64,000 nt of DNA from Daejeonella sp. H1SJ63. GTDB lineage: Bacteria > Bacteroidota > Bacteroidia > Sphingobacteriales > Sphingobacteriaceae. Within the stretch, counting starts at the first letter, position 1. The number at the start of each line of letters is the position of its first letter. Both the position numbers and the translations under genes were made by a program. The notes under the pieces were generated by a model. It searched no databases and was not told the DNA's origin. It saw only the letters and a program-made list of their open reading frames with translations. Below, one piece after another: positions 1-64,000 of the stretch. The DNA lies in contig NZ_JARKMZ010000035.1 of the NCBI RefSeq assembly GCF_029360775.1, forward strand, positions 1-64,000. The letters run 5' to 3'.

Positions 1-139
1 AATAATATCCATGTTTTAAAGGCCAAAACAAAGTTTTTTTATTCGTTCTAAATTTAACCGGACACTAGTGATCGTTTAATTATTGCAATGCATTGACTCA
101 TAAAAGAGTATCAGCAAGCTAATCCGGCAAAAAAATACT

Positions 140-147
140 TAAATTTG
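140..147 (+). promoter_or_regulatory. Bacteroidota -7 promoter element before ribBA
   Basis: The octamer TAAATTTG matches the Bacteroidota primary-sigma -7 consensus TAnnTTTG exactly and lies about 60 bases before the ribBA start. I see no clear -33 TTG at the expected spacing. No FMN riboswitch (RFN element) is apparent in the rest of the upstream 208 bases, which otherwise hold nothing I recognise. Confidence 0.5.
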
Positions 148-208
148 CATTTTATTTACAGGAGCGGGTGTTTGTATTCAGAATAATGCCCCCAACAAGC
201 CATACTAT

Positions 209-1414
209 ATGTTTAATACCATTGAGGAAGCCATAAGCGATATTAAAGAAGGTAAAGTTATTATTGTTGTTGACGATGAGGACAGGGAGAATGAGGGCGA
301 TTTCCTTACTGCAGCATCTAATGCCACACCCGAAATTATAAATTTCATGGCAACACATGGCCGGGGACTGATCTGTGCACCTCTTACAGAAGAGCGCTGC
401 AGGGAGCTGAATCTTGAATTGATGGTTGGCAAAAATACAGCTGCATTTGAGACTAATTTTACAGTTTCAGTAGACCTGATTGGACATGGTTGTACTACCG
501 GTATTTCTGCATCCGACCGCTCCAAAACAATTATGGCGCTGATTAATCCGGCAACTTCAGCTGATGAGCTTGGCCGTCCGGGACATATTTTCCCCCTGAT
601 TGCCAAGCGTGGCGGGGTTTTGAGAAGGGCCGGACATACAGAGGCTGCGGTGGATCTGGCAAGCCTGGCCGGCCTGGAGCCTGCCGGTGTGCTGGTTGAA
701 ATTTTAAAAGAGGACGGGGAAATGGCACGTCTCCCGGATTTGCTGCTTATTGCTAAACAATTTAATCTGAAGATCATTTGTATCAAAGATCTTATTTCCT
801 ACAGACTAAAGACTGAATCATTGATTAAGAAGGAGGTGTCTGTGAAGTTGCCTACTGAATGGGGCGATTTTGAGATGGTAGCCTACACTCAGATCAATAC
901 CGGTGATCAGCACCTTGCGCTTATTAAAGGAAGCTGGGATGAAGAAGAACCGGTTCTGGTACGTGTTCACAGTTCATGTATTACCGGCGACATATTCGGA
1001 TCATGTCGTTGCGATTGCGGTCCGCAGCTTCATAAGGCCATGGAAATGATAGAAAAGGAGGGTAAGGGTGTGATTATTTATATGAATCAGGAAGGCCGTG
1101 GAATTGGATTGATCAATAAGCTGCATGCTTATAATCTTCAGGAAAATGGTCTGGATACTGTAGATGCTAATCTGCAGCTTGGTTTCCCGATGGATCAGAG
1201 AGATTATGGAATCGGGGCACAGATATTAAGAAGTCTGGGTATCAAGAAAATGAAGCTGATGTCAAACAACCCAACTAAGCGTTCCGGTCTGATAGGTTAT
1301 GGGCTTGAAGTTGTTTCGAATGTTCCGATTGAGATTAAATCAAACATTCATAATGAACTCTACCTGAAAACTAAAAGAGACAGGATGGGGCATACCATTA
1401 TGAAGAACAGCTGA
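209..1414 (+). CDS. ribBA: Bifunctional 3,4-dihydroxy-2-butanone-4-phosphate synthase / GTP cyclohydrolase II
   Basis: It supplies both substrates of lumazine synthase in riboflavin synthesis: the N-terminal RibB half converts ribulose 5-phosphate to dihydroxybutanone phosphate, and the C-terminal RibA half opens GTP. The RibB part (about residues 1-200) has the acidic metal and substrate loop [11 protein letters not shown] at 22-32 and the HTEAAVDLA segment. The RibA part has the zinc cysteine cluster [17 protein letters not shown] near 255-272 and the NQEGRGIGL motif near 292-300. At 401 residues it is the usual length for a fused RibBA. Its stop lies one base from the stop of the convergent tamB-like gene. 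It is not next to other rib genes; ribF is 30 kb away. Confidence 0.96.
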
Positions 1415-1415
1415 T

Positions 1416-4400
1416 CTATTTCTTTTTGATCTTTGTTTCTTCGGGTTTTAATGCAGTGGTGTCAGGTATTGCCTTTGTTTCAGTATTCTGTCTTTCGTCC
1501 TTTCGTTTATTCCCGAGCAGGAAGCTTAGTAATTCTTTAAAGCTGTCGAAATCTCTTCGGTACACAAGGCCGATTGCACTGACATAATCATCATAATTTA
1601 GATTGCTCATGTTCAGGAAGCTTCTGTTATTAAGCCTGTTTGATGCCCTGAGTACCAGATCTCCATTCTTCTTGATCAGGTAAAGAGCTTCTACGTCACG
1701 GGCAATCATATTACCATTGCCCATCATACTGAAATCAGACACCGCTTTATTTCCTCTCATCGTTCGGTCTGTTACACCACCGGTAAGAATCAGCCTGTCA
1801 TTCAGTAATCTGAAAGAAGCGCTTGCATCGTTCAGCGAACGGATATTAAAGTCGACAAAATTCAGGTTAAGCGATTGGGTCAGAATCGTATTCAACTGGT
1901 TGAAAAACAACTCAGTTCCTGCATTGATAAATGTTGATGTTGCCATTCCCCCGATATCTGCCGTTCCTTGTGCAAATGAACGCCTTACAATCAGGCTTAA
2001 TGCCTGTTGGTTGGTATTATTAACATCACCCAGGTAAGATTGCAATTCATCTTTTATATATGCATTAGCCGGGAAATTAATGTCGAAGGCAATATTTGGA
2101 GTAAGAAGCGGACCGCTCAGGTTCATTACAGCTTCAACAGGAACTTTTTCTTCCCTTGCAGGTCTGCCCGCCGCCTGATACAGGGGTGAAGTGCTTGTTC
2201 GTACTTCGTAAAGGGCCTTCATGTTGATAGCAGCCTCCATCGGATCGCCGGTCCAGCGGATAGATCCACCCTGATTGATTTTAAAGTTCTTATTGATAAA
2301 GTCCTGTGCAGTAAACTGAAATTTACCACTTGAAATCAGGTATTCGCCGTACAGCTCAAAGTCGCCGAGACTAGTAATATTCAAGTTTAATTCCGACTTC
2401 CCTCTGCCGCTGAGTTTCCCGAGGTCAGTGAAAATATTGACTTCGGAATTTTCATCTATTTCCAGGTCGAAATCCATCGTCAAACCCTTGAAGGTAGAGA
2501 ACTGCTGTTTATTCAGGGTAGTGTCTTTGCCAATAAAACTGATAAAGTCATTTTTACTGACTGTAGCCGATGAGTTCAGAGGGATGTTAAATACTGTTCC
2601 GGCCTCTGCTTTGGCATCAATAACAATCCGCATATCATTTGTAGGGCCGTTAAATCTGAAAACCCCTGTGCCATATGCCACGCCATAATACAGCGGGTTA
2701 TCTTTTGCAGTTGTATTTAGGGCCATAAATCTCCTTGAAACAAGGTTTACATGGATTTCAGGATTTCTGAGGTTATTGAGATTTACTGTTCCATTAGCAA
2801 TGGCCTCATTATTTTTGATATCTCTTAACTTGAGATTGTTTAATTTAATGACCGTATTTTCAACCTCTACCTTATCTGATATCTTATAAGGGGTTTTCAG
2901 ATAATTGACCGTCATGCCGGCATCTTTCAGGGTAAGGTTGCCATTGATTTGAGGAGTTCTCAGTTTGCCGCTTACTACAAGATCTGCCGAGACACGCCCA
3001 AACATATTTGAAACCAGATTTTTTAAAAATGGCTGAAATAATACCACATCGTTATCATACATCAGAACTTTCAGATCCAGCGTATTCTGATCATCATTGG
3101 CATTGTAGGTGCCATCAATATCCAGCGTGGTCCCGCCCTTATTTTCAACATCTATTTTAACATTGATTAGTTTAGTGGCATTGTCGAGTCCCGCAGTCAT
3201 GCTTAGGTTACCTACCGCGATATTATTGTAGTTGAGGCTGTCAATATTAATACCGGCAGTTAGGTTGGGTGTAGCTCCCAGACCTGAAAGTTTGGCATTC
3301 CCATTCAGTAAGCCTTTCAATGTAATGCCCGCCGGTTTGGTCAGTGAATTAAATGTAGTCAGCTTGAAATTTTCAAATCCGATCAGAAGTTCATCTTCAG
3401 GATTTTTGGATATGATTCCGTTTATGGTCATCATTTGATTGTCTTTGAAAAGCTCAAAACCTTCAATCCTGGTTCTTCTGAATAGGCTGAATTCCTGATC
3501 TTCTTCCCTGCCTTCATCGAAGCTGAAGCTCACTTTCTCCTGGATCTTCCAGGTCTCATTATTGATAATTACATCAGATGGCAGAATACTCAGGGCAATT
3601 CTCCTGTCTCCGCTGGCATTGAACTCTACCAGAGAGTTTAAGTCGAGCTGGTTGATGGCATTTTTATCTGAAAGTTTAATGTTCAGATTAAGACTGTCTT
3701 TCTTTAAGATATTGGCAATGTTAACATTTTTGATGTAAAGACTGTCTGTAAAATTAATTCTGTCTGACGTGATGAAAACGTTCATCGCTTCTTCAGAAGT
3801 ACTTTCGTCGATGATCAGATTATTAATTTTATACTTCCTGAATTCTACAAGTTTAATGAAGCCGTTAAGGTTAGCAATATTTTCATCCGATACAAACTTG
3901 CCGTTGAAGTTTGCCTGCTGCGGGATTTTCATCTGCGGAATAAACAGCATGCTGATCGGGTCGAAATACTTGATGTTCAGACTGAATTCGAAATTCTGTT
4001 TCCCCGGAGTGATAAACTTCAAACCCAGAGAAGGGATATACTTATTGGCAACAGATTTGAAATAGGATGGCAGTGTTTTTAAATCATATTCACCGTTTAT
4101 GCTTGCATCAAGAATGTCAGAACCTATGGTAAGCGATCTCTTTGTACCTCTGCCCATCGCTTTCAGATAAACCGAATCAACGATGAAAGAGTTTTTTGTT
4201 CCGGTAAGCTGGGTGTTATTCAATGCAACCACACCCTCAATATTGTCGAGGTTTGAGCCTGAAAAATTGGTGCTGAGGTCTGCATCAAACTGAATGGTGT
4301 CTTTAGTTAAGTTCAATTGTTTTAACCTGGCACCACGAATCTTTGCATTAAAGTTAAATTGGGGAAGTTCTTTGTTCAGATCGATATTGCCATCAAAATC

Positions 4401-5954
4401 GAGGTTAAGGTTGCTGTCATCAATGTTTATCTGACCCTTGAAAACCTTATTGCTGAAGTTACCATCGATGTCAATATTGGTGTAGGTATATGATTTGAAT
4501 TCCAGATATTTAATTGAACTTTTCACCTGTTCGTTCAAACTGCTGATCTTAAATCCTTTGCCTTTAACACTGGCAGTTAGCGTTGTTTTTCCCAGATATT
4601 TAAGTCCCGTAAGTTCTCCAAGATTAAAATCGATTGTTTTAACTGTTCCGCTGTATGCAGGAATTGAATTGCCCTCAATTTTCATATTCAGATCGGTAAT
4701 CAATCTTCCCGCTTTTGTTTTAAACTCTCCGTATGCTATAAAATCATTGATAAAGCCACTAAAGCGCCCTTTGAAATTTATTGTTCCCAATTTATTGGCA
4801 AATTCAGGAATTAAGGATTTTTTGTTAATACCTGCACGGCTTAGTATCAGATCAAGATCCTTTTTATTGGTTGAGATCTGCTCAAAATTCAGATCCATTA
4901 AAGTCTGCTTTATATTTGGCAGTCCGCTTAATGCAAAATTTCCCTTAATGTATGTTGCCTGTCCACTTTGAATCATCAGGCTTCTGGCTTTCAGATCGGT
5001 TACCCGTCCGGATATCTGTCCGTTTATCTGCAGAATAACCGATGTTGTTGAGAGGTTGGGCGAGAAATAGGCAATATCAGAACTGTTCAGTAAAGTATTT
5101 TTGAAATCAGATTGCATCACAACTTTACTGACGAACTGGTTGAAATCTTTGAAAGAGGAATATTTCATCCTGAAATAATCGCCCACTCTGGATTGCGGAG
5201 TTTCAATCAGTAATTGTCTGAACTCCATCTGGTCTTTGTCAATAGTAGCAAAGCTGCTCAGGTTCTTCAGGTAGAATCCGCTTTTTTCCCTGAAGCTCAT
5301 GTTTTTGATCTGCCCCTGAATAATATGTTTTTTTGTATCCAGATTTAGTAAAGTTGTGTTCAGATTTCTGACTTCTATATCGTTAAAGTTTATTCCACGC
5401 TTAGGGCTGGTATTATTGAAGTTTTTGTATTTGAAAGAAAGCTCCTTTAAAACAATCTGATTGAGTTCAATATTAAATGGCTTTTTCTTTTTCTGACTTT
5501 TGCTCCCTGATTTAAAGTAGTTAAGTATGAAAGAAAGGTTAGTGCTTTTATTTGTGTATTTTTTCAGATAAAATTTTCCGCCATTCAGTTCCAGCGATTT
5601 TATAGTGATCTTTCGCTTTTCCAATGAAAAGTAGCTCAGCTTTGCAGAAAATTTAGGGGAGAATAAGAGTGTGTCTTTTTGTTGATCCTGAATGTACAGG
5701 CTGTCGAGCACAACGGAATTGAAAGGGACAATATATAAGCCGCCTACTTCTACGCGGGTATTAAGCTCTTTTGAGAGGTAAGCTGCTGCTTTTTTGGCAA
5801 CATAAGTCTGTACACTCCTGAATTGCAGTGAAAAAACAATCAAAACAAGCAACAATAAAAATGTTGTCAGTGTCCAGAGGCTTATTTTTAGAGCTTTTTT
5901 GATAAATTTGTACTTTAAATTATCTACAACAATTTTACAATATAGTTTTGGCAA
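1416..5954 (-). CDS. tamB: TamB-like translocation and assembly module protein (DUF490 family)
   Basis: A very large inner-membrane-anchored envelope protein of 1512 residues. One N-terminal membrane helix (about 20-42, a leucine/valine run) is followed by a long repetitive beta-rich periplasmic body and a C-terminal TamB domain (roughly the last 400 residues), with an overall pattern of alternating short strands and Asn/Asp turns. TamB-type proteins are AsmA-like bridges implicated in outer-membrane lipid transport or protein assembly; the exact role here is inferred. The only usable start is TTG at 5954: the codon before it is a TGA stop and no ATG or GTG follows before the membrane helix. 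This start overlaps the start of the divergent tsaD by 7 bases. The C-terminus is a Lys-rich tail. Confidence 0.88.
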   Translation of the reverse strand: MPKLYCKIVVDNLKYKFIKKALKISLWTLTTFLLLLVLIVFSLQFRSVQTYVAKKAAAYLSKELNTRVEVGGLYIVPFNSVVLDSLYIQDQQKDTLLFSPKFSAKLSYFSLEKRKITIKSLELNGGKFYLKKYTNKSTNLSFILNYFKSGSKSQKKKKPFNIELNQIVLKELSFKYKNFNNTSPKRGINFNDIEVRNLNTTLLNLDTKKHIIQGQIKNMSFREKSGFYLKNLSSFATIDKDQMEFRQLLIETPQSRVGDYFRMKYSSFKDFNQFVSKVVMQSDFKNTLLNSSDIAYFSPNLSTTSVILQINGQISGRVTDLKARSLMIQSGQATYIKGNFALSGLPNIKQTLMDLNFEQISTNKKDLDLILSRAGINKKSLIPEFANKLGTINFKGRFSGFINDFIAYGEFKTKAGRLITDLNMKIEGNSIPAYSGTVKTIDFNLGELTGLKYLGKTTLTASVKGKGFKISSLNEQVKSSIKYLEFKSYTYTNIDIDGNFSNKVFKGQINIDDSNLNLDFDGNIDLNKELPQFNFNAKIRGARLKQLNLTKDTIQFDADLSTNFSGSNLDNIEGVVALNNTQLTGTKNSFIVDSVYLKAMGRGTKRSLTIGSDILDASINGEYDLKTLPSYFKSVANKYIPSLGLKFITPGKQNFEFSLNIKYFDPISMLFIPQMKIPQQANFNGKFVSDENIANLNGFIKLVEFRKYKINNLIIDESTSEEAMNVFITSDRINFTDSLYIKNVNIANILKKDSLNLNIKLSDKNAINQLDLNSLVEFNASGDRRIALSILPSDVIINNETWKIQEKVSFSFDEGREEDQEFSLFRRTRIEGFELFKDNQMMTINGIISKNPEDELLIGFENFKLTTFNSLTKPAGITLKGLLNGNAKLSGLGATPNLTAGINIDSLNYNNIAVGNLSMTAGLDNATKLINVKIDVENKGGTTLDIDGTYNANDDQNTLDLKVLMYDNDVVLFQPFLKNLVSNMFGRVSADLVVSGKLRTPQINGNLTLKDAGMTVNYLKTPYKISDKVEVENTVIKLNNLKLRDIKNNEAIANGTVNLNNLRNPEIHVNLVSRRFMALNTTAKDNPLYYGVAYGTGVFRFNGPTNDMRIVIDAKAEAGTVFNIPLNSSATVSKNDFISFIGKDTTLNKQQFSTFKGLTMDFDLEIDENSEVNIFTDLGKLSGRGKSELNLNITSLGDFELYGEYLISSGKFQFTAQDFINKNFKINQGGSIRWTGDPMEAAINMKALYEVRTSTSPLYQAAGRPAREEKVPVEAVMNLSGPLLTPNIAFDINFPANAYIKDELQSYLGDVNNTNQQALSLIVRRSFAQGTADIGGMATSTFINAGTELFFNQLNTILTQSLNLNFVDFNIRSLNDASASFRLLNDRLILTGGVTDRTMRGNKAVSDFSMMGNGNMIARDVEALYLIKKNGDLVLRASNRLNNRSFLNMSNLNYDDYVSAIGLVYRRDFDSFKELLSFLLGNKRKDERQNTETKAIPDTTALKPEETKIKKK

Positions 5955-6949
5955 TCATCCTCGGCATTGAATCTTCCTGTGACGACACTTCCGCAGCAAT
6001 TTGTATAGATGGCAAGATCTGTTCCAATGTGATCGCAAGTCAGGCAGTCCATCAAAATTATGGCGGTGTAATTCCTGAACTTGCTTCAAGGGTTCATCAA
6101 CAGAATATCATTCCTGCCATTCATCAAGCTATCGATGTGGCAAAAATACACAAAAATGATATTGATGCTGTAGCTTTTACACGCGGACCGGGATTATTAG
6201 GATCACTTTTGGTGGGCACTTCTTTCGCCAAATCCTTTGCCCTTGCAAAAGGTCTGCCTCTTATTGAGGTAAATCACATGCAGGCACATATTCTTGCCCA
6301 TTTTATTGAAGAGAATAAGCCCTCATTTCCTTTCATCTGTCTTACCGTTTCAGGCGGGCATACCCAGATCGTTCTTGTAAAGGATTATTTTGATATGGAG
6401 GTTATTGGCGAAACTAATGACGATGCGGCAGGCGAAGCTTTTGATAAAACAGCAAAACTGCTCGGTTTGCCTTATCCGGGCGGGCCGCTTATTGATAAAT
6501 ATGCAAAGCAGGGAGATAAATTTGCATTTAAATTCCCTGAACCTCAGGTCGACGGACTCAACTTTAGCTTCAGCGGCTTGAAAACCTCTATCATGTATTT
6601 TGTGCGCGACAGGATTAAAGAAGATCCTGAATTTCTGAAAAATAGACTTTTCGATATTTGCGCATCAGTGCAGGAGCGAATAATTTCCATTTTGCTGAAC
6701 AAACTGAAGAAGGCATCGGTTCAATATGACATTAAAACTATTGCAATTGCCGGTGGTGTATCAGCTAATTCCGGTTTGAGGACAGCACTGAATGAGGCCG
6801 CATTGACCGAAGGCTGGAAGGTGTATATTCCCAAGTTTGAATATTGTACCGATAATGCTGCTATGATTGCTATTGCAGGTTATTACAAATTTCTGAATAA
6901 GGATTTTGTGGGGCAGGATATAGCACCATTAGCCCGAATGTTGTTTTAA
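5948..6949 (+). CDS. tsaD: tRNA N6-adenosine threonylcarbamoyltransferase
   Basis: It transfers the threonylcarbamoyl group from TC-AMP to A37 of ANN-decoding tRNAs, as part of the TsaB/TsaD/TsaE system. The protein opens with the family hallmark ILGIESSCDDTSAAI, carries the metal-binding HMQAH motif near residue 110, the SGGHTQIV loop near 135 and the C-terminal nucleotide segment TDNAAMIA. At 333 residues it is full length. The start is TTG at 5948: a TAA stop sits 45 bases upstream in frame with no ATG or GTG between, and the conserved motif begins within five residues. The gene is divergent from the tamB-like gene, and the two coding regions overlap at their 5' ends, so each promoter must lie inside the other gene. 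Confidence 0.96.
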   Translation: MAIILGIESSCDDTSAAICIDGKICSNVIASQAVHQNYGGVIPELASRVHQQNIIPAIHQAIDVAKIHKNDIDAVAFTRGPGLLGSLLVGTSFAKSFALAKGLPLIEVNHMQAHILAHFIEENKPSFPFICLTVSGGHTQIVLVKDYFDMEVIGETNDDAAGEAFDKTAKLLGLPYPGGPLIDKYAKQGDKFAFKFPEPQVDGLNFSFSGLKTSIMYFVRDRIKEDPEFLKNRLFDICASVQERIISILLNKLKKASVQYDIKTIAIAGGVSANSGLRTALNEAALTEGWKVYIPKFEYCTDNAAMIAIAGYYKFLNKDFVGQDIAPLARMLF

Positions 6950-6996
6950 TAATATTTAGCTGATTTAAATAATAAAACACGAGATTTACTTTGATT

Positions 6997-7167
6997 ATGA
7001 GTGCATCCAGTATAATTTTCTTTTCCATATTTCTGATACCGCTTACAGGTTTGCTGATCTGGGTGATGCGTCAGGACAAACGTAAGGCCACTACAGGGCT
7101 GTTCGTTCTTGCCTTTATAGTTATCATCGGTATCATGTTTATGTACATGATGACCAAAGGTAAATAA
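6997..7167 (+). CDS. Small two-helix membrane protein (56 residues)
   Basis: An ATG-started frame of 56 codons lies 47 bases after tsaD on the same strand. Its product is MSASSIIFFSIFLIPLTGLL..., with two hydrophobic helices (about residues 5-24 and 36-52) separated by a short charged loop RQDKRKATT, and it ends in Lys-Gly-Lys. The charge pattern and clean hairpin topology look like a real small inner-membrane protein rather than chance. I do not recognise a family. It could be co-transcribed with tsaD. Confidence 0.6.
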   Translation: MSASSIIFFSIFLIPLTGLLIWVMRQDKRKATTGLFVLAFIVIIGIMFMYMMTKGK

Positions 7168-7352
7168 ACGCTCTGCCTCCCATTCTTTTTTCATTTTTTG
7201 CCCTTCCCTCTTTAGAAATTTTCAGCGAAAATAAATTTGCTTTCAATTCTATTAATCCCGAATTTGAGCGGTATATACTGCTTATTTACAGATACAAACA
7301 GGATAGTTTTTGATAAACTGAATGTTTGCTAACCCCGATAAATCTAAAAACA

Positions 7353-8654
7353 ATGAAAAAAATCAATCCGGTATTTTTTATTCTTTTCCTGTTCCTTTCT
7401 GTCTTTGAAGGTATTGCACAACCTGTAGAGCAAAATGTTAAGGTTATTGTTGCTCCTGATCATTCAGACTGGCAATATAAAACAGGAGAGAAGGTTAAGT
7501 TTAATATTACCGTACTTCAGTATGGAAATCCTTTAAAGAATGTGAAGATTAAATATGAAATCGGACCTGAAAAAATGGTGCCTGAATTGAAAGATTCGCT
7601 TCTGCTTGCCAATGGAGTACATATAATCAATGCCGGTACAATGAAGAATCCCGGATTTTATCGTTGTATTGTTACTGTCGAAGTAAATGGGAAGAAATAC
7701 AGAGGTCTTTCTACTGCCGGGTTTGAGGCTGCTCAGATCAAACCTGCTTCTGAAAGCCCGGTAGATTTTGCACAGTTCTGGGACGCTGCAAAAGCTGATC
7801 TGGCAAAGATTCCTGTTGATGCCCGTCTGACTCTTTTGCCTGAAAGAAGTACAGAAACTGTAAATGTTTATCATGTTAATATGCAAAATTTCCGTTTAGG
7901 GAGCAGATTGTACGGTATTTTATGTATGCCTAAGAAGCCCGGTAAATATCCTGCATTGCTGCGTGTTCCTGGCGCAGGTGTAAGACCTTATAACGGAGAT
8001 GTTGCCACTGCCGAGAAGGGAGTGATTACTCTTGAAATCGGAATTCATGGTATACCGGTGAATATGGATGCCGGAGTTTATGCTAATTTGCTTGCAGGTG
8101 CCTTGTCTGGTTATCCTATGTTTAACCTTGAAGACAGAGACCGGTATTATTTTAAACGGGTTTATATGGGATGTATAAGAGCGAATGACTTCTTAACCTC
8201 ATTGCCTGAGTTTGACGGAACTAATTTAGGAGTTACCGGAGGCAGTCAGGGAGGAGCATTATCAATCATTACTGCAGCTCTTGATTCCAGGGTTAAATTT
8301 CTGGGAGCTTATTATCCGGCTTTAAGTGATCTTAGCGGTTACACGATTGGACGTGCAGGCGGATGGCCACATATGTTTGTTAAGGATGATGTAAATGCCG
8401 GCAGTACTCCTGATAAGATTAAGACTGCAGGATATTATGATGTAGTAAATTTTGCCAGATTGCTGAAAGTTCCGGGCATGTACAGCTGGGGTTTTAATGA
8501 TGAAACCTGTCCGCCAACCTCTATGCATGCTGTATACAATGTCATTAAGGCTCCTAAATCTTTGTTTCTCGCGCAGGAGACCGGGCACTGGATGTATCCC
8601 GAACAAAGGGAGAATATGGATAACTGGCTTCAGAAGCAGTTAAAAGTTAAATAA
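7353..8654 (+). CDS. Secreted acetyl-xylan-esterase-like alpha/beta hydrolase (AXE1 family)
   Basis: A secreted serine esterase, likely removing acetyl groups from plant polysaccharides. A signal peptide (MKKINPVFFILFLFLSVFEGIAQ) leads to a beta-sandwich-like region (about 25-125) and then an AXE1-type hydrolase domain. The nucleophile is Ser298 in GGSQGG; a likely catalytic His is in the C-terminal GHWMYPEQ and a likely Asp in GFNDETCPP. I chose ATG 7353 because the signal peptide starts there; the frame extends nine codons further to a TTG. A strong hairpin terminator follows, shared with the convergent recA. Substrate specificity is inferred from the family only. Confidence 0.85.
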   Translation: MKKINPVFFILFLFLSVFEGIAQPVEQNVKVIVAPDHSDWQYKTGEKVKFNITVLQYGNPLKNVKIKYEIGPEKMVPELKDSLLLANGVHIINAGTMKNPGFYRCIVTVEVNGKKYRGLSTAGFEAAQIKPASESPVDFAQFWDAAKADLAKIPVDARLTLLPERSTETVNVYHVNMQNFRLGSRLYGILCMPKKPGKYPALLRVPGAGVRPYNGDVATAEKGVITLEIGIHGIPVNMDAGVYANLLAGALSGYPMFNLEDRDRYYFKRVYMGCIRANDFLTSLPEFDGTNLGVTGGSQGGALSIITAALDSRVKFLGAYYPALSDLSGYTIGRAGGWPHMFVKDDVNAGSTPDKIKTAGYYDVVNFARLLKVPGMYSWGFNDETCPPTSMHAVYNVIKAPKSLFLAQETGHWMYPEQRENMDNWLQKQLKVK

Positions 8655-8667
8655 GTATTTTGGTCAT

Positions 8668-8709
8668 ATAAAAAGCCCGCTTATATTATATTATGTAAGC
8701 GGGCTTTTA
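8668..8709. terminator. Bidirectional intrinsic terminator between the esterase gene and recA
   Basis: AAAAGCCCGCTTA and TAAGCGGGCTTTT form a long perfect stem around a short AT loop, with an A-run on one side and a T-run on the other. It sits between two convergent genes and can serve both. Confidence 0.85.
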
Positions 8710-8729
8710 TTTTAGATTCAGGAATTTAT

Positions 8730-9737
8730 TTACTTTTCTTCGAGATGATTGGCTGTTACTGTTGCTTTAATTTTTGCTTCCAGTTCATCCATCAAATCAG
8801 GGTTGTCAAGCAATAATTGTTTCACTGCATCGCGTCCCTGTCCAAGTTTGGTGTCTCCATAGCTAAACCATGATCCTGCTTTTTTGATGATGTCAAAATC
8901 AACACCCAGATCGATAATCTCACCTGCTTTCGAAATACCTTCTCCGAACATCACATCAAATTCGGCGATGCGGAAAGGCGGAGCAAGTTTGTTTTTTACA
9001 ACTTTTACTTTAACCCTGTTTCCTGAAACCTCATCTGAATCTTTGATTTGTGAAATTCTGCGGATATCTAAACGTAATGAAGCGTAGAATTTCAGGGCAT
9101 TACCTCCGGTTGTTGTTTCAGGGCTGCCGAACATTACTCCGATTTTATCACGCAGCTGGTTGATAAATATACAGCAGCATCCTGTTTTGGATATTGTTCC
9201 GGTTAATTTTCTGAGTGCCTGAGACATTAAGCGGGCATGAAGACCCATTTTTGAATCGCCCATTTCACCTTCAATCTCAGCCTTTGGCACCAAAGCCGCA
9301 ACAGAGTCGATTACGATGATGTCTATAGCGCCGGAGCGGATCAGGTTATCAGCGATCTCAAGTGCCTGCTCTCCGTTATCAGGTTGCGATATTAAAAGGT
9401 TTTCGATATCAACACCCAGTTTGCTGGCATAAAATTTATCAAAGGCATGCTCTGCATCGATGAATGCAGCAATACCTCCTTTTTTCTGAGCTTCTGCAAT
9501 CGCATGAATTGCCAGAGTGGTTTTACCTGAAGATTCCGGGCCGTAAATTTCAATGACACGGCCTTTTGGAAAGCCTCCGATTCCCAGCGCGATGTCCAGG
9601 CCTATAGAACCTGTGGAGATTGCCTCAACCGGTTCTACAGCATTGTCGCCAAGCTTCATAACGGTGCCTTTACCGTATGATTTTTCAAGTTTATCCAGCG
9701 TAAGCTGTAAAGCTTTTAATTTATCTGCGTTGCTCAT
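8730..9737 (-). CDS. recA: Recombinase A
   Basis: An ATP-dependent strand-exchange protein for homologous recombination and SOS signalling. It has Walker [10 protein letters not shown] at residues 66-74, the Walker B region [21 protein letters not shown], the L2 loop [17 protein letters not shown] and the usual LexA/RecA-type core over 335 residues. The acidic C-terminal tail is short. The ATG start at 9737 is preceded by a perfect -7 promoter element on the minus strand. No SOS box could be recognised upstream by eye. Confidence 0.98.
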
Positions 9738-9756
9738 TATTTTAGTTTAATATGAT

Positions 9757-9764
9757 CAAAATTA
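9757..9764 (-). promoter_or_regulatory. -7 promoter element of recA
   Basis: Read on the minus strand the sequence is TAATTTTG, an exact match to TAnnTTTG, 19 bases before the recA ATG. The surrounding region (9738-9867) is AT-rich and holds nothing else that I recognise. Confidence 0.5.
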
Positions 9765-9867
9765 GAATAAAAAATTAAAAATGCTAAAAAAATTAGAAAA
9801 AATATATTTCTGTTTTTCTCAACTCTGAAGTTATTTAATAATTATCTCAAAAAATTATAGTGGATAA

Positions 9868-10620
9868 TTACTTTGCAATGAATCTTTTCAACATTGCTGC
9901 GGTTTGTGTTGCCTGTTTTTTCTTTTTTAACTCTTTAGCTTTTTTCAGCTGAAGACTTTCTGCTTTCTTTAATGCAGTTTCTGTCTGGCTTTGAGCGTAA
10001 TACTTGCAAAAAGAACTCAGCGGGCATATTGAACATTTGGGATTTCGTGCAATGCAAACATATCTGCCGTGAAGGATAAGCCAGTGATGGGCGATATGTA
10101 TCTTATCTTCGGGAAGAAACTGAACCAATTGTTTTTCTACGGCCAGGGGTGTTTTGGCATTTCTAGTCAGGCCTATCCGGTTGGCCACGCGGAATACATG
10201 CGTATCAACTGCCATTGCCGGAGCACTGAATATGACAGAGGCAATCACATTGGCAGTTTTTCTGCCAACTCCCGGCATTTTCTGAAGATCATCGATGTCG
10301 GATGGAACTTCGCCATGGAACTCAGAAATAAGTTTTTGAGCCATTCCTACCAGATGCTTTGCTTTATTATTGGGATAACTTACACTTCGGATGTATTGAA
10401 ATACCTCATCCGACGTAGACGCGGCCAAACTTTCCGGAGTGGGATAACGTTCAAATAGACGTGGTGTAACCAGATTGATTCGTTTGTCTGTGCATTGGGC
10501 AGAGAGAATTACGGCAACCAGCAATTGGTACGGGTTATCGTAATGCAATTCGGTTTCTGCTTCCGGCTGGTGGGAAGAGAAATAATCTACAAAGGCTTTA
10601 TACCGGTCTTTTCTTAACAC
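9868..10620 (-). CDS. nth: Endonuclease III (DNA glycosylase/AP lyase)
   Basis: A base-excision repair glycosylase for oxidised pyrimidines. It has the helix-hairpin-helix LQKMPGVGRKTANVI with the catalytic Lys, the VDTHVFRVANRIGL segment with the catalytic Asp, and the four-cysteine 4Fe-4S loop C-x6-C-x2-C-x5-C (CIARNPKCSICPLSSFC). After the cluster there is a Lys/Gln-rich tail of about 45 residues that E. coli Nth lacks. I place the start at GTG 10620 (LRKDRYKAFVDYF), which fits the family N-terminus; the frame is open to 10668, giving 16 unconvincing extra residues. Confidence 0.93.
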   Translation of the reverse strand: MLRKDRYKAFVDYFSSHQPEAETELHYDNPYQLLVAVILSAQCTDKRINLVTPRLFERYPTPESLAASTSDEVFQYIRSVSYPNNKAKHLVGMAQKLISEFHGEVPSDIDDLQKMPGVGRKTANVIASVIFSAPAMAVDTHVFRVANRIGLTRNAKTPLAVEKQLVQFLPEDKIHIAHHWLILHGRYVCIARNPKCSICPLSSFCKYYAQSQTETALKKAESLQLKKAKELKKKKQATQTAAMLKRFIAK

Positions 10621-10701
10621 GCAACAAATATAGCTCTGATCAGTGTATCCTGGTATAGTAAAGATCAAAAAGCCAAATGGATATTTGTGCCTGAATAATT
10701 C

Positions 10702-10893
10702 TTAAAGAGACCTGGAGTATTCGAGTATTCTTCTGACTGATTCCTTAGCCGGTTCAGAAACAATCGAATTCAGCTCCGGCTTGATGGACGTGTAGAAAGA
10801 TTGTTCTTCTTCCCCAAGGTCTTCAGTCCGAAAACTGCTTTCGGCTTTAATTTCCTTTAATGAACTTGTTTTATGTGTAGATGTTTCTATCAT
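10702..10893 (-). CDS. Small acidic protein downstream of the ECF sigma factor
   Basis: A 63-residue soluble protein, rich in Glu and Ser, with no membrane helix and no cysteine. It ends in an amphipathic segment EPAKESVRRILEYSRSL. It lies 76 bases after the sigma factor gene and before nth on the same strand, which suggests shared transcription with the sigma factor. I do not recognise a domain. It lacks the membrane helix and zinc motif of ordinary anti-sigma factors, so calling it one would be a guess. Confidence 0.65.
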   Translation of the reverse strand: MIETSTHKTSSLKEIKAESSFRTEDLGEEEQSFYTSIKPELNSIVSEPAKESVRRILEYSRSL

Positions 10894-10969
10894 AAGCAGA
10901 TTAAATTTTTACTTTAAACGTACTTATGTATTTAATGTTTTACAAATAAATTTTTTTTTGTTCTTTTTT

Positions 10970-11566
10970 TCAGATGTTCTTCAGGCTTAATTCTTTGGTT
11001 AACATCATTTTACGCAAATTGCTTAATGCATAGCGCATTCTTCCTAAAGCAGTATTAATACTGACATCTGTAATATCAGCAATTTCTTTAAAGCTCAGAT
11101 CTCCATAATGTCTCATAATAAGAACTTCCTTTTGTTCTGAGGGGAGATGATGGATCAGCTCCCTGAGATCGCGATGGGTCTGGTCGCGGATCAGCCGGTC
11201 TTCAGCACTTTCATCATAAAACTTCAAAACTTCAAAGATGTCGAAGCCTTCGGTAGTAGTAACCAATGGGGTGCGTTTCTCTTTTCTGAAATGATCAATA
11301 ACCATATTATGGGCAATGCGGATTACCCATGGAAGAAATTTACCTTCTTCATTATATCTGCCAGCCCTCAGAGTGTTGATTACTTTGATGAAGACATCCT
11401 GAAAAATATCCTCTGCCAGGTATGAATCTTTAACCAATAAATATATAGATGTGTAAATCTTTGATTTATGTCTTCGGATTAATTCCTCCAGACTTTGTTC
11501 ATGACCCTGAATATACTGATGTACTAAATCCTGATCGCTGACCGTTTGAATATTTATAGCACTCAT
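10970..11566 (-). CDS. ECF-type RNA polymerase sigma factor
   Basis: A sigma-70 family factor of the extracytoplasmic-function class, 198 residues, which would direct RNA polymerase to alternative promoters. Region 2 is visible as LIRRHKSKIYTSIYLLVKDSYLAEDIFQDVFIKVI...FLPWVIRIAHNMVIDHFRK, and region 4 as LPSEQKEVLIMRHYGDLSFKEIADITDVSINTALGRMRYALSNLRK, a helix-turn-helix. I chose ATG 11566 (MSAINIQTV), which has GAGGGAT upstream; the frame continues 14 codons further without family similarity. It is divergent from uvrA; an 18-bp inverted repeat lies between them. Confidence 0.92.
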   Translation of the reverse strand: MSAINIQTVSDQDLVHQYIQGHEQSLEELIRRHKSKIYTSIYLLVKDSYLAEDIFQDVFIKVINTLRAGRYNEEGKFLPWVIRIAHNMVIDHFRKEKRTPLVTTTEGFDIFEVLKFYDESAEDRLIRDQTHRDLRELIHHLPSEQKEVLIMRHYGDLSFKEIADITDVSINTALGRMRYALSNLRKMMLTKELSLKNI

Positions 11567-11660
11567 ACTTATAATCCCTCTTAATGTAAAATCCCGAAAA
11601 ATGTTCAAGTAGAGTTTATCCGATAGCCTGTCTCCTTTTTGATTGAAAAATAATTGGTCC

Positions 11661-11678
11661 TTGTTTCAAATGAAACAA
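11661..11678. promoter_or_regulatory. Perfect inverted repeat between the sigma gene and uvrA
   Basis: TTGTTTC-AAAT-GAAACAA is a perfect 7-bp inverted repeat with a 4-base centre in the divergent promoter region. It is two bases from the classical parS core TGTTTCACGTGAAACA, but could equally be an operator. Function unproven. Confidence 0.4.
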
Positions 11679-11738
11679 ATATTTTGCCAAAATCAAAGAA
11701 TATTTCATCAAGCCAATGTAATAAACTACTTATAGCCG

Positions 11739-11746
11739 TATTTTTG
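11739..11746 (+). promoter_or_regulatory. -7 promoter element of uvrA
   Basis: TATTTTTG matches TAnnTTTG exactly, 56 bases before the uvrA ATG. Confidence 0.5.
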
Positions 11747-11802
11747 CAATTCTATTCATAGCCTTTATATAATATACGTACAACACAGCCCTGACTTTTA
11801 GA

Positions 11803-14604
11803 ATGAATAAAGAATCGGAAAAAGACCCTAAAAAATATATCATCATAAAAGGTGCCAGAGTTCACAACCTAAAAAATATTGATGTAGCTATACCGAAGAA
11901 CAAGCTGGTTGTAATTACCGGGATGTCGGGCTCTGGTAAATCTTCACTGGCATTTGATACCCTGTATGCAGAAGGGCAGAGACGTTATGTTGAAAGTCTT
12001 TCTTCATATGCCCGACAGTTTATGGGCCGGATGAATAAGCCCGATGTAGATTATATCAAGGGAATAGCACCGGCCATTGCTATTGAACAAAAGGTTATTA
12101 CCAGCAATCCCCGTTCAACGGTTGGCACATCTACTGAGATTTATGATTATTTGAAGCTACTGTTCTCCAGAATTGGTAAAACGGTTTCGCCGGTTTCGGG
12201 AAAAGAAGTAAAAAAGGATACGGTTACCGATGTGATCAATTTTATTGGCAGTCTGGAAGCAGATAGCACAGTAACCATACTTTGTCCATTACACGCACAC
12301 AATAACCGTTCTTTGAAAGAGGAACTTGCCGTTCTGCTTCAAAAGGGCTTTACACGTATCCTGATGGATGGTACACTGGCTAAAATTGAAGATATTCTGG
12401 AAGATAAATCTACCGGGAATAAAAAATCAGGAACAGATACAGAAATCAAAATAGTGATCGACAGGGTGAGGGTGAGTGATGATGAAGAAACTTTAAGCCG
12501 GATTGCAGATTCTGTTCAAACTGCCTTTTTTGAGGGCAGGGGCGATTGTCTGGTGGATGCAGATGGCGAGATTCATGTGTTTTGCGACAGGTTTGAGCTG
12601 GATGGAATTCGATTCGAGGAGCCAAGCCCAAACTTTTTCAGTTTCAATAATCCCTTTGGTGCCTGTAAGCGTTGTGAGGGTTATGGAAAGATTATCGGGA
12701 TAGATGAGGATCTGGTTATCCCGGATAAAAGCAAGTCTGTTTACGATGGGGCGATAGCACCGTGGCGGGGCGAGAAGATGGGCGAATGGTTAAATAGTCT
12801 GGTCAGAAATGCAATCAAATTTGATTTTCCGATTCATCGTTCATATAGTCAGCTGACTGATGAGCAGAAAAAATTATTATGGACCGGAAATTCTTATTTC
12901 AGCGGGTTGGATGATTTTTTTAAAGAGCTTGAAACGCAAACGTATAAAATACAGTACAGAGTGATGCTTTCACGATACAGGGGGAAGACAAACTGTCCGG
13001 AGTGCCTGGGAAGTCGCCTGCGACAGGATGCCTCTTACGTAAAGATCGAAAGCCTTTCAATTACTGATATTGTATTAATGCCTTTGGATAAGGCCCTGCA
13101 ATTTTTTCAAACACTTGAGCTTGATCCGTCACGGATGAAAATTGCAAAACGTCTGTTGATGGAAATCAGCAACCGGCTTAAGTTTTTGAATGATGTGGGT
13201 TTAAGTTACCTTACTCTGAACAGATTGAGTAACACCCTGTCGGGAGGCGAATCGCAAAGGATCAATCTGGCAACTTCTCTGGGAAGTTCATTGGTTGGAT
13301 CTGTTTATGTTTTGGATGAGCCGAGTATAGGTCTGCATCCAAGAGATACACAGCGTTTGATAGAAGTGCTGAAATCATTGAGAAATGTGGGTAATACAGT
13401 GCTTGTTGTTGAGCATGAAGAAGAAATTATGCATGCTGCCGATCATATTATTGATATTGGTCCGGAAGCGGGAACACATGGCGGCAATCTTGTATTTACC
13501 GGTACTTTCGATGAGATATTAAAAGATAAAAACAGTCTTACCGGTCAGTACCTTAGCGGAAGACAATCTATTGCAATTCCTGAACATCGCCGCAAATGGA
13601 ATGATGCTATTGTCATCAGAGGGGCAAGGGAGAATAATCTTAAAAATATTGATGTAAGCTTCCCTCTGAATGTGCTTTGTGTTGTTTCGGGTGTATCCGG
13701 TTCAGGAAAGACATCATTGGTAAAACGTATTCTTCAGCCTGCTTTACAAAAGGCTTTAGGTAATTATTCAGGAGAGCAGACCGGAGCTTATGATTCTATC
13801 GAAGGCGATTTTGGAAGAATTGAGCAGGTTGAAATTGTCGATCAGAATCCGATAGGGCGGTCGTCACGCTCCAATCCTGTTACTTATGTGAAGGCCTGGG
13901 ACGAGATCAGAAATCTCTATGCATCGCAGGGAGCGGCAAAAGCTGCCGGTTTGAAACCATCGGCCTTTTCGTTCAATGTAGAAGGCGGACGCTGTGATAC
14001 CTGTCAGGGAGAAGGTGAAGTGAAAATAGAAATGCAGTTCATGGCTGATATTTTCCTTCCCTGTGAAGCCTGCGATGGAAAAAGATTTAAACAGCATGTG
14101 CTTGACATTACCTATAAAGACAAGAATGTATTTGAGGTACTTGATATGACCATTGATGAAGCTCTGGAGTTCTTTGACAAGGAGCCTAAGATCTTGTCTA
14201 AAATCAAACCTCTTGCTGATGTTGGCCTTGGTTATGTTCATCTCGGGCAGTCGTCAAACACGCTTTCAGGAGGCGAAGCCCAGCGTATCAAACTTGCATC
14301 TTTCCTTGTAAAAGGTAATAACAGCAGCAAGACTCTGTTTATTTTTGATGAGCCTACTACCGGACTGCATTTTCATGATATTAAAAAGTTGCTTAAATCA
14401 TTTGACGCATTGATAGAGCAGGGTAATTCAATTATTGTGATAGAGCATAATATGGATGTGATCAAATGTGCCGACTGGGTAATAGATATTGGTCCGGAGG
14501 GTGGTGATAAAGGCGGAACCCTGGTATTTGAAGGTGTTCCTGAAGACCTGATCCGGGAAGGTAAATCTTATACCGGACAATTTTTAAAGGAGAGGTTCAA
14601 ATAA
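11803..14604 (+). CDS. uvrA: Excinuclease ABC subunit A
   Basis: The damage-sensing ATPase of nucleotide excision repair, which acts with UvrB and UvrC. It has two ABC modules: Walker [10 protein letters not shown] at 40-48 with signature [12 protein letters not shown], and a second Walker [10 protein letters not shown] with signature [12 protein letters not shown]. Zinc-binding cysteine modules are CKRC...CPEC in the first half and CDTC...CEAC in the second. At 933 residues it has the usual length. A hairpin follows the stop, before the convergent SGNH hydrolase gene. Confidence 0.97.
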
Positions 14605-14608
14605 AGAT

Positions 14609-14649
14609 ATCATCAGCAGATAAATACCAGATATTCATCTGCTGATGAT
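14609..14649. terminator. Hairpin between uvrA and the SGNH hydrolase gene
   Basis: ATCATCAGCAGAT pairs perfectly with ATCTGCTGATGAT over 13 bp, immediately after the uvrA stop. There is no good T-run on either side, so termination strength is uncertain. Confidence 0.5.
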
Positions 14650-14656
14650 TAGCTTA

Positions 14657-15754
14657 TTATTTGATTTTCAAATAGTTTTTATCAAAATTCTCTATCAGGT
14701 AATCAGCCATTCTCATAAAACCGAGGTCGGTCATGTGAACACCATCAACAGTCGCTTCATTATCATATCCAATTGCTCCATTATTGTTAATATAATGCAG
14801 GTTCTTCATCCCGCTTTTTCTGAGTTTCTCAAATTCTGTTTTCAGCGCATTATTCTTGTCGTTGATCAGGCTTTTGGTCTTCTCTTCATAAAAGGACTTG
14901 GAATAGACAATGTTTTCTACAAATACGATCGGGGTGTTTGAATTTTTCTCTCTTATTTTCGTAGCAAGTGGTGCCACCCTTTGCCGGACTTCTTCCACCG
15001 TCATGTTAGGCAGGCAGTCGATTACGTAAAATGAAGCATTAATTCCGGCAATCACATCAACAACCGGATCTTCCATTTTTCCATTACCGCTGAATCCTAA
15101 ATTAATGCAATCGACATCCATCTTGCGCGAAATGATGGTTGTATAGGCCATCGCCGGACGGGATGCACATCCGCCCTGAGTAATGCTGGTACCGTAAAAT
15201 ACAATTGGCAGAGTTCTGGAGGGTGCAGGTTTTTCAATACTTGCCAATGTGTCGATACCAATTTCAACTTTGGTTACACCATCGTAAAGTGGCAGCCAGA
15301 CTTTATATTCACGTTTTTCGGGTGAAAGTGTACTTACGAGCAGTGCCTCATTATTCTTTGCAGTAGGTCTTCCTGTATTCACATATAACCATGAACCATT
15401 TACCCTGGTATAAAGATCAACGCCTTTGATGCCGGTTTCAGCCATATGATTCATTTTAGTATCGTTCAGCAGCTCCCATTTTATTTTAATCAGACTTGAA
15501 TTTGAAAAGAACCTTACTGTAATGCCCGCAGAGTTTTTGGAAAGGTCCCATACTGCTTTTCTTACTTTATCTTTAGAAGAGGCAGGCAGTCTGTCATATG
15601 GACTTTCTTTAGCTGATTCTGCAACACCGGTTCCTTCAATAATGAAGTGTTCCTTGTCAAAATATTTTACATTTTCCTTTTTTACTGCTGTTTCCTGTGA
15701 GAAAACAGAACTGCTGAATACAGTCAGTATCAGCAGGTATAAAACTTTACGCAT
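14657..15754 (-). CDS. Secreted SGNH/GDSL-type hydrolase
   Basis: A secreted esterase or lipase of the SGNH superfamily, 365 residues, with a signal peptide (MRKVLYLLILTVFSSSVFS), an N-terminal beta-rich SGNH_N-like domain (about 30-165) and a catalytic domain. The nucleophile block is FYGTSITQGGC, the Gly block LGFSGNGKM, an Asp/Asn segment IDCLPNMT, and the Asp-x-x-His pair DGVHMTDLG near the C-terminus. Such proteins often deacetylate carbohydrates; the substrate here is not evident. It has no operon partner on its strand nearby. Confidence 0.85.
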   Translation of the reverse strand: MRKVLYLLILTVFSSSVFSQETAVKKENVKYFDKEHFIIEGTGVAESAKESPYDRLPASSKDKVRKAVWDLSKNSAGITVRFFSNSSLIKIKWELLNDTKMNHMAETGIKGVDLYTRVNGSWLYVNTGRPTAKNNEALLVSTLSPEKREYKVWLPLYDGVTKVEIGIDTLASIEKPAPSRTLPIVFYGTSITQGGCASRPAMAYTTIISRKMDVDCINLGFSGNGKMEDPVVDVIAGINASFYVIDCLPNMTVEEVRQRVAPLATKIREKNSNTPIVFVENIVYSKSFYEEKTKSLINDKNNALKTEFEKLRKSGMKNLHYINNNGAIGYDNEATVDGVHMTDLGFMRMADYLIENFDKNYLKIK

Positions 15755-15903
15755 GGCCTTAATTTTATGTGTTTAGTAAAGATATAAGAACAAAGGATAC
15801 GGAACAAGGTTCAGACCCTACTGAGCGAAATATGTTAAAATTTAATCGGTATATTGCCTGCAACGTTATCTGGAGGTAATATATTCCTGAAATGTAGCTT
15901 AAA

Positions 15904-17139
15904 ATGAATTCCGGTACTTCAGTTAATCATGCAAAGTTTAGTGCTTACGAGATCTTCGTGATCCTGTTGCTTACTTTGACCCAATTTACGGTAGTACTCG
16001 ATTTTATGGTGATGTCTCCGCTGGGAGACCTGTTAATGAAGTCAGTTGGCCTCAGTACTACTCAGTTTGGCTTAACTGTTTCTGCATATGCTTTAAGTGC
16101 CGGAATATCTGGTCTGCTGACCGCCGGCTTTGCCGATCGCTTTGACCGTAAGAATTTATTACTGTTCTTCTATGTTGGTTTTATTATCGGGACACTTTTT
16201 TGCAGTCTGGCCGATTCTTATCTGACTTTACTGTTTGCAAGAATTTTTACAGGTTTGTTTGGAGGCGTAATAGGCTCGATATCTATGGCAATTGTTACTG
16301 ATCTTTATCCGATAGAGAAAAGAGGCAGAGTTCTTGGATATCTGCAGATGGGTTTCGGCGGAAGTCAGGTTCTGGGTATTCCGATTAGTTTATATATATC
16401 CAATATCTGGGGCTGGGAATCTCCCTTTCTGATGATTGTTGTGTTGGCAAGCATAATCTGGTTGTTTATTTTACTGAAGTTAAAGCCAGTAAACGAGCAT
16501 CTCGTGTATAAAAGCGAGCACAATGCTATTGGTCATCTATGGAATACTTTGGCAAAGCGCAGGTATAGAATTGGATTTCTGGCCACAGCTTTTTTGTCAT
16601 TAGGCGGCTTTCTTATGATGCCATGGGGCAGCGCTTTTGCCATCAATAATCTCCATGTCACTGCTGAGCAGCTTCCTTTCCTTTATATGTTTTCCGGGAT
16701 CTGTGCACTGGTAATTTTGCCCCAGGTCGGTAAACTCAGTGATCGCTTCGATAAACTGATGATTTTTACTGTGTCGTCTGTATTCCTGAGTATTGTAATT
16801 GTTATTTACACTAACCTTGGACCGGTGCCATTTTGGTTAGTCTTATTGCTCAATTTAGCATTTATGCTTGGCATCATGAGCAGAATGGTTCCGGCAGTGG
16901 CACTTAATTCAGCTTTATCTGAGAAACATGACAGAGGAGCTTTTATGGGAATCAATTCTTCGCTTCAGCAAATCGCCGGCGGTATAGCAGCTGCTTTGGG
17001 CGGTTTGATTGTTGTACAGAAGGATAAGCTTAGTCCTTTGGAGCATTATGACACCATTGGTTATATTATAGTTGTTATTTCTGTGCTGTCAGTCTTTTTG
17101 CTTTACAGGGTAAGTAAACTTGTTAAATCTTCAGGGTAA
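15904..17139 (+). CDS. MFS transporter (drug:H+ antiporter type)
   Basis: A 411-residue inner-membrane carrier with about 12 hydrophobic helices. The first helix carries the LTQFTVVLDFMVMSPLGDLL motif typical of drug-efflux MFS proteins, followed by the loop 2-3 signature ADRFDRKNLLL, and a second-half equivalent GKLSDRFDKL. Export of a small toxic molecule is the family expectation; the substrate is unknown. It is followed 131 bases later by the Rrf2 regulator on the same strand, but there is no clear link to sulfur metabolism. Confidence 0.88.
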   Translation: MNSGTSVNHAKFSAYEIFVILLLTLTQFTVVLDFMVMSPLGDLLMKSVGLSTTQFGLTVSAYALSAGISGLLTAGFADRFDRKNLLLFFYVGFIIGTLFCSLADSYLTLLFARIFTGLFGGVIGSISMAIVTDLYPIEKRGRVLGYLQMGFGGSQVLGIPISLYISNIWGWESPFLMIVVLASIIWLFILLKLKPVNEHLVYKSEHNAIGHLWNTLAKRRYRIGFLATAFLSLGGFLMMPWGSAFAINNLHVTAEQLPFLYMFSGICALVILPQVGKLSDRFDKLMIFTVSSVFLSIVIVIYTNLGPVPFWLVLLLNLAFMLGIMSRMVPAVALNSALSEKHDRGAFMGINSSLQQIAGGIAAALGGLIVVQKDKLSPLEHYDTIGYIIVVISVLSVFLLYRVSKLVKSSG

Positions 17140-17270
17140 TTTTGCATTACTCTTCATTTTAAATTCTCAGGCATTTTTATATCTTCATCAATTAATGGAA
17201 ATGATCTTTATCATTTATTTCATAAAGTTTTTCCGTTAATTTGCTTCTTTAGTTAGAATTAGATTTAAAT

Positions 17271-17714
17271 ATGCTTTCCAAGAAAACCCGCTATGCCTTA
17301 AAAGCCCTTGTTGTTCTGGGCAAGAACTTTGGTGGAGCACCTATGCAGATTTCCAAGATCGCATCGGAGGAGCATATCCCCAAAAAATTTCTCGAGCAGA
17401 TTTTGCTCGATATGCGGAACGCCGGCTTATTATACAGCAAAAAAGGTTCAGGTGGCGGATATGGTTTGGTAAAGGATCCCGCTGAAATTTATATGGTTCA
17501 GGTATTAAGATTAACCGGCGGACCGGTAGCATTGCTTCCATGTGTCAGTTTGAACTTTTACCAGAAATGCGATGAGTGTACAAATGAAGCAACCTGTGGT
17601 GTACGCGATGTTTTTGTAGAAGTAAGGAATGCAACTTTGAAAATATTGAGCGAAACAAGTATTGCCGATGTAATTAATCGTGAGGAGATTTTGATCAAAA
17701 ATTTTGAAGAATAA
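17271..17714 (+). CDS. Rrf2-family transcriptional regulator with a cysteine cluster
   Basis: A 147-residue winged-helix DNA-binding regulator of the Rrf2/IscR/CymR family: N-terminal MLSKKTRYALKALVVLGKN, recognition region SKIASEEHIPKKFLEQILLDMRNAGLL and wing KKGSGGGYGL. Cys91, Cys100, Cys103 and Cys109 lie where IscR holds its Fe-S ligands, although the spacing differs, so Fe-S sensing is plausible but inferred. Its position directly upstream of the sulfite reductase operon suggests that it controls sulfur assimilation, as CymR does in Firmicutes. No operator could be identified with confidence. Confidence 0.9.
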   Translation: MLSKKTRYALKALVVLGKNFGGAPMQISKIASEEHIPKKFLEQILLDMRNAGLLYSKKGSGGGYGLVKDPAEIYMVQVLRLTGGPVALLPCVSLNFYQKCDECTNEATCGVRDVFVEVRNATLKILSETSIADVINREEILIKNFEE

Positions 17715-17757
17715 AAAAAATTTAAATAAAAGACTACTAAATCTATATACTTTATAT

Positions 17758-17765
17758 TATATTTG
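17758..17765 (+). promoter_or_regulatory. -7 promoter element of the sulfur-assimilation operon
   Basis: TATATTTG matches TAnnTTTG exactly. A start site about seven bases downstream (near 17772) would begin a leader RNA of about 150 bases that contains the leader ORF and the attenuator terminator. No -33 TTG is apparent. Confidence 0.55.
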
Positions 17766-17775
17766 TCCGATGTTA

Positions 17776-17838
17776 ATGCAAAGCCTGTATATGATGAATA
17801 TGATAACAATGCATAATTGTTGCAGGGGTAGGTCGTAA
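17776..17838 (+). CDS. Putative sulfur-amino-acid leader peptide
   Basis: A 20-codon open frame encodes MQSLYMMNMITMHNCCRGRS and a TAA stop. Several ATGs are in frame (17770, 17776, 17791, 17794, 17800, 17809), so the exact start is uncertain, but every version contains the tandem Cys codons TGT-TGC at 17818-17823 and most contain several Met codons. It sits between a -7 promoter element and an intrinsic terminator upstream of a sulfite reductase. This is the layout of a ribosome-mediated transcription attenuator, with Cys (and perhaps Met) tRNA charging as the signal. Function is inferred from layout; translation is not shown. Confidence 0.65.
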   Translation: MQSLYMMNMITMHNCCRGRS

Positions 17839-17840
17839 CA

Positions 17841-17885
17841 TTGAAGAAGATTAGATATAAATGATTTATACATAAACCTCTTCAA
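17841..17885 (+). promoter_or_regulatory. Predicted antiterminator pairing of the cys leader
   Basis: TTGAAGA at 17841-17847, starting three bases after the leader-peptide stop, is exactly complementary to TCTTCAA at 17879-17885, which includes most of the left arm of the terminator. The two structures exclude each other. A ribosome finishing at the stop would cover TTGAAGA; a ribosome stalled at the Cys codons would probably leave it free. Confidence 0.55.
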
Positions 17886-17908
17886 CCATGGTAGAAGAGG
17901 TTTTTTTT
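17874..17908 (+). terminator. Attenuator terminator before the sulfite reductase gene
   Basis: AAACCTCTTC and GAAGAGGTTT form a perfect 10-bp stem with a 10-base loop, followed by eight consecutive T (17901-17908). The structure ends only 11 bases before the start codon of the next gene and on the same strand, so it can only act as a conditional terminator rather than as the end of the Rrf2 gene alone. Confidence 0.8.
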
Positions 17909-17919
17909 GTTAAAGTTTA

Positions 17920-20019
17920 ATGAACAGTTTCAGAACAGAATTAGAGGATCCAATCGTCCAGAAGGATATTATTGATCTCGAGAGAAAGATCAGGGAATTT
18001 CGTGAAGGTAAAATTCATGATGAAAAATTCCGTAGTCTTCGTTTGGCACGCGGCATTTACGGACAGCGACAGCCTGGTGTGCAGATGATCAGAATAAAGC
18101 TTCCTTTTGGGAAGGTTACATTCAGGCAGATACTGAGGATAGCTGATATCTCTGATGAGTATGCAAGCAGTAATCTGCATTTGACTACCCGTCAGGATAT
18201 ACAGATTCATTATGTAAGTCTTGACCGTACCCCTGAGCTTTGGGCTAAGCTTGAGCAGGATGATATCACTCTTCGCGAAGCATGTGGTAATACAGTCAGA
18301 AATGTGACTGCCTCGCCAACTTCGGGTATTGATCCGAATGAGCCTTTTGATGTTTCGCCGTATGCACATGCTACCTTTAAGTATTTTCTGAGAAACCCGA
18401 TCTGTCAGGAAATGGGCAGAAAGTTTAAGATTGCATTCTCCTCAAGTGATGCTGATACGGCATTCAGCTATATACATGATCTTGGATTTATTCCAAAGCA
18501 GATCATTAAGCAGGGTAAAGAATACCGTGGATTTAAGGTATTGTTTGGTGGCGGTCTCGGAGCCCAGCCTTCCATTGCCCACATGGTTAATGAGTTTCTG
18601 CCTGAGGATGAACTCATACCTTTTATTGAGTCGACATTAAGGGTATTTGATCGTTATGGCGAGCGAAATAACAGAAATAAGGCAAGAATGAAGTTTTTGG
18701 TGGCCAAGTTAGGCTTGGAGGAGGTCCTCAGACTGATAGAAGAGGAAAAGCTTGCCAATAAATCCAAAATATATACAATTGATCGTGGTGCAGTTGATCT
18801 GCCTCAGATTCCTGAACCACAACTATTGCCTGAAGCGATAATTTCAGACCAGTTCATGTATCAAAGATGGTTGGATACCAATGTTTTTGAACAGAAGCAG
18901 GAGGGTTTTTACGGAGTTTATATTAAGGTTACTACCGGCGATATTCCTACTTCAAAGGCAAGAAAATTTATTGCGGCAATCAGCGGACTTGTAGCTGATG
19001 AGATTCGTGTAACGATCAATCAGGGTTTGCTGCTTAAATATGTAAGGAAAGAAGCACTTCCGGTTTTATTTGAAAGACTTAAGGAATTGGATTTTGTTAA
19101 GCCCGGTTTTGACAGCGTAGCTGATGTGACCACTTGTCCGGGAACAGATACCTGTAACCTTGGAATTTCAAACAGTACAGAGCTTGCCCGTGTTCTGGAA
19201 GATCTGATTGCAGATGAGTATGATGAACTGATCGAAAATCAGGATATAAAAATTAAGATCAGCGGCTGTATGAACAGTTGTGGTCAGCATGGACTTGCAC
19301 AGATTGGCTTTCACGGAAGTTCATTGAAGGCTGCAGGAAAGGTTGTTCCGGCGGCACAGGTTTTACTCGGAGGGGGTACACTTGGTGATGGTGCAGGTAG
19401 AGCAGCAGATAAAGTGATTAAGGTTCCAAGTAAAAGAACAAAAGATGTGGTACGATTTATTCTTGATGATTTCAGTGAAAGGAAGATCGGGGACGAACTC
19501 TTTAATGATTTTTATGATCGGTTAGGGAAAGATCATTTTTATCAGTTGCTGAAACCGCTCGCCGATCTGAGTACCTTAAGCCCTGAAGAGTTTGTAGACT
19601 GGGGGCATGAAGAGACCTTTGAAACGGCTATCGGTGTTGGAGAATGTGCAGGTGTAATGATAGACCTTGTCTCAACTTTATTGCTTGAGGCCGAAGAAAA
19701 GCTGCAATGGGCTGTAGATTCATTTGAAAGCAAGGCGTATGCTGATTCAATTTATCATTCATACAGTGTATTCATCAGCAGCGCAAAAGCCATGCTGCTT
19801 GATAAAGGAATTAACAGCAGCACTCAGGTTGGAATTATTCGTGATTTCGATGAGCAATTTTCAGGAAATATTGTGCCTGCAGAGTTTGCAAGTTTCAATG
19901 AACTGATACTTCAGATCAATAAAAATGAACCATCGGCAGAGTTTGCCGGGAAATATCTGGAGTCAACAGTTGATTTTATTAAAAGGATTAAAGAATATAA
20001 GGAGTCAGTGCAATTATGA
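17920..20019 (+). CDS. Sulfite (nitrite/sulfite) reductase with C-terminal HEPN-like domain
   Basis: A siroheme and 4Fe-4S enzyme that reduces sulfite to sulfide. It has two ferredoxin-like/siroheme-binding halves, with CGNTVRNVTASP near 125 and the cluster cysteines Cys406, Cys412, Cys450 and Cys454 (TCPGTDTC, SGCMNSC). Beyond the catalytic core, roughly residues 570-699 form an all-helical domain (LLEAEEKLQWAVDSFESKAYADSIYHSYSVFISSAKAML) of HEPN type, which makes the protein about 130 residues longer than simple reductases. The neighbours (siroheme synthesis, cysH, cysD, cysN, metZ) point to assimilatory sulfite reduction. The next gene overlaps its stop (ATGA). Confidence 0.92.
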   Translation: MNSFRTELEDPIVQKDIIDLERKIREFREGKIHDEKFRSLRLARGIYGQRQPGVQMIRIKLPFGKVTFRQILRIADISDEYASSNLHLTTRQDIQIHYVSLDRTPELWAKLEQDDITLREACGNTVRNVTASPTSGIDPNEPFDVSPYAHATFKYFLRNPICQEMGRKFKIAFSSSDADTAFSYIHDLGFIPKQIIKQGKEYRGFKVLFGGGLGAQPSIAHMVNEFLPEDELIPFIESTLRVFDRYGERNNRNKARMKFLVAKLGLEEVLRLIEEEKLANKSKIYTIDRGAVDLPQIPEPQLLPEAIISDQFMYQRWLDTNVFEQKQEGFYGVYIKVTTGDIPTSKARKFIAAISGLVADEIRVTINQGLLLKYVRKEALPVLFERLKELDFVKPGFDSVADVTTCPGTDTCNLGISNSTELARVLEDLIADEYDELIENQDIKIKISGCMNSCGQHGLAQIGFHGSSLKAAGKVVPAAQVLLGGGTLGDGAGRAADKVIKVPSKRTKDVVRFILDDFSERKIGDELFNDFYDRLGKDHFYQLLKPLADLSTLSPEEFVDWGHEETFETAIGVGECAGVMIDLVSTLLLEAEEKLQWAVDSFESKAYADSIYHSYSVFISSAKAMLLDKGINSSTQVGIIRDFDEQFSGNIVPAEFASFNELILQINKNEPSAEFAGKYLESTVDFIKRIKEYKESVQL

Positions 20020-20807
20020 TACTCAATCAGATAAAAAAGGAAATTAAAGAACCAAGGATTACTTTGGTAGGAGCAGGTCCGGGTGATGCGGAGCTGATCA
20101 GTCTGAAAGGCGTTAGGATACTAAAATCAGCTGATGTAGTATTATATGATGCTTTGGTGAACAGTGAATTACTTGATTTTGCACCCGAGAATGCTATTAA
20201 AGTGTACGTTGGAAAACGTTCAGGTGATCATTCTTATTCGCAGGCTGCTGTAAATAAGCTGATGATTGATTATGCACTCAATTTTGGGCATGTTGTTCGT
20301 TTAAAAGGTGGCGATCCCTTTGTGTTTGGCCGTGGTTTTGAAGAACTTGAAATGGCGGCATCATACAGTATTCCGGCAGAGGTTGTGCCCGGAATTTCGA
20401 GCAGTATTTCTGTACCTGCACTGCAGGGAATACCGGTCACACATCGTGGGGCGAGTGAAAGTTTTTGGGTAATAACCGGTACAACAAGCTCCGGAACAAT
20501 TTCAAAAGATCTCTATACAGCGGCTAAAACCGATGCTACTATTGTGGTATTGATGGGTATCAAAAAGCTGAAAGAAATCGCTGAGATTTTTGTTGCCGAA
20601 GGGAAAAGCCGTTTGCCGGTAGCAGTGATACAGAATGGTTCAATGGAAAACGAAAAGGTGGCTGTAGCTACTGCAGGTACAATTTTCGAGGCAGCCCAGG
20701 ATAAAAAAATAGATTCTCCGGCATTAATAATATTCGGTGAAGTTGTGGGTCTGCATTCTTTGTTTCAGCCGATTAAAGCATTTTATGAGCTCTCAGAGCA
20801 GGAATGA
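20016..20807 (+). CDS. cobA: Uroporphyrinogen-III C-methyltransferase
   Basis: It methylates uroporphyrinogen III at C2 and C7 using SAM to give precorrin-2, the siroheme precursor needed by the reductase just upstream. Visible family motifs are TLVGAGPGDAELISLKG at the N-terminus, VRLKGGDPFVFGRG near 92-105, the VVPGISSS loop and the GIPVTHRG segment. The 263-residue length is usual for a single-function SUMT. The start overlaps the reductase stop by four bases, indicating translational coupling, and its end overlaps the next start. Confidence 0.95.
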   Translation: MILNQIKKEIKEPRITLVGAGPGDAELISLKGVRILKSADVVLYDALVNSELLDFAPENAIKVYVGKRSGDHSYSQAAVNKLMIDYALNFGHVVRLKGGDPFVFGRGFEELEMAASYSIPAEVVPGISSSISVPALQGIPVTHRGASESFWVITGTTSSGTISKDLYTAAKTDATIVVLMGIKKLKEIAEIFVAEGKSRLPVAVIQNGSMENEKVAVATAGTIFEAAQDKKIDSPALIIFGEVVGLHSLFQPIKAFYELSEQE

Positions 20808-21486
20808 TATTGAATCTGAATCAGGAAATCAATTATTTCCGGTATTCCTTAAGCTGAATCAGCTTAGGGTTTTACTGGTTGGAGCCGGCAATATTGGCTA
20901 TGAAAAAATCAGGGCCTTGCTGAGTAACAGTCCTGAAGCATCTATAGATATCGTTGCAGAGACTTATTTGCCGGAGCTTCTTGATTATGTGTCATTATTT
21001 CCAAAGGTTAAGCTTCATTTTAAAAGGTTTGAAAAAAGTGATTTGTCAGGGCATGATTTAGTGATCATTGCAACAGGGAATAATGAACTGAATGTAGCCA
21101 TCAGAGAGTCGGCCAGAGAACTGAATCTTCTGATAAATGTTGCCGATAAACCTGATTTGTGCGATTTCTATCTCGGTTCTGTTGTTAAAAAGGGCAACCT
21201 GAAGATTGGTATTTCTACCAATGGGAAATCGCCTACGATTGCAAAAAGATTAAAAGAGCTTTTTCAGGAAAGCCTGCCTGATGAACTGGATCAAACTCTG
21301 GATCAGATGAATAAGTTAAGAAATAATCTGAAGGGTGATTTTGCTCATAAAGTAAATGAGCTTAACAAAGTAACTTCGGTTTTGATTAGTGAAACAGCAG
21401 CGAAAAATAAAGCCAAAAGCAAATGGTATCTGATGCTTGCACTGTTATTTGCAGGCCTTATTTTATCTGGCTTAGTACTATGGTAA
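20785..21486 (+). CDS. Precorrin-2 dehydrogenase / sirohydrochlorin ferrochelatase (CysG N-terminal/Met8-like)
   Basis: It should oxidise precorrin-2 with NAD+ and insert iron to complete siroheme. The Rossmann motif VLLVGAGNIGYEKIRALL follows the conserved LFPVFLKLNQLR opening, then IIATGNNELN, NVADKPDLCDFYLGSVVKKGNLKIGISTNGKSPTIAKRLKE. A single hydrophobic helix (WYLMLALLFAGLILSGLVLW) ends the protein, so it is probably membrane-tethered, which is common in Bacteroidota versions. I chose ATG 20785, overlapping cobA by 23 bases; the frame is open 16 codons further up but inside cobA. Confidence 0.9.
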   Translation: MSSQSRNDIESESGNQLFPVFLKLNQLRVLLVGAGNIGYEKIRALLSNSPEASIDIVAETYLPELLDYVSLFPKVKLHFKRFEKSDLSGHDLVIIATGNNELNVAIRESARELNLLINVADKPDLCDFYLGSVVKKGNLKIGISTNGKSPTIAKRLKELFQESLPDELDQTLDQMNKLRNNLKGDFAHKVNELNKVTSVLISETAAKNKAKSKWYLMLALLFAGLILSGLVLW

Positions 21487-21553
21487 TTTCTTTGTCGAAA
21501 AAATCTGCATTTTAAATCAGTAATGAACATCTGTTATAATTTATTTAATTAAG

Positions 21554-21561
21554 TATTTTTG
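21554..21561 (+). promoter_or_regulatory. Internal -7 promoter element before metZ
   Basis: TATTTTTG matches TAnnTTTG exactly and lies 18 bases before the metZ ATG, after a 93-base gap in an otherwise tightly packed operon. It would let metZ-cysHDN be transcribed without the upstream attenuator. Confidence 0.5.
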
Positions 21562-21579
21562 CCGAAACCCATCTTAAAA

Positions 21580-22746
21580 ATGAAACAACAATCCAAGCTT
21601 ATCCGGACTCAGGCAAACAGATCTTATAACAGAGAGCATTCAGTGCCTTTATATTTAACATCGAGTTTTGTGTTTGATGATGCAGAACATGGCAGGGCTA
21701 TGTTTGCTGATGAAATTGAAGGCAATATATATTCACGATATTCCAACCCAAATACCACTGAATTCATAGAAAAAATCCGTGAGTTTGAAGGTGCAGAAGC
21801 TGGTTTGGCCTTTTCATCGGGAATGGCGGCAGTTTTTGCATCCATTGCAGGACTATTGCGCAGCGGAGATCATATTGTGGCATTCCGCTCTATTTTTGGT
21901 TCCACACATCAGCTGTTTACTCAATTACTTCCGCGCTGGGGTATCACCACAACTTATGTGGATGCATCCAGACCTGAAGATTTTGAAGCGGCATTACGCC
22001 CTGAAACGAAAATGGTATTTCTGGAGACCCCTTCAAACCCGGGTTTGGAGCTGGTTGATCTGGAATGGCTTGGTAAGCTTAAGCAGAAGCACAATTTTAT
22101 ACTTAATGTGGATAATTGCTTTGCAACCCCATATCTGCAAAATCCAATCAAGTTTGGGGCCGATCTGGTAAGCCATTCAGCTACAAAATATATGGATGGA
22201 CAGGGAAGGGTTCTGGGAGGTGTGGTTGTAGGCCGTCAGGATCTGATGAAAGAACTGATGTTTTTTATCCGTCATACAGGTCCGGCGATGTCGGCATTCA
22301 ATGCCTGGACAATTTCAAAGAGTCTGGAAACACTCGGTGTAAGAATGGACCGTCATTGCAGTAATGCTTTGAAAGTAGCCGAAACGCTTGAACAGCATGC
22401 CGAAGTAGAGGTGGTTCGCTATCCTCATCTGCCTTCGCATCCTCAGTATGAATTGGCTAAGCGTCAGATGAAACAGGGTGGAGGTATTGTAACCTTTATT
22501 GTTAAAGGTGGTTTTGATCGTGCCAAAAGATTCATGGATGAATTGAAGATGATCAAATTGTCGCCAAATCTTGGAGATACCAGATCGATTGTTACTCATC
22601 CGGCATCAACCACACATTCTAAATTAAGTGATGCAGAACGTGCCCAAATAGGAATTTATCCGGGTAGCATAAGAGTTTCGGTAGGTATTGAAGATATTGA
22701 AGATATCCTTGCAGATATCACAGGTGCATTAGATAATTCTAAATAA
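21580..22746 (+). CDS. metZ: O-succinylhomoserine sulfhydrylase (Cys/Met metabolism PLP enzyme)
   Basis: A PLP enzyme of the cystathionine gamma-synthase family, 388 residues. The PLP lysine is Lys203 in SHSATKYMDGQ; other family marks are the N-terminal TRYSNPN-like YSRYSNPNTTEF, EGAEAGLAFSSGMAA and VSVGIEDIEDI at the end. Position next to sulfide production and before cysH favours direct sulfhydrylation of an activated homoserine to homocysteine, hence MetZ rather than MetB; this choice is inference from context. ATG 21580 is preferred to a TTG at 21559, which overlaps the promoter element. The stop directly abuts the cysH ATG. Confidence 0.88.
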   Translation: MKQQSKLIRTQANRSYNREHSVPLYLTSSFVFDDAEHGRAMFADEIEGNIYSRYSNPNTTEFIEKIREFEGAEAGLAFSSGMAAVFASIAGLLRSGDHIVAFRSIFGSTHQLFTQLLPRWGITTTYVDASRPEDFEAALRPETKMVFLETPSNPGLELVDLEWLGKLKQKHNFILNVDNCFATPYLQNPIKFGADLVSHSATKYMDGQGRVLGGVVVGRQDLMKELMFFIRHTGPAMSAFNAWTISKSLETLGVRMDRHCSNALKVAETLEQHAEVEVVRYPHLPSHPQYELAKRQMKQGGGIVTFIVKGGFDRAKRFMDELKMIKLSPNLGDTRSIVTHPASTTHSKLSDAERAQIGIYPGSIRVSVGIEDIEDILADITGALDNSK

Positions 22747-23445
22747 ATGAACAGATCAGAGGAAATACTAAAGGAGATTAAGGGATTTGGAATAGAGCAA
22801 AGCCTTGAATATTTTGCTTCACAGTTTCCTGAACAAGTTGTATTCTCAACCAGTTTCGGATGGGAAGATCAGGTAATTTCTCATATGATCTTTTCAAATA
22901 AACTCCCGATCAAGGTCTTTACCCTTGAAACGGGAAGATTGTTTCCTGAAACTTACTATGTCTGGAATCGCACCCTCGAAAAATATGCTACTCATATTCA
23001 TGCTTTTTATCCGGATACGGAGGCAGTAGAGAAAATGGTTAGTACTAAAGGTCCGAGCAGCTTTTATGATTCAGTTGAAAATCGTAAGGAATGCTGTGGG
23101 ATAAGAAAGGTAGAGCCTTTGAAAAGGGCTCTTGCCGGAAATTCATTATGGATTACCGGGATCCGTGCCGAACAATCTATGAACAGAGAGCATATGCTTT
23201 CTGTAGAATGGGATGAAGCTAATCAGATTCATAAGTTTCACCCTATTTTCGACTGGACACTCGATCAGGTAAAGGAATATATTAAAGAACACAATATCCC
23301 TTATAATCCTCTGCATGATAAAGGTTTCCCAAGCATTGGATGTGCTCCATGTACCAGAGCGGTTAAGGAAGGAGAGGATTTCAGGGCAGGCCGTTGGTGG
23401 TGGGAGGATCAGAGTAAGAAAGAATGTGGATTGCACTCTTCCTGA
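22747..23445 (+). CDS. cysH: Adenylyl-sulfate reductase (4Fe-4S type CysH)
   Basis: It reduces activated sulfate to sulfite using thioredoxin. The cluster cysteines of the assimilatory APS reductase type are all present: Cys116-Cys117 (ECCGIRK) and Cys199/Cys202 (CAPC), with the catalytic thiol Cys227 in the C-terminal ECGLH. The P-loop-like FSTSFGWEDQ is at 33-42. The paired-Cys cluster, together with absence of an APS kinase gene in this operon, points to APS rather than PAPS as substrate. The ATG follows the metZ stop with no gap; cysD begins 45 bases later. Confidence 0.93.
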   Translation: MNRSEEILKEIKGFGIEQSLEYFASQFPEQVVFSTSFGWEDQVISHMIFSNKLPIKVFTLETGRLFPETYYVWNRTLEKYATHIHAFYPDTEAVEKMVSTKGPSSFYDSVENRKECCGIRKVEPLKRALAGNSLWITGIRAEQSMNREHMLSVEWDEANQIHKFHPIFDWTLDQVKEYIKEHNIPYNPLHDKGFPSIGCAPCTRAVKEGEDFRAGRWWWEDQSKKECGLHSS

Positions 23446-23490
23446 TACAATAGAATTTATCGCAGATGATGCGCTATTTATATATAATTT

Positions 23491-24396
23491 ATGACTAAAC
23501 AAGACACTACTTATTTAGACCAGCTGGAGGCCGAAGCAATTTATATATTGCGTGAGGTTGCCGGCCAGTTTGAAAAGCCCGCATTATTATTTTCGGGTGG
23601 AAAAGACTCTATTACCCTGGTTCGGCTTGCCGAAAAGGCATTCAGACCGGGAAAATTTCCATTCCCGCTGGTTCATATTGATACCGGACATAATTTCCCG
23701 GAAACAATCCAGTTCAGGGATGATATGATTGAGAGAATTGGAGAAAAACTAATCATTGGCCATGTTCAGGATTCAATTGATCAGGGAAAAGTGATTGAAC
23801 AGACAGGTAAAAATGCCAGCAGAAATGCTTTACAGACGGTTACTTTGCTGGATACAATTGCAGAGAATAAGTTTGACGCCTGTATCGGTGGTGCACGCAG
23901 AGACGAGGAAAAAGCACGCGCCAAGGAAAGAATTTTTTCTGTACGTGATGAATTTGGTCAGTGGGACCCTAAGCGTCAGCGCCCGGAACTTTGGAATATT
24001 TACAATGGAAGAATTCATAAGGGAGAGAATGTAAGGGTATTTCCGATCAGTAACTGGACTGAGCTTGATGTTTGGAATTATATCCGAAGGGAAAATATTG
24101 ATCTGCCTTCAATCTATTTTGCACATGAACGCGATGTGATTACCCGTAATGGTCAGCTAATGGCTGCAGCAGATTGTTTGAATATGGATGCAGATGATAT
24201 CATTGAACGCAGGAATGTTCGTTTCAGAACAGTTGGTGATATGACCTGTACTGCTGCCGTTGAATCGGATGCTGATCAGATCGATGATATCATTGAAGAA
24301 ATAAGAATGTCAAAAATTAGTGAACGCGGAGCCAGAATGGATGATAAAGTATCTGAGGCTGCCATGGAAGACCGTAAGAAGGGGGGATATTTTTAA
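23491..24396 (+). CDS. cysD: Sulfate adenylyltransferase subunit 2
   Basis: The catalytic ATP sulfurylase subunit, which forms APS from sulfate and ATP with CysN GTPase as partner. It has the PP-loop FSGGKDS at 34-40, HIDTGHNFPETIQFRD, GGARRDEEKARAKERIFSVRDEFGQWDPKRQRPELWN and the C-terminal RNVRFRTVGDMTCT. At 301 residues it is full length. One base separates its stop from the cysN start. Confidence 0.97.
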   Translation: MTKQDTTYLDQLEAEAIYILREVAGQFEKPALLFSGGKDSITLVRLAEKAFRPGKFPFPLVHIDTGHNFPETIQFRDDMIERIGEKLIIGHVQDSIDQGKVIEQTGKNASRNALQTVTLLDTIAENKFDACIGGARRDEEKARAKERIFSVRDEFGQWDPKRQRPELWNIYNGRIHKGENVRVFPISNWTELDVWNYIRRENIDLPSIYFAHERDVITRNGQLMAAADCLNMDADDIIERRNVRFRTVGDMTCTAAVESDADQIDDIIEEIRMSKISERGARMDDKVSEAAMEDRKKGGYF

Positions 24397-24397
24397 T

Positions 24398-25648
24398 ATG
24401 GATTTACTTAAATTTTTTACCGCCGGAAGTGTTGACGACGGAAAGAGTACATTGATTGGAAGATTGCTGTATGACAGCGAATCTATATTGGCTGATCAGC
24501 TGGAGGCTTTACAACAGTCGAACAGAAAAAATGATGATGGTACCATCGATCTTGCGATTTTAACTGACGGACTTAAAGCTGAACGTGAGCAGGGAATCAC
24601 TATTGATGTTGCATACAAATATTTCCAGACAGACAAAAGAAAGTTTATCATTGCAGATACTCCGGGGCATATTCAGTATACCAGAAACATGGTTACCGGT
24701 GCTTCTAACTCGGATCTTGCAATTATTCTTGTTGATGCCCGTAATGGTGTGGTTGAGCAAACCATTCGTCATTCGTTCCTTGTATCATTACTAGAATTGA
24801 AGCATGTGGTGGTATGTATCAATAAAATGGATATGGTTGATTACAGCGAATCTGTTTTTAATACCATCAAGGATGCATATTCTGATATTGCTGCCAAATT
24901 AAAAATCAAAGAAGTAACCTATATTCCTGTCAGTGCGCTGAAAGGGGATAATATTGTTAATAAATCAGAGCGTATGCCATGGTTTAGCGGTAAAAGTCTG
25001 CTCGACCATCTGGAAACAATCGAAGTTAATGAAGCTGAACTTTCAGCTCAGGCACGTATGCCTGTTCAATGGGTTATCAGGCCTCAGACAGATGAACTGC
25101 ATGATTATCGCGGCTATGCCGGTCGTGTATTGAGCGGTTCTTTTAAGGTTGGCGAGAAGATTACTGTGCTGCCTTCGGGTATTCATTCTGAAATCAGCAG
25201 GATTGAAACTTCCCTGAAAGATCAGAATGAAGTTCATAGCGGAATGTCTGTGACATTACATCTGAAAGATAATATAGATATCAGTCGTGGTGATATTGTT
25301 GTGAACTCATCAAATGAACCAATGGTTTCTCAGCAAATTGAAGCAGATCTCTGCTGGATGGATACCAGAGCTCTTGATCCATCCATAATGTACCTTGTTC
25401 AGCACAACAGCAAGCTAAGTAAGTGTAAAGTACAGGAGATTCTTCATAAAGTAAATATTAATACCCTTGAGAAAATCGATGCTGATGCATTTCAATTGAA
25501 TGACATTGGCCGTATTATTCTAAAGACTGCTGAACCTCTGGCATTTGATCCTTATCAGGACAATAAGCTGAACGGTGGGGCAATTCTGATTGATCCGCGT
25601 ACAAACCTTACTGTTGGTGCTCTGATGTTCAGGGCTAATGCCGGATAA
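24398..25648 (+). CDS. cysN: Sulfate adenylyltransferase subunit 1 (GTPase)
   Basis: The GTPase subunit that drives APS formation with CysD. It is EF-Tu-like, with G1 GSVDDGKST at 10-18, effector region REQGITIDVAYKYF, G3 DTPGH and G4 NKMD, followed by two beta-barrel domains. At 417 residues it has no fused APS kinase (CysC) domain. ATG 24398 is chosen because the conserved opening LLKFFTAGSVDDGKS follows directly; the frame is open into cysD but without similarity. A hairpin terminator follows. Confidence 0.96.
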   Translation: MDLLKFFTAGSVDDGKSTLIGRLLYDSESILADQLEALQQSNRKNDDGTIDLAILTDGLKAEREQGITIDVAYKYFQTDKRKFIIADTPGHIQYTRNMVTGASNSDLAIILVDARNGVVEQTIRHSFLVSLLELKHVVVCINKMDMVDYSESVFNTIKDAYSDIAAKLKIKEVTYIPVSALKGDNIVNKSERMPWFSGKSLLDHLETIEVNEAELSAQARMPVQWVIRPQTDELHDYRGYAGRVLSGSFKVGEKITVLPSGIHSEISRIETSLKDQNEVHSGMSVTLHLKDNIDISRGDIVVNSSNEPMVSQQIEADLCWMDTRALDPSIMYLVQHNSKLSKCKVQEILHKVNINTLEKIDADAFQLNDIGRIILKTAEPLAFDPYQDNKLNGGAILIDPRTNLTVGALMFRANAG

Positions 25649-25670
25649 ATACTCCTGATTATTTTCAGGC

Positions 25671-25708
25671 AAAGCACCTGCTCATCTATTGAGGAGGTGC
25701 TTTGTGTT
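25671..25708 (+). terminator. Terminator of the sulfur-assimilation operon
   Basis: AAAGCACCT and AGGTGCTTT form a 9-bp stem with a 15-base loop after cysN. The T-run is interrupted (TTTGTGTTT), so it is moderate in strength. Confidence 0.6.
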
Positions 25709-25760
25709 TATATGAGCATTTTATTGCAGGGAGCTAATGCCTGAATAAGGCAATATTCAC

Positions 25761-25768
25761 TAACTTTG
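25761..25768 (+). promoter_or_regulatory. -7 promoter element of the osmC-family gene
   Basis: TAACTTTG matches TAnnTTTG exactly, 17 bases before the GTG start. Confidence 0.5.
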
Positions 25769-25785
25769 CATAAATATTTCAAACC

Positions 25786-26205
25786 GTGAAAGTAGAATTA
25801 AAAAGAGTGAATGATGCGGTTCATTTCGAGGCATCATCACCGTCATCAACAGTAAAAGTACATATCGATGGTTCAGCTGAAATTGGCGGACAAGGATTAG
25901 GTGTTCGTCCGATGGAAATGGTGCTGATGGCGCTGGGTTCCTGCAGTTCACTCGATCTGGTGTCAATTCTAAAAAAGCAAAAACAGGAGATTAAGGATTT
26001 TTCAGTCACAGTTGAGGCTGAGCGCAGAGAGCAGGTTCCAAGTGTTTTTACGAAGATTCATATGAATTTTAAGCTTACAGGAGAAATCGATACTGCCAAA
26101 GCAGATCGTGCTGCTGAGCTTGCAGTTAAAAAATATTGCTCTGTACATGATATGCTGGTTGCCGGAGGAGTAGAAATCAATTACTCTCTGGAAATAAATC
26201 AATAA
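25786..26205 (+). CDS. OsmC-family peroxiredoxin-like protein
   Basis: A 139-residue OsmC/Ohr-fold protein, a family of thiol-dependent hydroperoxide reductases. The first family cysteine lies in MVLMALGSCSSLDLVSILKKQKQ (near residue 51) and the second in AVKKYCSVHDML near the C-terminus. The start is GTG at 25786 (MKVELKRVND); the promoter element just upstream leaves no room for a longer form. Proximity to the sulfur operon may be chance; a hairpin terminator separates them. Confidence 0.88.
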   Translation: MKVELKRVNDAVHFEASSPSSTVKVHIDGSAEIGGQGLGVRPMEMVLMALGSCSSLDLVSILKKQKQEIKDFSVTVEAERREQVPSVFTKIHMNFKLTGEIDTAKADRAAELAVKKYCSVHDMLVAGGVEINYSLEINQ

Positions 26206-26267
26206 TAAGATTTGCGTATCTATCTGATTTAACCTTTCCATTTTGTTCAGAATATAAGCTATTCCAG

Positions 26268-26305
26268 CCAGCCGGGGGTACTCTTTAGAATCCCCGGCTG
26301 GTTTA
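26268..26305 (+). terminator. Terminator after the osmC-family gene
   Basis: CCAGCCGGGG and CCCCGGCTGG form a perfect 10-bp GC-rich stem, followed by TTTAT. The gap 26206-26462 otherwise holds only the yceI promoter. Confidence 0.75.
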
Positions 26306-26430
26306 TGCATTTCCCATTTCGTTGAATTGCATCTCTGTTATTTTCCTCCCTCATCGGGACTTTAATTACCTCTGATTGCATGTGATTAACAAATGACTTT
26401 TCAATTACATGTTTAAACATCTATTTGTTT

Positions 26431-26438
26431 TACCTTTG
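26431..26438 (+). promoter_or_regulatory. -7 promoter element of the yceI-family gene
   Basis: TACCTTTG matches TAnnTTTG exactly, 24 bases before the ATG. Confidence 0.5.
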
Positions 26439-26462
26439 TATCATCAAATCAAAATCAAACAA

Positions 26463-27002
26463 ATGGAATCAGCAGTAAAAACTAAATGGGTTATAGATCC
26501 CTTACACTCAGAAGTTCACTTTAAAGTAAAACACCTTGTAATTTCAACAGTTACCGGAACTTTCAAATCATTTGACGGAAGTCTGGAAACAGAAGATGCC
26601 GATTTTCAGAATGCATCTATTGAATTTACCCTTGATGTAAACAGTATTGATACTAATCAGGAACAGCGTGATGTACACCTTAAATCAGCAGATTTCTTTG
26701 ATGCAGAGCAGTTTCCAAAAATTTCATTCAAATCTGCATCCTTCACTAAGGATGGTGATGATTATGAATTAAGCGGAGATCTTACGGTAAAGAATGTAAC
26801 TAAACCGGTTAAATTGAATGTTGAATACGGCGGTACTGCTACTGACTTCTACGGAAATGAAAAAGCAGGTTTCGAAGTTTCCGGAAAGATCAGTCGTAAA
26901 GAATTCGGACTTACCTGGGACGGTATTACCGAAGCGGGTGCGATTGTTGTTGGTGATGATATCAAACTGAACATTAATATTCAGTTAGCAAAGGAAGCAT
27001 AA
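26463..27002 (+). CDS. YceI-family lipocalin-like protein
   Basis: A 179-residue beta-barrel of the YceI family, which binds isoprenoid-type lipids in known members. The family pattern is clear: WVIDPLHSEVHFKVKHLVISTVTGTFKSFDG, then LDVNSIDTNQEQRDVHLKSADFFDAEQFPKISFKS and the late ISRKEFGLTWDG. There is no signal peptide from ATG 26463, so the protein is probably cytoplasmic here; an 18-codon upstream extension is possible but overlaps the promoter element. A strong terminator follows. Confidence 0.92.
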   Translation: MESAVKTKWVIDPLHSEVHFKVKHLVISTVTGTFKSFDGSLETEDADFQNASIEFTLDVNSIDTNQEQRDVHLKSADFFDAEQFPKISFKSASFTKDGDDYELSGDLTVKNVTKPVKLNVEYGGTATDFYGNEKAGFEVSGKISRKEFGLTWDGITEAGAIVVGDDIKLNINIQLAKEA

Positions 27003-27019
27003 TAACCAATTATATAGTG

Positions 27020-27049
27020 AAAGCCATTCTGAAAAGGATGGCTTTTTTT
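27020..27049 (+). terminator. Terminator of the yceI-family gene
   Basis: AAAGCCATTCT and AGGATGGCTTT pair (one G-U) around a GAAA tetraloop, followed by seven T in total. Confidence 0.85.
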
Positions 27050-27105
27050 ATGCCCTTTAATTAATATCTGAGCCTGAACTAAAGAGGGGAGCTATCTTAA
27101 ATTCT

Positions 27106-29805
27106 TCATTCCATATCACTTAACCTGATCTGCCGGATCCGGATTGGAGCATTGCTGAATATAAAATAGAGATCAACAATGCCTGTCGCTTCACTTAAAA
27201 TTGTTTTTATCCGGGCCTGTTCATTAGCTTCTACAGTAAATGTGCCAAGTAATTTCCCTTCGGGGGATCCGGAGCGGACTTCTATTTTAGCCTGAGGAGG
27301 AATTGGAGTTCTGCCCCGCAATGCAATAATCTCAATTTGCTTTACTGAGGTAAGATCTACATTATTGAATTTTAAGAAGCTACCTGTGGCCGAAGTGGTG
27401 GCTATTGTTTTATCACCATTAAAATTTACATCTTTCACCTGCTCGGCATCAGCAACAGAAAGCTGTGGACTGCGCAAAACAAGCACTTTTTCAGTCATCT
27501 GTCCTGCAATTCCGTTTGCGCTCCGATCGGTATAAGCAGCGCGTATGATAAAACTTCCGTCAGTATTTTCGCCTTCAGGAACAACAGTGGTAAAGCTGCC
27601 CTGTGCAGGCAGAGTTTTTGCACTACGGGGAGGATAAGCCATACTTAAAATATAACTGGTGATGGTCTTTGCATCATTTTCAGTCATTGTAGGATGTGCG
27701 GGCATCATAGTATGACCCCAAACCCCTGATCCGCCGTTAATGATCTTTTTTATCAGGTTTGAAGGCGCCATAACATCGCCTTTATATTTTTTTGCGATCT
27801 CTACGAATGCGGGACCTAATGATTTGGTTTCCTTAGCATGACAGATATTACAATCGCTTTTATTGATCATTGCCATAGCGCCAGCAAACTGGGCCGTAAC
27901 ATCAGTGCTGATTTGTTTTTGCGCTACATCCGTTAAATTGAATCCTTCAGAGAGGTAGTTTGCACTTACAGATACCTGTGAAGGCGATATCTTTTTATTC
28001 AGCAGGCTGCCATCTTCGGCATCGTTAACACTTACTGCATATTTAATGGACTTTCCCGGGAAAAAGAAACTTTTATTGCCGCTTAATACCGCCAGATTTA
28101 CTTTAGGGGGTTCGTTTCCGGCCTTAATTTCCAGAGACTTAGAATTTTTAGCTCCGGTCTGATCTGTTACGGTAAGTGTGGCCTTGTATGTGCCGGGGCT
28201 AATTAAAGTTAGGGCAGGAGTAGATTGATTAAACGTTTTATAGGCTGCGCCGTTCCTTGTGACTTTCCATTCATATTTTAATTGGTCCCCCTCGTCAAAA
28301 TCGCGCGTACCTTCAGAAGATAAGGTAACTTTCAAAGGAGTAGCCCCCGCAGTTTTACTTGCTGAAGCCTGAACCTGCGGTTTCCTGTTGCCTCCGTTAT
28401 ACTCGATCCGTATGAGCTCTGCTTCCGGATTATTCTTAAAATATCCGTTACCATATTCAATCGCATAGAGATCCCCTTCAGGTCCAAATTTCATATCCAG
28501 AGCACCGTTCAACTTAATGTCCGGAAGAAAGCGTTCCATAGATTTATACTCTCCATTCTCATCTAATTCTATCACATTTATCCAGCCGCGTGCGAAATCA
28601 GTAATAAACCATTTCCCTTCATAGTAAGCAGGGTAGGGTCGCTTTGCATCTTTAAAATCCCCAAGCCTGTATATCGGGCCTCCAACGGCACTGTTACTTC
28701 CGCTTCCTAAAAGCGGAAATTCTGTGCTTATGCCTTTTCCATACCAAACCATAGCCGGTATAGCCGCAGGCAGGTTTTTCATTCCAGTATTGTTGGGAGA
28801 CTCATTCTTTGTATTTGCCGGATCAAAGAATTCGCCGGAAACTTTTGTATCGAAATTATAATCGCGGTAAGCTTTATTGTTTCCTATAAAATAAGGCCAG
28901 CCATAATTTCCGGGTTTTTTAGCGATATTAAATTCATCATAAGATTGCGGACCACGCTTTTCCATATCATCTCTTGATCCGTCAGGACCCACCTCACCCC
29001 AGTAAAGCCAGCCTGTTTTACTGTCTATGGTAAGTCTCCAGGGGTTTCGGTTGCCCATAGTATAGATCTCGGGGCGTGTTAAAGGAGTTCCCTGAGGGAA
29101 TAGATTTCCTTTGGGAATGGAGTATGTGCCATCCTGTTCAGGATGTATGCGTAATATCTTTCCCCGAAGATCATTGGTATTAGATGAACCCTTTTGGGAG
29201 TCTTCGCCAGATTTACCAGGCCGCTCATCCAGGGGCGTAAATCCGTCTGATGCTCTTGAAAATGTATTATCGCCCGTACTAAGGAATAGGTTCTTGTCTT
29301 TATCAAAAAGCATACCTCCGCCTACATGGCAGCATTGTTCACGCTGTACAACAACATCCAACAAAACTTTTTTCGAGTCCATGAGAAGTTCTTTGCCATG
29401 CCATACATAACGTTCTAAGACATTTTTCGCTTCAGTTCCTGCCGGTGAATAATAGACATAGATCCAATGATTTTTCTCAAAATCCGGATCCAGGATCACT
29501 CCCTGCAATCCATCCTCACCTTCGCTGACCTCGCCTGTTTTACTAACATATTGCGTGCTTACAGGAAATTTTGCTACAAGATTTACCTTACCTGTAACAG
29601 GATCATAAACTTCAAGTTTACCATGACGTTGGGCAAAGATGACCCTGCCATCCTTGAGTACCTGAAATTGCATAGGCTCTTCCAGACGCTGAGCTAAAAC
29701 TACCTTGGTGAACCTGTTGTCTTCTGGCTTTTTATTGGTTTGCGCATGTAAAGCAAGGCTGCACGAGAGAAGTAAAAAAAAAGCAGAAATCGATTTTAAA
29801 AGCAT
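27106..29805 (-). CDS. Secreted PQQ-type sugar dehydrogenase with PKD, cytochrome c and carbohydrate-binding-like modules
   Basis: An 899-residue exported multidomain protein. After a signal peptide comes a six-bladed glucose/sorbosone dehydrogenase-like propeller (about 30-450; GEDGLQGVILDPDFEKNHWIYVYYSPAG, EQCCHVGGGMLFDKDKNLFLSTGDN, GNRNPWRLTIDSKTGWLYWGEVGPDGSRDD). A PKD domain follows (about 470-560), then a class-I cytochrome c with CNICH haem motif at Cys652, Cys655, His656 and a distal Met in MMPAHP. The C-terminal beta-sandwich (about 770-899) resembles CBM6. Electrons from sugar oxidation could pass to the fused haem; substrate unknown. The TIM barrel gene lies just upstream on the same strand. 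Confidence 0.88.
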   Translation of the reverse strand: MLLKSISAFFLLLSCSLALHAQTNKKPEDNRFTKVVLAQRLEEPMQFQVLKDGRVIFAQRHGKLEVYDPVTGKVNLVAKFPVSTQYVSKTGEVSEGEDGLQGVILDPDFEKNHWIYVYYSPAGTEAKNVLERYVWHGKELLMDSKKVLLDVVVQREQCCHVGGGMLFDKDKNLFLSTGDNTFSRASDGFTPLDERPGKSGEDSQKGSSNTNDLRGKILRIHPEQDGTYSIPKGNLFPQGTPLTRPEIYTMGNRNPWRLTIDSKTGWLYWGEVGPDGSRDDMEKRGPQSYDEFNIAKKPGNYGWPYFIGNNKAYRDYNFDTKVSGEFFDPANTKNESPNNTGMKNLPAAIPAMVWYGKGISTEFPLLGSGSNSAVGGPIYRLGDFKDAKRPYPAYYEGKWFITDFARGWINVIELDENGEYKSMERFLPDIKLNGALDMKFGPEGDLYAIEYGNGYFKNNPEAELIRIEYNGGNRKPQVQASASKTAGATPLKVTLSSEGTRDFDEGDQLKYEWKVTRNGAAYKTFNQSTPALTLISPGTYKATLTVTDQTGAKNSKSLEIKAGNEPPKVNLAVLSGNKSFFFPGKSIKYAVSVNDAEDGSLLNKKISPSQVSVSANYLSEGFNLTDVAQKQISTDVTAQFAGAMAMINKSDCNICHAKETKSLGPAFVEIAKKYKGDVMAPSNLIKKIINGGSGVWGHTMMPAHPTMTENDAKTITSYILSMAYPPRSAKTLPAQGSFTTVVPEGENTDGSFIIRAAYTDRSANGIAGQMTEKVLVLRSPQLSVADAEQVKDVNFNGDKTIATTSATGSFLKFNNVDLTSVKQIEIIALRGRTPIPPQAKIEVRSGSPEGKLLGTFTVEANEQARIKTILSEATGIVDLYFIFSNAPIRIRQIRLSDME

Positions 29806-29866
29806 AATGATAATATTCTGAAATAAAGAAGATAAAAATGGGTAAGTGAAAATGGGTAAGAGAAAA

Positions 29867-30706
29867 CTAGGCTCTGATCCTTTCCAAATAATCCATATTA
29901 TACTTCATACTTTCTATAGGATTCTTTGCATACTCTTCCTGCTCGATAAAAAGATATTTTAAGCCCGATTCTCCCTGATGCTGCAGGATCTTTGCAATAT
30001 CCAATCCCCCTTTACCAAATTCTGTACTTTCTTTTTTCTGAAGGTTCATATCTTTTAAATGCCATAATGGGAAACGTCCCGGGTATTTAGAAAAATAATG
30101 GAAAGGGTCTTGTCCGCTGGCAATCACCCATCCAAGATCCAGTTCCATGTAAACAAATTTTGGATCTGTATTATCCATCAGCACATCATAAAGAATTTGT
30201 CCGTCTACTTTGTCGAACTCATAATCATGATTATGATATCCAAATTTCAGGTTAAGTTTCCGGCATTCTTCACCATTCTTGTTAAATATATCGGCTGTTC
30301 TTTTGTAATTATCAAGTGTTTGTCCAGAGCTTGGCATACTAGAACAGATCAGATATTCCTGGCCTGATTCTGCAGCTTCCTCCATGGTTTGCTGCCACTT
30401 AGCATCTACCCCGACGTGTCCGCTGCGTAAAGTCATTCCAAGATCTTTACAGGCTTGTTTCATTTCCTTTGCGGTGAGACCGTAATAATTGCCTTTGGCG
30501 CTTCTGGCAGATTCTATCTGCTTAATTCCCAGGTCGGCAAGTTTTTTTAAGGTACCGTGCGCATCCGCAAGCATTTCGGCGCGTACAGTATATAATTGTA
30601 TACCCGGGTTTTTAATCTTTATCCTTGCTGAAACTAATGATGGCAATATCATTGAGCCAAGAGCTACGGTCCCAACTGTTTTTAAAAAATGACGGCGTGT
30701 TTTCAT
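29867..30706 (-). CDS. Exported sugar phosphate isomerase/epimerase-like TIM barrel protein
   Basis: A 279-residue xylose-isomerase-like TIM barrel protein. It has a Tat-type N-terminus (MKTRRHFLKTVGTVALGSMILPSLVSA) and metal-site segments such as NLKFGYHNHDYEFD, VYMELDLGWVIASGQDP and LFIEQEEY. Family members interconvert or isomerise sugars and cyclitols. It stands 61 bases upstream of the sugar dehydrogenase gene on the same strand, so the two may act on the same periplasmic sugar; that link is inference. Confidence 0.87.
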   Translation of the reverse strand: MKTRRHFLKTVGTVALGSMILPSLVSARIKIKNPGIQLYTVRAEMLADAHGTLKKLADLGIKQIESARSAKGNYYGLTAKEMKQACKDLGMTLRSGHVGVDAKWQQTMEEAAESGQEYLICSSMPSSGQTLDNYKRTADIFNKNGEECRKLNLKFGYHNHDYEFDKVDGQILYDVLMDNTDPKFVYMELDLGWVIASGQDPFHYFSKYPGRFPLWHLKDMNLQKKESTEFGKGGLDIAKILQHQGESGLKYLFIEQEEYAKNPIESMKYNMDYLERIRA

Positions 30707-30974
30707 GCGTGTTTTATATGGGCTTTAATTTAGGAATTTGGGAGGAGATATGGAAACTTTTTGTTGTGTTGGTGCGATTAAGTGTGGGTGGGCAGGCTTA
30801 GGCAATCTCATTTCAGAGAATCATGAATGTAAGTAGAATACTCCTTTTCTTATTTGCTTAAATCTTTTATAAATTAACGTGAGTTCGATATAAAATAATA
30901 GAGATTTAATAAGAAAGTAGTGGATAATTTAGTATATTTAAGTGCTTGGTATTTAAATAGTTAACTAAAAAATA

Positions 30975-31382
30975 GCTATACTTTCAACAGATAAAATTAC
31001 CGAAATTTTTGTTTCAGTCGATGACTTTTGTAAACATTTTGAGACTTTTCTAGCTAAGAAGCTCATCGGCAAAGCCAAATTAAGGAATAAACCTACCAAC
31101 CTTTGTATGTCGAGGGCATGACCATCCAGATCGCTTTTCACCATTCAGGCTTCCGCACGTTTAAAGACTTTTATCTGGGCTACGTATGTAAGCATCTCAG
31201 GAGCTTTTTCCCCAATACCGTCAGTTATAACCGGATGGTCGAACTTGTTTCGGGTAGCATGTTGCACTTATTTGCTTACCTGAAAAGCTTTGGATTGGGT
31301 GATTGTACCGGGATAGTTTTGTAGATTCAACCCCTCTTAGAGTATGTCACAATAAGCGGATCCATCACACAAGACCTTTAGA
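30975..31382 (+). pseudogene. IS982-family transposase remnant
   Basis: Three consecutive reading-frame segments together read like the first half of an IS982 transposase. They are DKITEIFVSVDDFCKHFETFLAKK...NLCMSRA, then MTIQIAFHHSGFRTFKDFYLGYVCKHLRSFFPNTVSYNRMVELV...GDCTGI, then DSTPLRVCHNKRIHHTRPL. Two single-base deletions (near 31117 and near 31320) separate them, and the rest of the transposase is missing. No terminal inverted repeats were found. It is dead and old. Confidence 0.75.
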
Positions 31383-31628
31383 AATATTGCTCAGAGAAGG
31401 CAATGGGATTAATCAGGCGATATATCAGGGATATTTATGACAATGAGAAAAAAACTCTTCCGATTGAAAATTTAAAATTTTCAGGAATGGTGATCTTCAG
31501 GTTTCGTAATATAAAAGATTACCGGAGGGTTAAGTAGATTCTGCTTCAGCCTGATTTTCTGGATAAGATCAGATATGGCCTTTTTAAAAATGGAGCCTAT
31601 CCTGATTATCAGGGTAATTTGTTTAATT
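31383..31628 (+). pseudogene. Unidentified decayed coding fragment after the IS982 remnant
   Basis: One frame, beginning near ATG 31403, reads MGLIRRYIRDIYDNEKKTLP and continues for 44 codons to a TAG at 31535-31537. After that it continues as ILLQPDFLDKIRYGLFKNGAYPDYQGNLFN to a TGA. The amino-acid composition on both sides of the TAG looks protein-like, so this may be a broken gene, but I do not recognise it. The rest of 30707-31716 holds only AT-rich sequence. Confidence 0.35.
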
Positions 31629-31716
31629 GAAAAGTCGCACAAGGCATGCAACCTCCTTTCTATGGCTTTTGTTTCAATTTTAATTTAGCCAAGGCAGATT
31701 TTTTACAAGATAGGAA

Positions 31717-32667
31717 TTATACTGGCAGGTATAGAACGCTACGGGCTGCTGTTTCGTCTTTGATCAGTTGTTTTCTGAGTTCTTCGAGCGAATTGAACTT
31801 CTGGTCATCGCGCAGATATTCAAGGAATCTAACTCGTATGATTTGTCCGTAAATTTCTTTATCGAAATCAAAGATGTTTACTTCAATGTTACGGCTCATG
31901 CCATTAATTGTTGGTCTGTGGCCAATATAAGCCATGCCGGTAGCATGTTCATTTTTCATGCTATCATCCATAAATTCCAGCCTTACGGCATAAATTCCAT
32001 CTGAAGGGATCAATTTATAGTTCTCTTCAATAAATAAATTTGCTGTAGGGAAACCGAGTTTTCTGCCTATCTGATCGCCTTTGATCACTTTTCCTGTTAG
32101 CTGAAAAGGATAGCCGAGAAAGTCCTGTGCAGTTCTTACATCTCCGCTAAGGATCGCATTCCTGATTTTGGTCGAACTGACGGCAACATCATTGATATCC
32201 TGTTCAGGGATTTCTTCAACCTCAAATCCGAAATCTGAGGCATAATGCTGAAGTTCCTCAAGCCCGCCTTTACGATCTTTACCAAAGCGATGGTCATATC
32301 CGATGACGATCTGTTTGGTTCCGATTTTTTTGACAAGTATTTCGTTGATATACTCCTCCGGACTGAGATTCGAAAAATCACGGGTAAATGGCGTAATGAT
32401 CAGGTGATCAATCCCAAGTTCAGCAAGTCTTTCTGCTTTCTCATTAAGGGTGCTGATCAGTTTGATATTCTGATCGTCGGGATGAAGTATCATCCGGGGA
32501 TGAGGGAAAAATGTAAGAATAACAGTCTCCCCGCTATTTTGTGCCGCAACCTCCTGCAAACGGCTGATGATCTTCTGATGGCCAATATGTACGCCGTCAA
32601 AAGTGCCAATAGTTACAACGGCATTTTTGATCGGTCTGAACTCATCAATATGGTTATAGATCTTCAT
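31717..32667 (-). CDS. ribF: Bifunctional riboflavin kinase / FAD synthetase
   Basis: It phosphorylates riboflavin to FMN and adenylates it to FAD. The N-terminal nucleotidyltransferase domain has GTFDGVHIGHQ at 21-31 and a later SSTKIRNAILSGDV (ISSTxxR-like) motif. The C-terminal flavokinase domain (about 190-316) begins at GKVIKGDQIGRKLGFPTAN. At 316 residues it is full length. The upstream gene truB lies 25 bases away on the same strand, a common arrangement in bacteria. Confidence 0.96.
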   Translation of the reverse strand: MKIYNHIDEFRPIKNAVVTIGTFDGVHIGHQKIISRLQEVAAQNSGETVILTFFPHPRMILHPDDQNIKLISTLNEKAERLAELGIDHLIITPFTRDFSNLSPEEYINEILVKKIGTKQIVIGYDHRFGKDRKGGLEELQHYASDFGFEVEEIPEQDINDVAVSSTKIRNAILSGDVRTAQDFLGYPFQLTGKVIKGDQIGRKLGFPTANLFIEENYKLIPSDGIYAVRLEFMDDSMKNEHATGMAYIGHRPTINGMSRNIEVNIFDFDKEIYGQIIRVRFLEYLRDDQKFNSLEELRKQLIKDETAARSVLYLPV

Positions 32668-32692
32668 TATTTCTGAGAGCGTACAAATTTAA

Positions 32693-33427
32693 TTATTTAT
32701 TATCAATCAGCTTTCCCTGCTCTTTGAGCTTACGGATGTGATTAACAAGCTCCATAACCTCAAAAGCATTTTTTACTTCAAAATTGCCACTTTTTGTCCG
32801 GCGCAGCGCACTCAGGTGTGCAGCATTGTCCAGAGATTTTCCAAAGTCATGTACAAGTGAACGGATATAGGTTCCCTTGCTGCAAACTACTCTGAAATCT
32901 ATTTCCGGAAGTTCTATTCTCGTAATTTCAAATTCAGAGATACTTACCTTTCTGGTTTTTAATTCTACTTCTTCACCTCTGCGGGCTTTCATGTAAAGTC
33001 GTTCTCCGTCTACTTTTACTGCAGAATGTGCTGGCGGATACTGATCCAGATCTCCGAGAAAATTCAGTGTGTTTGCTCTGATCTTTTCTTCAGTTATATG
33101 GCTGATGTCAAAGCGTTCATTGATTTCTGTTTCCAGATCGTAAGAGGGAGTTCCTGCCCCCAGAACCATAGTTCCGGTGTACTCTTTCTGCTGTGCCTGG
33201 TATTCGTCGATTTTCTTGGTCATTTTTCCGGTGCAGATGATCAGAAGTCCGGTGGCCAATGGGTCAAGAGTGCCGGCATGCCCGACTTTTAATTTAAGGG
33301 GTTTAAAGGAGTTACGGATTTTTCCTACCACATCAAAACTCGTCCATTTATAGGGCTTGTTGATAAGCAGAAGTTCGCCTTCGGCAAAATTGAACTCCGG
33401 AAATTCTTTTTCTGTTTTTTCGTTCAT
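32693..33427 (-). CDS. truB: tRNA pseudouridine(55) synthase
   Basis: It converts U55 of tRNAs to pseudouridine. Catalytic Asp55 lies in GHAGTLDPLATGLL; the opening LLINKPYKWTSFDVVGKIR and later GAGTPSYDLETE, PPAHSAVKVDGERLYMKARRGEEVEL and CSKGTYIRSLVHDFG are typical. ATG 33427 gives 244 residues and overlaps the uppP stop by one base (TGATG); the frame is open 24 codons further inside uppP, without similarity. Confidence 0.96.
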   Translation of the reverse strand: MNEKTEKEFPEFNFAEGELLLINKPYKWTSFDVVGKIRNSFKPLKLKVGHAGTLDPLATGLLIICTGKMTKKIDEYQAQQKEYTGTMVLGAGTPSYDLETEINERFDISHITEEKIRANTLNFLGDLDQYPPAHSAVKVDGERLYMKARRGEEVELKTRKVSISEFEITRIELPEIDFRVVCSKGTYIRSLVHDFGKSLDNAAHLSALRRTKSGNFEVKNAFEVMELVNHIRKLKEQGKLIDNK

Positions 33428-34221
33428 CAGATCACGTGAAGGTCGTATCCGGCAGCAAGCAGCACTAAAATAATGCCACCTACAATGATGCGGTACCATC
33501 CGAATATTCTGAAACCTCTGGTTTGCAGAAAGGTGATAAAGTAACGGATAGCGAGCATAGCCACTATAAATGCAGCAATATTGCCAATAATCAGCAAACG
33601 TGTCTCATCAGCACTGATCACATAACCATCTTTATAAAAATCATATAACTTCTTAGCTGTAGCCCCAAACATAGTTGGAACAGCAAGGAAAAATGAAAAT
33701 TCAGCGGCCGCTTTACGGCTCAGTTTCTGAGACATACCTCCAACAATGGTTGAAGCAGACCGGGATGTTCCCGGAATCATGGAAAGACACTGGAATAGCC
33801 CGATTTTGAAAGCAGTATTATAACTTATCTCATCAGTATTGTCAATGTTGCCTTCCCTGAACCATTTGTCAACAAAAAGCAGAATAATACCTCCGATAAG
33901 CAGAGCAATAGCAACACCAAGAGGGCTTTCAAGCAATTGGTCGATCTTATCACTCAGAAGTAATCCGAAAAAGACTGCAGGTATAAAAGCAATCAGTAAT
34001 TTGAAGTAAAAATCAAGCGACTGGAAAAATCGTTTGAAATAAAGAACAATTACAGAAAGAATTGCCCCCAGTTGAATTGCAACGGTAAATAGTTTAACGA
34101 AGTTGTCTGACTGGATTCCCATCAGGGATGAGCCTATGATCATGTGCCCGGTAGAAGAGACCGGCAAAAACTCAGTAAGGCCCTCAATAATAGCCAGAAA
34201 AATAGCCTGAAAAGTATTCAT
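33427..34221 (-). CDS. uppP: Undecaprenyl-diphosphatase
   Basis: A BacA-type integral membrane phosphatase that recycles undecaprenyl pyrophosphate for cell-wall synthesis. It carries [14 protein letters not shown] at 13-26 and the second motif [13 protein letters not shown], with about eight membrane helices in 264 residues. It overlaps neighbours on both sides by one base: its ATG with the DUF3098 gene stop, and its stop with the truB start. This points to a single translationally coupled operon. Confidence 0.96.
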
Positions 34222-34460
34222 TACTTATTGCCGGCAGGCTTCTTTAGAATTGCATAAAAGCCTATGCCAAAGCCTGCAAGGACAACAAGCGGAGCAAGCA
34301 CGATCTTACGTGAACTGTAAATGTCTGTTTCGCCGGTCATTAGTACAAAGCCGATAATTACAACTGCGATACTAAGGATCATCATAGTATAATTGCTTTT
34401 TTCGAACACAAATGCCTGTTCTTCTTTTTCTTCCTTAATAGGAGTGTTTTTTTGTGCCAT
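34221..34460 (-). CDS. DUF3098 family two-helix membrane protein
   Basis: A 79-residue protein with an acidic N-terminal tail and two membrane helices (about 28-45 and 54-72). The pattern [26 protein letters not shown]...[25 protein letters not shown]-like is characteristic of the Bacteroidota family DUF3098. It is always found in this context between ftsX and uppP in related genomes that I know of, so a role near the divisome or cell-wall synthesis is possible but unproven. It overlaps both neighbours by a single base. Confidence 0.9.
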
Positions 34461-35338
34461 TATTTATAGAGGTCGTAAATTTTTAAACGAAGAAACTTGC
34501 TAACAGCAAAATAAGTGCTTAGTCCGGATATCAGAATTCCGATACCGATAACTGAAATAAATACAATACTGAACTCAGTCCAGTTACGAAGAATAATCAT
34601 TTCAGGAACCTGTTGCTGTGCAAAGTATAATGTGATGAGCAATAGTATTACGGCTATTAATCCGCCTAAAAGCCCGTGCAGAATACCATAAGTTAAAAAT
34701 GGTTTACGGATAAAATTCTGCGTTGCACCCACAAGCTGCATACTTTTAATCAGGAATCTCTGTGAGTAAATAGCAAGGCGTATTGTATTATTGATTAGTG
34801 CAACAGCGATAATCAACAGGATAGAAGCAAAGGCCAGTATCACAAGCCCTATCCCTCTTATATTCTGATTCACCATATCAATCAGTGATTTCTGATAAAT
34901 TACTTCTTTAACCAGAGTGTTTTGGCTCAACTGTGAAGTAAAGGTTTGAATACTTTCGTTATTTGCATAATCTGCTTTCATGTACACATCAATTGATGAA
35001 AGCAGAGGGTTGTATCCAAGAAAATCTACAAAATCCTCTCCAAGATCTTTGGTCAGGTTTCTGGCTGCCAGTTCTTTACTTACGTATTGGGTTTTTAATA
35101 CATAGGGATTGGAATCCAGTTGCTTCTGCAGGGCGGTGATATCCACTTCCTTGGCTCCTTCATTTACAATAATGTTCAGAACAATATTTTCTTTGACATA
35201 TTTTGAAAGGTTTTTAGCATGAACCAGAATGAGTCCTAAAAGACCTGTCATCAATAGAACCAGTGCAATGCTGATTACAGTTGAAACGTAAACGGTCTTG
35301 GTTTTACCTGCGGATGTACTTCTTTCAAATTCTTCCAT
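34460..35338 (-). CDS. ftsX: Cell division protein FtsX
   Basis: The membrane subunit of the FtsEX ABC-type complex, which activates peptidoglycan hydrolases at the septum. It has one N-terminal helix (about 20-42), a periplasmic domain with ITALQKQLDSNPYVLKTQYVSKELAA...DFLGYNPLLSSIDVY, and three C-terminal helices with the FtsX signature MQLVGATQNFIRKPFLTYGI. I chose ATG 35338 (292 residues); a TTG two codons upstream is less likely. FtsE is not in this window. Confidence 0.94.
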   Translation of the reverse strand: MEEFERSTSAGKTKTVYVSTVISIALVLLMTGLLGLILVHAKNLSKYVKENIVLNIIVNEGAKEVDITALQKQLDSNPYVLKTQYVSKELAARNLTKDLGEDFVDFLGYNPLLSSIDVYMKADYANNESIQTFTSQLSQNTLVKEVIYQKSLIDMVNQNIRGIGLVILAFASILLIIAVALINNTIRLAIYSQRFLIKSMQLVGATQNFIRKPFLTYGILHGLLGGLIAVILLLITLYFAQQQVPEMIILRNWTEFSIVFISVIGIGILISGLSTYFAVSKFLRLKIYDLYK

Positions 35339-35355
35339 GAGCAATTTATGTGTTG

Positions 35356-35363
35356 CGAAAATA
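35356..35363 (-). promoter_or_regulatory. Putative -7 element of the ftsX operon
   Basis: On the minus strand the sequence reads TATTTTCG, one base from TAnnTTTG, 17 bases before the ftsX ATG. The divergent leuS has the same octamer at nearly the same distance from its start. Confidence 0.35.
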
Positions 35364-35513
35364 AAGATTTCAGTCTGTAAAGGTAAAAATTATATGTACC
35401 TATATGCTCTGAATTCAAGTTAAACTTTGTTAAAAATAAGAGATATGTCTGATATTGATAAATAAAGGATAGTCAGGTTTTAGCTTATGCTTCAATAAAA
35501 TCGCAGATTTTAG

Positions 35514-35521
35514 TATTTTCG
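35514..35521 (+). promoter_or_regulatory. Putative -7 element of leuS
   Basis: TATTTTCG, one base from TAnnTTTG, lies 19 bases before the leuS ATG. No leader peptide or T-box-like structure was seen in the 196-base gap to ftsX. Confidence 0.35.
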
Positions 35522-35540
35522 CAGCTTATCAGATTTTAAG

Positions 35541-38500
35541 ATGGACTATCAATTCAGGGATATAGAGCAGAGGTGGCAGAAATTTTGGGCAGATAATCAG
35601 ACGTTTAAAGTAGAGAACAATTCTGAAAAGCCTAAATATTATGTTTTGGATATGTTTCCTTACCCTTCAGGGGCAGGCTTGCATGTCGGTCATCCGCTCG
35701 GATATATAGCTTCCGATATTTTTTCACGTTACAAGCGTCTCAAAGGATTTAATGTGCTGCACCCAATGGGATACGATTCATTTGGATTGCCGGCAGAACA
35801 ATATGCAATTCAAACCGGTCAGCATCCGGCAATTACTACCGAGGCCAATATCAATCGCTACCGCGAGCAACTGGATAATTTAGGTTTTTCGTTTGACTGG
35901 AGTCGTGAAGTACGTACCAGTGATCCATCCTATTATAAGTGGACTCAGTGGATATTCATGATGCTTTTCAATTCTTGGTATAACCTTGAAAGTGACAAAG
36001 CTGAGAGTATTGAGGTACTGGTGAAAAAGTTTGAAAGCAATGGCTCGGAAGGAATTAAGGCTGTAAGTGATGATGATGTGGCCGTTTTTACAGCCGATGA
36101 GTGGAAGAATAAATCAGATGCAGAGAAGCAGAACGAATTGCTGAAATACCGTCTGACTTATCTGCGTGAGAGTACTGTGAACTGGTGCCCGGCCCTGGGA
36201 ACTGTTCTGGCCAATGATGAAGTGAAGGACGGATATTCAGAGCGTGGCGGACATCCGGTAGAGCAGAAGAAAATGATGCAGTGGAGTATGCGAATTACAG
36301 CCTATGCTGATCGGATGCTTCAGGGATTAGACTCGATCGACTGGCCCGAGCCTTTGAAAGAAATGCAAAGAAACTGGATCGGTAAAAGTGTTGGGGCTTT
36401 GGTTAAATTTAGCCTCACCCCCACACCCTCTCCGAAGGAGAGGGGAGAACCGGGCGGAGAACAACCGGGTTATATGACGGCTGATCCTGCTATTTGGGAT
36501 ATTCTGAAAGAGCACTCAAGGCAGCATCGCAAAGATTCAACTCAGGCCGAAGATATCCTGTGGCAGCATCTCAGAAATAGTAAAACCGGTTATAAGATCA
36601 GGCGTCAGCATGCTATTGGGACATATATAGCAGACTTTATCTGTTTAAAAAAAGGCCTGATAATTGAAGTGGATGGGGGCTATCATACCGAAATTAAAGA
36701 TCAGGATGAATTAAGATCCGAAGCCTTGAATAATCTCGGTTTTGAAGTAATCCGATTTTCTAATGAACAAGTTGTTTCTGATCCAACAGGAGTTAGCGGA
36801 AAAATTAAAGAAAAGTTAAATACACTACCTGACCGGATTTTAGGCGATTCAGACTCCCTCTCTCTTGGAGAGGGGCGGGGTGAGGCTTATATAGAAGTTT
36901 TTACCACTCGTGTTGATACCATTTATGGTACAACTTTCCTTGTTCTTGCCCCGGAGCATGAACTGGTTGAAGGTTTAACTACTCCTGATCGCAAAGAGGA
37001 AATTCAGAATTATATCGATCAGACCAGGAAAAAGTCGGAGCTCGACAGAATGGCTGATACAAAAACAGTTTCAGGAGCCTTTACCGGAAGTTATGCCAAA
37101 CATCCGATAAGCGGGGAGCCTGTACCTGTATGGATTGCAGATTATGTACTGGCAGGATATGGAACGGGTGCGGTTATGGCTGTTCCATCGGGAGATCAGC
37201 GCGACTGGCTTTTTGCAACTAAATTCGGCTTGCCAATCGTAGCTATTTCAGATGCTCAGGTTAATCTTGACCAGGAAGCTGATCCAACTAAAGAAGGTAA
37301 ATACATTAATTCAGGCATTGTAAACGGACTTACGTATAAAGAAGCTACCGGGGTGCTGATTGCAAAACTCGAGGAGCTCGGCGCCGGTAAAGCGAAAGTG
37401 AATTATCGTTTGCGGGATGCTATTTTTGGTCGTCAGAGATATTGGGGTGAACCGGTTCCGGTTTATTTCAAAGACGGACTTCCTTATCTGATTTCAATAG
37501 AAGACCTTCCATTGCTTTTACCCGAAGTAGATAAATATCTGCCTACAGAAAGTGGTGAACCGCCTTTGGGAAGAGCAGAAAACTGGAAATACAAGGGCGA
37601 ACTGGAGTATGAGCTAAGCACCATGCCCGGATGGGCAGGTTCAAGCTGGTACTGGTACCGTTATATGGCTTCTCCTGAAGACAGGAAGCAGGATGTTTTT
37701 GCTCCGGCAGATGCTATTGCCTACTGGAAAGATGTGGATCTGTATATTGGTGGGTCAGAGCATGCTACAGGACATTTGCTGTATAGTCGTTTCTGGAATA
37801 AGTTCCTGAAGGATCTTGGATATGTGGTGGAAGAAGAGCCATTTAAGAAGTTGATCAATCAGGGGATGATTCAGGGAAGGTCGAATTTTGTTTACAGAAT
37901 TATCGATGAAAGCGGACGCGGAACCAATAAGTTCGTTTCCCATGGACTGAAGTCTCAGTATACTACCTCTGCAATCCATGTGGATGTGAATATTGTGTAT
38001 AATGAGATTCTGGATCTTGAGAAGTTCAAAGCTTTCAGGCCTGAGTTTGCTGAGGCTGAATTTATCCTTGAAGGAGGTAAATACATTTGCGGTGTTGAGG
38101 TTGAGAAGATGTCGAAATCTAAATTCAATGTTGTAAACCCGGATGACCTCATCGAACGTTACGGAGCAGATACCCTAAGAATGTACGAGATGTTCCTTGG
38201 TCCGCTGGAGCAAAGCAAACCATGGAATACCAATGGAATTGAAGGTGTATTCAAATTCCTTCGTAAGTTCTGGAAACTTTTCCACGATGATGAGTTTAAC
38301 TTCAGGGTGTCAGATGAAGAGCCTTCAAAAGCAGAATACAAAGCATTACACAAGATTATCCGTAAAGTTGAAGAAGATATTGAACGTTTTTCATTCAATA
38401 CTTCGGTATCAAGTTTCATGATCTGTGTAAATGAACTGACTGACCTGAAATGTAATAAGAAACAAATACTGGAACAGCTTGTGCAGGTTCTTGCCCCATA

Positions 38501-38792
38501 CGCTCCGCATATTACAGAAGAGCTCTGGACATTACTCGGAAATCCTGCAGGTTCATTATCAGCATCTTCTTATCCGAAATTTAATCCTGAATACCTTGTA
38601 GAGAATGAATTCTCCTATCCGGTTTCAGTGAATGGAAAGACCAGAATGAATCTTAGTATTTCGCTAACACTGACTCAGCCGGAAGTAGAAGAGATTGTTC
38701 TGGCTAATGAAGATCTAAGAAAATATCTTGAGGGTAAGAGTCCGAAAAAGATCATTTTCGTTAAGGGTAAAATAATCAATGTGGTAATTTAA
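35541..38792 (+). CDS. leuS: Leucyl-tRNA synthetase with an in-frame DUF559 domain insertion
   Basis: It charges tRNA-Leu. The HIGH-type motif is PYPSGAGLHVGHPLGY near residue 38 and the KMSKS loop is EKMSKSKFNVVNPDD; the tail is an anticodon-binding domain. It has 1083 residues, whereas bacterial LeuS is usually near 900-930. The excess is residues 291-449, which form a DUF559 endonuclease-like domain coded by an element with inverted-repeat ends. Normal LeuS sequence runs up to GKSVGALVKF and resumes at YIEVFTTRVDTIYG, at the beginning of the CP1 editing domain. Both catalytic motifs and editing-domain motifs are intact, so the enzyme is probably functional with the extra domain. No intein splice motifs are present. 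Confidence 0.95.
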   Translation: MDYQFRDIEQRWQKFWADNQTFKVENNSEKPKYYVLDMFPYPSGAGLHVGHPLGYIASDIFSRYKRLKGFNVLHPMGYDSFGLPAEQYAIQTGQHPAITTEANINRYREQLDNLGFSFDWSREVRTSDPSYYKWTQWIFMMLFNSWYNLESDKAESIEVLVKKFESNGSEGIKAVSDDDVAVFTADEWKNKSDAEKQNELLKYRLTYLRESTVNWCPALGTVLANDEVKDGYSERGGHPVEQKKMMQWSMRITAYADRMLQGLDSIDWPEPLKEMQRNWIGKSVGALVKFSLTPTPSPKERGEPGGEQPGYMTADPAIWDILKEHSRQHRKDSTQAEDILWQHLRNSKTGYKIRRQHAIGTYIADFICLKKGLIIEVDGGYHTEIKDQDELRSEALNNLGFEVIRFSNEQVVSDPTGVSGKIKEKLNTLPDRILGDSDSLSLGEGRGEAYIEVFTTRVDTIYGTTFLVLAPEHELVEGLTTPDRKEEIQNYIDQTRKKSELDRMADTKTVSGAFTGSYAKHPISGEPVPVWIADYVLAGYGTGAVMAVPSGDQRDWLFATKFGLPIVAISDAQVNLDQEADPTKEGKYINSGIVNGLTYKEATGVLIAKLEELGAGKAKVNYRLRDAIFGRQRYWGEPVPVYFKDGLPYLISIEDLPLLLPEVDKYLPTESGEPPLGRAENWKYKGELEYELSTMPGWAGSSWYWYRYMASPEDRKQDVFAPADAIAYWKDVDLYIGGSEHATGHLLYSRFWNKFLKDLGYVVEEEPFKKLINQGMIQGRSNFVYRIIDESGRGTNKFVSHGLKSQYTTSAIHVDVNIVYNEILDLEKFKAFRPEFAEAEFILEGGKYICGVEVEKMSKSKFNVVNPDDLIERYGADTLRMYEMFLGPLEQSKPWNTNGIEGVFKFLRKFWKLFHDDEFNFRVSDEEPSKAEYKALHKIIRKVEEDIERFSFNTSVSSFMICVNELTDLKCNKKQILEQLVQVLAPYAPHITEELWTLLGNPAGSLSASSYPKFNPEYLVENEFSYPVSVNGKTRMNLSISLTLTQPEVEEIVLANEDLRKYLEGKSPKKIIFVKGKIINVVI
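36411..36448 (+). repeat. Left terminal inverted repeat with nested hairpin
   Basis: AGCCTCACCCC is followed by the perfect hairpin CCCTCTCC-GAA-GGAGAGGG (36426-36444). Translated in the leuS frame it gives SLTPTPSPKERGE. It mirrors the right end. Confidence 0.8.
36851..36887 (-). repeat. Right terminal inverted repeat with nested hairpin
   Basis: The hairpin CCCTCTC...GGAGAGGGG (36856-36875) is followed by GGGGTGAGGCT. Reverse-complemented, it aligns with the left end over about 37 bases with a few mismatches and small gaps. Confidence 0.8.
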
Positions 38793-38808
38793 GTTTTTTA
38801 AATATGGG

Positions 38809-38837
38809 AAGGCTGGCAATTTTGTCGGCCTTTTTTT
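38809..38837 (+). terminator. Terminator of leuS
   Basis: AAGGCTGG and TCGGCCTT pair (two G-U) around an AT-rich loop, followed by seven T. Confidence 0.7.
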
Positions 38838-38935
38838 GTTTAAGTCTGTAATTGTTCTGCCTGTCATTCAGTCTGATAGGAACCTGTTTTACTTTCAGCT
38901 AACAATTCACGACGCTTTTACTGTAACATTCGCTG

Positions 38936-38943
38936 TACTTTCG
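38936..38943 (+). promoter_or_regulatory. Putative -7 element of the TonB-dependent receptor gene
   Basis: TACTTTCG, one base from TAnnTTTG, lies 23 bases before the ATG. Confidence 0.35.
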
Positions 38944-38966
38944 CGACTAATTCGAAAACCAATTTC

Positions 38967-41447
38967 ATGAAACGTATTTTATTGCTTTTAACTTTATTTT
39001 CCGGAATTTCTTTGGCCTCGGCACAAGGTATTGGAGGAGCGGCTGCTTCATCAGTAACAGGAAGAATTTCCGGGGTCATTTTAGATTCTTTAACTAAATC
39101 TCCAATTGATTATGCAACCATTTCACTAAGTCGTGCAGGTATAGCCAAAACCACTAACGGATCAGTATCTGATGAAAAGGGCGTATTTAAGATAGATAAT
39201 ATTGCCGCAGGAACATATCGTATTACCATCGCTTTTCTTGGATATCAGACTAAAATCCTGGATTCAATCAAAACAACCTTGCAAAAGCCCGACTTAAACC
39301 TGGGCCGTATTTATCTGTCGCCAAATAAGCAAATGCTGAATGAAGTAATTGTAACCGGAACAACTCCTGTTGTTGAGAATAAGATTGATAAACTGGTTTA
39401 CAATGCAGAGCAGGATGTGGCTATTGCCGGAGGTAATGCAACTGATGTATTGCGTAAGGTACCATTGCTTTCAGTCGACTTTGAAGGTAATGTTTCACTT
39501 CGCGGAAGTCAGAATGTAAGGGTGCTGATTAATGGAAAGCCTTCGGGAGCTATGGCCAGTAATATGGCAGATGCATTAAAGGCAATCCCGGCAGATCAGA
39601 TCAAGAATGTGGAAGTAATCACATCGCCTTCCGCAAAATATGATGCAGAAGGTACTTCAGGGATTATAAATATTATTACCAAAAAGAATAATCTGGCAGG
39701 TGTTAGCGGTTCTGTAAACGGGGGTGTCGGAACACGTCAGAATAGCGGGAACGTTAATTTAAATGCCAAAACCGGCCGTTTAGCAGTAACAGCAAACGGA
39801 GGCGGTTTTTATTCTTGGCCTCAAACCAGCACCATATCATTTAAAAGAAGCAGTAATGATGGCACGCAGGTAATCAGTCAGATTGGTCAGAGTAAGACCG
39901 ATCGCCTTGCTGCAAATGGATCAATAGGAGCTGACTATGATTTCAACAGCTTTAATTCCATTAGTACAAATGTGCGTCTGAATGGTTTTAATACCGGTGC
40001 AGACGGGAGTAATTCCAATCAGAATTTATTAAATGGTTCGGCAGTTAATTTTACACGTTTGAGTGATAATTCGATGCACATGAACGGAGTGGATTGGAGC
40101 AGTGATTTTCTTCATAAGTTTAAAAAGAAAGATCAGCAGATATCTATCGCTTATCAGCTTACCAATGGAAAACAGAGAAATTCTTACATAACTGATATTT
40201 CAAATACGGTGCTTGATGAGTACGGTAATAACGATGCTGATAATACTGAAAATACGGTTCAGATAGATTATACTCATCCATTCAAAAAAGTAACACTCGA
40301 AACAGGTATCAAGGGAATTCTCAGGGATGTTGTCAGCGATAACCGTACACGAAACTTCAATTCTCTGACCAGTATTTATTCTCCGATCAGCTCCCGGACT
40401 TATGTTTATGATTATAATCAGGACGTTTATTCTGCTTATGCTACCTTCGGCTTTACTTTAGCCAAGAAGTTTGGCATCAGGGCAGGAGCAAGGTATGAGG
40501 GAACAGAGATCAATGGAGATGCCAGATCAGCAGGAGCAGCCGCTTCACCATTCAGCAGCAGTTATAATAATCTGGTTCCTAGCTTTGTAGTATCACGAAC
40601 CTTTAAAAACTTTTCTACAGTGAAGTTAAGCTATAATCAGCGCTTACAAAGACCAAGTTTGTTCTACCTTAATCCTTTCCTTAACAGTGCTGATGTTTAC
40701 AATCAGTCGCAGGGTAACCCAACACTGAGACCTGAACTTTCACATAATATTGAGTTTAACTATTCAATGTTTGTGAAGACCTCAGTATTGAACACATCGG
40801 TTTATTATCGCCGTACGAATGATATCATCGAGAGCTTTGTAATGCCGGTTTCAATAACAGATCCCTCAAGCGGGAATATGGCTACAGGTTCCAGAACAAC
40901 CTTCAGAAATGTTGGTAGTAATAATTCAGTAGGCTTTAATTTCTTCGGACAGATTAATCCGGTTAAACCGCTAACCTTAAGAGGTAACTTCAATATGTTT
41001 ACCTATGATATCAATGCAAACAACGGATTAACTGTCACCAATACAAATACACAGTTGATTTACAATGCGTTCCTGAGTGGTTCATACGCATTTCCAAAGG
41101 GTTTGACTTTTGAAACTTTCCTCATTACCAATTCTCCCAGACGTACTTCACAGGGTAAAAATCCATCTTTCAATATGTGGAACTTAGGATTGAAGAAAGA
41201 GGTGATGAAGAAGAAAGGTAGTATCGGACTGACCATAATTGATCCATTCAATGAGAGTAAGAATTTCCGTTCGAGTATTGTGGGGGCTGATTTCACTCAG
41301 AGCAGCAATTTCTCTGTTCCTTTCCGTTCGTTCGGAACAAGCTTCAGTTACCGTTTTGGAAAACTGTCAATGCAGGCACCAAGGAAAAAGCGAGGTGTTA
41401 CTAATGATGACCTGAAACAGGGTGAGCAGAATAATGGCAATCAGTAA
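38967..41447 (+). CDS. TonB-dependent outer-membrane receptor (outer membrane beta-barrel family)
   Basis: An 826-residue outer-membrane protein. A signal peptide (MKRILLLLTLFSGISLASAQ) precedes a carboxypeptidase-regulatory-like domain (about 30-115; VSGRISGVILDSLTKSPIDYATISL). Next comes a plug domain (about 125-240; NATDVLRKVPLLSVDFEGNVSLRGSQNVRVLINGKPSG...YDAEGTSGIINIITKK) and a large beta-barrel rich in alternating aromatic strands. The C-terminus is a short basic and Asn/Gln-rich tail rather than the usual terminal aromatic residue. It is not paired with a SusD gene, so it is not a canonical SusC; substrate unknown. Confidence 0.9.
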   Translation: MKRILLLLTLFSGISLASAQGIGGAAASSVTGRISGVILDSLTKSPIDYATISLSRAGIAKTTNGSVSDEKGVFKIDNIAAGTYRITIAFLGYQTKILDSIKTTLQKPDLNLGRIYLSPNKQMLNEVIVTGTTPVVENKIDKLVYNAEQDVAIAGGNATDVLRKVPLLSVDFEGNVSLRGSQNVRVLINGKPSGAMASNMADALKAIPADQIKNVEVITSPSAKYDAEGTSGIINIITKKNNLAGVSGSVNGGVGTRQNSGNVNLNAKTGRLAVTANGGGFYSWPQTSTISFKRSSNDGTQVISQIGQSKTDRLAANGSIGADYDFNSFNSISTNVRLNGFNTGADGSNSNQNLLNGSAVNFTRLSDNSMHMNGVDWSSDFLHKFKKKDQQISIAYQLTNGKQRNSYITDISNTVLDEYGNNDADNTENTVQIDYTHPFKKVTLETGIKGILRDVVSDNRTRNFNSLTSIYSPISSRTYVYDYNQDVYSAYATFGFTLAKKFGIRAGARYEGTEINGDARSAGAAASPFSSSYNNLVPSFVVSRTFKNFSTVKLSYNQRLQRPSLFYLNPFLNSADVYNQSQGNPTLRPELSHNIEFNYSMFVKTSVLNTSVYYRRTNDIIESFVMPVSITDPSSGNMATGSRTTFRNVGSNNSVGFNFFGQINPVKPLTLRGNFNMFTYDINANNGLTVTNTNTQLIYNAFLSGSYAFPKGLTFETFLITNSPRRTSQGKNPSFNMWNLGLKKEVMKKKGSIGLTIIDPFNESKNFRSSIVGADFTQSSNFSVPFRSFGTSFSYRFGKLSMQAPRKKRGVTNDDLKQGEQNNGNQ

Positions 41448-41465
41448 AATCTGAAATTTCAATAC

Positions 41466-41496
41466 AAAAGCCTGGCAATTACAGCCGGGCTTTTTT
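41466..41496 (+). terminator. Terminator of the receptor gene
   Basis: AAAAGCCTGG and CCGGGCTTTT form a stem with one G-U pair, followed by a T-run. Confidence 0.8.
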
Positions 41497-41504
41497 AATA
41501 TTTG

Positions 41505-41512
41505 TACATTTG
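41505..41512 (+). promoter_or_regulatory. -7 promoter element of the cobalamin-binding-type gene
   Basis: TACATTTG matches TAnnTTTG exactly, 15 bases before the ATG. No cobalamin riboswitch fits in the 80-base gap. Confidence 0.5.
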
Positions 41513-41527
41513 CCGAAATTCTGATCA

Positions 41528-42454
41528 ATGCCTGAACAAAGAATAATATCGCTTCTTCCTGCCGCTACCGAGATCGTTTGTGCATTAGGCATGGAGCATC
41601 AGTTGGTTGGCCGTTCACATGAATGTGATTATCCGGAAAGTGTCAAAGTGCTACCCGTTTGTTCTTCTGCTAAATTCCTGTCAGGATCAGACAGTGCAGC
41701 TATTGACAGACAGGTAAAAGAGATCCTCTCTGAAACTCTATCGATTTATACCATTGATAAGGAACTGATCAGAAAGCTTGCTCCTGATGTAATTATTACC
41801 CAGGCACAGTGTGAGGTCTGCGCAGTTAGTCTGAGTGATGTTGAACTGGCTCTTAAAGATTTGCTGGATAAGGAGTGCAGGATCATCTCACTTTCTCCGA
41901 ATAGTCTGGAGGATATATATAATGACATCAGTTACTTAGCAAAGCAGCTTGGGGTAGAAAAAGCAGGGGCTGAATTGCTTGAGCTGGCTGAAGAAAGAAC
42001 AGATATTATCAGGCATAAGCTCAAATTTATTGTTCAGAAACCGAAAGTAGTTTGTATTGAATGGCTTTCACCATTGATGGTTGCCGGAAACTGGACTCCG
42101 GAAATTATTGATATTGCCGGTGGAACTCCCGTTCTGTCTGAAAAAGCCAAACATTCGCCTTATGTTGATTTTCAGTCGATCAGAGAAGAAGATCCTGATA
42201 TTCTGGTGATTATGCCTTGCGGATTTTCTGTTCAGAGAACTCTGCAGGAGATCAGTCTCCTTTTGGAATTGCCGGGCTGGTCTGATTTAAAGGCTGTTAA
42301 AGATCAGCGGGTTTATATTGCTGATGGTAATCAGTATTTTAATCGCTCCGGTCCCCGTATTACTGACAGCATCGAAATTATGGCCGAGATTATAAATCCC
42401 AAACAGTTTATTTTTGGATATGAGGGAAATGGCTGGCTATCTTTTAAAGCTTAA
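41528..42454 (+). CDS. BtuF-like cobalamin/iron-siderophore-binding protein
   Basis: A 308-residue class III periplasmic-binding-protein fold: RIISLLPAATEIVCALGMEHQLVGRSHECDYP at the start, KLAPDVIITQAQCEVCAV in the middle and a second lobe from KPKVVCIEWLSPLMVAGNWTPEIIDIAGG. This version resembles BtuF-type proteins. No signal peptide or lipobox is present, and there is no ABC permease nearby, so a cytoplasmic or orphan role is possible. It converges on the FMN reductase gene, whose stop overlaps its own by four bases. Confidence 0.8.
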   Translation: MPEQRIISLLPAATEIVCALGMEHQLVGRSHECDYPESVKVLPVCSSAKFLSGSDSAAIDRQVKEILSETLSIYTIDKELIRKLAPDVIITQAQCEVCAVSLSDVELALKDLLDKECRIISLSPNSLEDIYNDISYLAKQLGVEKAGAELLELAEERTDIIRHKLKFIVQKPKVVCIEWLSPLMVAGNWTPEIIDIAGGTPVLSEKAKHSPYVDFQSIREEDPDILVIMPCGFSVQRTLQEISLLLELPGWSDLKAVKDQRVYIADGNQYFNRSGPRITDSIEIMAEIINPKQFIFGYEGNGWLSFKA

Positions 42455-42972
42455 AAGGTGATAAAATTCTCAATTTGCTGATTCACAAATTTCAGTGTAT
42501 CCTCTTTGAAAAGATCTCCGTGTTCATCAAACTCCCTGCTGATAGCCGGTATGTGTATGCGGAGAGGCAATACATGTAAGTTTACATAATGGCAAATGCC
42601 GGTAAAGTGTTCAACGCCGCGGATGTTACCGTATTTCCCGGTGGATAGCCCCACAAGCGCTGCTTTCTTACCGAAAAAACTTTCCGGGAAAGTGCAGGCA
42701 TCGATAAAGGTCTTCAGTACACCGGGAAAGCTTCCATTGTATTCAGGAATAATAAACAGGAATTTACTTGTTGCAGAAACTTTATCCTGAATAATTTTAA
42801 ATGCATCGCTGCGTTTACCATACAGATCAGTGAAAATCAAATCATGAGGCAAATTACAAAGTGAAAACAACTCAGATTCAAAACCTTTTACTTTTAATTG
42901 CCGCCTGTAATATTCAGCGAGCCTCAGTGTATTACTTCCTTCGCGGTTGGTACCTGATATAATTGTTATCAT
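42451..42972 (-). CDS. NADPH-dependent FMN reductase family protein
   Basis: A 173-residue flavodoxin-like oxidoreductase. The FMN phosphate-binding loop is ISGTNREGSNTLRLAEYY and the family core is FLFIIPEYNGSFPGVLKTFIDACTFPESFFGKKAALVGLSTGKYGNIRG. It likely reduces quinones, flavins or similar acceptors; the substrate is unknown. I chose ATG 42972 because the motif begins directly after it; seven further codons are open upstream. Confidence 0.88.
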   Translation of the reverse strand: MITIISGTNREGSNTLRLAEYYRRQLKVKGFESELFSLCNLPHDLIFTDLYGKRSDAFKIIQDKVSATSKFLFIIPEYNGSFPGVLKTFIDACTFPESFFGKKAALVGLSTGKYGNIRGVEHFTGICHYVNLHVLPLRIHIPAISREFDEHGDLFKEDTLKFVNQQIENFITF

Positions 42973-43149
42973 TTTTGTTGATAAGATGTGCAAAACGAAT
43001 ATCGCCTGAAGGCGTAATTAGTTTTAAGTTTGTATCTTTAAAATTATTTGAAAAGCCTGTTAAATCAATTCAAAAGTACTGTTTTCATCTGTTTTGAATT
43101 GGTTTTGAAACGTTTTTAATATCACATATTTGTAATTATTTTTTGTAAA

Positions 43150-43953
43150 ATGAGTAAAATCATCGCATTAGCTAACCAAAAGGGGGGCGTTGGAAAAACT
43201 ACTTCTTCCATAAATCTGGCAGCCAGCTTAGCTGTGCTTGAATATCGGACATTATTGGTTGATGCGGATCCTCAGGCAAATACAACGTCAGGTATAGGTT
43301 TTGATCCCCGTACCATCAAAGCAAGTATTTATGAATGTATTATTAATGAGATAGATCCTGCTCAGGCAATTCAAAGTACAGATACCCCTAATCTGGATCT
43401 TTTACCGGCACATATCGACCTTGTTGGTGCCGAGATCGAAATGATCAATATGACAGACAGGGAGTACAAAATGAAAGCTGTACTGGATAAGATCCGCCAT
43501 AATTATGATTTCATTATTATTGATTGCTCACCTTCTCTCGGACTAATAACCATTAATGCTTTAACAGCTGCTGATTCGGTAATTATTCCTGTTCAATGCG
43601 AGTATTTTGCTCTGGAAGGACTTGGTAAATTATTGAACACGATTAAGATTGTTCAAAGCAGGCTTAACCCAAATCTGCAGATTGAAGGGATTTTACTGAC
43701 AATGTATGATGTTCGCTTACGTTTATCGAATCAGGTTGTTGAAGAGGTGAAGACGCATTTCCAGGATCTGGTTTTTGATACGATCATACAAAGAAATACA
43801 CGACTTAGTGAGGCTCCAAGTTATGGTATTTCGGTTATTATGCACGACGCCAGTTGTAAGGGTGCTATTAATTATCTGAATCTGGCTCGGGAGATCATAC
43901 GTAAGAATGGGTTGGTATCCAATGAGGAAGCTGCAAAACAAGCATTAGTATAA
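43150..43953 (+). CDS. parA: Chromosome-partitioning ATPase ParA (Soj type)
   Basis: A MinD/ParA-type ATPase that, together with ParB, moves replicated origins apart. It has the deviant Walker A KGGVGKTT at 11-18, LLVDADPQANTTSG, FIIIDCSPSLGLITINAL and SEAPSYGISVIMHD. It lacks the N-terminal DNA-binding extension of plasmid ParAs, consistent with a chromosomal Soj at 267 residues. One base separates it from parB. The 177 bases upstream contain an imperfect CATATTTG promoter-like element. Confidence 0.96.
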   Translation: MSKIIALANQKGGVGKTTSSINLAASLAVLEYRTLLVDADPQANTTSGIGFDPRTIKASIYECIINEIDPAQAIQSTDTPNLDLLPAHIDLVGAEIEMINMTDREYKMKAVLDKIRHNYDFIIIDCSPSLGLITINALTAADSVIIPVQCEYFALEGLGKLLNTIKIVQSRLNPNLQIEGILLTMYDVRLRLSNQVVEEVKTHFQDLVFDTIIQRNTRLSEAPSYGISVIMHDASCKGAINYLNLAREIIRKNGLVSNEEAAKQALV

Positions 43954-43954
43954 T

Positions 43955-44851
43955 ATGATTTATCAGAAGAAAACCGGATTAGGTAAAGGGTTAAGAGCAC
44001 TGTTGGATGATTCGGATCTGCCTGATAATGACAGGCAGCAGATCAGTAATGAGAATCCATCTCTGGGATCTATCAGTACGATTAAGATCAATCAGATTGA
44101 GGTAAACCCTTTTCAGCCAAGAACTGAGTTTGATCCCGAAGCTTTGCAGGATCTGTCTGATTCCATAAAATTACAGGGGCTTATTCAGCCGATTACGGTT
44201 AGGCAGGCCGGTCAAAATTCATATCAGCTCATATCGGGTGAACGTCGTTTGCGTGCCTCAAAACTTGCCGGACTCACTGAAATACCCGCTTATGTTCGTA
44301 CTGCGAATGATCAGCAGATGCTGGAAATGGCTCTTATCGAGAACATTCAGCGTGAAAACCTGAATGCGATTGAGGTTGCACTGAGTTTCCAGCGGATGAT
44401 TGATGAATGTAATTTAAAGCAGGAAGAGCTTGGCGACCGTGTCAGCAAGAACCGTTCAACAGTAACTAATTATCTCCGCTTACTGAAATTACCTCCGGCA
44501 ATTCAGGCTTCCATTCGCGACAAGGATATCTCAATGGGACATGCAAGAGCATTGATATCTGTTGAGGATCCGGTTAAGCAATTATATATTTTTCAGGAGA
44601 TTATTAAAAACGGACTATCTGTAAGAAAAGTAGAGGAACTGGTTCGTGAAGTACAGAAATCAGGGAAACCGATGAAGTCGCCAAAGGCCGACGGTATTTC
44701 ATTTCAGTATATGAAGGTTCAGGATGATCTGGCGTCGAAGTTCGGTACCAGAGTTAAACTGAAATTACGTGATAAGGGTACGGGATCAATCGAAATAGCA
44801 TTCATGTCAGATGATGATTTGAATCGTATCCTGGAAATGTTAGACTGGTAA
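43955..44851 (+). CDS. parB: Chromosome-partitioning protein ParB (CTPase, Spo0J type)
   Basis: The parS-binding clamp protein. The CTP-binding ParB/Srx core carries NPFQPRTEFDPEALQDLSDSIKLQGLIQPITVR and SGERRLRASKLAGL, then ALIENIQRENLNAIEVALSFQRM. The helix-turn-helix is QEELGDRVSKNRSTVTNYLRLLKLP. The last roughly 50 residues form the dimerisation domain. It has 298 residues. Its stop overlaps the next gene start (TAATG). Confidence 0.96.
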   Translation: MIYQKKTGLGKGLRALLDDSDLPDNDRQQISNENPSLGSISTIKINQIEVNPFQPRTEFDPEALQDLSDSIKLQGLIQPITVRQAGQNSYQLISGERRLRASKLAGLTEIPAYVRTANDQQMLEMALIENIQRENLNAIEVALSFQRMIDECNLKQEELGDRVSKNRSTVTNYLRLLKLPPAIQASIRDKDISMGHARALISVEDPVKQLYIFQEIIKNGLSVRKVEELVREVQKSGKPMKSPKADGISFQYMKVQDDLASKFGTRVKLKLRDKGTGSIEIAFMSDDDLNRILEMLDW

Positions 44852-45471
44852 TGTGTGTAAAAATCCTTTCAGGGTTAATTTTTGTGTGCCTTTTTGCGCA
44901 TTCAAATGCCTTTTCTCAGAATAATACTATTCCTGCCAAACGGGATACGAATATTATTGCTCCGAAGAAAACAGAAGTTGTTAAGGATTCTGCAAGGCTT
45001 GCAATAGAAGAAATGCCGCGTATTGCAGCAAGAAGGTCGGCAATACTTCCCGGATTAGGTCAGATTTATAATAAACGCTGGTGGAAGGTTCCTCTGGTTT
45101 ATGGCGGTTTCTTTGGAATCGGACTGGTTTATGAGTTTAATCAGAGAAATTATAAGATATTTCTTAAGGAAGCTCAATTTCGTCAGGAAAACCCGGGTGA
45201 AACACAGAATCCACTGTATGCGCCTTATACAACAGAGGGAATTATCAATATTAAAGATGCTTACAGGCGAAATCGCGACCTTTCTATTCTTGGAGGATTG
45301 GGATTTTATGCAATAAACATTATTGATGCCTATATTGACGCAAAGTTTTTTAGGTTTGATTTATCAGATGAACTGAGCATTCAGATTAAGCCCTCTGTAA
45401 ACCAGACGCTTCCTGTACATGCTTCAGCCTCCGGTACAGCTGTTGGACTGAAACTTAAGATATCATTGTAA
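44851..45471 (+). CDS. DUF5683 domain-containing exported membrane protein
   Basis: A 206-residue protein with a signal peptide (MCVKILSGLIFVCLFAHSNAFSQ) and the DUF5683 pattern RRSAILPGLGQIYNKRWWKVPLVYGGFFGIGLVYEFNQRNYKIFL..., followed by DAYRRNRDLSILGGLGFYAINIIDAYIDAKFFRFDLSDE. There are two to three membrane-like hydrophobic segments. Its place between parB and dapB is typical of the phylum. Function is unknown. Confidence 0.9.
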   Translation: MCVKILSGLIFVCLFAHSNAFSQNNTIPAKRDTNIIAPKKTEVVKDSARLAIEEMPRIAARRSAILPGLGQIYNKRWWKVPLVYGGFFGIGLVYEFNQRNYKIFLKEAQFRQENPGETQNPLYAPYTTEGIINIKDAYRRNRDLSILGGLGFYAINIIDAYIDAKFFRFDLSDELSIQIKPSVNQTLPVHASASGTAVGLKLKISL

Positions 45472-45512
45472 GCTGATTTTATTATAAAGTGTTAATTAAC
45501 AAGTATATATAA

Positions 45513-46256
45513 ATGAAAATAGCCATCCTTGGATATGGTAAAATGGGCCGTATCATTGAACAATTCGCTTTTGAAAGAGGGCATGAGGTTGTTTTAAAGG
45601 TGAATGTAGATAATACAGAGGATCTGAATATTGCCAATCTTAAGCTTGCTGATGTGGCGATTGATTTCAGTACACCTGATTCTGTTCTTAGTAATATTGA
45701 TCTTTGCTTTGCAGCAGGGGTGCCGGTTGTTGTTGGTACTACCGGCTGGTATGCCAAATTGCAGGAAGTAAAGGATAAATGCACTGAAGGTAACAATACC
45801 TTATTATACGCGTCTAATTTTAGCGTTGGGGTAAATGTGTTCTTTTTTGTAAATAAAGTACTTGCAAAGATCATGAACCGTTATCCTCAGTATGAAGTAC
45901 AGGTTGAAGAAATTCATCATACTGAAAAACTGGATTCTCCGAGTGGTACCGCAATGACCATTGCAGAGGGTATTTTAGGAGAACTGGAACGTAAAAATGA
46001 GTGGGTAAATGAACTGATAGGTTCAGGTGAAGAAGTAATTGCAAAACCGGAGCAATTATTGATCGAATCGCACAGGATTGAGGAAGTGCCAGGTACCCAT
46101 ACGGTAATTTACAGTTCTGAGGTCGATGATATTGAGTTTAAACATAAGGCTCACAGCCGGGCCGGTTTTGCGTTGGGAGCAGTGATTGCCGCTGAGTGGC
46201 TGGAAAAGAAAACCGGATTTTTTAATATCACTGATATGTTTGATTTTAGTGTATAA
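45513..46256 (+). CDS. dapB: 4-hydroxy-tetrahydrodipicolinate reductase
   Basis: It reduces the dihydrodipicolinate precursor in lysine and meso-diaminopimelate synthesis. Visible are the nucleotide-binding motif MKIAILGYGKMGRIIE, VVVGTTGWY and the substrate-site block EEIHHTEKLDSPSGTAM with the catalytic His/Lys pair, and HKAHSRAGFALGA near the end. It has 247 residues. It follows parAB-DUF5683 and precedes lepB, all on the same strand with short gaps. Confidence 0.96.
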   Translation: MKIAILGYGKMGRIIEQFAFERGHEVVLKVNVDNTEDLNIANLKLADVAIDFSTPDSVLSNIDLCFAAGVPVVVGTTGWYAKLQEVKDKCTEGNNTLLYASNFSVGVNVFFFVNKVLAKIMNRYPQYEVQVEEIHHTEKLDSPSGTAMTIAEGILGELERKNEWVNELIGSGEEVIAKPEQLLIESHRIEEVPGTHTVIYSSEVDDIEFKHKAHSRAGFALGAVIAAEWLEKKTGFFNITDMFDFSV

Positions 46257-46273
46257 ATAGATAAAATAGCAGC

Positions 46274-47383
46274 ATGAATCTGAATTTGAAAAAGAGTACA
46301 GCTAAAGACAATAAGGCTAAGGTTAAAAAGAGTGCCGGAAGGGAATGGTTTGATGCCATAGTTTTTGCTGTTATTGCAGCAACCCTGATCAGGGGTTTAT
46401 TTATCGAAGCATATACTATTCCAACAGGCTCTATGGAGAAAACATTGCTTGTTGGCGATTTCCTTTTTGTCAGTAAAGTAAATTATGGAGCACGTCTTCC
46501 AATGACACCTGTTGCATTTCCCTTTGCGCATCATACTATGCCAATTACCGGAACAAAAGCATATTCAGAGGTCATAAAATGGGATTACCGTCGTTTGCCC
46601 GGATTAAGTGAAGTTAAAAGGAATGATGTTGTTGTTTTTAATTATCCTATGGATGCAGATGCTCCGTTTAACCGTCCAGTTGATAAACGTGAGAATTATA
46701 TCAAACGCTGTTTAGCAATAGGAGGTGATACGGTCAGTATCAAAGATGCCCGTGTTTATCTTAATGGAAAACCTGCAGAAATACCACAGTTTGGTGAGAA
46801 ATATTATTATGTGAAATCTGACGGGACAGATTTTAATCCACAGGCTATTGAGGATATGAATATTGAAGCACAGCGTTCATCTTCGGATGAATATATTTTC
46901 AATATGACCGCAGAGGATGCCGCAGTAATCAAAAAATGGTCGAATGTTAAGACGGTAAGCCCTTATATCAGACCTGCAGGTGAGTTCGATTCTCAGATCT
47001 TTCCTCATGACTCTCAGTTTAAGTGGAATTCTGATAATTTCGGTCCATTGATTATACCTAAAAAAGGCTGGACCGTAAAACTCGACAGTACCAATTACGC
47101 ATTGTATCAGCGAGCGATTTCAGTATATGAGAACAATACAATTGAGCGTCAGGGTAATGACATTCTCATCAATGGTAAAAAGACTGATTCTTATACTTTT
47201 AAGATGAATTACTACTGGATGATGGGAGATAATCGTGATAACTCTCTGGATTCGCGTTATTGGGGTTTTGTTCCAGACGATCATATCGTGGGTAAAGCGT
47301 TATTTGTATGGATGAGCTGGGATGCTAATGGTTCTTTTCTTAACAAAATCCGTTGGAGCAGAATACTTGACGGGATTAATTAA
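46274..47383 (+). CDS. lepB: Signal peptidase I
   Basis: The membrane serine protease that cleaves Sec signal peptides. The catalytic Ser53 is in PTGSMEKTLLVGDFLFVSK and Lys144 in RENYIKRCLAIGGDTV; the C-terminal box is YWMMGDNRDNSLDSRYWGFVP. One N-terminal membrane helix (about 27-45) follows a Lys-rich tail. At 369 residues it is longer than E. coli LepB-type minimal enzymes because of an insert between the Lys box and the terminal box, which is common in Bacteroidota. A very strong terminator follows. Confidence 0.95.
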   Translation: MNLNLKKSTAKDNKAKVKKSAGREWFDAIVFAVIAATLIRGLFIEAYTIPTGSMEKTLLVGDFLFVSKVNYGARLPMTPVAFPFAHHTMPITGTKAYSEVIKWDYRRLPGLSEVKRNDVVVFNYPMDADAPFNRPVDKRENYIKRCLAIGGDTVSIKDARVYLNGKPAEIPQFGEKYYYVKSDGTDFNPQAIEDMNIEAQRSSSDEYIFNMTAEDAAVIKKWSNVKTVSPYIRPAGEFDSQIFPHDSQFKWNSDNFGPLIIPKKGWTVKLDSTNYALYQRAISVYENNTIERQGNDILINGKKTDSYTFKMNYYWMMGDNRDNSLDSRYWGFVPDDHIVGKALFVWMSWDANGSFLNKIRWSRILDGIN

Positions 47384-47410
47384 GTAATTAGTATTTAGAC
47401 AGATAGTTTT

Positions 47411-47450
47411 GAGGGTTAGTAAGATTAATTGATCTTACTAACCCTCTTTT
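47411..47450 (+). terminator. Strong terminator of the parAB-lepB operon
   Basis: A perfect 15-bp stem (GAGGGTTAGTAAGAT / ATCTTACTAACCCTC) with a 6-base loop is followed by TTTTATTT. Confidence 0.9.
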
Positions 47451-47520
47451 ATTTATATAGCTTTGAAGCAGTGGCTTATATTTTTTCTTGATTTTGGTGC
47501 CGGGAGTATTCAGATTACTA

Positions 47521-48234
47521 AAATTTCGTAATTCGCAAATGAAAAGTATTGCGAAGTGAGTATTGCGTATTGAGATGATAAGCTTCTATGTTTGAAATTA
47601 GCTTCCCTCATCCAGATAACTGAAATTTCGTAATTGGTAATTGAAAAGTATTGCGAAGTGAGTATTGCGTATTGAGATAATAAGCTTCTATGTTAGAAAT
47701 TAGCTTCCCTCATCCAGATTACTGAAATTTCGTAATTGGTAATTGAAAAGTATTGCGAAGTGAGTATTGCGTATTGAGATAATAAGCTTCTATGTTAGAA
47801 ATTAGCTTCCCTCATCCAGATTACTGAAATTTCGTAATTCGCAATTGAAAAGTATTGCTAAGTGAGTATTGCGTATTGAGATAATAAGCTTCAATGTTAG
47901 AAATTAGCTTCCCTCATCCAGATTACTGAAATTTCGTAATTGGTAATTGAAAAGTATTGCGAAGTGAGTATTGCGTATTGAGATAATAAGCTTCTATGTT
48001 AGAAATTAGCTTCCCTCATCCAGATTCCTGAAATTTCGTAATTCGCAATTGAAAAGTATTGCGAAGTGAGTATTGCGTATTGAGATAATAAGCTTCTATG
48101 TTAGAAATTAGCTTCCCTCATCCAGGTTCCTGAAATTTCGTAATTCGTAATTGAAAAGTATTGCTAAGTGAGTATTGCGTATTGAGATGATAAGCTTCTA
48201 TGATTGAAGTTAGCTGTCCTCATCCAGATAACTA
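47521..48234. repeat. Tandem array with exact 102-bp period, seven copies plus a partial eighth
   Basis: The motif AAATTTCGTAATT recurs at 47521, 47623, 47725, 47827, 47929, 48031, 48133 and 48235, always 102 bases apart. Interior copies are nearly identical (copies 2 and 3 appear the same throughout), whereas the first and last are the most diverged, as expected from unequal crossing-over. Each unit contains the doubled element TATTGCG with TATTGCGTATTGAG. Stops occur in all frames, so it is not coding. It fills the gap between two convergent genes. No spacers are present, so it is not a CRISPR array. Confidence 0.93.
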
Positions 48235-48275
48235 AAATTTCGTAATTCGTAATTTTTAATTCGTAATTCTTAATT
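48235..48275. repeat. AT-rich short direct repeats at the end of the array
   Basis: The partial eighth unit runs into several direct copies of the short words TTCGTAATT and TTAATT before the stop of the next gene. Confidence 0.6.
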
Positions 48276-48276
48276 A

Positions 48277-50997
48277 TTACTCCACCTTATACCGGTAAAT
48301 AAACCTTGAAAGATTACCATCAATATCTGTTCCTTCAACAACGGCTTTGTAAGTTCCCTTGTTATCACCATTATAGAACTCAAAGTTAAATGTTCCGTTT
48401 TTGTCAGTAAACACTTTTGGATTCCAGTAAACTGTACTTCGGAAATCAGATCCTGCAGTTTTGCTTGCCGTTGTCAGATATTTTGGGGTATAAAATTCTT
48501 TAGTTTTAGCATATCCCTGTGGGTTAAAATTCAGGACATTATTTTGAGGGAATAGCTTTTTTAGCTCATCCGGAGTCAGGGCGGAACCCTTTGCCGCTTT
48601 TTTGGAGTTAATAACGAGAATCCCATTAGTATTGTATGTACGACTGACCATGCCCAGTTCGTCCTTGAGAAATACCTCTACATTGTCAACATCTGCCGGA
48701 ATAATGTTATTCAGATAGTTAGCATCAACCGGCATCCCATTGTAAAAGATCTGAACAGGTACCCTCAGACCACTGTTATAAACCCGGGTTACATAAAAAT
48801 TATTATCAGCATAGGTTAGTCCGGTAGCTGCCGACTGAAGACAATTCAGGAATACATTACAACCCTGGAACCGGTCAGATTCTATCAGATGATCAGGCAT
48901 TGTAGCAAGACCCGAAAGTGCTGCATGATCCATATGACTTGGCTTCTTAATGGCAGTTGCTTTTACAACAACCTCCTGAAGCATTTGGGTAATCAATCGG
49001 TATTGCCGCTTACTGTTGTCCAAATAGGGGGCAAGCACACTGTCGATATTCAGTTTCTCATCAGCCCTGTTTATATTTTTGGTTACCACAGGAAATGCAG
49101 TTCCATCGAGGATAATCATCATGTTTTTTGCCGCAGTTGTACTTCTTGCACTGATGGTGACCTCTGCCGAGTCTGGAACGATCACCTTTTCAAATTTAAA
49201 TTCACCTTTCAAATTCGATTTGGTTTCAGCATAAAAGCGGCTCGCAGGAACTACCAGTTTCAGACTTCCGTTTGATACAGGCATTCCATTAGAGGTACGC
49301 AATATGCCGCTGAACTCTATACCCTGCTCGGGAAGCATATTGATTACAGGTTTTTCATCTTTGAGTATTGCTTTATAAGAATATTTACGGTATCCCTGTG
49401 TCAGCATTAATAAGTCGAGATCAGCAACTTTCTTTTCACTGACCTGATTGAAGTAGTAGTTAGGTTTTTCTATGTATCCCTGTAATTCCGAAGAGATCAG
49501 GAATGAGCTCAGGATGGTAGGGAATTCATCGTCATCATGCGGAACTTTTGATTCATTGATAACTGCAACTGAGAAATTGCCTTCAACAGGTACATTTTTT
49601 GTCTTGGCTGTTACGTTCATCTTTACCGCTTGTCTCGTGCCGTAAACCTTTTTATCTGAGCTGAGGCTTAAGCTTGCGATATCATTATGCTTAACAAATA
49701 CTAGGCGTTCTGTGAGAGGTTCGCCCGAAGTCGAGAAAACAGTAATCTGTGCAATTCCATCAGGGAATTTATTTTTTGGCATTGATGCACCAACAGAAAT
49801 TGTACTTAATTTGGTTTGTGCCGCAAAGCAGATCACTCCCTTACTTCTGGCAACCAGATAATAAGTCTTATCCAGATTAGCGGCAAAATATGCCTGATTG
49901 CTGGCAATTTGCAGTAAAATATTAGTTGGAGTTGAGTTAATTACTGAAAGTGCAAGTCCGCTGGCTTTTGCCTTTGGAAGTGTAAATGATTTTTTAATTC
50001 CATTTGCAAAAGTAATATTGGCTGTATAGGTCTTACCTGCTTCAGGATTCAGCTTAAACGCACCCATACCCAAATGCTGGGATTCGATTTTACTGATCAG
50101 TTTCCCTGTATTATCAACAATTTCACCTTTTATATCAATGCCTTTCCCTTTTTCCTGGATTGCTTTAAATGCTACCTTGGAGTTCAGCCCTTCTATCAGA
50201 TCACCACCTTCAGGGAAGAACTGAATGTCTGCTTCTGAAAATGAATTTTTTAGCGGGAATAGTGAAGTGATCGTTTTTTCTGTCTCTGCTTCAAGTACAG
50301 TTTCCAGAACTCCGGTATCAAGGGCAGCTTTTTCTGATGCAGTTAATTTTAGCATAACCGAACCTGTTGCATCGGTTGTTTCTCTTCCTCTGGCAATGGA
50401 TTCAAACCTGGAAATGACTCTCCAGTTAATTTTTTTGTTCGCAAACGGAACACCTTCCGGATCTTTAAAAACGATTAGGGCATTAATCAGGGCAGAACTC
50501 CCTGAACTTTCGCCCTTAAGGCTGATATTGGTTATAATTTTTTTGTTGATCGCATCTCCTACAGGGATATTTCTGGTAAAGAAATATTCGTCACTGAAGT
50601 TCAGCATCCAGTAAGTATAAGCCCTGATCCGGTAGTTTCCGGGTTTGTAAATTGTTGGATCAAGTGTTATGCTGCCATAGGCTGAAGTATTAACGACAGG
50701 TAATTTCATCGATCTGATCAGACTGTCCTTTTCGGTAATCAGGTCAACATAAAGAACTTTGCTCAGGTCTGAAGGTATATCCTGTCCGGTTGCTACATAA
50801 GCCTTGTACCATATTGTATCACCCAGAGCATAGTAAGGTTTGTCAAAGTGAAGGTAAACCTTCTCCATTGGGTATTCTTCTACCAGTTTTTGGGTCTTGC
50901 CTACAAGAGTGTTAATGCTGAGGGTATCCTGAGCTAAAAGCCCGGGAGCTTGAAAAATGACAAGAATTGCAATAAATATGTATCGGAAAATTTTCAT
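48277..50997 (-). CDS. Secreted MG2-domain (macroglobulin-like) protein with TonB-plug-like region
   Basis: A 906-residue exported protein. A signal peptide is followed by the A2M MG2-like opening LVEEYPMEKVYLHFDKPYYALGDTIWYKAYVATGQDIPSDLSKVLYVDLI. Several beta-sandwich domains come next, then a carboxypeptidase-regulatory-like domain (about 560-640), and a plug-like region (about 690-800; VPVQIFYNGMPVDANYLNNIIPADVDNVEVFLKDELGMVSRTYNTNGILVINSKK). It lacks a beta-barrel, so it is not itself a TonB receptor. Such proteins are common orphan envelope proteins in Bacteroidota; function is unknown. Confidence 0.82.
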   Translation of the reverse strand: MKIFRYIFIAILVIFQAPGLLAQDTLSINTLVGKTQKLVEEYPMEKVYLHFDKPYYALGDTIWYKAYVATGQDIPSDLSKVLYVDLITEKDSLIRSMKLPVVNTSAYGSITLDPTIYKPGNYRIRAYTYWMLNFSDEYFFTRNIPVGDAINKKIITNISLKGESSGSSALINALIVFKDPEGVPFANKKINWRVISRFESIARGRETTDATGSVMLKLTASEKAALDTGVLETVLEAETEKTITSLFPLKNSFSEADIQFFPEGGDLIEGLNSKVAFKAIQEKGKGIDIKGEIVDNTGKLISKIESQHLGMGAFKLNPEAGKTYTANITFANGIKKSFTLPKAKASGLALSVINSTPTNILLQIASNQAYFAANLDKTYYLVARSKGVICFAAQTKLSTISVGASMPKNKFPDGIAQITVFSTSGEPLTERLVFVKHNDIASLSLSSDKKVYGTRQAVKMNVTAKTKNVPVEGNFSVAVINESKVPHDDDEFPTILSSFLISSELQGYIEKPNYYFNQVSEKKVADLDLLMLTQGYRKYSYKAILKDEKPVINMLPEQGIEFSGILRTSNGMPVSNGSLKLVVPASRFYAETKSNLKGEFKFEKVIVPDSAEVTISARSTTAAKNMMIILDGTAFPVVTKNINRADEKLNIDSVLAPYLDNSKRQYRLITQMLQEVVVKATAIKKPSHMDHAALSGLATMPDHLIESDRFQGCNVFLNCLQSAATGLTYADNNFYVTRVYNSGLRVPVQIFYNGMPVDANYLNNIIPADVDNVEVFLKDELGMVSRTYNTNGILVINSKKAAKGSALTPDELKKLFPQNNVLNFNPQGYAKTKEFYTPKYLTTASKTAGSDFRSTVYWNPKVFTDKNGTFNFEFYNGDNKGTYKAVVEGTDIDGNLSRFIYRYKVE

Positions 50998-51156
50998 TTG
51001 CTCTGAATATGGAATATAATGCTAATATAGAGCAAATGAAGATTTAATCACACAGTTATCCGGTTTTTGAAATTTAAGTTTGAATATAGATACAGGGGTT
51101 CGTATTGCAGCTTAGTTTAAGGCAGATAAATCAGCAATTGACTGATCAGTATCTGT

Positions 51157-52242
51157 TTAAATAAGGGGTTCAATCCCCAGCTTCATTGCAACTTCATTCA
51201 GGTCTTTGCAAACCTCATCAATCAGAGGAATACCAAATGCAGACCGTTCTTTTTCAGCAAGGAATTCCGGCTGTCCCGGAATAATGACTTTTTGATCGGC
51301 AGAGATCTGTTTAGCAGAGCTGAACCGGTCTACCCAATTATCCAGATGAGATTTAAATTCATCAAGCGGTCTGAATCCATCTACCCGCATAGCACCCAGA
51401 AAGTGACCTATTCCCAGACCAACAGGATTGGCAGAAGGCTCCATGAATGCAACAAAAGGTGGAACCCAGGGGCCATAATTAGCTCCCGAAAGCACTGCAG
51501 ATAAAATATCGACAGTTGCACTTAGTCCAAAGCCTTTATGACTTCCATGTTCACGGTCGCTTCCCAATGGAAGGAGTGAGCCGCCTTTTTTTAATTCATG
51601 CGGGTCAGTTGAGGGTTGGCCTTCAGAGTTTTGAATCCATCCGTCAGGAACCGGTTTCCCCATTCGCTGAGCAATCTCCAGCTTGCCATTAGCGGCAGCT
51701 GAGGTTGCCATATCAACAATTACAGGAGGATATTTACCCGCCGGAAAAGCATAGCACATTGGGTTTGTTCCCAGTAAGCGTTCGTTGGCGAATGTTGGTG
51801 CTACCAGCGGACTCGCATTGGTCATTGCAAATCCGATCATATCTTTTTCAACGGCCATCATGGTATGGTATGCTGCAATTCCGAAATGATTGGAATTTCT
51901 GACAGATACCCAGCCTGATCCATATTTTTCTGCCTTTTCAATTGCAACTTTCATCGCAAAGGGAGCTACAACCAAACCCAGACCTGCACCGCCGTCAATA
52001 GTTGCGGTTGTTGGGGTTTCGTGAACTATTTTGATATCCGGTTGCGCATTGATCCGGCCTTTCTCCCAAAGGCGAACATATCCGGTAAGCCTTGCAACAC
52101 CATGTGAATCAATGCCTCTCAGATCCGACTTAATCAGTACATCAGTGGCAAGTTCAGCATGTTCTGCTGAACAACCCATTTTTTTGAAAATGGATTTCGT
52201 AAATTCTCTTAGTTTACTTTCGGTGAATGTATGGTAAGTCAT
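51157..52242 (-). CDS. Ldh-family (malate/L-lactate/ureidoglycolate-type) dehydrogenase
   Basis: A 361-residue NAD(P)-dependent oxidoreductase of the type-2 malate/lactate dehydrogenase family (YlbC/AllD-like), acting on 2-hydroxyacids. Family marks are SDLRGIDSHGVARLTGYV, GGAGLGLVVAPFAM, VSVRNSNHFGIAAYHTMMA, LLGTNPMCYAFP and GSHKGFGLSATVDILSAVLSGANYGPW. I chose ATG 52242; the longer frame from TTG 52260 would overlap the bshC stop. It lies directly downstream of bshC, with eight bases between the bshC stop codon end and this ATG. Substrate is not deducible. Confidence 0.88.
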   Translation of the reverse strand: MTYHTFTESKLREFTKSIFKKMGCSAEHAELATDVLIKSDLRGIDSHGVARLTGYVRLWEKGRINAQPDIKIVHETPTTATIDGGAGLGLVVAPFAMKVAIEKAEKYGSGWVSVRNSNHFGIAAYHTMMAVEKDMIGFAMTNASPLVAPTFANERLLGTNPMCYAFPAGKYPPVIVDMATSAAANGKLEIAQRMGKPVPDGWIQNSEGQPSTDPHELKKGGSLLPLGSDREHGSHKGFGLSATVDILSAVLSGANYGPWVPPFVAFMEPSANPVGLGIGHFLGAMRVDGFRPLDEFKSHLDNWVDRFSSAKQISADQKVIIPGQPEFLAEKERSAFGIPLIDEVCKDLNEVAMKLGIEPLI

Positions 52243-52249
52243 GTAATTT

Positions 52250-53842
52250 CTACTCTTCAAGGATGGTGAATTTCAAGTCCAGCGGTTTGAAGTTTTCAAT
52301 TAGAATTTGAATGAAGTTCTTCCCATGTTTAACATAGAAAGTGCCAAAATTCTCTTTTCTTTCCTGTAAACCTCCATTAGGGAATAGTTTTGTCTTAATC
52401 GTATCGATCTGTGAAAGTGCATCAGAAAAATTTCTTTTCTCTGCCTTCATTAATTTCGATTCCAGATTTTTGAATGCTTTTTGTAAGCGGACTTTAACAG
52501 CTTCTGCACTTGGGCCAAGGGTCGGATCTATTTTATAGGTCCGGAGATTGATCTTTTCAAAGATTGAGTTAATTTCCTGCCATTCATCGTGCAGGTTAAG
52601 GCTATGACTGCTATGATTCAGCACCCATTCCTTTTTCAGTATTTCAGACTCCTTGAAAATATCTTTAAAACTCAGATCAAGACGGTTGAGTTTAGCATTC
52701 AGGTTCATGCCTGTGATCATGGCCGAGTTTCTCAATAATAATATCGGGAAATCAATGCCATAATGATCGAAGTTCTGTTTCAGTTGAAGCCAGTAAATGA
52801 TCTCTGCACCACCACCGATATAGGCAAGGTTAGGAAGAATTACTTCCTGATACATTGGGCGCATGACTACGTTCGGACTGAAACGCTCGGGATGCTCATT
52901 GATTTCCTGCTTTAATTCCGCTTCATTAAAGCTGATTTCAGAATTAAGCACTTTATACAATCCATCTTCAAAAACGATCCGCTCTCTGAGTCCGTCCAGT
53001 AGGTAAAAGAAATTAATCTCCCTTGGATTTACCTGCGCTTCAATTCCTTTCTTGAGGAGATTCTGATTGGTTTCAGTTATATTCTTAAAACTGCTGCGTT
53101 TGATAATATCTTCAGTAATGACAGGAGAGAATTGCTTCTTTAGTCTCGCATCATCGGCATCCAGAATCACCAGTCCATATTCTTCGAATAAGGTGTTCAC
53201 CAGCTGCCGTGTAGCATCAGCCAGATTTTTGTTTCCTGTATATGCAGATCTGATCAGATTGCCTAAATATTCAGCATTTGCTGATAAACCCAGTATTCCG
53301 GTGTACTCTTTAATAGCATTTTCAATTCCCTTTATCTCTAATCTTCCGGTAGCACCTGATGCCGCATGCAGCCAGCTTATTTTTTTATCGGAGATATAGG
53401 TATGATTGATTTCGGCAAAGTCGTGATCTTCTGTTGCCATCCAGTATACAGGTACAAAATTTTTATCAGGGAAATTGCTTTTCAGTTCTTTGGCCAGATT
53501 AATGGCGGTAACGATCTTAAAGATAAAATAGAGCGGGCCGGTAAAAATATTCAGCTGATGCCCGGTGCAAACAGTATAAGTATTATCCTGAAGCAATGAT
53601 TCAATATTCGCGCTAACCTGCTGATGAGCTTTTGAAGGCAATTGTGAATATTGTTCTTTAAGAACGTCAGCGAGGATAGTCCTTGAGGAACTGAATTTTT
53701 TGTTTTGCAGCAAATCATGGAAACCTTTAATATCGGCTCTGTATGACCGGAAGTCATCAAGTTCAGGGTCGTTGGCTAAAAAGCGGATCAAAGCTTTTGA
53801 AAAACTCTGGGTTTCGCTGTAATCAATATAAGTTGCCTTCAT
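52250..53842 (-). CDS. bshC: Bacillithiol synthase, cysteine-adding enzyme
   Basis: It adds Cys to glucosaminyl-malate in the last step of bacillithiol synthesis. Family segments are TVCTGHQLNIFTGPLYFIFKIVTAINLAKEL, FVPVYWMATEDHDFAEINH, NLAYIGGGAEIIYWLQLKQNFDHYGIDFPILLLRNSA and the C-terminal LDLKFTILEE. There is a coiled-coil stretch (about 440-500). At 530 residues it is full length. Bacillithiol links to the sulfur-assimilation genes functionally, though they are 27 kb away and not co-transcribed. Confidence 0.95.
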   Translation of the reverse strand: MKATYIDYSETQSFSKALIRFLANDPELDDFRSYRADIKGFHDLLQNKKFSSSRTILADVLKEQYSQLPSKAHQQVSANIESLLQDNTYTVCTGHQLNIFTGPLYFIFKIVTAINLAKELKSNFPDKNFVPVYWMATEDHDFAEINHTYISDKKISWLHAASGATGRLEIKGIENAIKEYTGILGLSANAEYLGNLIRSAYTGNKNLADATRQLVNTLFEEYGLVILDADDARLKKQFSPVITEDIIKRSSFKNITETNQNLLKKGIEAQVNPREINFFYLLDGLRERIVFEDGLYKVLNSEISFNEAELKQEINEHPERFSPNVVMRPMYQEVILPNLAYIGGGAEIIYWLQLKQNFDHYGIDFPILLLRNSAMITGMNLNAKLNRLDLSFKDIFKESEILKKEWVLNHSSHSLNLHDEWQEINSIFEKINLRTYKIDPTLGPSAEAVKVRLQKAFKNLESKLMKAEKRNFSDALSQIDTIKTKLFPNGGLQERKENFGTFYVKHGKNFIQILIENFKPLDLKFTILEE

Positions 53843-53886
53843 CAGAAACGAAATTAGAGGAAATTACGGAATTCCTCTTAACAGAT

Positions 53887-55221
53887 CTATATTTTGACAA
53901 TCTGACCATACAGATCAAAGTCTTCTGCACGGTCAATTTTTACCTGTACAAAATTTCCGGGAGTGGAGTAGCTGATTCTTGCGTCAATCAAAACTTCATT
54001 ATCTACTTCCGGAGAGTCGAATTCAGTACGTCCTGTCAGGTAATTACCCTCCTTCTTGTCTATCAGTACTTTGTAGGTCTTGCCTACTTTATCCTGATTA
54101 ATATCAAATGAAATGGCCTGCTGAATTTCCATAATGGCATCTACACGCTCCTGTTTTACTTCTTCAGGAATATTATCGTTCAACTGGTAAGCATGTGTTT
54201 TTTCTTCATGCGAATAAGTGAAGCATCCCAAACGATCGAATTTTGTCTCAGCTACCCATTCTTTCATCTCTTCAAAATCTTTCCCGGTTTCTCCGGGATA
54301 GCCGCAGATCAATGTTGTACGAAGTGCAATTTCCGGAACTTTATCACGTATTGAATTAACCAGATCAATTGTTTTTTGTCTGGTAATTCCTCGTCGCATG
54401 GAGCTAAGCATATTATCAGAGATATGCTGAAGAGGCATGTCCAGATAGTTACAGATATTTGAACGTTCATTCATCACATCCAGAATATCCATCGGAAAAC
54501 CTGATGGGTAGGCGTATTGTAATCTGATCCATTCTATGCCATCAACATCTGAAAGATTGCGCAGAAGATCAGCCAGATTACGTTTATTGTAAAGATCAAG
54601 TCCGTAATAAGTCAGGTCCTGGGCAATCAATATCAATTCTTTGGTACCGTTCTTCGCCAGGAACTTAGCTTCTTTCACCAGATCTTCAATTGGCTTTGAA
54701 ACATGTTTCCCCCGCATCAGAGGAATGGCGCAGAATGAACAGGGGCGATTACATCCCTCTGCGATCTTGAAATAAGAGAAATGGGAGGGCGTTGTTAGCA
54801 AGCGCTCTCCAAGTAATTCATGCTTATAGTTTGCACCTATAGATTTAAGCAGATCCGGAAGATCATTGGTCCCGAAATAAGAATCTACATTCCTGATTTC
54901 GGCCTCCAGTTCTGGTTTGTATCTTTCTGAAAGACATCCGGTTACAATAACCTTGGCCACCTTTCCCTGTTCTTTCAGTTCGCTGTACTGTAAAATGGTA
55001 TCAATTGATTCCTGCTTGGCATTGTCGATGAATCCACAGGTATTGATGACAATAATGTCATTTTTGTTTAGTTTTTCAGCTTCATGAACAACATCCATAC
55101 TGTTACCCCGCAGCTGTCCCATTAAAACTTCTGAATCGTGAATATTTTTTGAACAACCCAGTGTAATGACATTTACCCTGGGCTTTACCTCTTCCGCCTG
55201 CTTACTGCTCTTTGTCTTCAT
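53887..55221 (-). CDS. rimO: Ribosomal protein uS12 methylthiotransferase
   Basis: A radical-SAM enzyme that adds a methylthio group to Asp of ribosomal protein S12. The N-terminal MTTase domain holds the auxiliary-cluster cysteines Cys23, Cys62 and Cys96; the radical-SAM CxxxCxxC is at Cys157, Cys161 and Cys164 (CNRPCSFC); a TRAM domain ends the protein (about 380-444). The LRTTLICGYPGET and MPLQHISDNML segments favour RimO over MiaB. It lies 15 bases after ftsY on the same strand. Confidence 0.95.
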   Translation of the reverse strand: MKTKSSKQAEEVKPRVNVITLGCSKNIHDSEVLMGQLRGNSMDVVHEAEKLNKNDIIVINTCGFIDNAKQESIDTILQYSELKEQGKVAKVIVTGCLSERYKPELEAEIRNVDSYFGTNDLPDLLKSIGANYKHELLGERLLTTPSHFSYFKIAEGCNRPCSFCAIPLMRGKHVSKPIEDLVKEAKFLAKNGTKELILIAQDLTYYGLDLYNKRNLADLLRNLSDVDGIEWIRLQYAYPSGFPMDILDVMNERSNICNYLDMPLQHISDNMLSSMRRGITRQKTIDLVNSIRDKVPEIALRTTLICGYPGETGKDFEEMKEWVAETKFDRLGCFTYSHEEKTHAYQLNDNIPEEVKQERVDAIMEIQQAISFDINQDKVGKTYKVLIDKKEGNYLTGRTEFDSPEVDNEVLIDARISYSTPGNFVQVKIDRAEDFDLYGQIVKI

Positions 55222-55236
55222 TATTCTTTAGCCCTA

Positions 55237-56199
55237 TCATTTAAAAAGGGAATCCACAAATTCTTTTTTGTTAAACAGTTGCAGGTGTTCAATACCCTCA
55301 CCTACACCGATGTATTTCACCGGAATTTTAAACTGATCAGAAATTCCTATCACCACTCCGCCTTTGGCAGTGCCGTCTAGTTTTGTTAAAGCCAGTGCAT
55401 TTACTTCAGTTGCCTGAGTAAATTGCTTGCATTGTTCAATGGCATTTTGTCCGGTTGAGGCATCAAGTACCAAAAGGATCTCATGCGGTGCACCCGGAAC
55501 CACTTTATTCATTACCTGCTTGATCTTGGTCAGTTCGTTCATCAGGGCAATCTTATTATGTAAACGACCGGCGGTATCAATAATGGCAACATCTTCACCA
55601 TTAGCTACAGCAGATTGCAGCGTGTCGAATGCCACAGATGCAGGATCTGAGCCCATTGGCTGTGCAACAACACGAACATTCACACGTTCTGCCCAGAGTT
55701 TCAGCTGATCAACTGCCGCAGCACGGAATGTATCTGCAGCTCCTAAAACTACTTTATTGCCTGCCTGCTTAAGTTTATGGGCAAGTTTTCCTATGGTGGT
55801 AGTTTTTCCTACTCCATTAACGCCAACCACCATAATTACGTAGGGCTTATGGTTACCATATTCGAAATTTCTGAAATCATTGCTGTTATTTTCAGACAGC
55901 AGGCTCTGAATTTCTGAACGAAGAAGCTCATTCAGTTCGGATGTATTGATGTATTTGTCTCTGGCAACACGTGCCTGAATTCTGTCTATAATCTTCAGGG
56001 TAGTCTGTACGCCAACATCCGAATTAACCAGAATCTCTTCCAGATTATCAAGCACATCATCATCAACGGTAGATTTGCCTACCACGGCTTTGGTAATTCT
56101 CGAAAATAAGCCTTCCTTGGTCTTCTCTAAACTCTTATCCAGTTCAGCCTGTTCCTGTATATCGCTTTCTTTCTTTTTAAAAAAGTCAAATAATCCCAT
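55237..56199 (-). CDS. ftsY: Signal recognition particle receptor FtsY
   Basis: The GTPase receptor for SRP at the membrane. It has a short charged N-terminal A region (MGLFDFFKKKESDIQEQ), the N domain with LEEILVNSDVGVQTTLKII, and the G domain with G1 GVNGVGKTTTIGKLA, DTFRAAAVDQLKLWAER, G3 IIDTAGRLHNK, G4 TKLDGTAKGG and a final IGVGEGIEHLQLFNKKEFVDSLF. At 320 residues it is the compact Bacteroidota form without a long acidic domain. Confidence 0.96.
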   Translation of the reverse strand: MGLFDFFKKKESDIQEQAELDKSLEKTKEGLFSRITKAVVGKSTVDDDVLDNLEEILVNSDVGVQTTLKIIDRIQARVARDKYINTSELNELLRSEIQSLLSENNSNDFRNFEYGNHKPYVIMVVGVNGVGKTTTIGKLAHKLKQAGNKVVLGAADTFRAAAVDQLKLWAERVNVRVVAQPMGSDPASVAFDTLQSAVANGEDVAIIDTAGRLHNKIALMNELTKIKQVMNKVVPGAPHEILLVLDASTGQNAIEQCKQFTQATEVNALALTKLDGTAKGGVVIGISDQFKIPVKYIGVGEGIEHLQLFNKKEFVDSLFK

Positions 56200-56280
56200 A
56201 GGTGTCAGTTTAAGATTTCCTGTTTATAAGCTTAAAGTTCATAAGCAGGGTATAAGCGAAAAACAATTATTTTTATATGA

Positions 56281-56312
56281 AAAAAGCCCCCCAACGATGT
56301 ACGCGGGCGGCT
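56281..56312 (-). terminator. Terminator after the rpmB-rpmG-DUF4295 cluster
   Basis: On the minus strand AAGCCGCCC and GGGGGGCTT form a stem with one mismatch followed by a run of T, just past the DUF4295 stop. Confidence 0.6.
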
Positions 56313-56333
56313 TCTTAAAATTCACTGAACTTC

Positions 56334-56501
56334 TTATTGAGCGTTTTTAGATGCAGCAATAGCGTCCTTTACGTGATCGTTATGAACGATGATTTCTTTG
56401 AATGAATAAGCACCGCTTTTAGGAGACTTAGTCATTGTGATAACTTTTGAGTATTCTTTACCAGCACCTGTTTTCAGGGTTGCAACTACTTTCTTTGCCA
56501 T
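56334..56501 (-). CDS. DUF4295 family small basic protein
   Basis: A 55-residue protein: MAKKVVATLKTGAGKEYSKV..., with TKSPKSGAYSFKEIIVHNDHVKDAIAA at the end. This matches the Bacteroidota family DUF4295, which sits after rpmG in related genomes; a ribosome-associated role is plausible from the context but not shown. It starts 55 bases after rpmG on the same strand, and a terminator follows. Confidence 0.9.
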   Translation of the reverse strand: MAKKVVATLKTGAGKEYSKVITMTKSPKSGAYSFKEIIVHNDHVKDAIAASKNAQ

Positions 56502-56556
56502 TTCTGTGTATGTTTAGTTTATTGATCTGTGAGTAAAACCCGCTTTTCAATAAATA

Positions 56557-56739
56557 TTACTTAATTTCTTTGTGAACAGTCACCTTTCTCAGAACCGGGT
56601 TGAATTTTTTCAACTCCAAACGCTCTGTGGTGTTTTTCTTATTTTTCGTCGTTACGTAACGAGACATTCCAGCCATGCCGCTCTCTTTGTGCTCAGTACA
56701 TTCTAAAATAACCTGAACTCTATTACCTTTCTTAGCCAT
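56557..56739 (-). CDS. rpmG: 50S ribosomal protein L33
   Basis: A 60-residue ribosomal protein: [60 protein letters not shown] is the full product in outline. It has only one of the usual zinc cysteines (Cys14), so it is the zinc-independent form. It lies between rpmB and the DUF4295 gene. Confidence 0.97.
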
Positions 56740-56756
56740 TGTATTATTTTTTATGT

Positions 56757-56813
56757 TGCAAGTTGTACGTATTACGTTGTACGTTTTTTTACGTATAACT
56801 TATAACGTATAAC
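56757..56813. repeat. Short TACGT/ATAACTT repeats between rpmB and rpmG
   Basis: The gap contains two copies of TTGTACGT and two copies of ACGTATAACTTATA, an unusually repetitive AT-rich stretch directly after the rpmB stop. Confidence 0.6.
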
Positions 56814-57047
56814 TTATATATACCCTTTTTTAAGGAATTTGTTAATTACGGCAGTAATGCCATTCTTACTGATGGTTTTAATGGCTGAAGAAGAAACCTT
56901 CAACGTAATCCATCTGTCTTCTTCTGGAATGTAAAACTTTTTTACATGCAGGTTAGGATAAAATTTACGCTTGGTTTTTACGTTCGAATTTGAAACGTTG
57001 TAACCGTTCATCGCCATTTTTCCTGTTAAATCACAAATTCTCGACAT
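56814..57047 (-). CDS. rpmB: 50S ribosomal protein L28
   Basis: A 77-residue ribosomal protein with the L28 pattern MSRICDLTGKMAMNGYNVSNSNVKTKRKFYPNLHVKKFYIPEEDRWITLKVSSSAIKTISKNGI. It is the first gene of the rpmB-rpmG-DUF4295 cluster. The 227-base gap upstream, shared with the divergent acsA, contains only AT-rich promoter-like sequence. Confidence 0.97.
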   Translation of the reverse strand: MSRICDLTGKMAMNGYNVSNSNVKTKRKFYPNLHVKKFYIPEEDRWITLKVSSSAIKTISKNGITAVINKFLKKGYI

Positions 57048-57274
57048 GACTATATGTGTATCTTTATATTAAATTCAAATCTTTAAAGAGTTTGCAAATA
57101 TCAGGAGAAAAAATCAGATACGCAACACTTTGTAAATAAATTTAGACATTCGTTTTAAAAGCTGCCCCTGAGAGTGGGATAATGTAATTTTTTTGAGTCT
57201 ATATTAGGCTAAGAAGACTGAATATGATATAATTGCACTCTAATATTATAAGTTTACTGAACAAAAATTAAAAA

Positions 57275-59182
57275 ATGGATCTCCGTATTAATTCCTTTGA
57301 CGATTACAAGCGTGTTTATGACTACAGTGTAGCAGAGCCCGAAAGTTTCTGGGGCGATGTTGCCAGCACTTTTCAGTGGCAAAAGAAGTGGGATAAAGTT
57401 CTTGAATGGAACTTTACAGAACCCAATGTGAAATGGTTTAGTGGTGGTAAATTGAACATCACGGAGAACTGCCTTGACCGTCATCTTGTGAACGATGCTG
57501 ATAAAACAGCAATGATCTGGGAACCAAATGATCCTGAGGAGCATTACAGAGCGTTTACTTACAAAGAACTTCATTTCAAAGTAGTTCAGTTTGCAAATGC
57601 ACTGAAAAATAATGGAGCAAAGAAAGGCGACAGAATCTGTATTTATATGCCAATGGTTCCTGAACTGGCTATTGCAGTACTTGCCTGCGCCCGTATCGGA
57701 GCAATCCACTCGGTAGTATTTGGCGGTTTTTCTGCTCAATCTATTGCCGACAGAATTAATGACGCGCAGTGTAATCTGGTTATTACTGCTGATGGTGGTT
57801 TCAGAGGGAATAAGGATATTCCATTGAAGAATATCATAGATGATGCACTTGTACAGTGCCAGTCTGTTAAAAAGATCATCGTTTTAACCCGTACCCGTAC
57901 TCCTGTTTCAATGATTAAGGGACGTGATGTATGGTGGGAAGATGAAATTAAGAAAGTAGAAACTCAGGGAAACCCGGCATGTCCTGCCGAACCGATGGAT
58001 GCGGAAGATCCCTTGTTTATATTATATACATCCGGTTCAACCGGTAAGCCTAAAGGTGTGGTTCATACCTGCGGTGGTTATATGGTTTATACTGGCTATA
58101 CTTTCAGAACTGTATTCCAGTACCAGCCGGGCGAAGTACATTTCTGTACTGCAGATATTGGCTGGATTACAGGTCACTCTTACATAGTTTATGGTCCCCT
58201 ATCTCAGGGTGCAACAACTTTGATGTTTGAAGGCGTTCCAACCTGGCCGGATGCAGGCCGTTTCTGGGAAATTGTAGATAAGTATAAAGTAAATATTCTC
58301 TATACTGCTCCAACTGCTATCCGTTCGTTAATGAGCTTTGGTGATGAACCCCTGAAAGGTAAAGATCTTAGTTCACTGAAAAAGCTGGGTTCTGTTGGCG
58401 AGCCGATCAATGAAGAAGCATGGCACTGGTACAATGAGAAAATAGGTAAAGGGAAATGCCCGATTGTGGATACCTGGTGGCAAACCGAGAACAGTGGCAT
58501 TCTGATCTCTCCAATTGCAGGTGTTACACCTACCAAACCCGGGTACGCTACCTTACCTCTTCCCGGTGTTCAGCCTTGCCTTGTAGATGAAGCAGGAAAT
58601 GAATTAACCGGCAATGATGTGAGCGGAAACCTGTGTATTAAATTTCCATGGCCGGGGATCATTCGGACTACTTACGGGGATCATGAGCGTTGCCGCCTGA
58701 CTTATTTCTCTACCTATAAAAATATGTACTTCACCGGCGACGGTTGTTTGAGAGATGAGGATGGATACTATAGAATCACCGGCAGGGTTGATGATGTGAT
58801 CAATGTTTCTGGTCACCGTATCGGTACTGCAGAGGTTGAAAATGCAATCAATATGCATGCTGACGTAGTTGAAAGTGCTGTTGTGGGTTATCCTCATGAT
58901 ATTAAGGGACAGGGAATCTACGCTTATGTGATTCTTGGCTCATCTACACATGATCATGACCTGACCAGAAAAGATATCCTTCAGACTGTAGCTCGTATTA
59001 TTGGTGCTATTGCTAAACCTGATAAGATCCAGTTTGTTAGCGGACTTCCAAAAACAAGATCAGGTAAGATTATGAGAAGGATTCTGAGGAAAATAGCTGA
59101 AGGTGAAACTTCAAGCCTTGGAGATACTTCTACACTTCTTGATCCTGCAGTTGTTGAAGAGATCAAAAATGGTGCATTATAA
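57275..59182 (+). CDS. acsA: Acetyl-CoA synthetase (acetate-CoA ligase)
   Basis: An AMP-forming enzyme that activates acetate for the TCA cycle or glyoxylate use. The P-loop-like motif YTSGSTGKPKGVVHT and TGDGCLRDEDGYYRITGRVDDVINVSGHRIGTAEVE are present, and DTWWQTENSG marks the acyl pocket. The C-terminal PKTRSGKIMRRILR carries Lys598, the residue acetylated in known Acs enzymes. At 635 residues it is full length. It is monocistronic, with a terminator downstream. Confidence 0.96.
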   Translation: MDLRINSFDDYKRVYDYSVAEPESFWGDVASTFQWQKKWDKVLEWNFTEPNVKWFSGGKLNITENCLDRHLVNDADKTAMIWEPNDPEEHYRAFTYKELHFKVVQFANALKNNGAKKGDRICIYMPMVPELAIAVLACARIGAIHSVVFGGFSAQSIADRINDAQCNLVITADGGFRGNKDIPLKNIIDDALVQCQSVKKIIVLTRTRTPVSMIKGRDVWWEDEIKKVETQGNPACPAEPMDAEDPLFILYTSGSTGKPKGVVHTCGGYMVYTGYTFRTVFQYQPGEVHFCTADIGWITGHSYIVYGPLSQGATTLMFEGVPTWPDAGRFWEIVDKYKVNILYTAPTAIRSLMSFGDEPLKGKDLSSLKKLGSVGEPINEEAWHWYNEKIGKGKCPIVDTWWQTENSGILISPIAGVTPTKPGYATLPLPGVQPCLVDEAGNELTGNDVSGNLCIKFPWPGIIRTTYGDHERCRLTYFSTYKNMYFTGDGCLRDEDGYYRITGRVDDVINVSGHRIGTAEVENAINMHADVVESAVVGYPHDIKGQGIYAYVILGSSTHDHDLTRKDILQTVARIIGAIAKPDKIQFVSGLPKTRSGKIMRRILRKIAEGETSSLGDTSTLLDPAVVEEIKNGAL

Positions 59183-59209
59183 TTTGTACTGAATTAAATA
59201 TAGAGGAAG

Positions 59210-59236
59210 CCCTGCAGATTTCTGCAGGGTTTTTTT
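59210..59236 (+). terminator. Terminator of acsA
   Basis: CCCTGCAG-ATTT-CTGCAGGG is a perfect 8-bp hairpin followed by seven T. A second half-copy, CTGCAGGGCTTTTCTT, follows at 59245-59260. Confidence 0.9.
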
Positions 59237-59308
59237 ATGTAATTCTGCAGGGCTTTTCTTGCCAAAAAATTAGTGAGTTTTAGTTCTGGCCATTAAAGGA
59301 TATACACA

Positions 59309-59324
59309 AGTTCTGCGCAGAACT
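59309..59324. promoter_or_regulatory. 16-bp perfect palindrome upstream of surE
   Basis: AGTTCTGCGCAGAACT is a perfect palindrome 24 bases before the surE ATG, well placed for an operator. Regulator unknown. Confidence 0.4.
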
Positions 59325-59348
59325 CAAAGATTTCGTAATTTCGTTGCA

Positions 59349-60116
59349 ATGAAAAATGCAAAACCAACCATACTGGTCGTTAATGACGACGGAATTACCG
59401 CTCCGGGGATAAAAGTTCTGATCGAAGTGATGCAAAGTATTGGAAATGTTGTTGTTGTAGCACCTGATGGTCCGCAATCGGGTACAGGGCATGCCATAAC
59501 AATTGCAAAACCTTTACGTCTCGACAGAGTGCAGCTTTATGAAGGTGTAGAAATGTATAAATGTTCGGGTACTCCGGTAGATTGTGTAAAGCTGGCAGTC
59601 AACAAAGTCTTTAAAGGCAAAAAACCTGATCTCTGTGTTTCCGGAATCAATCATGGACTGAATAATTCAATTAATGTTCTTTATTCCGGAACCATGTCGG
59701 CAGCTGTTGAGGGAGCAATTGAAAGTATTCCATCTATAGGATTTTCGCTCGATGATTTTTCTCAGGAGGCCGATTTTAGCTATTGCAGGGAATTGATTCT
59801 GAAGATCACTAACCAGGTTTTAAAAAATGGCCTGCCTCAGGGTACTCTGTTAAACGTGAACTTCCCGAGAGGGGCAGGTATTAAGGGAATCAAGATCTGC
59901 CGGCAGGCCAATGCGAAATGGGCGGAAGAGTTTGACGAGCGTACTGATCCGAACCGCCGCAGCTATTACTGGCTTACAGGAGTGTTCCAGAATAATGATC
60001 ATGGCGAAGATACAGACGTTTGGGCGTTGGATAATGGTTATGCATCAGTGGTGCCGGTACAATTTGACCTGACTGCACATCATGCTATTCCTTTACTGAA
60101 TACCTGGGATTTTTAA
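59349..60116 (+). CDS. surE: 5'/3'-nucleotidase SurE
   Basis: A metal-dependent nucleotidase and exopolyphosphatase of stationary-phase survival. The metal site is ILVVNDDGITAPG with Asp13 and Asp14, followed by VVAPDGPQSGTGHAIT, SGINHGLNNSINVLYSGTMSAAVEGA and LNVNFP. At 255 residues it is complete. It is followed 21 bases later by lpxB on the same strand. Confidence 0.95.
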   Translation: MKNAKPTILVVNDDGITAPGIKVLIEVMQSIGNVVVVAPDGPQSGTGHAITIAKPLRLDRVQLYEGVEMYKCSGTPVDCVKLAVNKVFKGKKPDLCVSGINHGLNNSINVLYSGTMSAAVEGAIESIPSIGFSLDDFSQEADFSYCRELILKITNQVLKNGLPQGTLLNVNFPRGAGIKGIKICRQANAKWAEEFDERTDPNRRSYYWLTGVFQNNDHGEDTDVWALDNGYASVVPVQFDLTAHHAIPLLNTWDF

Positions 60117-60137
60117 TCATTTATCAGACTGAAATCA

Positions 60138-61259
60138 ATGAAGTACTATTTAATTGCCGGGGAAGCATCGGGTGATCTGCATGGGTCTAATCTGATGAAG
60201 GCGCTCAGACAAAGAGATGCAGAAGCGGAATTCAGGTATTTCGGAGGTGATCTGATGAAGGCTGAAGGAGGACATCTTGAAAAGCATTATGCAGAAATGG
60301 CCTTTATGGGATTTATTGAAGTGATTGCTAATCTCAGCACCGTACTCAGAAATATTAAAGCAGCAAAGCAGGACGTTTTGAAGTTTAATCCTGACGTGCT
60401 GATCCTGATCGATTTTCCCGGTTTTAATATGAAGATTGCTGAGTATGCCAAAGAGCAGGGGATCCGGGTATTTTATTATATCTCTCCCAAGGTCTGGGCA
60501 TGGAATCAGAAACGTGTATTGAAGATCAAAAAGTTTGTCGACCGGATGTTTTGTATTCTCCCTTTTGAGGTCGATTTTTATAAATCATGGGGTATGGAGG
60601 TCGATTATGTCGGTAATCCTATCCTGGATGCGATAGCCCAGAATACGCCTGATGATCAGTTCAGGCAAAGGCATGGTTTGGATCAAAGACCGATCATTGC
60701 ATTACTTCCCGGCAGCAGAAGGCAGGAGCTGGATCGTGTACTTCCGGAAATGATAGATTCAACTTCCCGTTTTAAGGATTGCCAGTTTGTAATTGCGGGT
60801 GCCCCTTCATTTTCTCCTGCCGATTACAGGAAATATATCGGAGAAATCGGGATCCCTGTTGTTTTTGATGAAACCTATAATTTATTGCTTCATGCCGCCG
60901 CCGCAGTAGTAACATCCGGAACAGCCACTCTGGAAACAGCACTATTAAAAACACCGCAGGTAGTAGTATACAAAGGAAATGCTATTTCCATAGGAATTGC
61001 CCGATTATTGGTCAGTATTAAATTTATTTCTCTGGTTAATCTGGTTATGGATTCAGGTATAGTAAAAGAACTTATTCAGGAAGATTGTTCAGGCAGAAAG
61101 ATTGGGGATGAACTTGATCTGATCCTGAATGATCCGCCTTACCGCAGTCAGATGCTTCATAATTATGAATTGCTTGCACAGCGAATGGGAGAGGCAGGAG
61201 CCTCAGGACGGGCGGCTGAATTGATGTTTTCCTATCTGAAGAATAAGAACCAGGCTTGA
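60138..61259 (+). CDS. lpxB: Lipid-A-disaccharide synthase
   Basis: A GT19 glycosyltransferase that joins UDP-diacylglucosamine and lipid X in lipid A synthesis; it supports a Gram-negative outer membrane. Family marks are MKYYLIAGEASGDLHGSNLMKALR, VLILIDFPGFNMKIAEYAK, YYISPKVWAWNQKRVLKIKKFVDRMFCILPFE and ALLPGSRRQELDRVLPEM. At 373 residues it is complete. It is transcribed with surE. Confidence 0.96.
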   Translation: MKYYLIAGEASGDLHGSNLMKALRQRDAEAEFRYFGGDLMKAEGGHLEKHYAEMAFMGFIEVIANLSTVLRNIKAAKQDVLKFNPDVLILIDFPGFNMKIAEYAKEQGIRVFYYISPKVWAWNQKRVLKIKKFVDRMFCILPFEVDFYKSWGMEVDYVGNPILDAIAQNTPDDQFRQRHGLDQRPIIALLPGSRRQELDRVLPEMIDSTSRFKDCQFVIAGAPSFSPADYRKYIGEIGIPVVFDETYNLLLHAAAAVVTSGTATLETALLKTPQVVVYKGNAISIGIARLLVSIKFISLVNLVMDSGIVKELIQEDCSGRKIGDELDLILNDPPYRSQMLHNYELLAQRMGEAGASGRAAELMFSYLKNKNQA

Positions 61260-61454
61260 TACTCTTCATATTAGTAATTACCAAACCCCCATTTGTTCTG
61301 ATTTGCGTTCTTGCCGGATTGTGCTAAAAAGCTGTGCTGCAGTTTTGTGTTTTTCTTCCTGAATAAATTCATAGAATAAAATCGTAAATTAAATTGTTCT
61401 TTCAGGTGTTGATTTATAGCGCTTTACGATTTTTCGAGACTGTTTTCTCATTCT

Positions 61455-61745
61455 ATGATACGAAGGCTTCTCATATGGTTAATATTGATCAGCCCTTTGA
61501 CCGGACTGGCTCAGGTTGTAACCGAGTGTCCGCAGAATATTGGCTTTGAGCTGGCCTCATTAAACAATTGGGAATGTTATATAGGCGAAATATCGGGTAC
61601 TGGTGAGCGTTTTCCTAACGGCAACCGACCTGCTGCAATCTCATTAATACAATCGGGTACAGTTCCGGGGCAGCATACCCTGATTCGTCGTTCTACCGGA
61701 GAAGAGTACTCAAATGCCGGCAGGAGTTTATTACTGGGTATTTGA
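61455..61745 (+). pseudogene. Truncated N-terminus of a large secreted protein
   Basis: A 96-residue frame with a clear signal peptide (MIRRLLIWLILISPLTGLAQ) and then CPQNIGFELASLNNWECYIGEISGTG...GQHTLIRRSTGEEYSNAGRSLLLGI, stop. This pattern is the beginning of the long, often T9SS-secreted, PKD or gliding-type adhesins of Bacteroidota, which run to over 1000 residues. Here the frame ends after the opening domain, so I read it as a remnant. A short genuine protein is possible. The 195 bases before it (61260-61454) contain nothing recognised. Confidence 0.55.
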
Positions 61746-61802
61746 GGGGGTAAAAAATTTGAAACAATATACCCGGTCGGGATATATTACATTAATCAGG
61801 TA

Positions 61803-61856
61803 AAAAAAGCCCTGATCCATTTCCTGATTTGATACAGGCCGGGATCAGGGCTTTTT
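61803..61856. terminator. Bidirectional terminator between the truncated gene and the DUF2911 gene
   Basis: AAAAAGCCCTGATCC and GGATCAGGGCTTTTT form a perfect long stem with A-run and T-run on opposite sides, between convergent genes. Confidence 0.85.
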
Positions 61857-61871
61857 ATGATTATACTAAAT

Positions 61872-62372
61872 TTATTTCACGTTGAAATTAACCTGATGAT
61901 CACCCCAGATTAATGATACCACGCCGGTTTTAGCGATTTTGAATGTCATACGCTCAGTGAAACTTGCAGATTTGACAGGCTTAACAACTGCACGAAGTGC
62001 ATCTTTTTCCTGATCATAAACAGTACCCGACTGATCCCATGATTTATTGATGATAATTGTCCATTCTTTTTCTCCGGGAATAGTATAAAGACTGTATTTG
62101 CCCGCAGGAAGTGGTTTTCCTTCCACTTTTACTGCTTTACTGATCTCGAAAACGGTTGCTTCATTAGCACCTGTACGCCATACTTTTCCGTAAGTAGCAA
62201 TTTCTTTTCCGATAGTACGTCCTTTTACTGCCGGCTGACTGTAATCAATACTGATTTTTACTCCCGTAGCAGTGGTTTCAGAAACTTTTGCAGGTGGGCT
62301 GGGTCTTTGTGCGCATGCTGTAAATCCGCTGAAAAGGCCTGTAATCATTAATAAAGTAAATAATTTTTTCAT
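61872..62372 (-). CDS. DUF2911 family lipoprotein
   Basis: A 166-residue exported protein. The N-terminus MKKLFTLLMITGLFSGFTACAQ looks like a lipoprotein signal with Cys20 as the probable lipid site. The body holds the DUF2911 pattern: ISIDYSQPAVKGRTIGKEIATYGKVWRTGANEATVFEISKAVKVEGKPLPAGKYSLYTIPGEKEWTIIINK. ATG 62372 is chosen because the signal begins there; 19 further codons are open upstream. Function is unknown. Confidence 0.9.
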   Translation of the reverse strand: MKKLFTLLMITGLFSGFTACAQRPSPPAKVSETTATGVKISIDYSQPAVKGRTIGKEIATYGKVWRTGANEATVFEISKAVKVEGKPLPAGKYSLYTIPGEKEWTIIINKSWDQSGTVYDQEKDALRAVVKPVKSASFTERMTFKIAKTGVVSLIWGDHQVNFNVK

Positions 62373-62500
62373 GTTTAGTTTTTGGTTTTCACAAATATAT
62401 ATAAGGCAAATAATATTAATGAAATTCATCGAGATTATTACAAGGAAGAAAATTTTTAATTCATAATTCCCCCAAATTTTTAAATGTAAAACTTCCCGGG

Positions 62501-63844
62501 TTAAATTTTTGGTACCTGCCAGCCATTATAATAACGTGCTTTTGTCAATTGATTGGCTTCAGCATCGGTAAATTCATTTTTTTCGGCATTCCAGTATATT
62601 TTTTTACCCGTTTTATAAGCAATATTTCCCATTTGCGCATTGATTGCTGCGATACTTCCTGTTTGAATCCCGCATTTTAAGCGTGAAGGGTCATTATTCG
62701 TAATGGCATCTATAAAATTAATGGCATGAGCTTCATGGGCATTTCTTTCAGGTTTTCGATGGGTAACTTCTTCTATCTTATTGATGCGCTGGCCATCCTT
62801 GTTTTCGGTTTCCGGAATTACTTTCCATCCGCCCCTGTTAACTACCAGACTTGCATTGTTCCCAATGAATGCAATGCCTTCGGTTGAGCCGTAGTTGCCG
62901 CCATCTATGCCTGTAGCATGCTCCCAAAGCATATTAAAACCATCATATTCGTATACGGTTTGAAGAGTGTCGGGGGTTTCTGAAGCATCGTCAGGGTATG
63001 CAAATTTTCCGCCTGAGGCCATTACCGATTTCGGTGCTTGCACACCCATGGCAAATAATGCAATATCAATTTCATGTACGCCCCAGTCGGTCATTAAACC
63101 GCCGGCATAGTCCCAGAACCATCTGAAGTTAAAGTGAAAGCGATTCTGATTAAAGTCGCGTTTGGGCGCCGGACCTAACCACATCGCATAATCTACCCCT
63201 GCCGGAACCGGACTGTTTGCCAATTTGGGTACCGGCTTCATCCAGCCCTGATAGGCCCAGCATTTTACCAGTCTGATTTGACCTAATTTTCCTGATTTCA
63301 CATAGTCAATGGCTTCGGCATACTGAGATCCTGAACGCTGCCATTGTCCCACCTGTACAATTTTCCCGTATCGCTGTTGTGCTTTCACCATAATCTGACA
63401 TTCTTCAATGGTATTGGCTATAGGTTTCTCAACATAAACATGCTTGCCGGCTGAAACTGCATCAACCATATTGAGGCAGTGCCAGTGATCCGGAGTACCA
63501 ATGATTACTACGTCAATGTCAGGGTCTTCCAGTAATTTGCGGTAATCCCCGTATTGTTTTGGCCGCTTTCCGCGAAGCTTAAATACGTCTTCCGTACGCT
63601 GGTTAAGTACGTTTTGATCAACATCTGCCAGAGCAACACAATTTACCTGGGGAAGTTTCAGGTGTGCATTCATGTTAGACCAGCCCATGCCTTTGCAACC
63701 AATAAGTCCGAAATTGATCTGGTCAGATGCCTTTACACTGCGGGTAAAAGCACTGAAATCTGAAGCGCTCAAAATTTGCGGCATACTCATCCCTGCGCCC
63801 AGTACCATGGTGTTTTGAATAAATTTTCTTCTGGAATTGTGCAT
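62501..63844 (-). CDS. Tat-exported Gfo/Idh/MocA family oxidoreductase
   Basis: A 447-residue NAD(P)-dependent sugar or cyclitol dehydrogenase. It begins with a Tat-like signal (MHNSRRKFIQNTMVLGAGMSMPQILSA), then the Rossmann domain INFGLIGCKGMGWSNMNAHLK, VVIIGTPDHWHCLNMVDAVSAGKHVYVEKPIANT with the family EKP motif, and a C-terminal alpha/beta domain with GGLMTDWGVHEIDIALFAMG. This exported subfamily is common in Bacteroidota and is often near TIM-barrel and sugar-dehydrogenase genes; here it stands alone at the window edge. Substrate unknown. Confidence 0.92.
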   Translation of the reverse strand: MHNSRRKFIQNTMVLGAGMSMPQILSASDFSAFTRSVKASDQINFGLIGCKGMGWSNMNAHLKLPQVNCVALADVDQNVLNQRTEDVFKLRGKRPKQYGDYRKLLEDPDIDVVIIGTPDHWHCLNMVDAVSAGKHVYVEKPIANTIEECQIMVKAQQRYGKIVQVGQWQRSGSQYAEAIDYVKSGKLGQIRLVKCWAYQGWMKPVPKLANSPVPAGVDYAMWLGPAPKRDFNQNRFHFNFRWFWDYAGGLMTDWGVHEIDIALFAMGVQAPKSVMASGGKFAYPDDASETPDTLQTVYEYDGFNMLWEHATGIDGGNYGSTEGIAFIGNNASLVVNRGGWKVIPETENKDGQRINKIEEVTHRKPERNAHEAHAINFIDAITNNDPSRLKCGIQTGSIAAINAQMGNIAYKTGKKIYWNAEKNEFTDAEANQLTKARYYNGWQVPKI

Positions 63845-63875
63845 AATTGCTGTTTTTAATCAATTAAGGAGCTTG

Positions 63876-63895
63876 TTTTGAACGATTGTTCAAAA
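63876..63895. promoter_or_regulatory. Inverted repeat upstream of the Gfo/Idh/MocA gene
   Basis: TTTTGAAC-GATT-GTTCAAAA is a perfect 8-bp inverted repeat 32 bases before the oxidoreductase start on the minus strand, likely an operator for a repressor. The rest of the sequence to the window end shows nothing else. Confidence 0.45.
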
Positions 63896-64000
63896 TGTCC
63901 GATAATTAAATCTAAAAAAAAGCGATAAGAAATATACTGATTGTGAATAAATTATGAACTCAGGAAATTTTAATTTTGTATTTCAGGCGCGTCTTGCACG

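Follow-up and report, generated by a model that had tools for sequence, protein, structure and literature searches.

The 64,000-nucleotide window of Daejeonella sp. H1SJ63 analysed in this study carries a leuS gene in which a DUF559 nuclease domain is predicted to be translated as part of leucyl-tRNA synthetase (LeuS) (Table 1). A preliminary description of this DNA, made from the letters and their open reading frames, had proposed that the domain lies in frame within a LeuS of 1083 aa, that its active site is complete, that the host sequence is continuous around it at the start of the CP1 domain, that the 477 nt are a multiple of three and open throughout, repeat ends included, and that no intein blocks are visible. 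These proposals were all borne out. The insert corresponds to LeuS residues 291-449, its 159 codons are free of stops, and it was matched by the DUF559 family of Pfam (PF04480) with an E value of 9.5e-32 and 109.6 bits against a curated cut-off of 20.6; the lack of a DUF559 profile match, which would have refuted the proposal, did not occur. E47, D75, E86 and D88 of the active site are present. LeuS domains flank the insert on both sides, the match to the editing domain (PF13603) beginning at residue 448 and profile position 20 of 185. In an alignment with the solved Thermus thermophilus enzyme 1h3n, the insert falls where the editing domain starts, with chain residues 235 and 240 on either side of it. 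The HVGH and KMSKS motifs and the editing motif GTGAVMAVP are all retained in the fused LeuS. The genome, rated 100% complete, has a single LeuS match at E≤1e-60 and a single DUF559-like copy at E≤0.001, and the cell therefore seems to depend on the fused enzyme.

Table 1 Features of leuS and its in-frame element (positions in the window)
Feature	Position	Strand	Remarks
leuS (leucyl-tRNA synthetase)	35541..38792	+	1083 aa (codons) including the insert; TIGR00396 leuS_bact, 910 bits against a cut-off of 548.4
In-frame element in leuS	36411..36887	+	477 nt, 159 codons, no stop; empty and remnant alleles at the same point in sister genomes
Left end of element	36411..36445	+	Outer arm AGCCTCACCCC (36411-36421), hairpin CCCTCTCCGAAGGAGAGGG (36426-36444); translated SLTPTPSPKERG
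DUF559 (Vsr-like) nuclease domain	36507..36818	+	LeuS residues 323-426; Pfam, fold model, structure matches
Span of active-site residues E47, Q66, D75, E86, D88 (insert numbering)	36549..36674	+	Invariant in a 29-row alignment
Right end of element	36853..36887	+	Hairpin CCCTCTCTCTTGGAGAGGG (36856-36874), outer arm GGGGTGAGGCT (36877-36887); translated SLSLGEGRGEA
LeuS editing (CP1) domain after the insert	36882..37370	+	Residues 448-610; PF13603 profile positions 20-184 of 185

The fold of the insert was modelled from 22 sequences (pLDDT 71.7), giving a mixed helix-strand domain with low-confidence ends. The best structure match to the model was 3hrl, a DUF559 protein of Neisseria (Z 15.8, 42% identity), followed by 3r3p, whose molecule name is that of the mobile-intron nuclease I-Bth0305I (Z 13.1, rmsd 2.3 over 94 residues), by Vsr (1cw0, Z 10.7) and then by mitoribosomal proteins at about Z 10. 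Foldseek recovered 3hrl (E 4e-7) and 3r3p (E 2e-3), and the same two entries were matched by sequence with E values of 2e-32 and 8.4e-5, respectively. The domain, which we take to belong to the PD-(D/E)XK superfamily, scored 64.4 bits against the NCBIfam equivalog NF007294, below its cut-off of 218. Only DUF559 and the overlapping MTES_1575 family were found in the insert by Pfam, with no extra DNA-binding region; an unknown module is not excluded. Structure prediction of the whole fusion, a check proposed in the preliminary description, did yield an AlphaFold model (14 sequences), with a mean pLDDT of 54.5 that was too poor to use.

Several other identities were considered and set aside. An intein was rejected, as no intein model was present among the Pfam or NCBIfam matches and the insert runs from Ser to Glu-Ala before a Tyr. 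Inteins end in His-Asn, followed by Cys, Ser or Thr. A mobile intron was rejected on the absence of any Rfam match up to E 1 in 36200-37100 and on the open host frame of the insert. An assembly or frameshift artefact is unlikely, since the same arrangement occurs in named isolates; LeuS copies were found in Pedobacter cryotolerans, P. fastidiosus, P. frigidisoli and P. borealis. Phage origin was not supported, with matches in 3 of 50,697 phage records, none covering more than 80% of the query. Among viral contigs, 100 stretches encode a relative, of which 80 were kept; the best is 52% identical and the others at most 46%. Nor was plasmid carriage supported (39 of 72,556 records matched, none reaching 60% identity and 11 of them spanning at least 80% of the query), and the best PADLOC profile, at E 0.011, gave no support for a defence gene. 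The gene is not a Y1 (HUH) transposase gene of the REP/RAYT kind, the encoded domain being DUF559 instead.

The same point in LeuS was compared among 20 genomes of the genus. Five of them carry the full element (477 nt in G000, G104 and G114, 480 nt in G124 and 504 nt in G139), and three carry in-frame palindromic remnants that consist of the joined ends (60 nt in G092, 81 nt in G056 and 33 nt in G129). The 51 nt in G077 are a doubtful case that may be an older remnant, the 69 nt in G153 belong to a different repeat, and the remaining ten genomes have plain linkers of 3-21 nt. Insertion-free alleles, sought in close relatives as the preliminary description had advised, were thus found, the nuclease being absent from the site in 15 of the 20 genomes; a domain shared by all LeuS of the Sphingobacteriaceae, named there as a refuting outcome, did not emerge, and an old fixed domain was rejected on this patchy presence. 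No target-site duplication was seen, but the empty linkers are too variable for the exact site before insertion, or any duplication at it, to be fixed.

A second insertion site lies about 230 host residues downstream of the first (site 1) and shows the same spectrum, from full element to stub; both sites are occupied in P. frigidisoli. In a sample of 71 genomes, DUF559 was present in LeuS in at least five, at site 1 in G000, G009 and G065 and at site 2 in G013 and G035, as read from the match pattern together with other scans. A LeuS tree was built from 94 proteins, of which 31 carry the nuclease, 10 a remnant and 53 neither, after exclusion of the insert columns. Occupancy of the site required 14 changes on it, or 12 when only well-supported branches were counted. 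Remnants were recognised on this tree by short peptide motifs, so that old stubs were scored as none. The 94 LeuS proteins, like the 136 insert rows described below, were partly picked for their inserts, and their proportions are therefore not frequencies; only the 20-genome scan and the 71-genome set were unselected in this respect.

Some site 1 linkers without nuclease resemble other types of repeat (L114/L125 of G153, L271, L274, L279 and L047), and the loop may be a general landing place for repeats. One such linker repeat type was found as two exact copies, in one of seven genomes. At site 2, L134 (G021:C96) has a 141-residue stretch without a DUF559-like match, either a decayed element or an insert of another kind.

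DUF559 was matched in 184 of 399 genomes of the family at E≤1e-5 and in 165 of 395 genomes of the phylum at E≤1e-10. Among the 150 best-scoring phylum matches, counted by eye, 52 lay in ORFs of at least 250 aa and 98 were of stand-alone size (120-219 aa), and residence inside genes is therefore only one way of life of the family. In Bacteroidota, related elements are, as judged from open frames and domain matches, translated within about eighteen further kinds of gene, of which several are core genes. Pfam scans of chosen proteins placed DUF559 within LeuS, IcmF-type methylmalonyl-CoA mutase, Lhr helicase, MetH and a type ISP enzyme; within RecG, a UvrD-type helicase, HsdR, an Eco57I-type methylase and HsdM; within TsaD, CinA, an IleS-type class I synthetase and a second UvrD-type helicase; within TruB, near its C-terminal end; before the peptidase domain of an M23 protein; and in end fusions with HisF, HemF, HemD and RNase HI. 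A further copy, its host identified by eye, lies in a MetH-like protein of Aquimarina sp. RZ0. HisF-like proteins with an N-terminal DUF559 joined via palindromic sequence were recognised by eye in eight genomes of the family (L128-L133, L141 and L142; Pfam was run on L128 only). The HsdR protein L231 (G654:C27) contains both a GIY-YIG and a DUF559 domain (residues 251-316 and 443-547), which suggests a second nuclease family inserted in frame. Stand-alone DUF559 ORFs also occur in tandem, three at L136 (G265:C23), where they are surrounded by CCCTCTC palindromes, and two at L138 (G391:C1).

The ends of the LeuS element are inverted copies of each other, 36411-36430 and 36868-36887 agreeing at 80% over 20 nt, with the outer 11 nt (AGCCTCACCCC and GGGGTGAGGCT) exact. 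A hairpin of the form CCCTCTC..GGAGAGGG lies inside each end. The left-end RNA hairpin was predicted at -15.1 kcal/mol (z -2.33), with 4 of 200 shuffles equally good. The right end folded alone was no better than shuffles (z -0.97), and in the predicted RNA fold of 36380-36920 it pairs with the left end (z -3.67, none of 100 shuffles equal).

Pairing between the flanks of other copies was scored as the best inverted match between flanks of up to 160 nt per side; the shuffles preserved base composition only, and two plasmid DUF559 genes were among the rows. Among 128 distinct copies in ORFs of at least 250 aa, 106 paired better than every one of 20 shuffles, and pairing also exceeded shuffles in 8 of 10 copies in shorter ORFs. 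Mean pairing over 123 copies was 18.2 for a copy's own ends, 15.1 for ends swapped within a host site and 9.7 for ends swapped across sites (p 2e-4 and 5e-29, the relatedness of copies being uncorrected). Since own ends outpair swapped ones, both ends evidently change together, despite large sequence differences between sites (CCTCACCCC..CCCTCTCC in LeuS site 1, CCCCACCC..CCCTCCCC in TruB and GCCCCCTCTAAATCTCCCC in one LeuS site 2 group). TruB, IcmF and LeuS site 2 showed strong pairing (means 29.8, 22.5 and 22.4), and MetH, HisF and HsdR weak pairing (10.8, 11.6 and 10.1, against about 7.4 in shuffles). The left hairpin was found in all three codon phases (31, 24 and 21 copies; the pattern missed 53), and the right hairpin mostly in one (60, 17 and 7 copies; 45 undetected by the pattern). 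As hairpins occur in several phases, translation of the ends is possible in more than one reading frame.

Pairwise comparison of G000, G104, G114 and G124 (six pairs) gave an omega of 0.11-0.20 for the insert and, where dS could be estimated, of 0.025-0.037 for LeuS; the insert is hence constrained, though less than LeuS. E47, Q66, E86 and D88 were present in 136 of 136 copies, D75 in 135 and the second His (H92) in 133. Together with the low omega, an active site retained in 135 of 136 copies makes plain decay unlikely. That copies with a dead active site are almost missing points either to rapid loss or deletion of inactive copies or to some gain for the host, and the data do not separate these two.

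A tree of the inserts was built by a quick method (136 rows, 123 columns) and has many weak forks. The rows derive from 138 distinct inserts, the three L136 copies standing under one row name; seven are stand-alone and five lack a host call, and host names beyond the Pfam-scanned proteins were assigned by eye from flanking sequence. Copies clustered by host site: host labels changed 33 times on the tree, compared with a mean of 96.1 after shuffling. By the well-supported branches, the LeuS site 1 copies must have arisen at least twice, one group of them standing beside IcmF copies, and the TruB copies joined five LeuS site 2 copies with support of 96. On this tree, the elements reside stably at a host site and jump rarely between sites.

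Divergence of the insert was compared with that of its host gene, the sums being added by hand. Between G000 and G104, third codon positions were identical at 78 of 107 in the nuclease core and at 465 of 920 in LeuS (p 9e-6), with 44-50% identity in six neighbouring genes. The identity expected from composition was similar for the core (0.28) and LeuS (0.27; G104). Fourfold sites, a weak test, gave 19/32 in the core against 121/331 in LeuS for this pair (p 0.014), 18/31 against 111/329 for G000 and G114 (p 0.010) and 23/32 against 180/348 for G104 and G114 (p 0.040). The direction was opposite between G114 and G124, with 21/29 in the core against 96/105 in the 5' part of LeuS (p 0.011). The lower divergence of the insert in three pairs would fit a later spread between some lineages, with one pair contrary. 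No co-conversion was visible beside the insert, the 30 codons on each side being as diverged as the remaining LeuS. In L100 and L115 (of G114 and G124) the 5' parts of leuS are near-identical and diverge from about the insert onward; this break is likely a recombination boundary adjoining the element.

Palindromes of the same kind also occur without the nuclease. In 10 chosen genomes, 108 exact palindromes were found (2-29 per genome, with no control matches); 22 of 30 inspected lay outside any ORF of at least 150 aa. No DUF559 was present within 1.5 kb on either side in 27 of 30 inspected outside the genus or in 22 of 27 within it, and palindromes without nuclease were found in frame in genes for a MiaB-like protein, AspS, a P-type ATPase and an Eco57I-type methylase. 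This abundance of lone palindromes, mostly intergenic and at times in frame, is what would be expected if REP- or MITE-like palindromes were moved by another enzyme and the DUF559 gene were mere cargo caught between two of them. Cargo would not be expected to keep its active site and its low omega as the inserts have done, and in most examined copies throughout the phylum the paired ends go with the nuclease, including ends that have diverged in step; we regard such passive carriage as unlikely.

The conserved active site might instead reflect a domesticated domain that serves the host under ordinary selection, with DNA repair, phage defence and the tuning of LeuS as conceivable tasks, and in the accessible part of one report the stand-alone DUF559 protein VsrA of Caulobacter is needed for the DNA-damage response in a methylase mutant (PMC12907096). 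Such a role is hard to reconcile with the patchy occurrence among close relatives, with unrelated host proteins that share no common task, with stubs in place of the nuclease and with the poor best PADLOC profile, and we consider it quite improbable. That the element is removed before use, by ribosomes hopping over it on paired mRNA ends or by splicing or trimming of the protein, draws on the pairing of the ends in the predicted 541-nt RNA, which beat all 100 shuffles. The open frame and an omega well below 1 imply that translation is needed, and ribosome hopping was set aside on this ground; with neither an intein model nor an Rfam intron, and with ends that lack the closing His-Asn and following Cys, Ser or Thr of inteins, we give removal very little credence in any form.

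The explanation that we favour, as probable though not established, is that a mobile element with palindromic ends, which is coded through, carries a homing-type nuclease and lives in protein genes without splicing, has a copy resident in leuS. Read-through insertion, stubs at the same point and an occasional change of host gene are shown by the comparison of sequences. Movement between host sites follows from the insert tree, within the limits of that tree, and the nuclease as its driver is an inference; likewise, that the nuclease cuts DNA and empty alleles, with the palindromes as substrate, is inferred from family, conservation and anatomy. The preliminary description had called the insert a selfish nuclease gene surviving inside an essential enzyme, and this is supported by the patchiness, the unrelated hosts and the moves on the tree, while nuclease activity and selfish spread remain inferred only.

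Under this favoured explanation, the nuclease, translated as part of LeuS, would be able to cut DNA; it would cut empty alleles, which recombination would repair from the occupied copy, and the element would spread in the fashion of homing. In rarer moves to a new gene, the palindromic ends might be recognised or folded. Insertion into a loop would leave the host enzyme working because the whole element, ends included, is free of stops, and essential genes would become safe places. As the stubs suggest, deletions that leave the joined ends behind may be the main way in which copies are lost. Some observations count against parts of this scheme. The absence of co-conversion near the insert is not what long-patch repair would predict, unless the event is old; a simple homing cycle predicts more copies with a mutated active site than the one found; the fourfold test is weak (and contrary for G114 and G124); the MetH, HisF and HsdR ends pair barely above shuffles; and DNA-binding modules like those of known EDxHD homing enzymes were not found by Pfam. 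With a single copy in the genome, recent movement in this lineage is not demonstrated. We put forward only tentatively, as a possibility, the wider proposal of a new self-spreading class, in which a nuclease gene whose DNA, palindromic ends included, is shaped for in-frame translation colonises core genes unspliced, is copied by its nuclease into empty alleles and, through recognition of the paired ends by that enzyme, also has the nuclease-free palindromes of the same genomes moved.

Several known systems share part of this anatomy, Rickettsia palindromic elements and EDxHD homing endonucleases being the nearest in kind. Inteins with homing endonucleases likewise hold a nuclease in frame in an essential protein at a conserved place; the LeuS insert differs in having no splicing domain, and the host protein retains it as far as can be judged from sequence. 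REPs are regarded as non-autonomous offspring of RAYTs, which are single-tyrosine enzymes of another fold. The present palindromes resemble REP/RAYT systems and MITEs in being short, mostly intergenic repeats tied to one nuclease gene family, the enzyme here being of the DUF559/Vsr type, and terminal inverted repeats are shared with DNA transposons and MITEs. Rickettsia palindromic elements (RPEs), as described in the accessible part of one source, are small palindromic DNAs of about 150 bp that encode a short conserved peptide, lie in frame in unrelated genes and are translated with the host (PMC10969869). In-frame palindromic insertion into unrelated protein genes is common to both, but the present element is 477 nt long, has a nuclease domain that RPEs lack and occurs in Bacteroidota. 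I-Bth0305I, an EDxHD homing endonuclease, has a catalytic domain related to that of the insert by sequence and fold. It carries long extra DNA-binding regions, according to the portion of its description available (PMC3943268), whereas here neither an intron nor an intein is present and no comparable region was found in the insert. A cyanobacterial DUF559 gene has also been assigned to EDxHD, in a source accessible in part (PMC9403480). The stand-alone DUF559 proteins 3hrl of Neisseria and VsrA of Caulobacter share the fold or family of the insert and, unlike it, are free genes that form no part of another protein.

No description of in-frame DUF559 elements was found in the open literature (titles and the starts of abstracts); subscription papers were mostly outside this scope, and an earlier description is possible. 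The usual view is that mobile DNA in an essential gene must either be spliced out, as introns and inteins are, or be short, as RPEs are, and our findings point to a little-described type that is translated within host proteins rather than removed by splicing. By read-through, a nuclease-bearing element would persist in genes of translation and metabolism across a phylum, which would explain palindromic inserts in Bacteroidota proteins and offers a natural assay for the loops of core enzymes that accept a domain of more than 100 residues. DUF559, still a domain of unknown function by name, gains a testable role in mobility, and in annotation an internal DUF559 in a host protein may mark an element and not a new architecture. 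If the wider, tentative proposal of a new self-spreading class is true, the palindromic repeats of Bacteroidota would be the element's non-autonomous offspring, as REPs are to RAYTs, and many unexplained short loops in the core enzymes of bacteria would be its scars.
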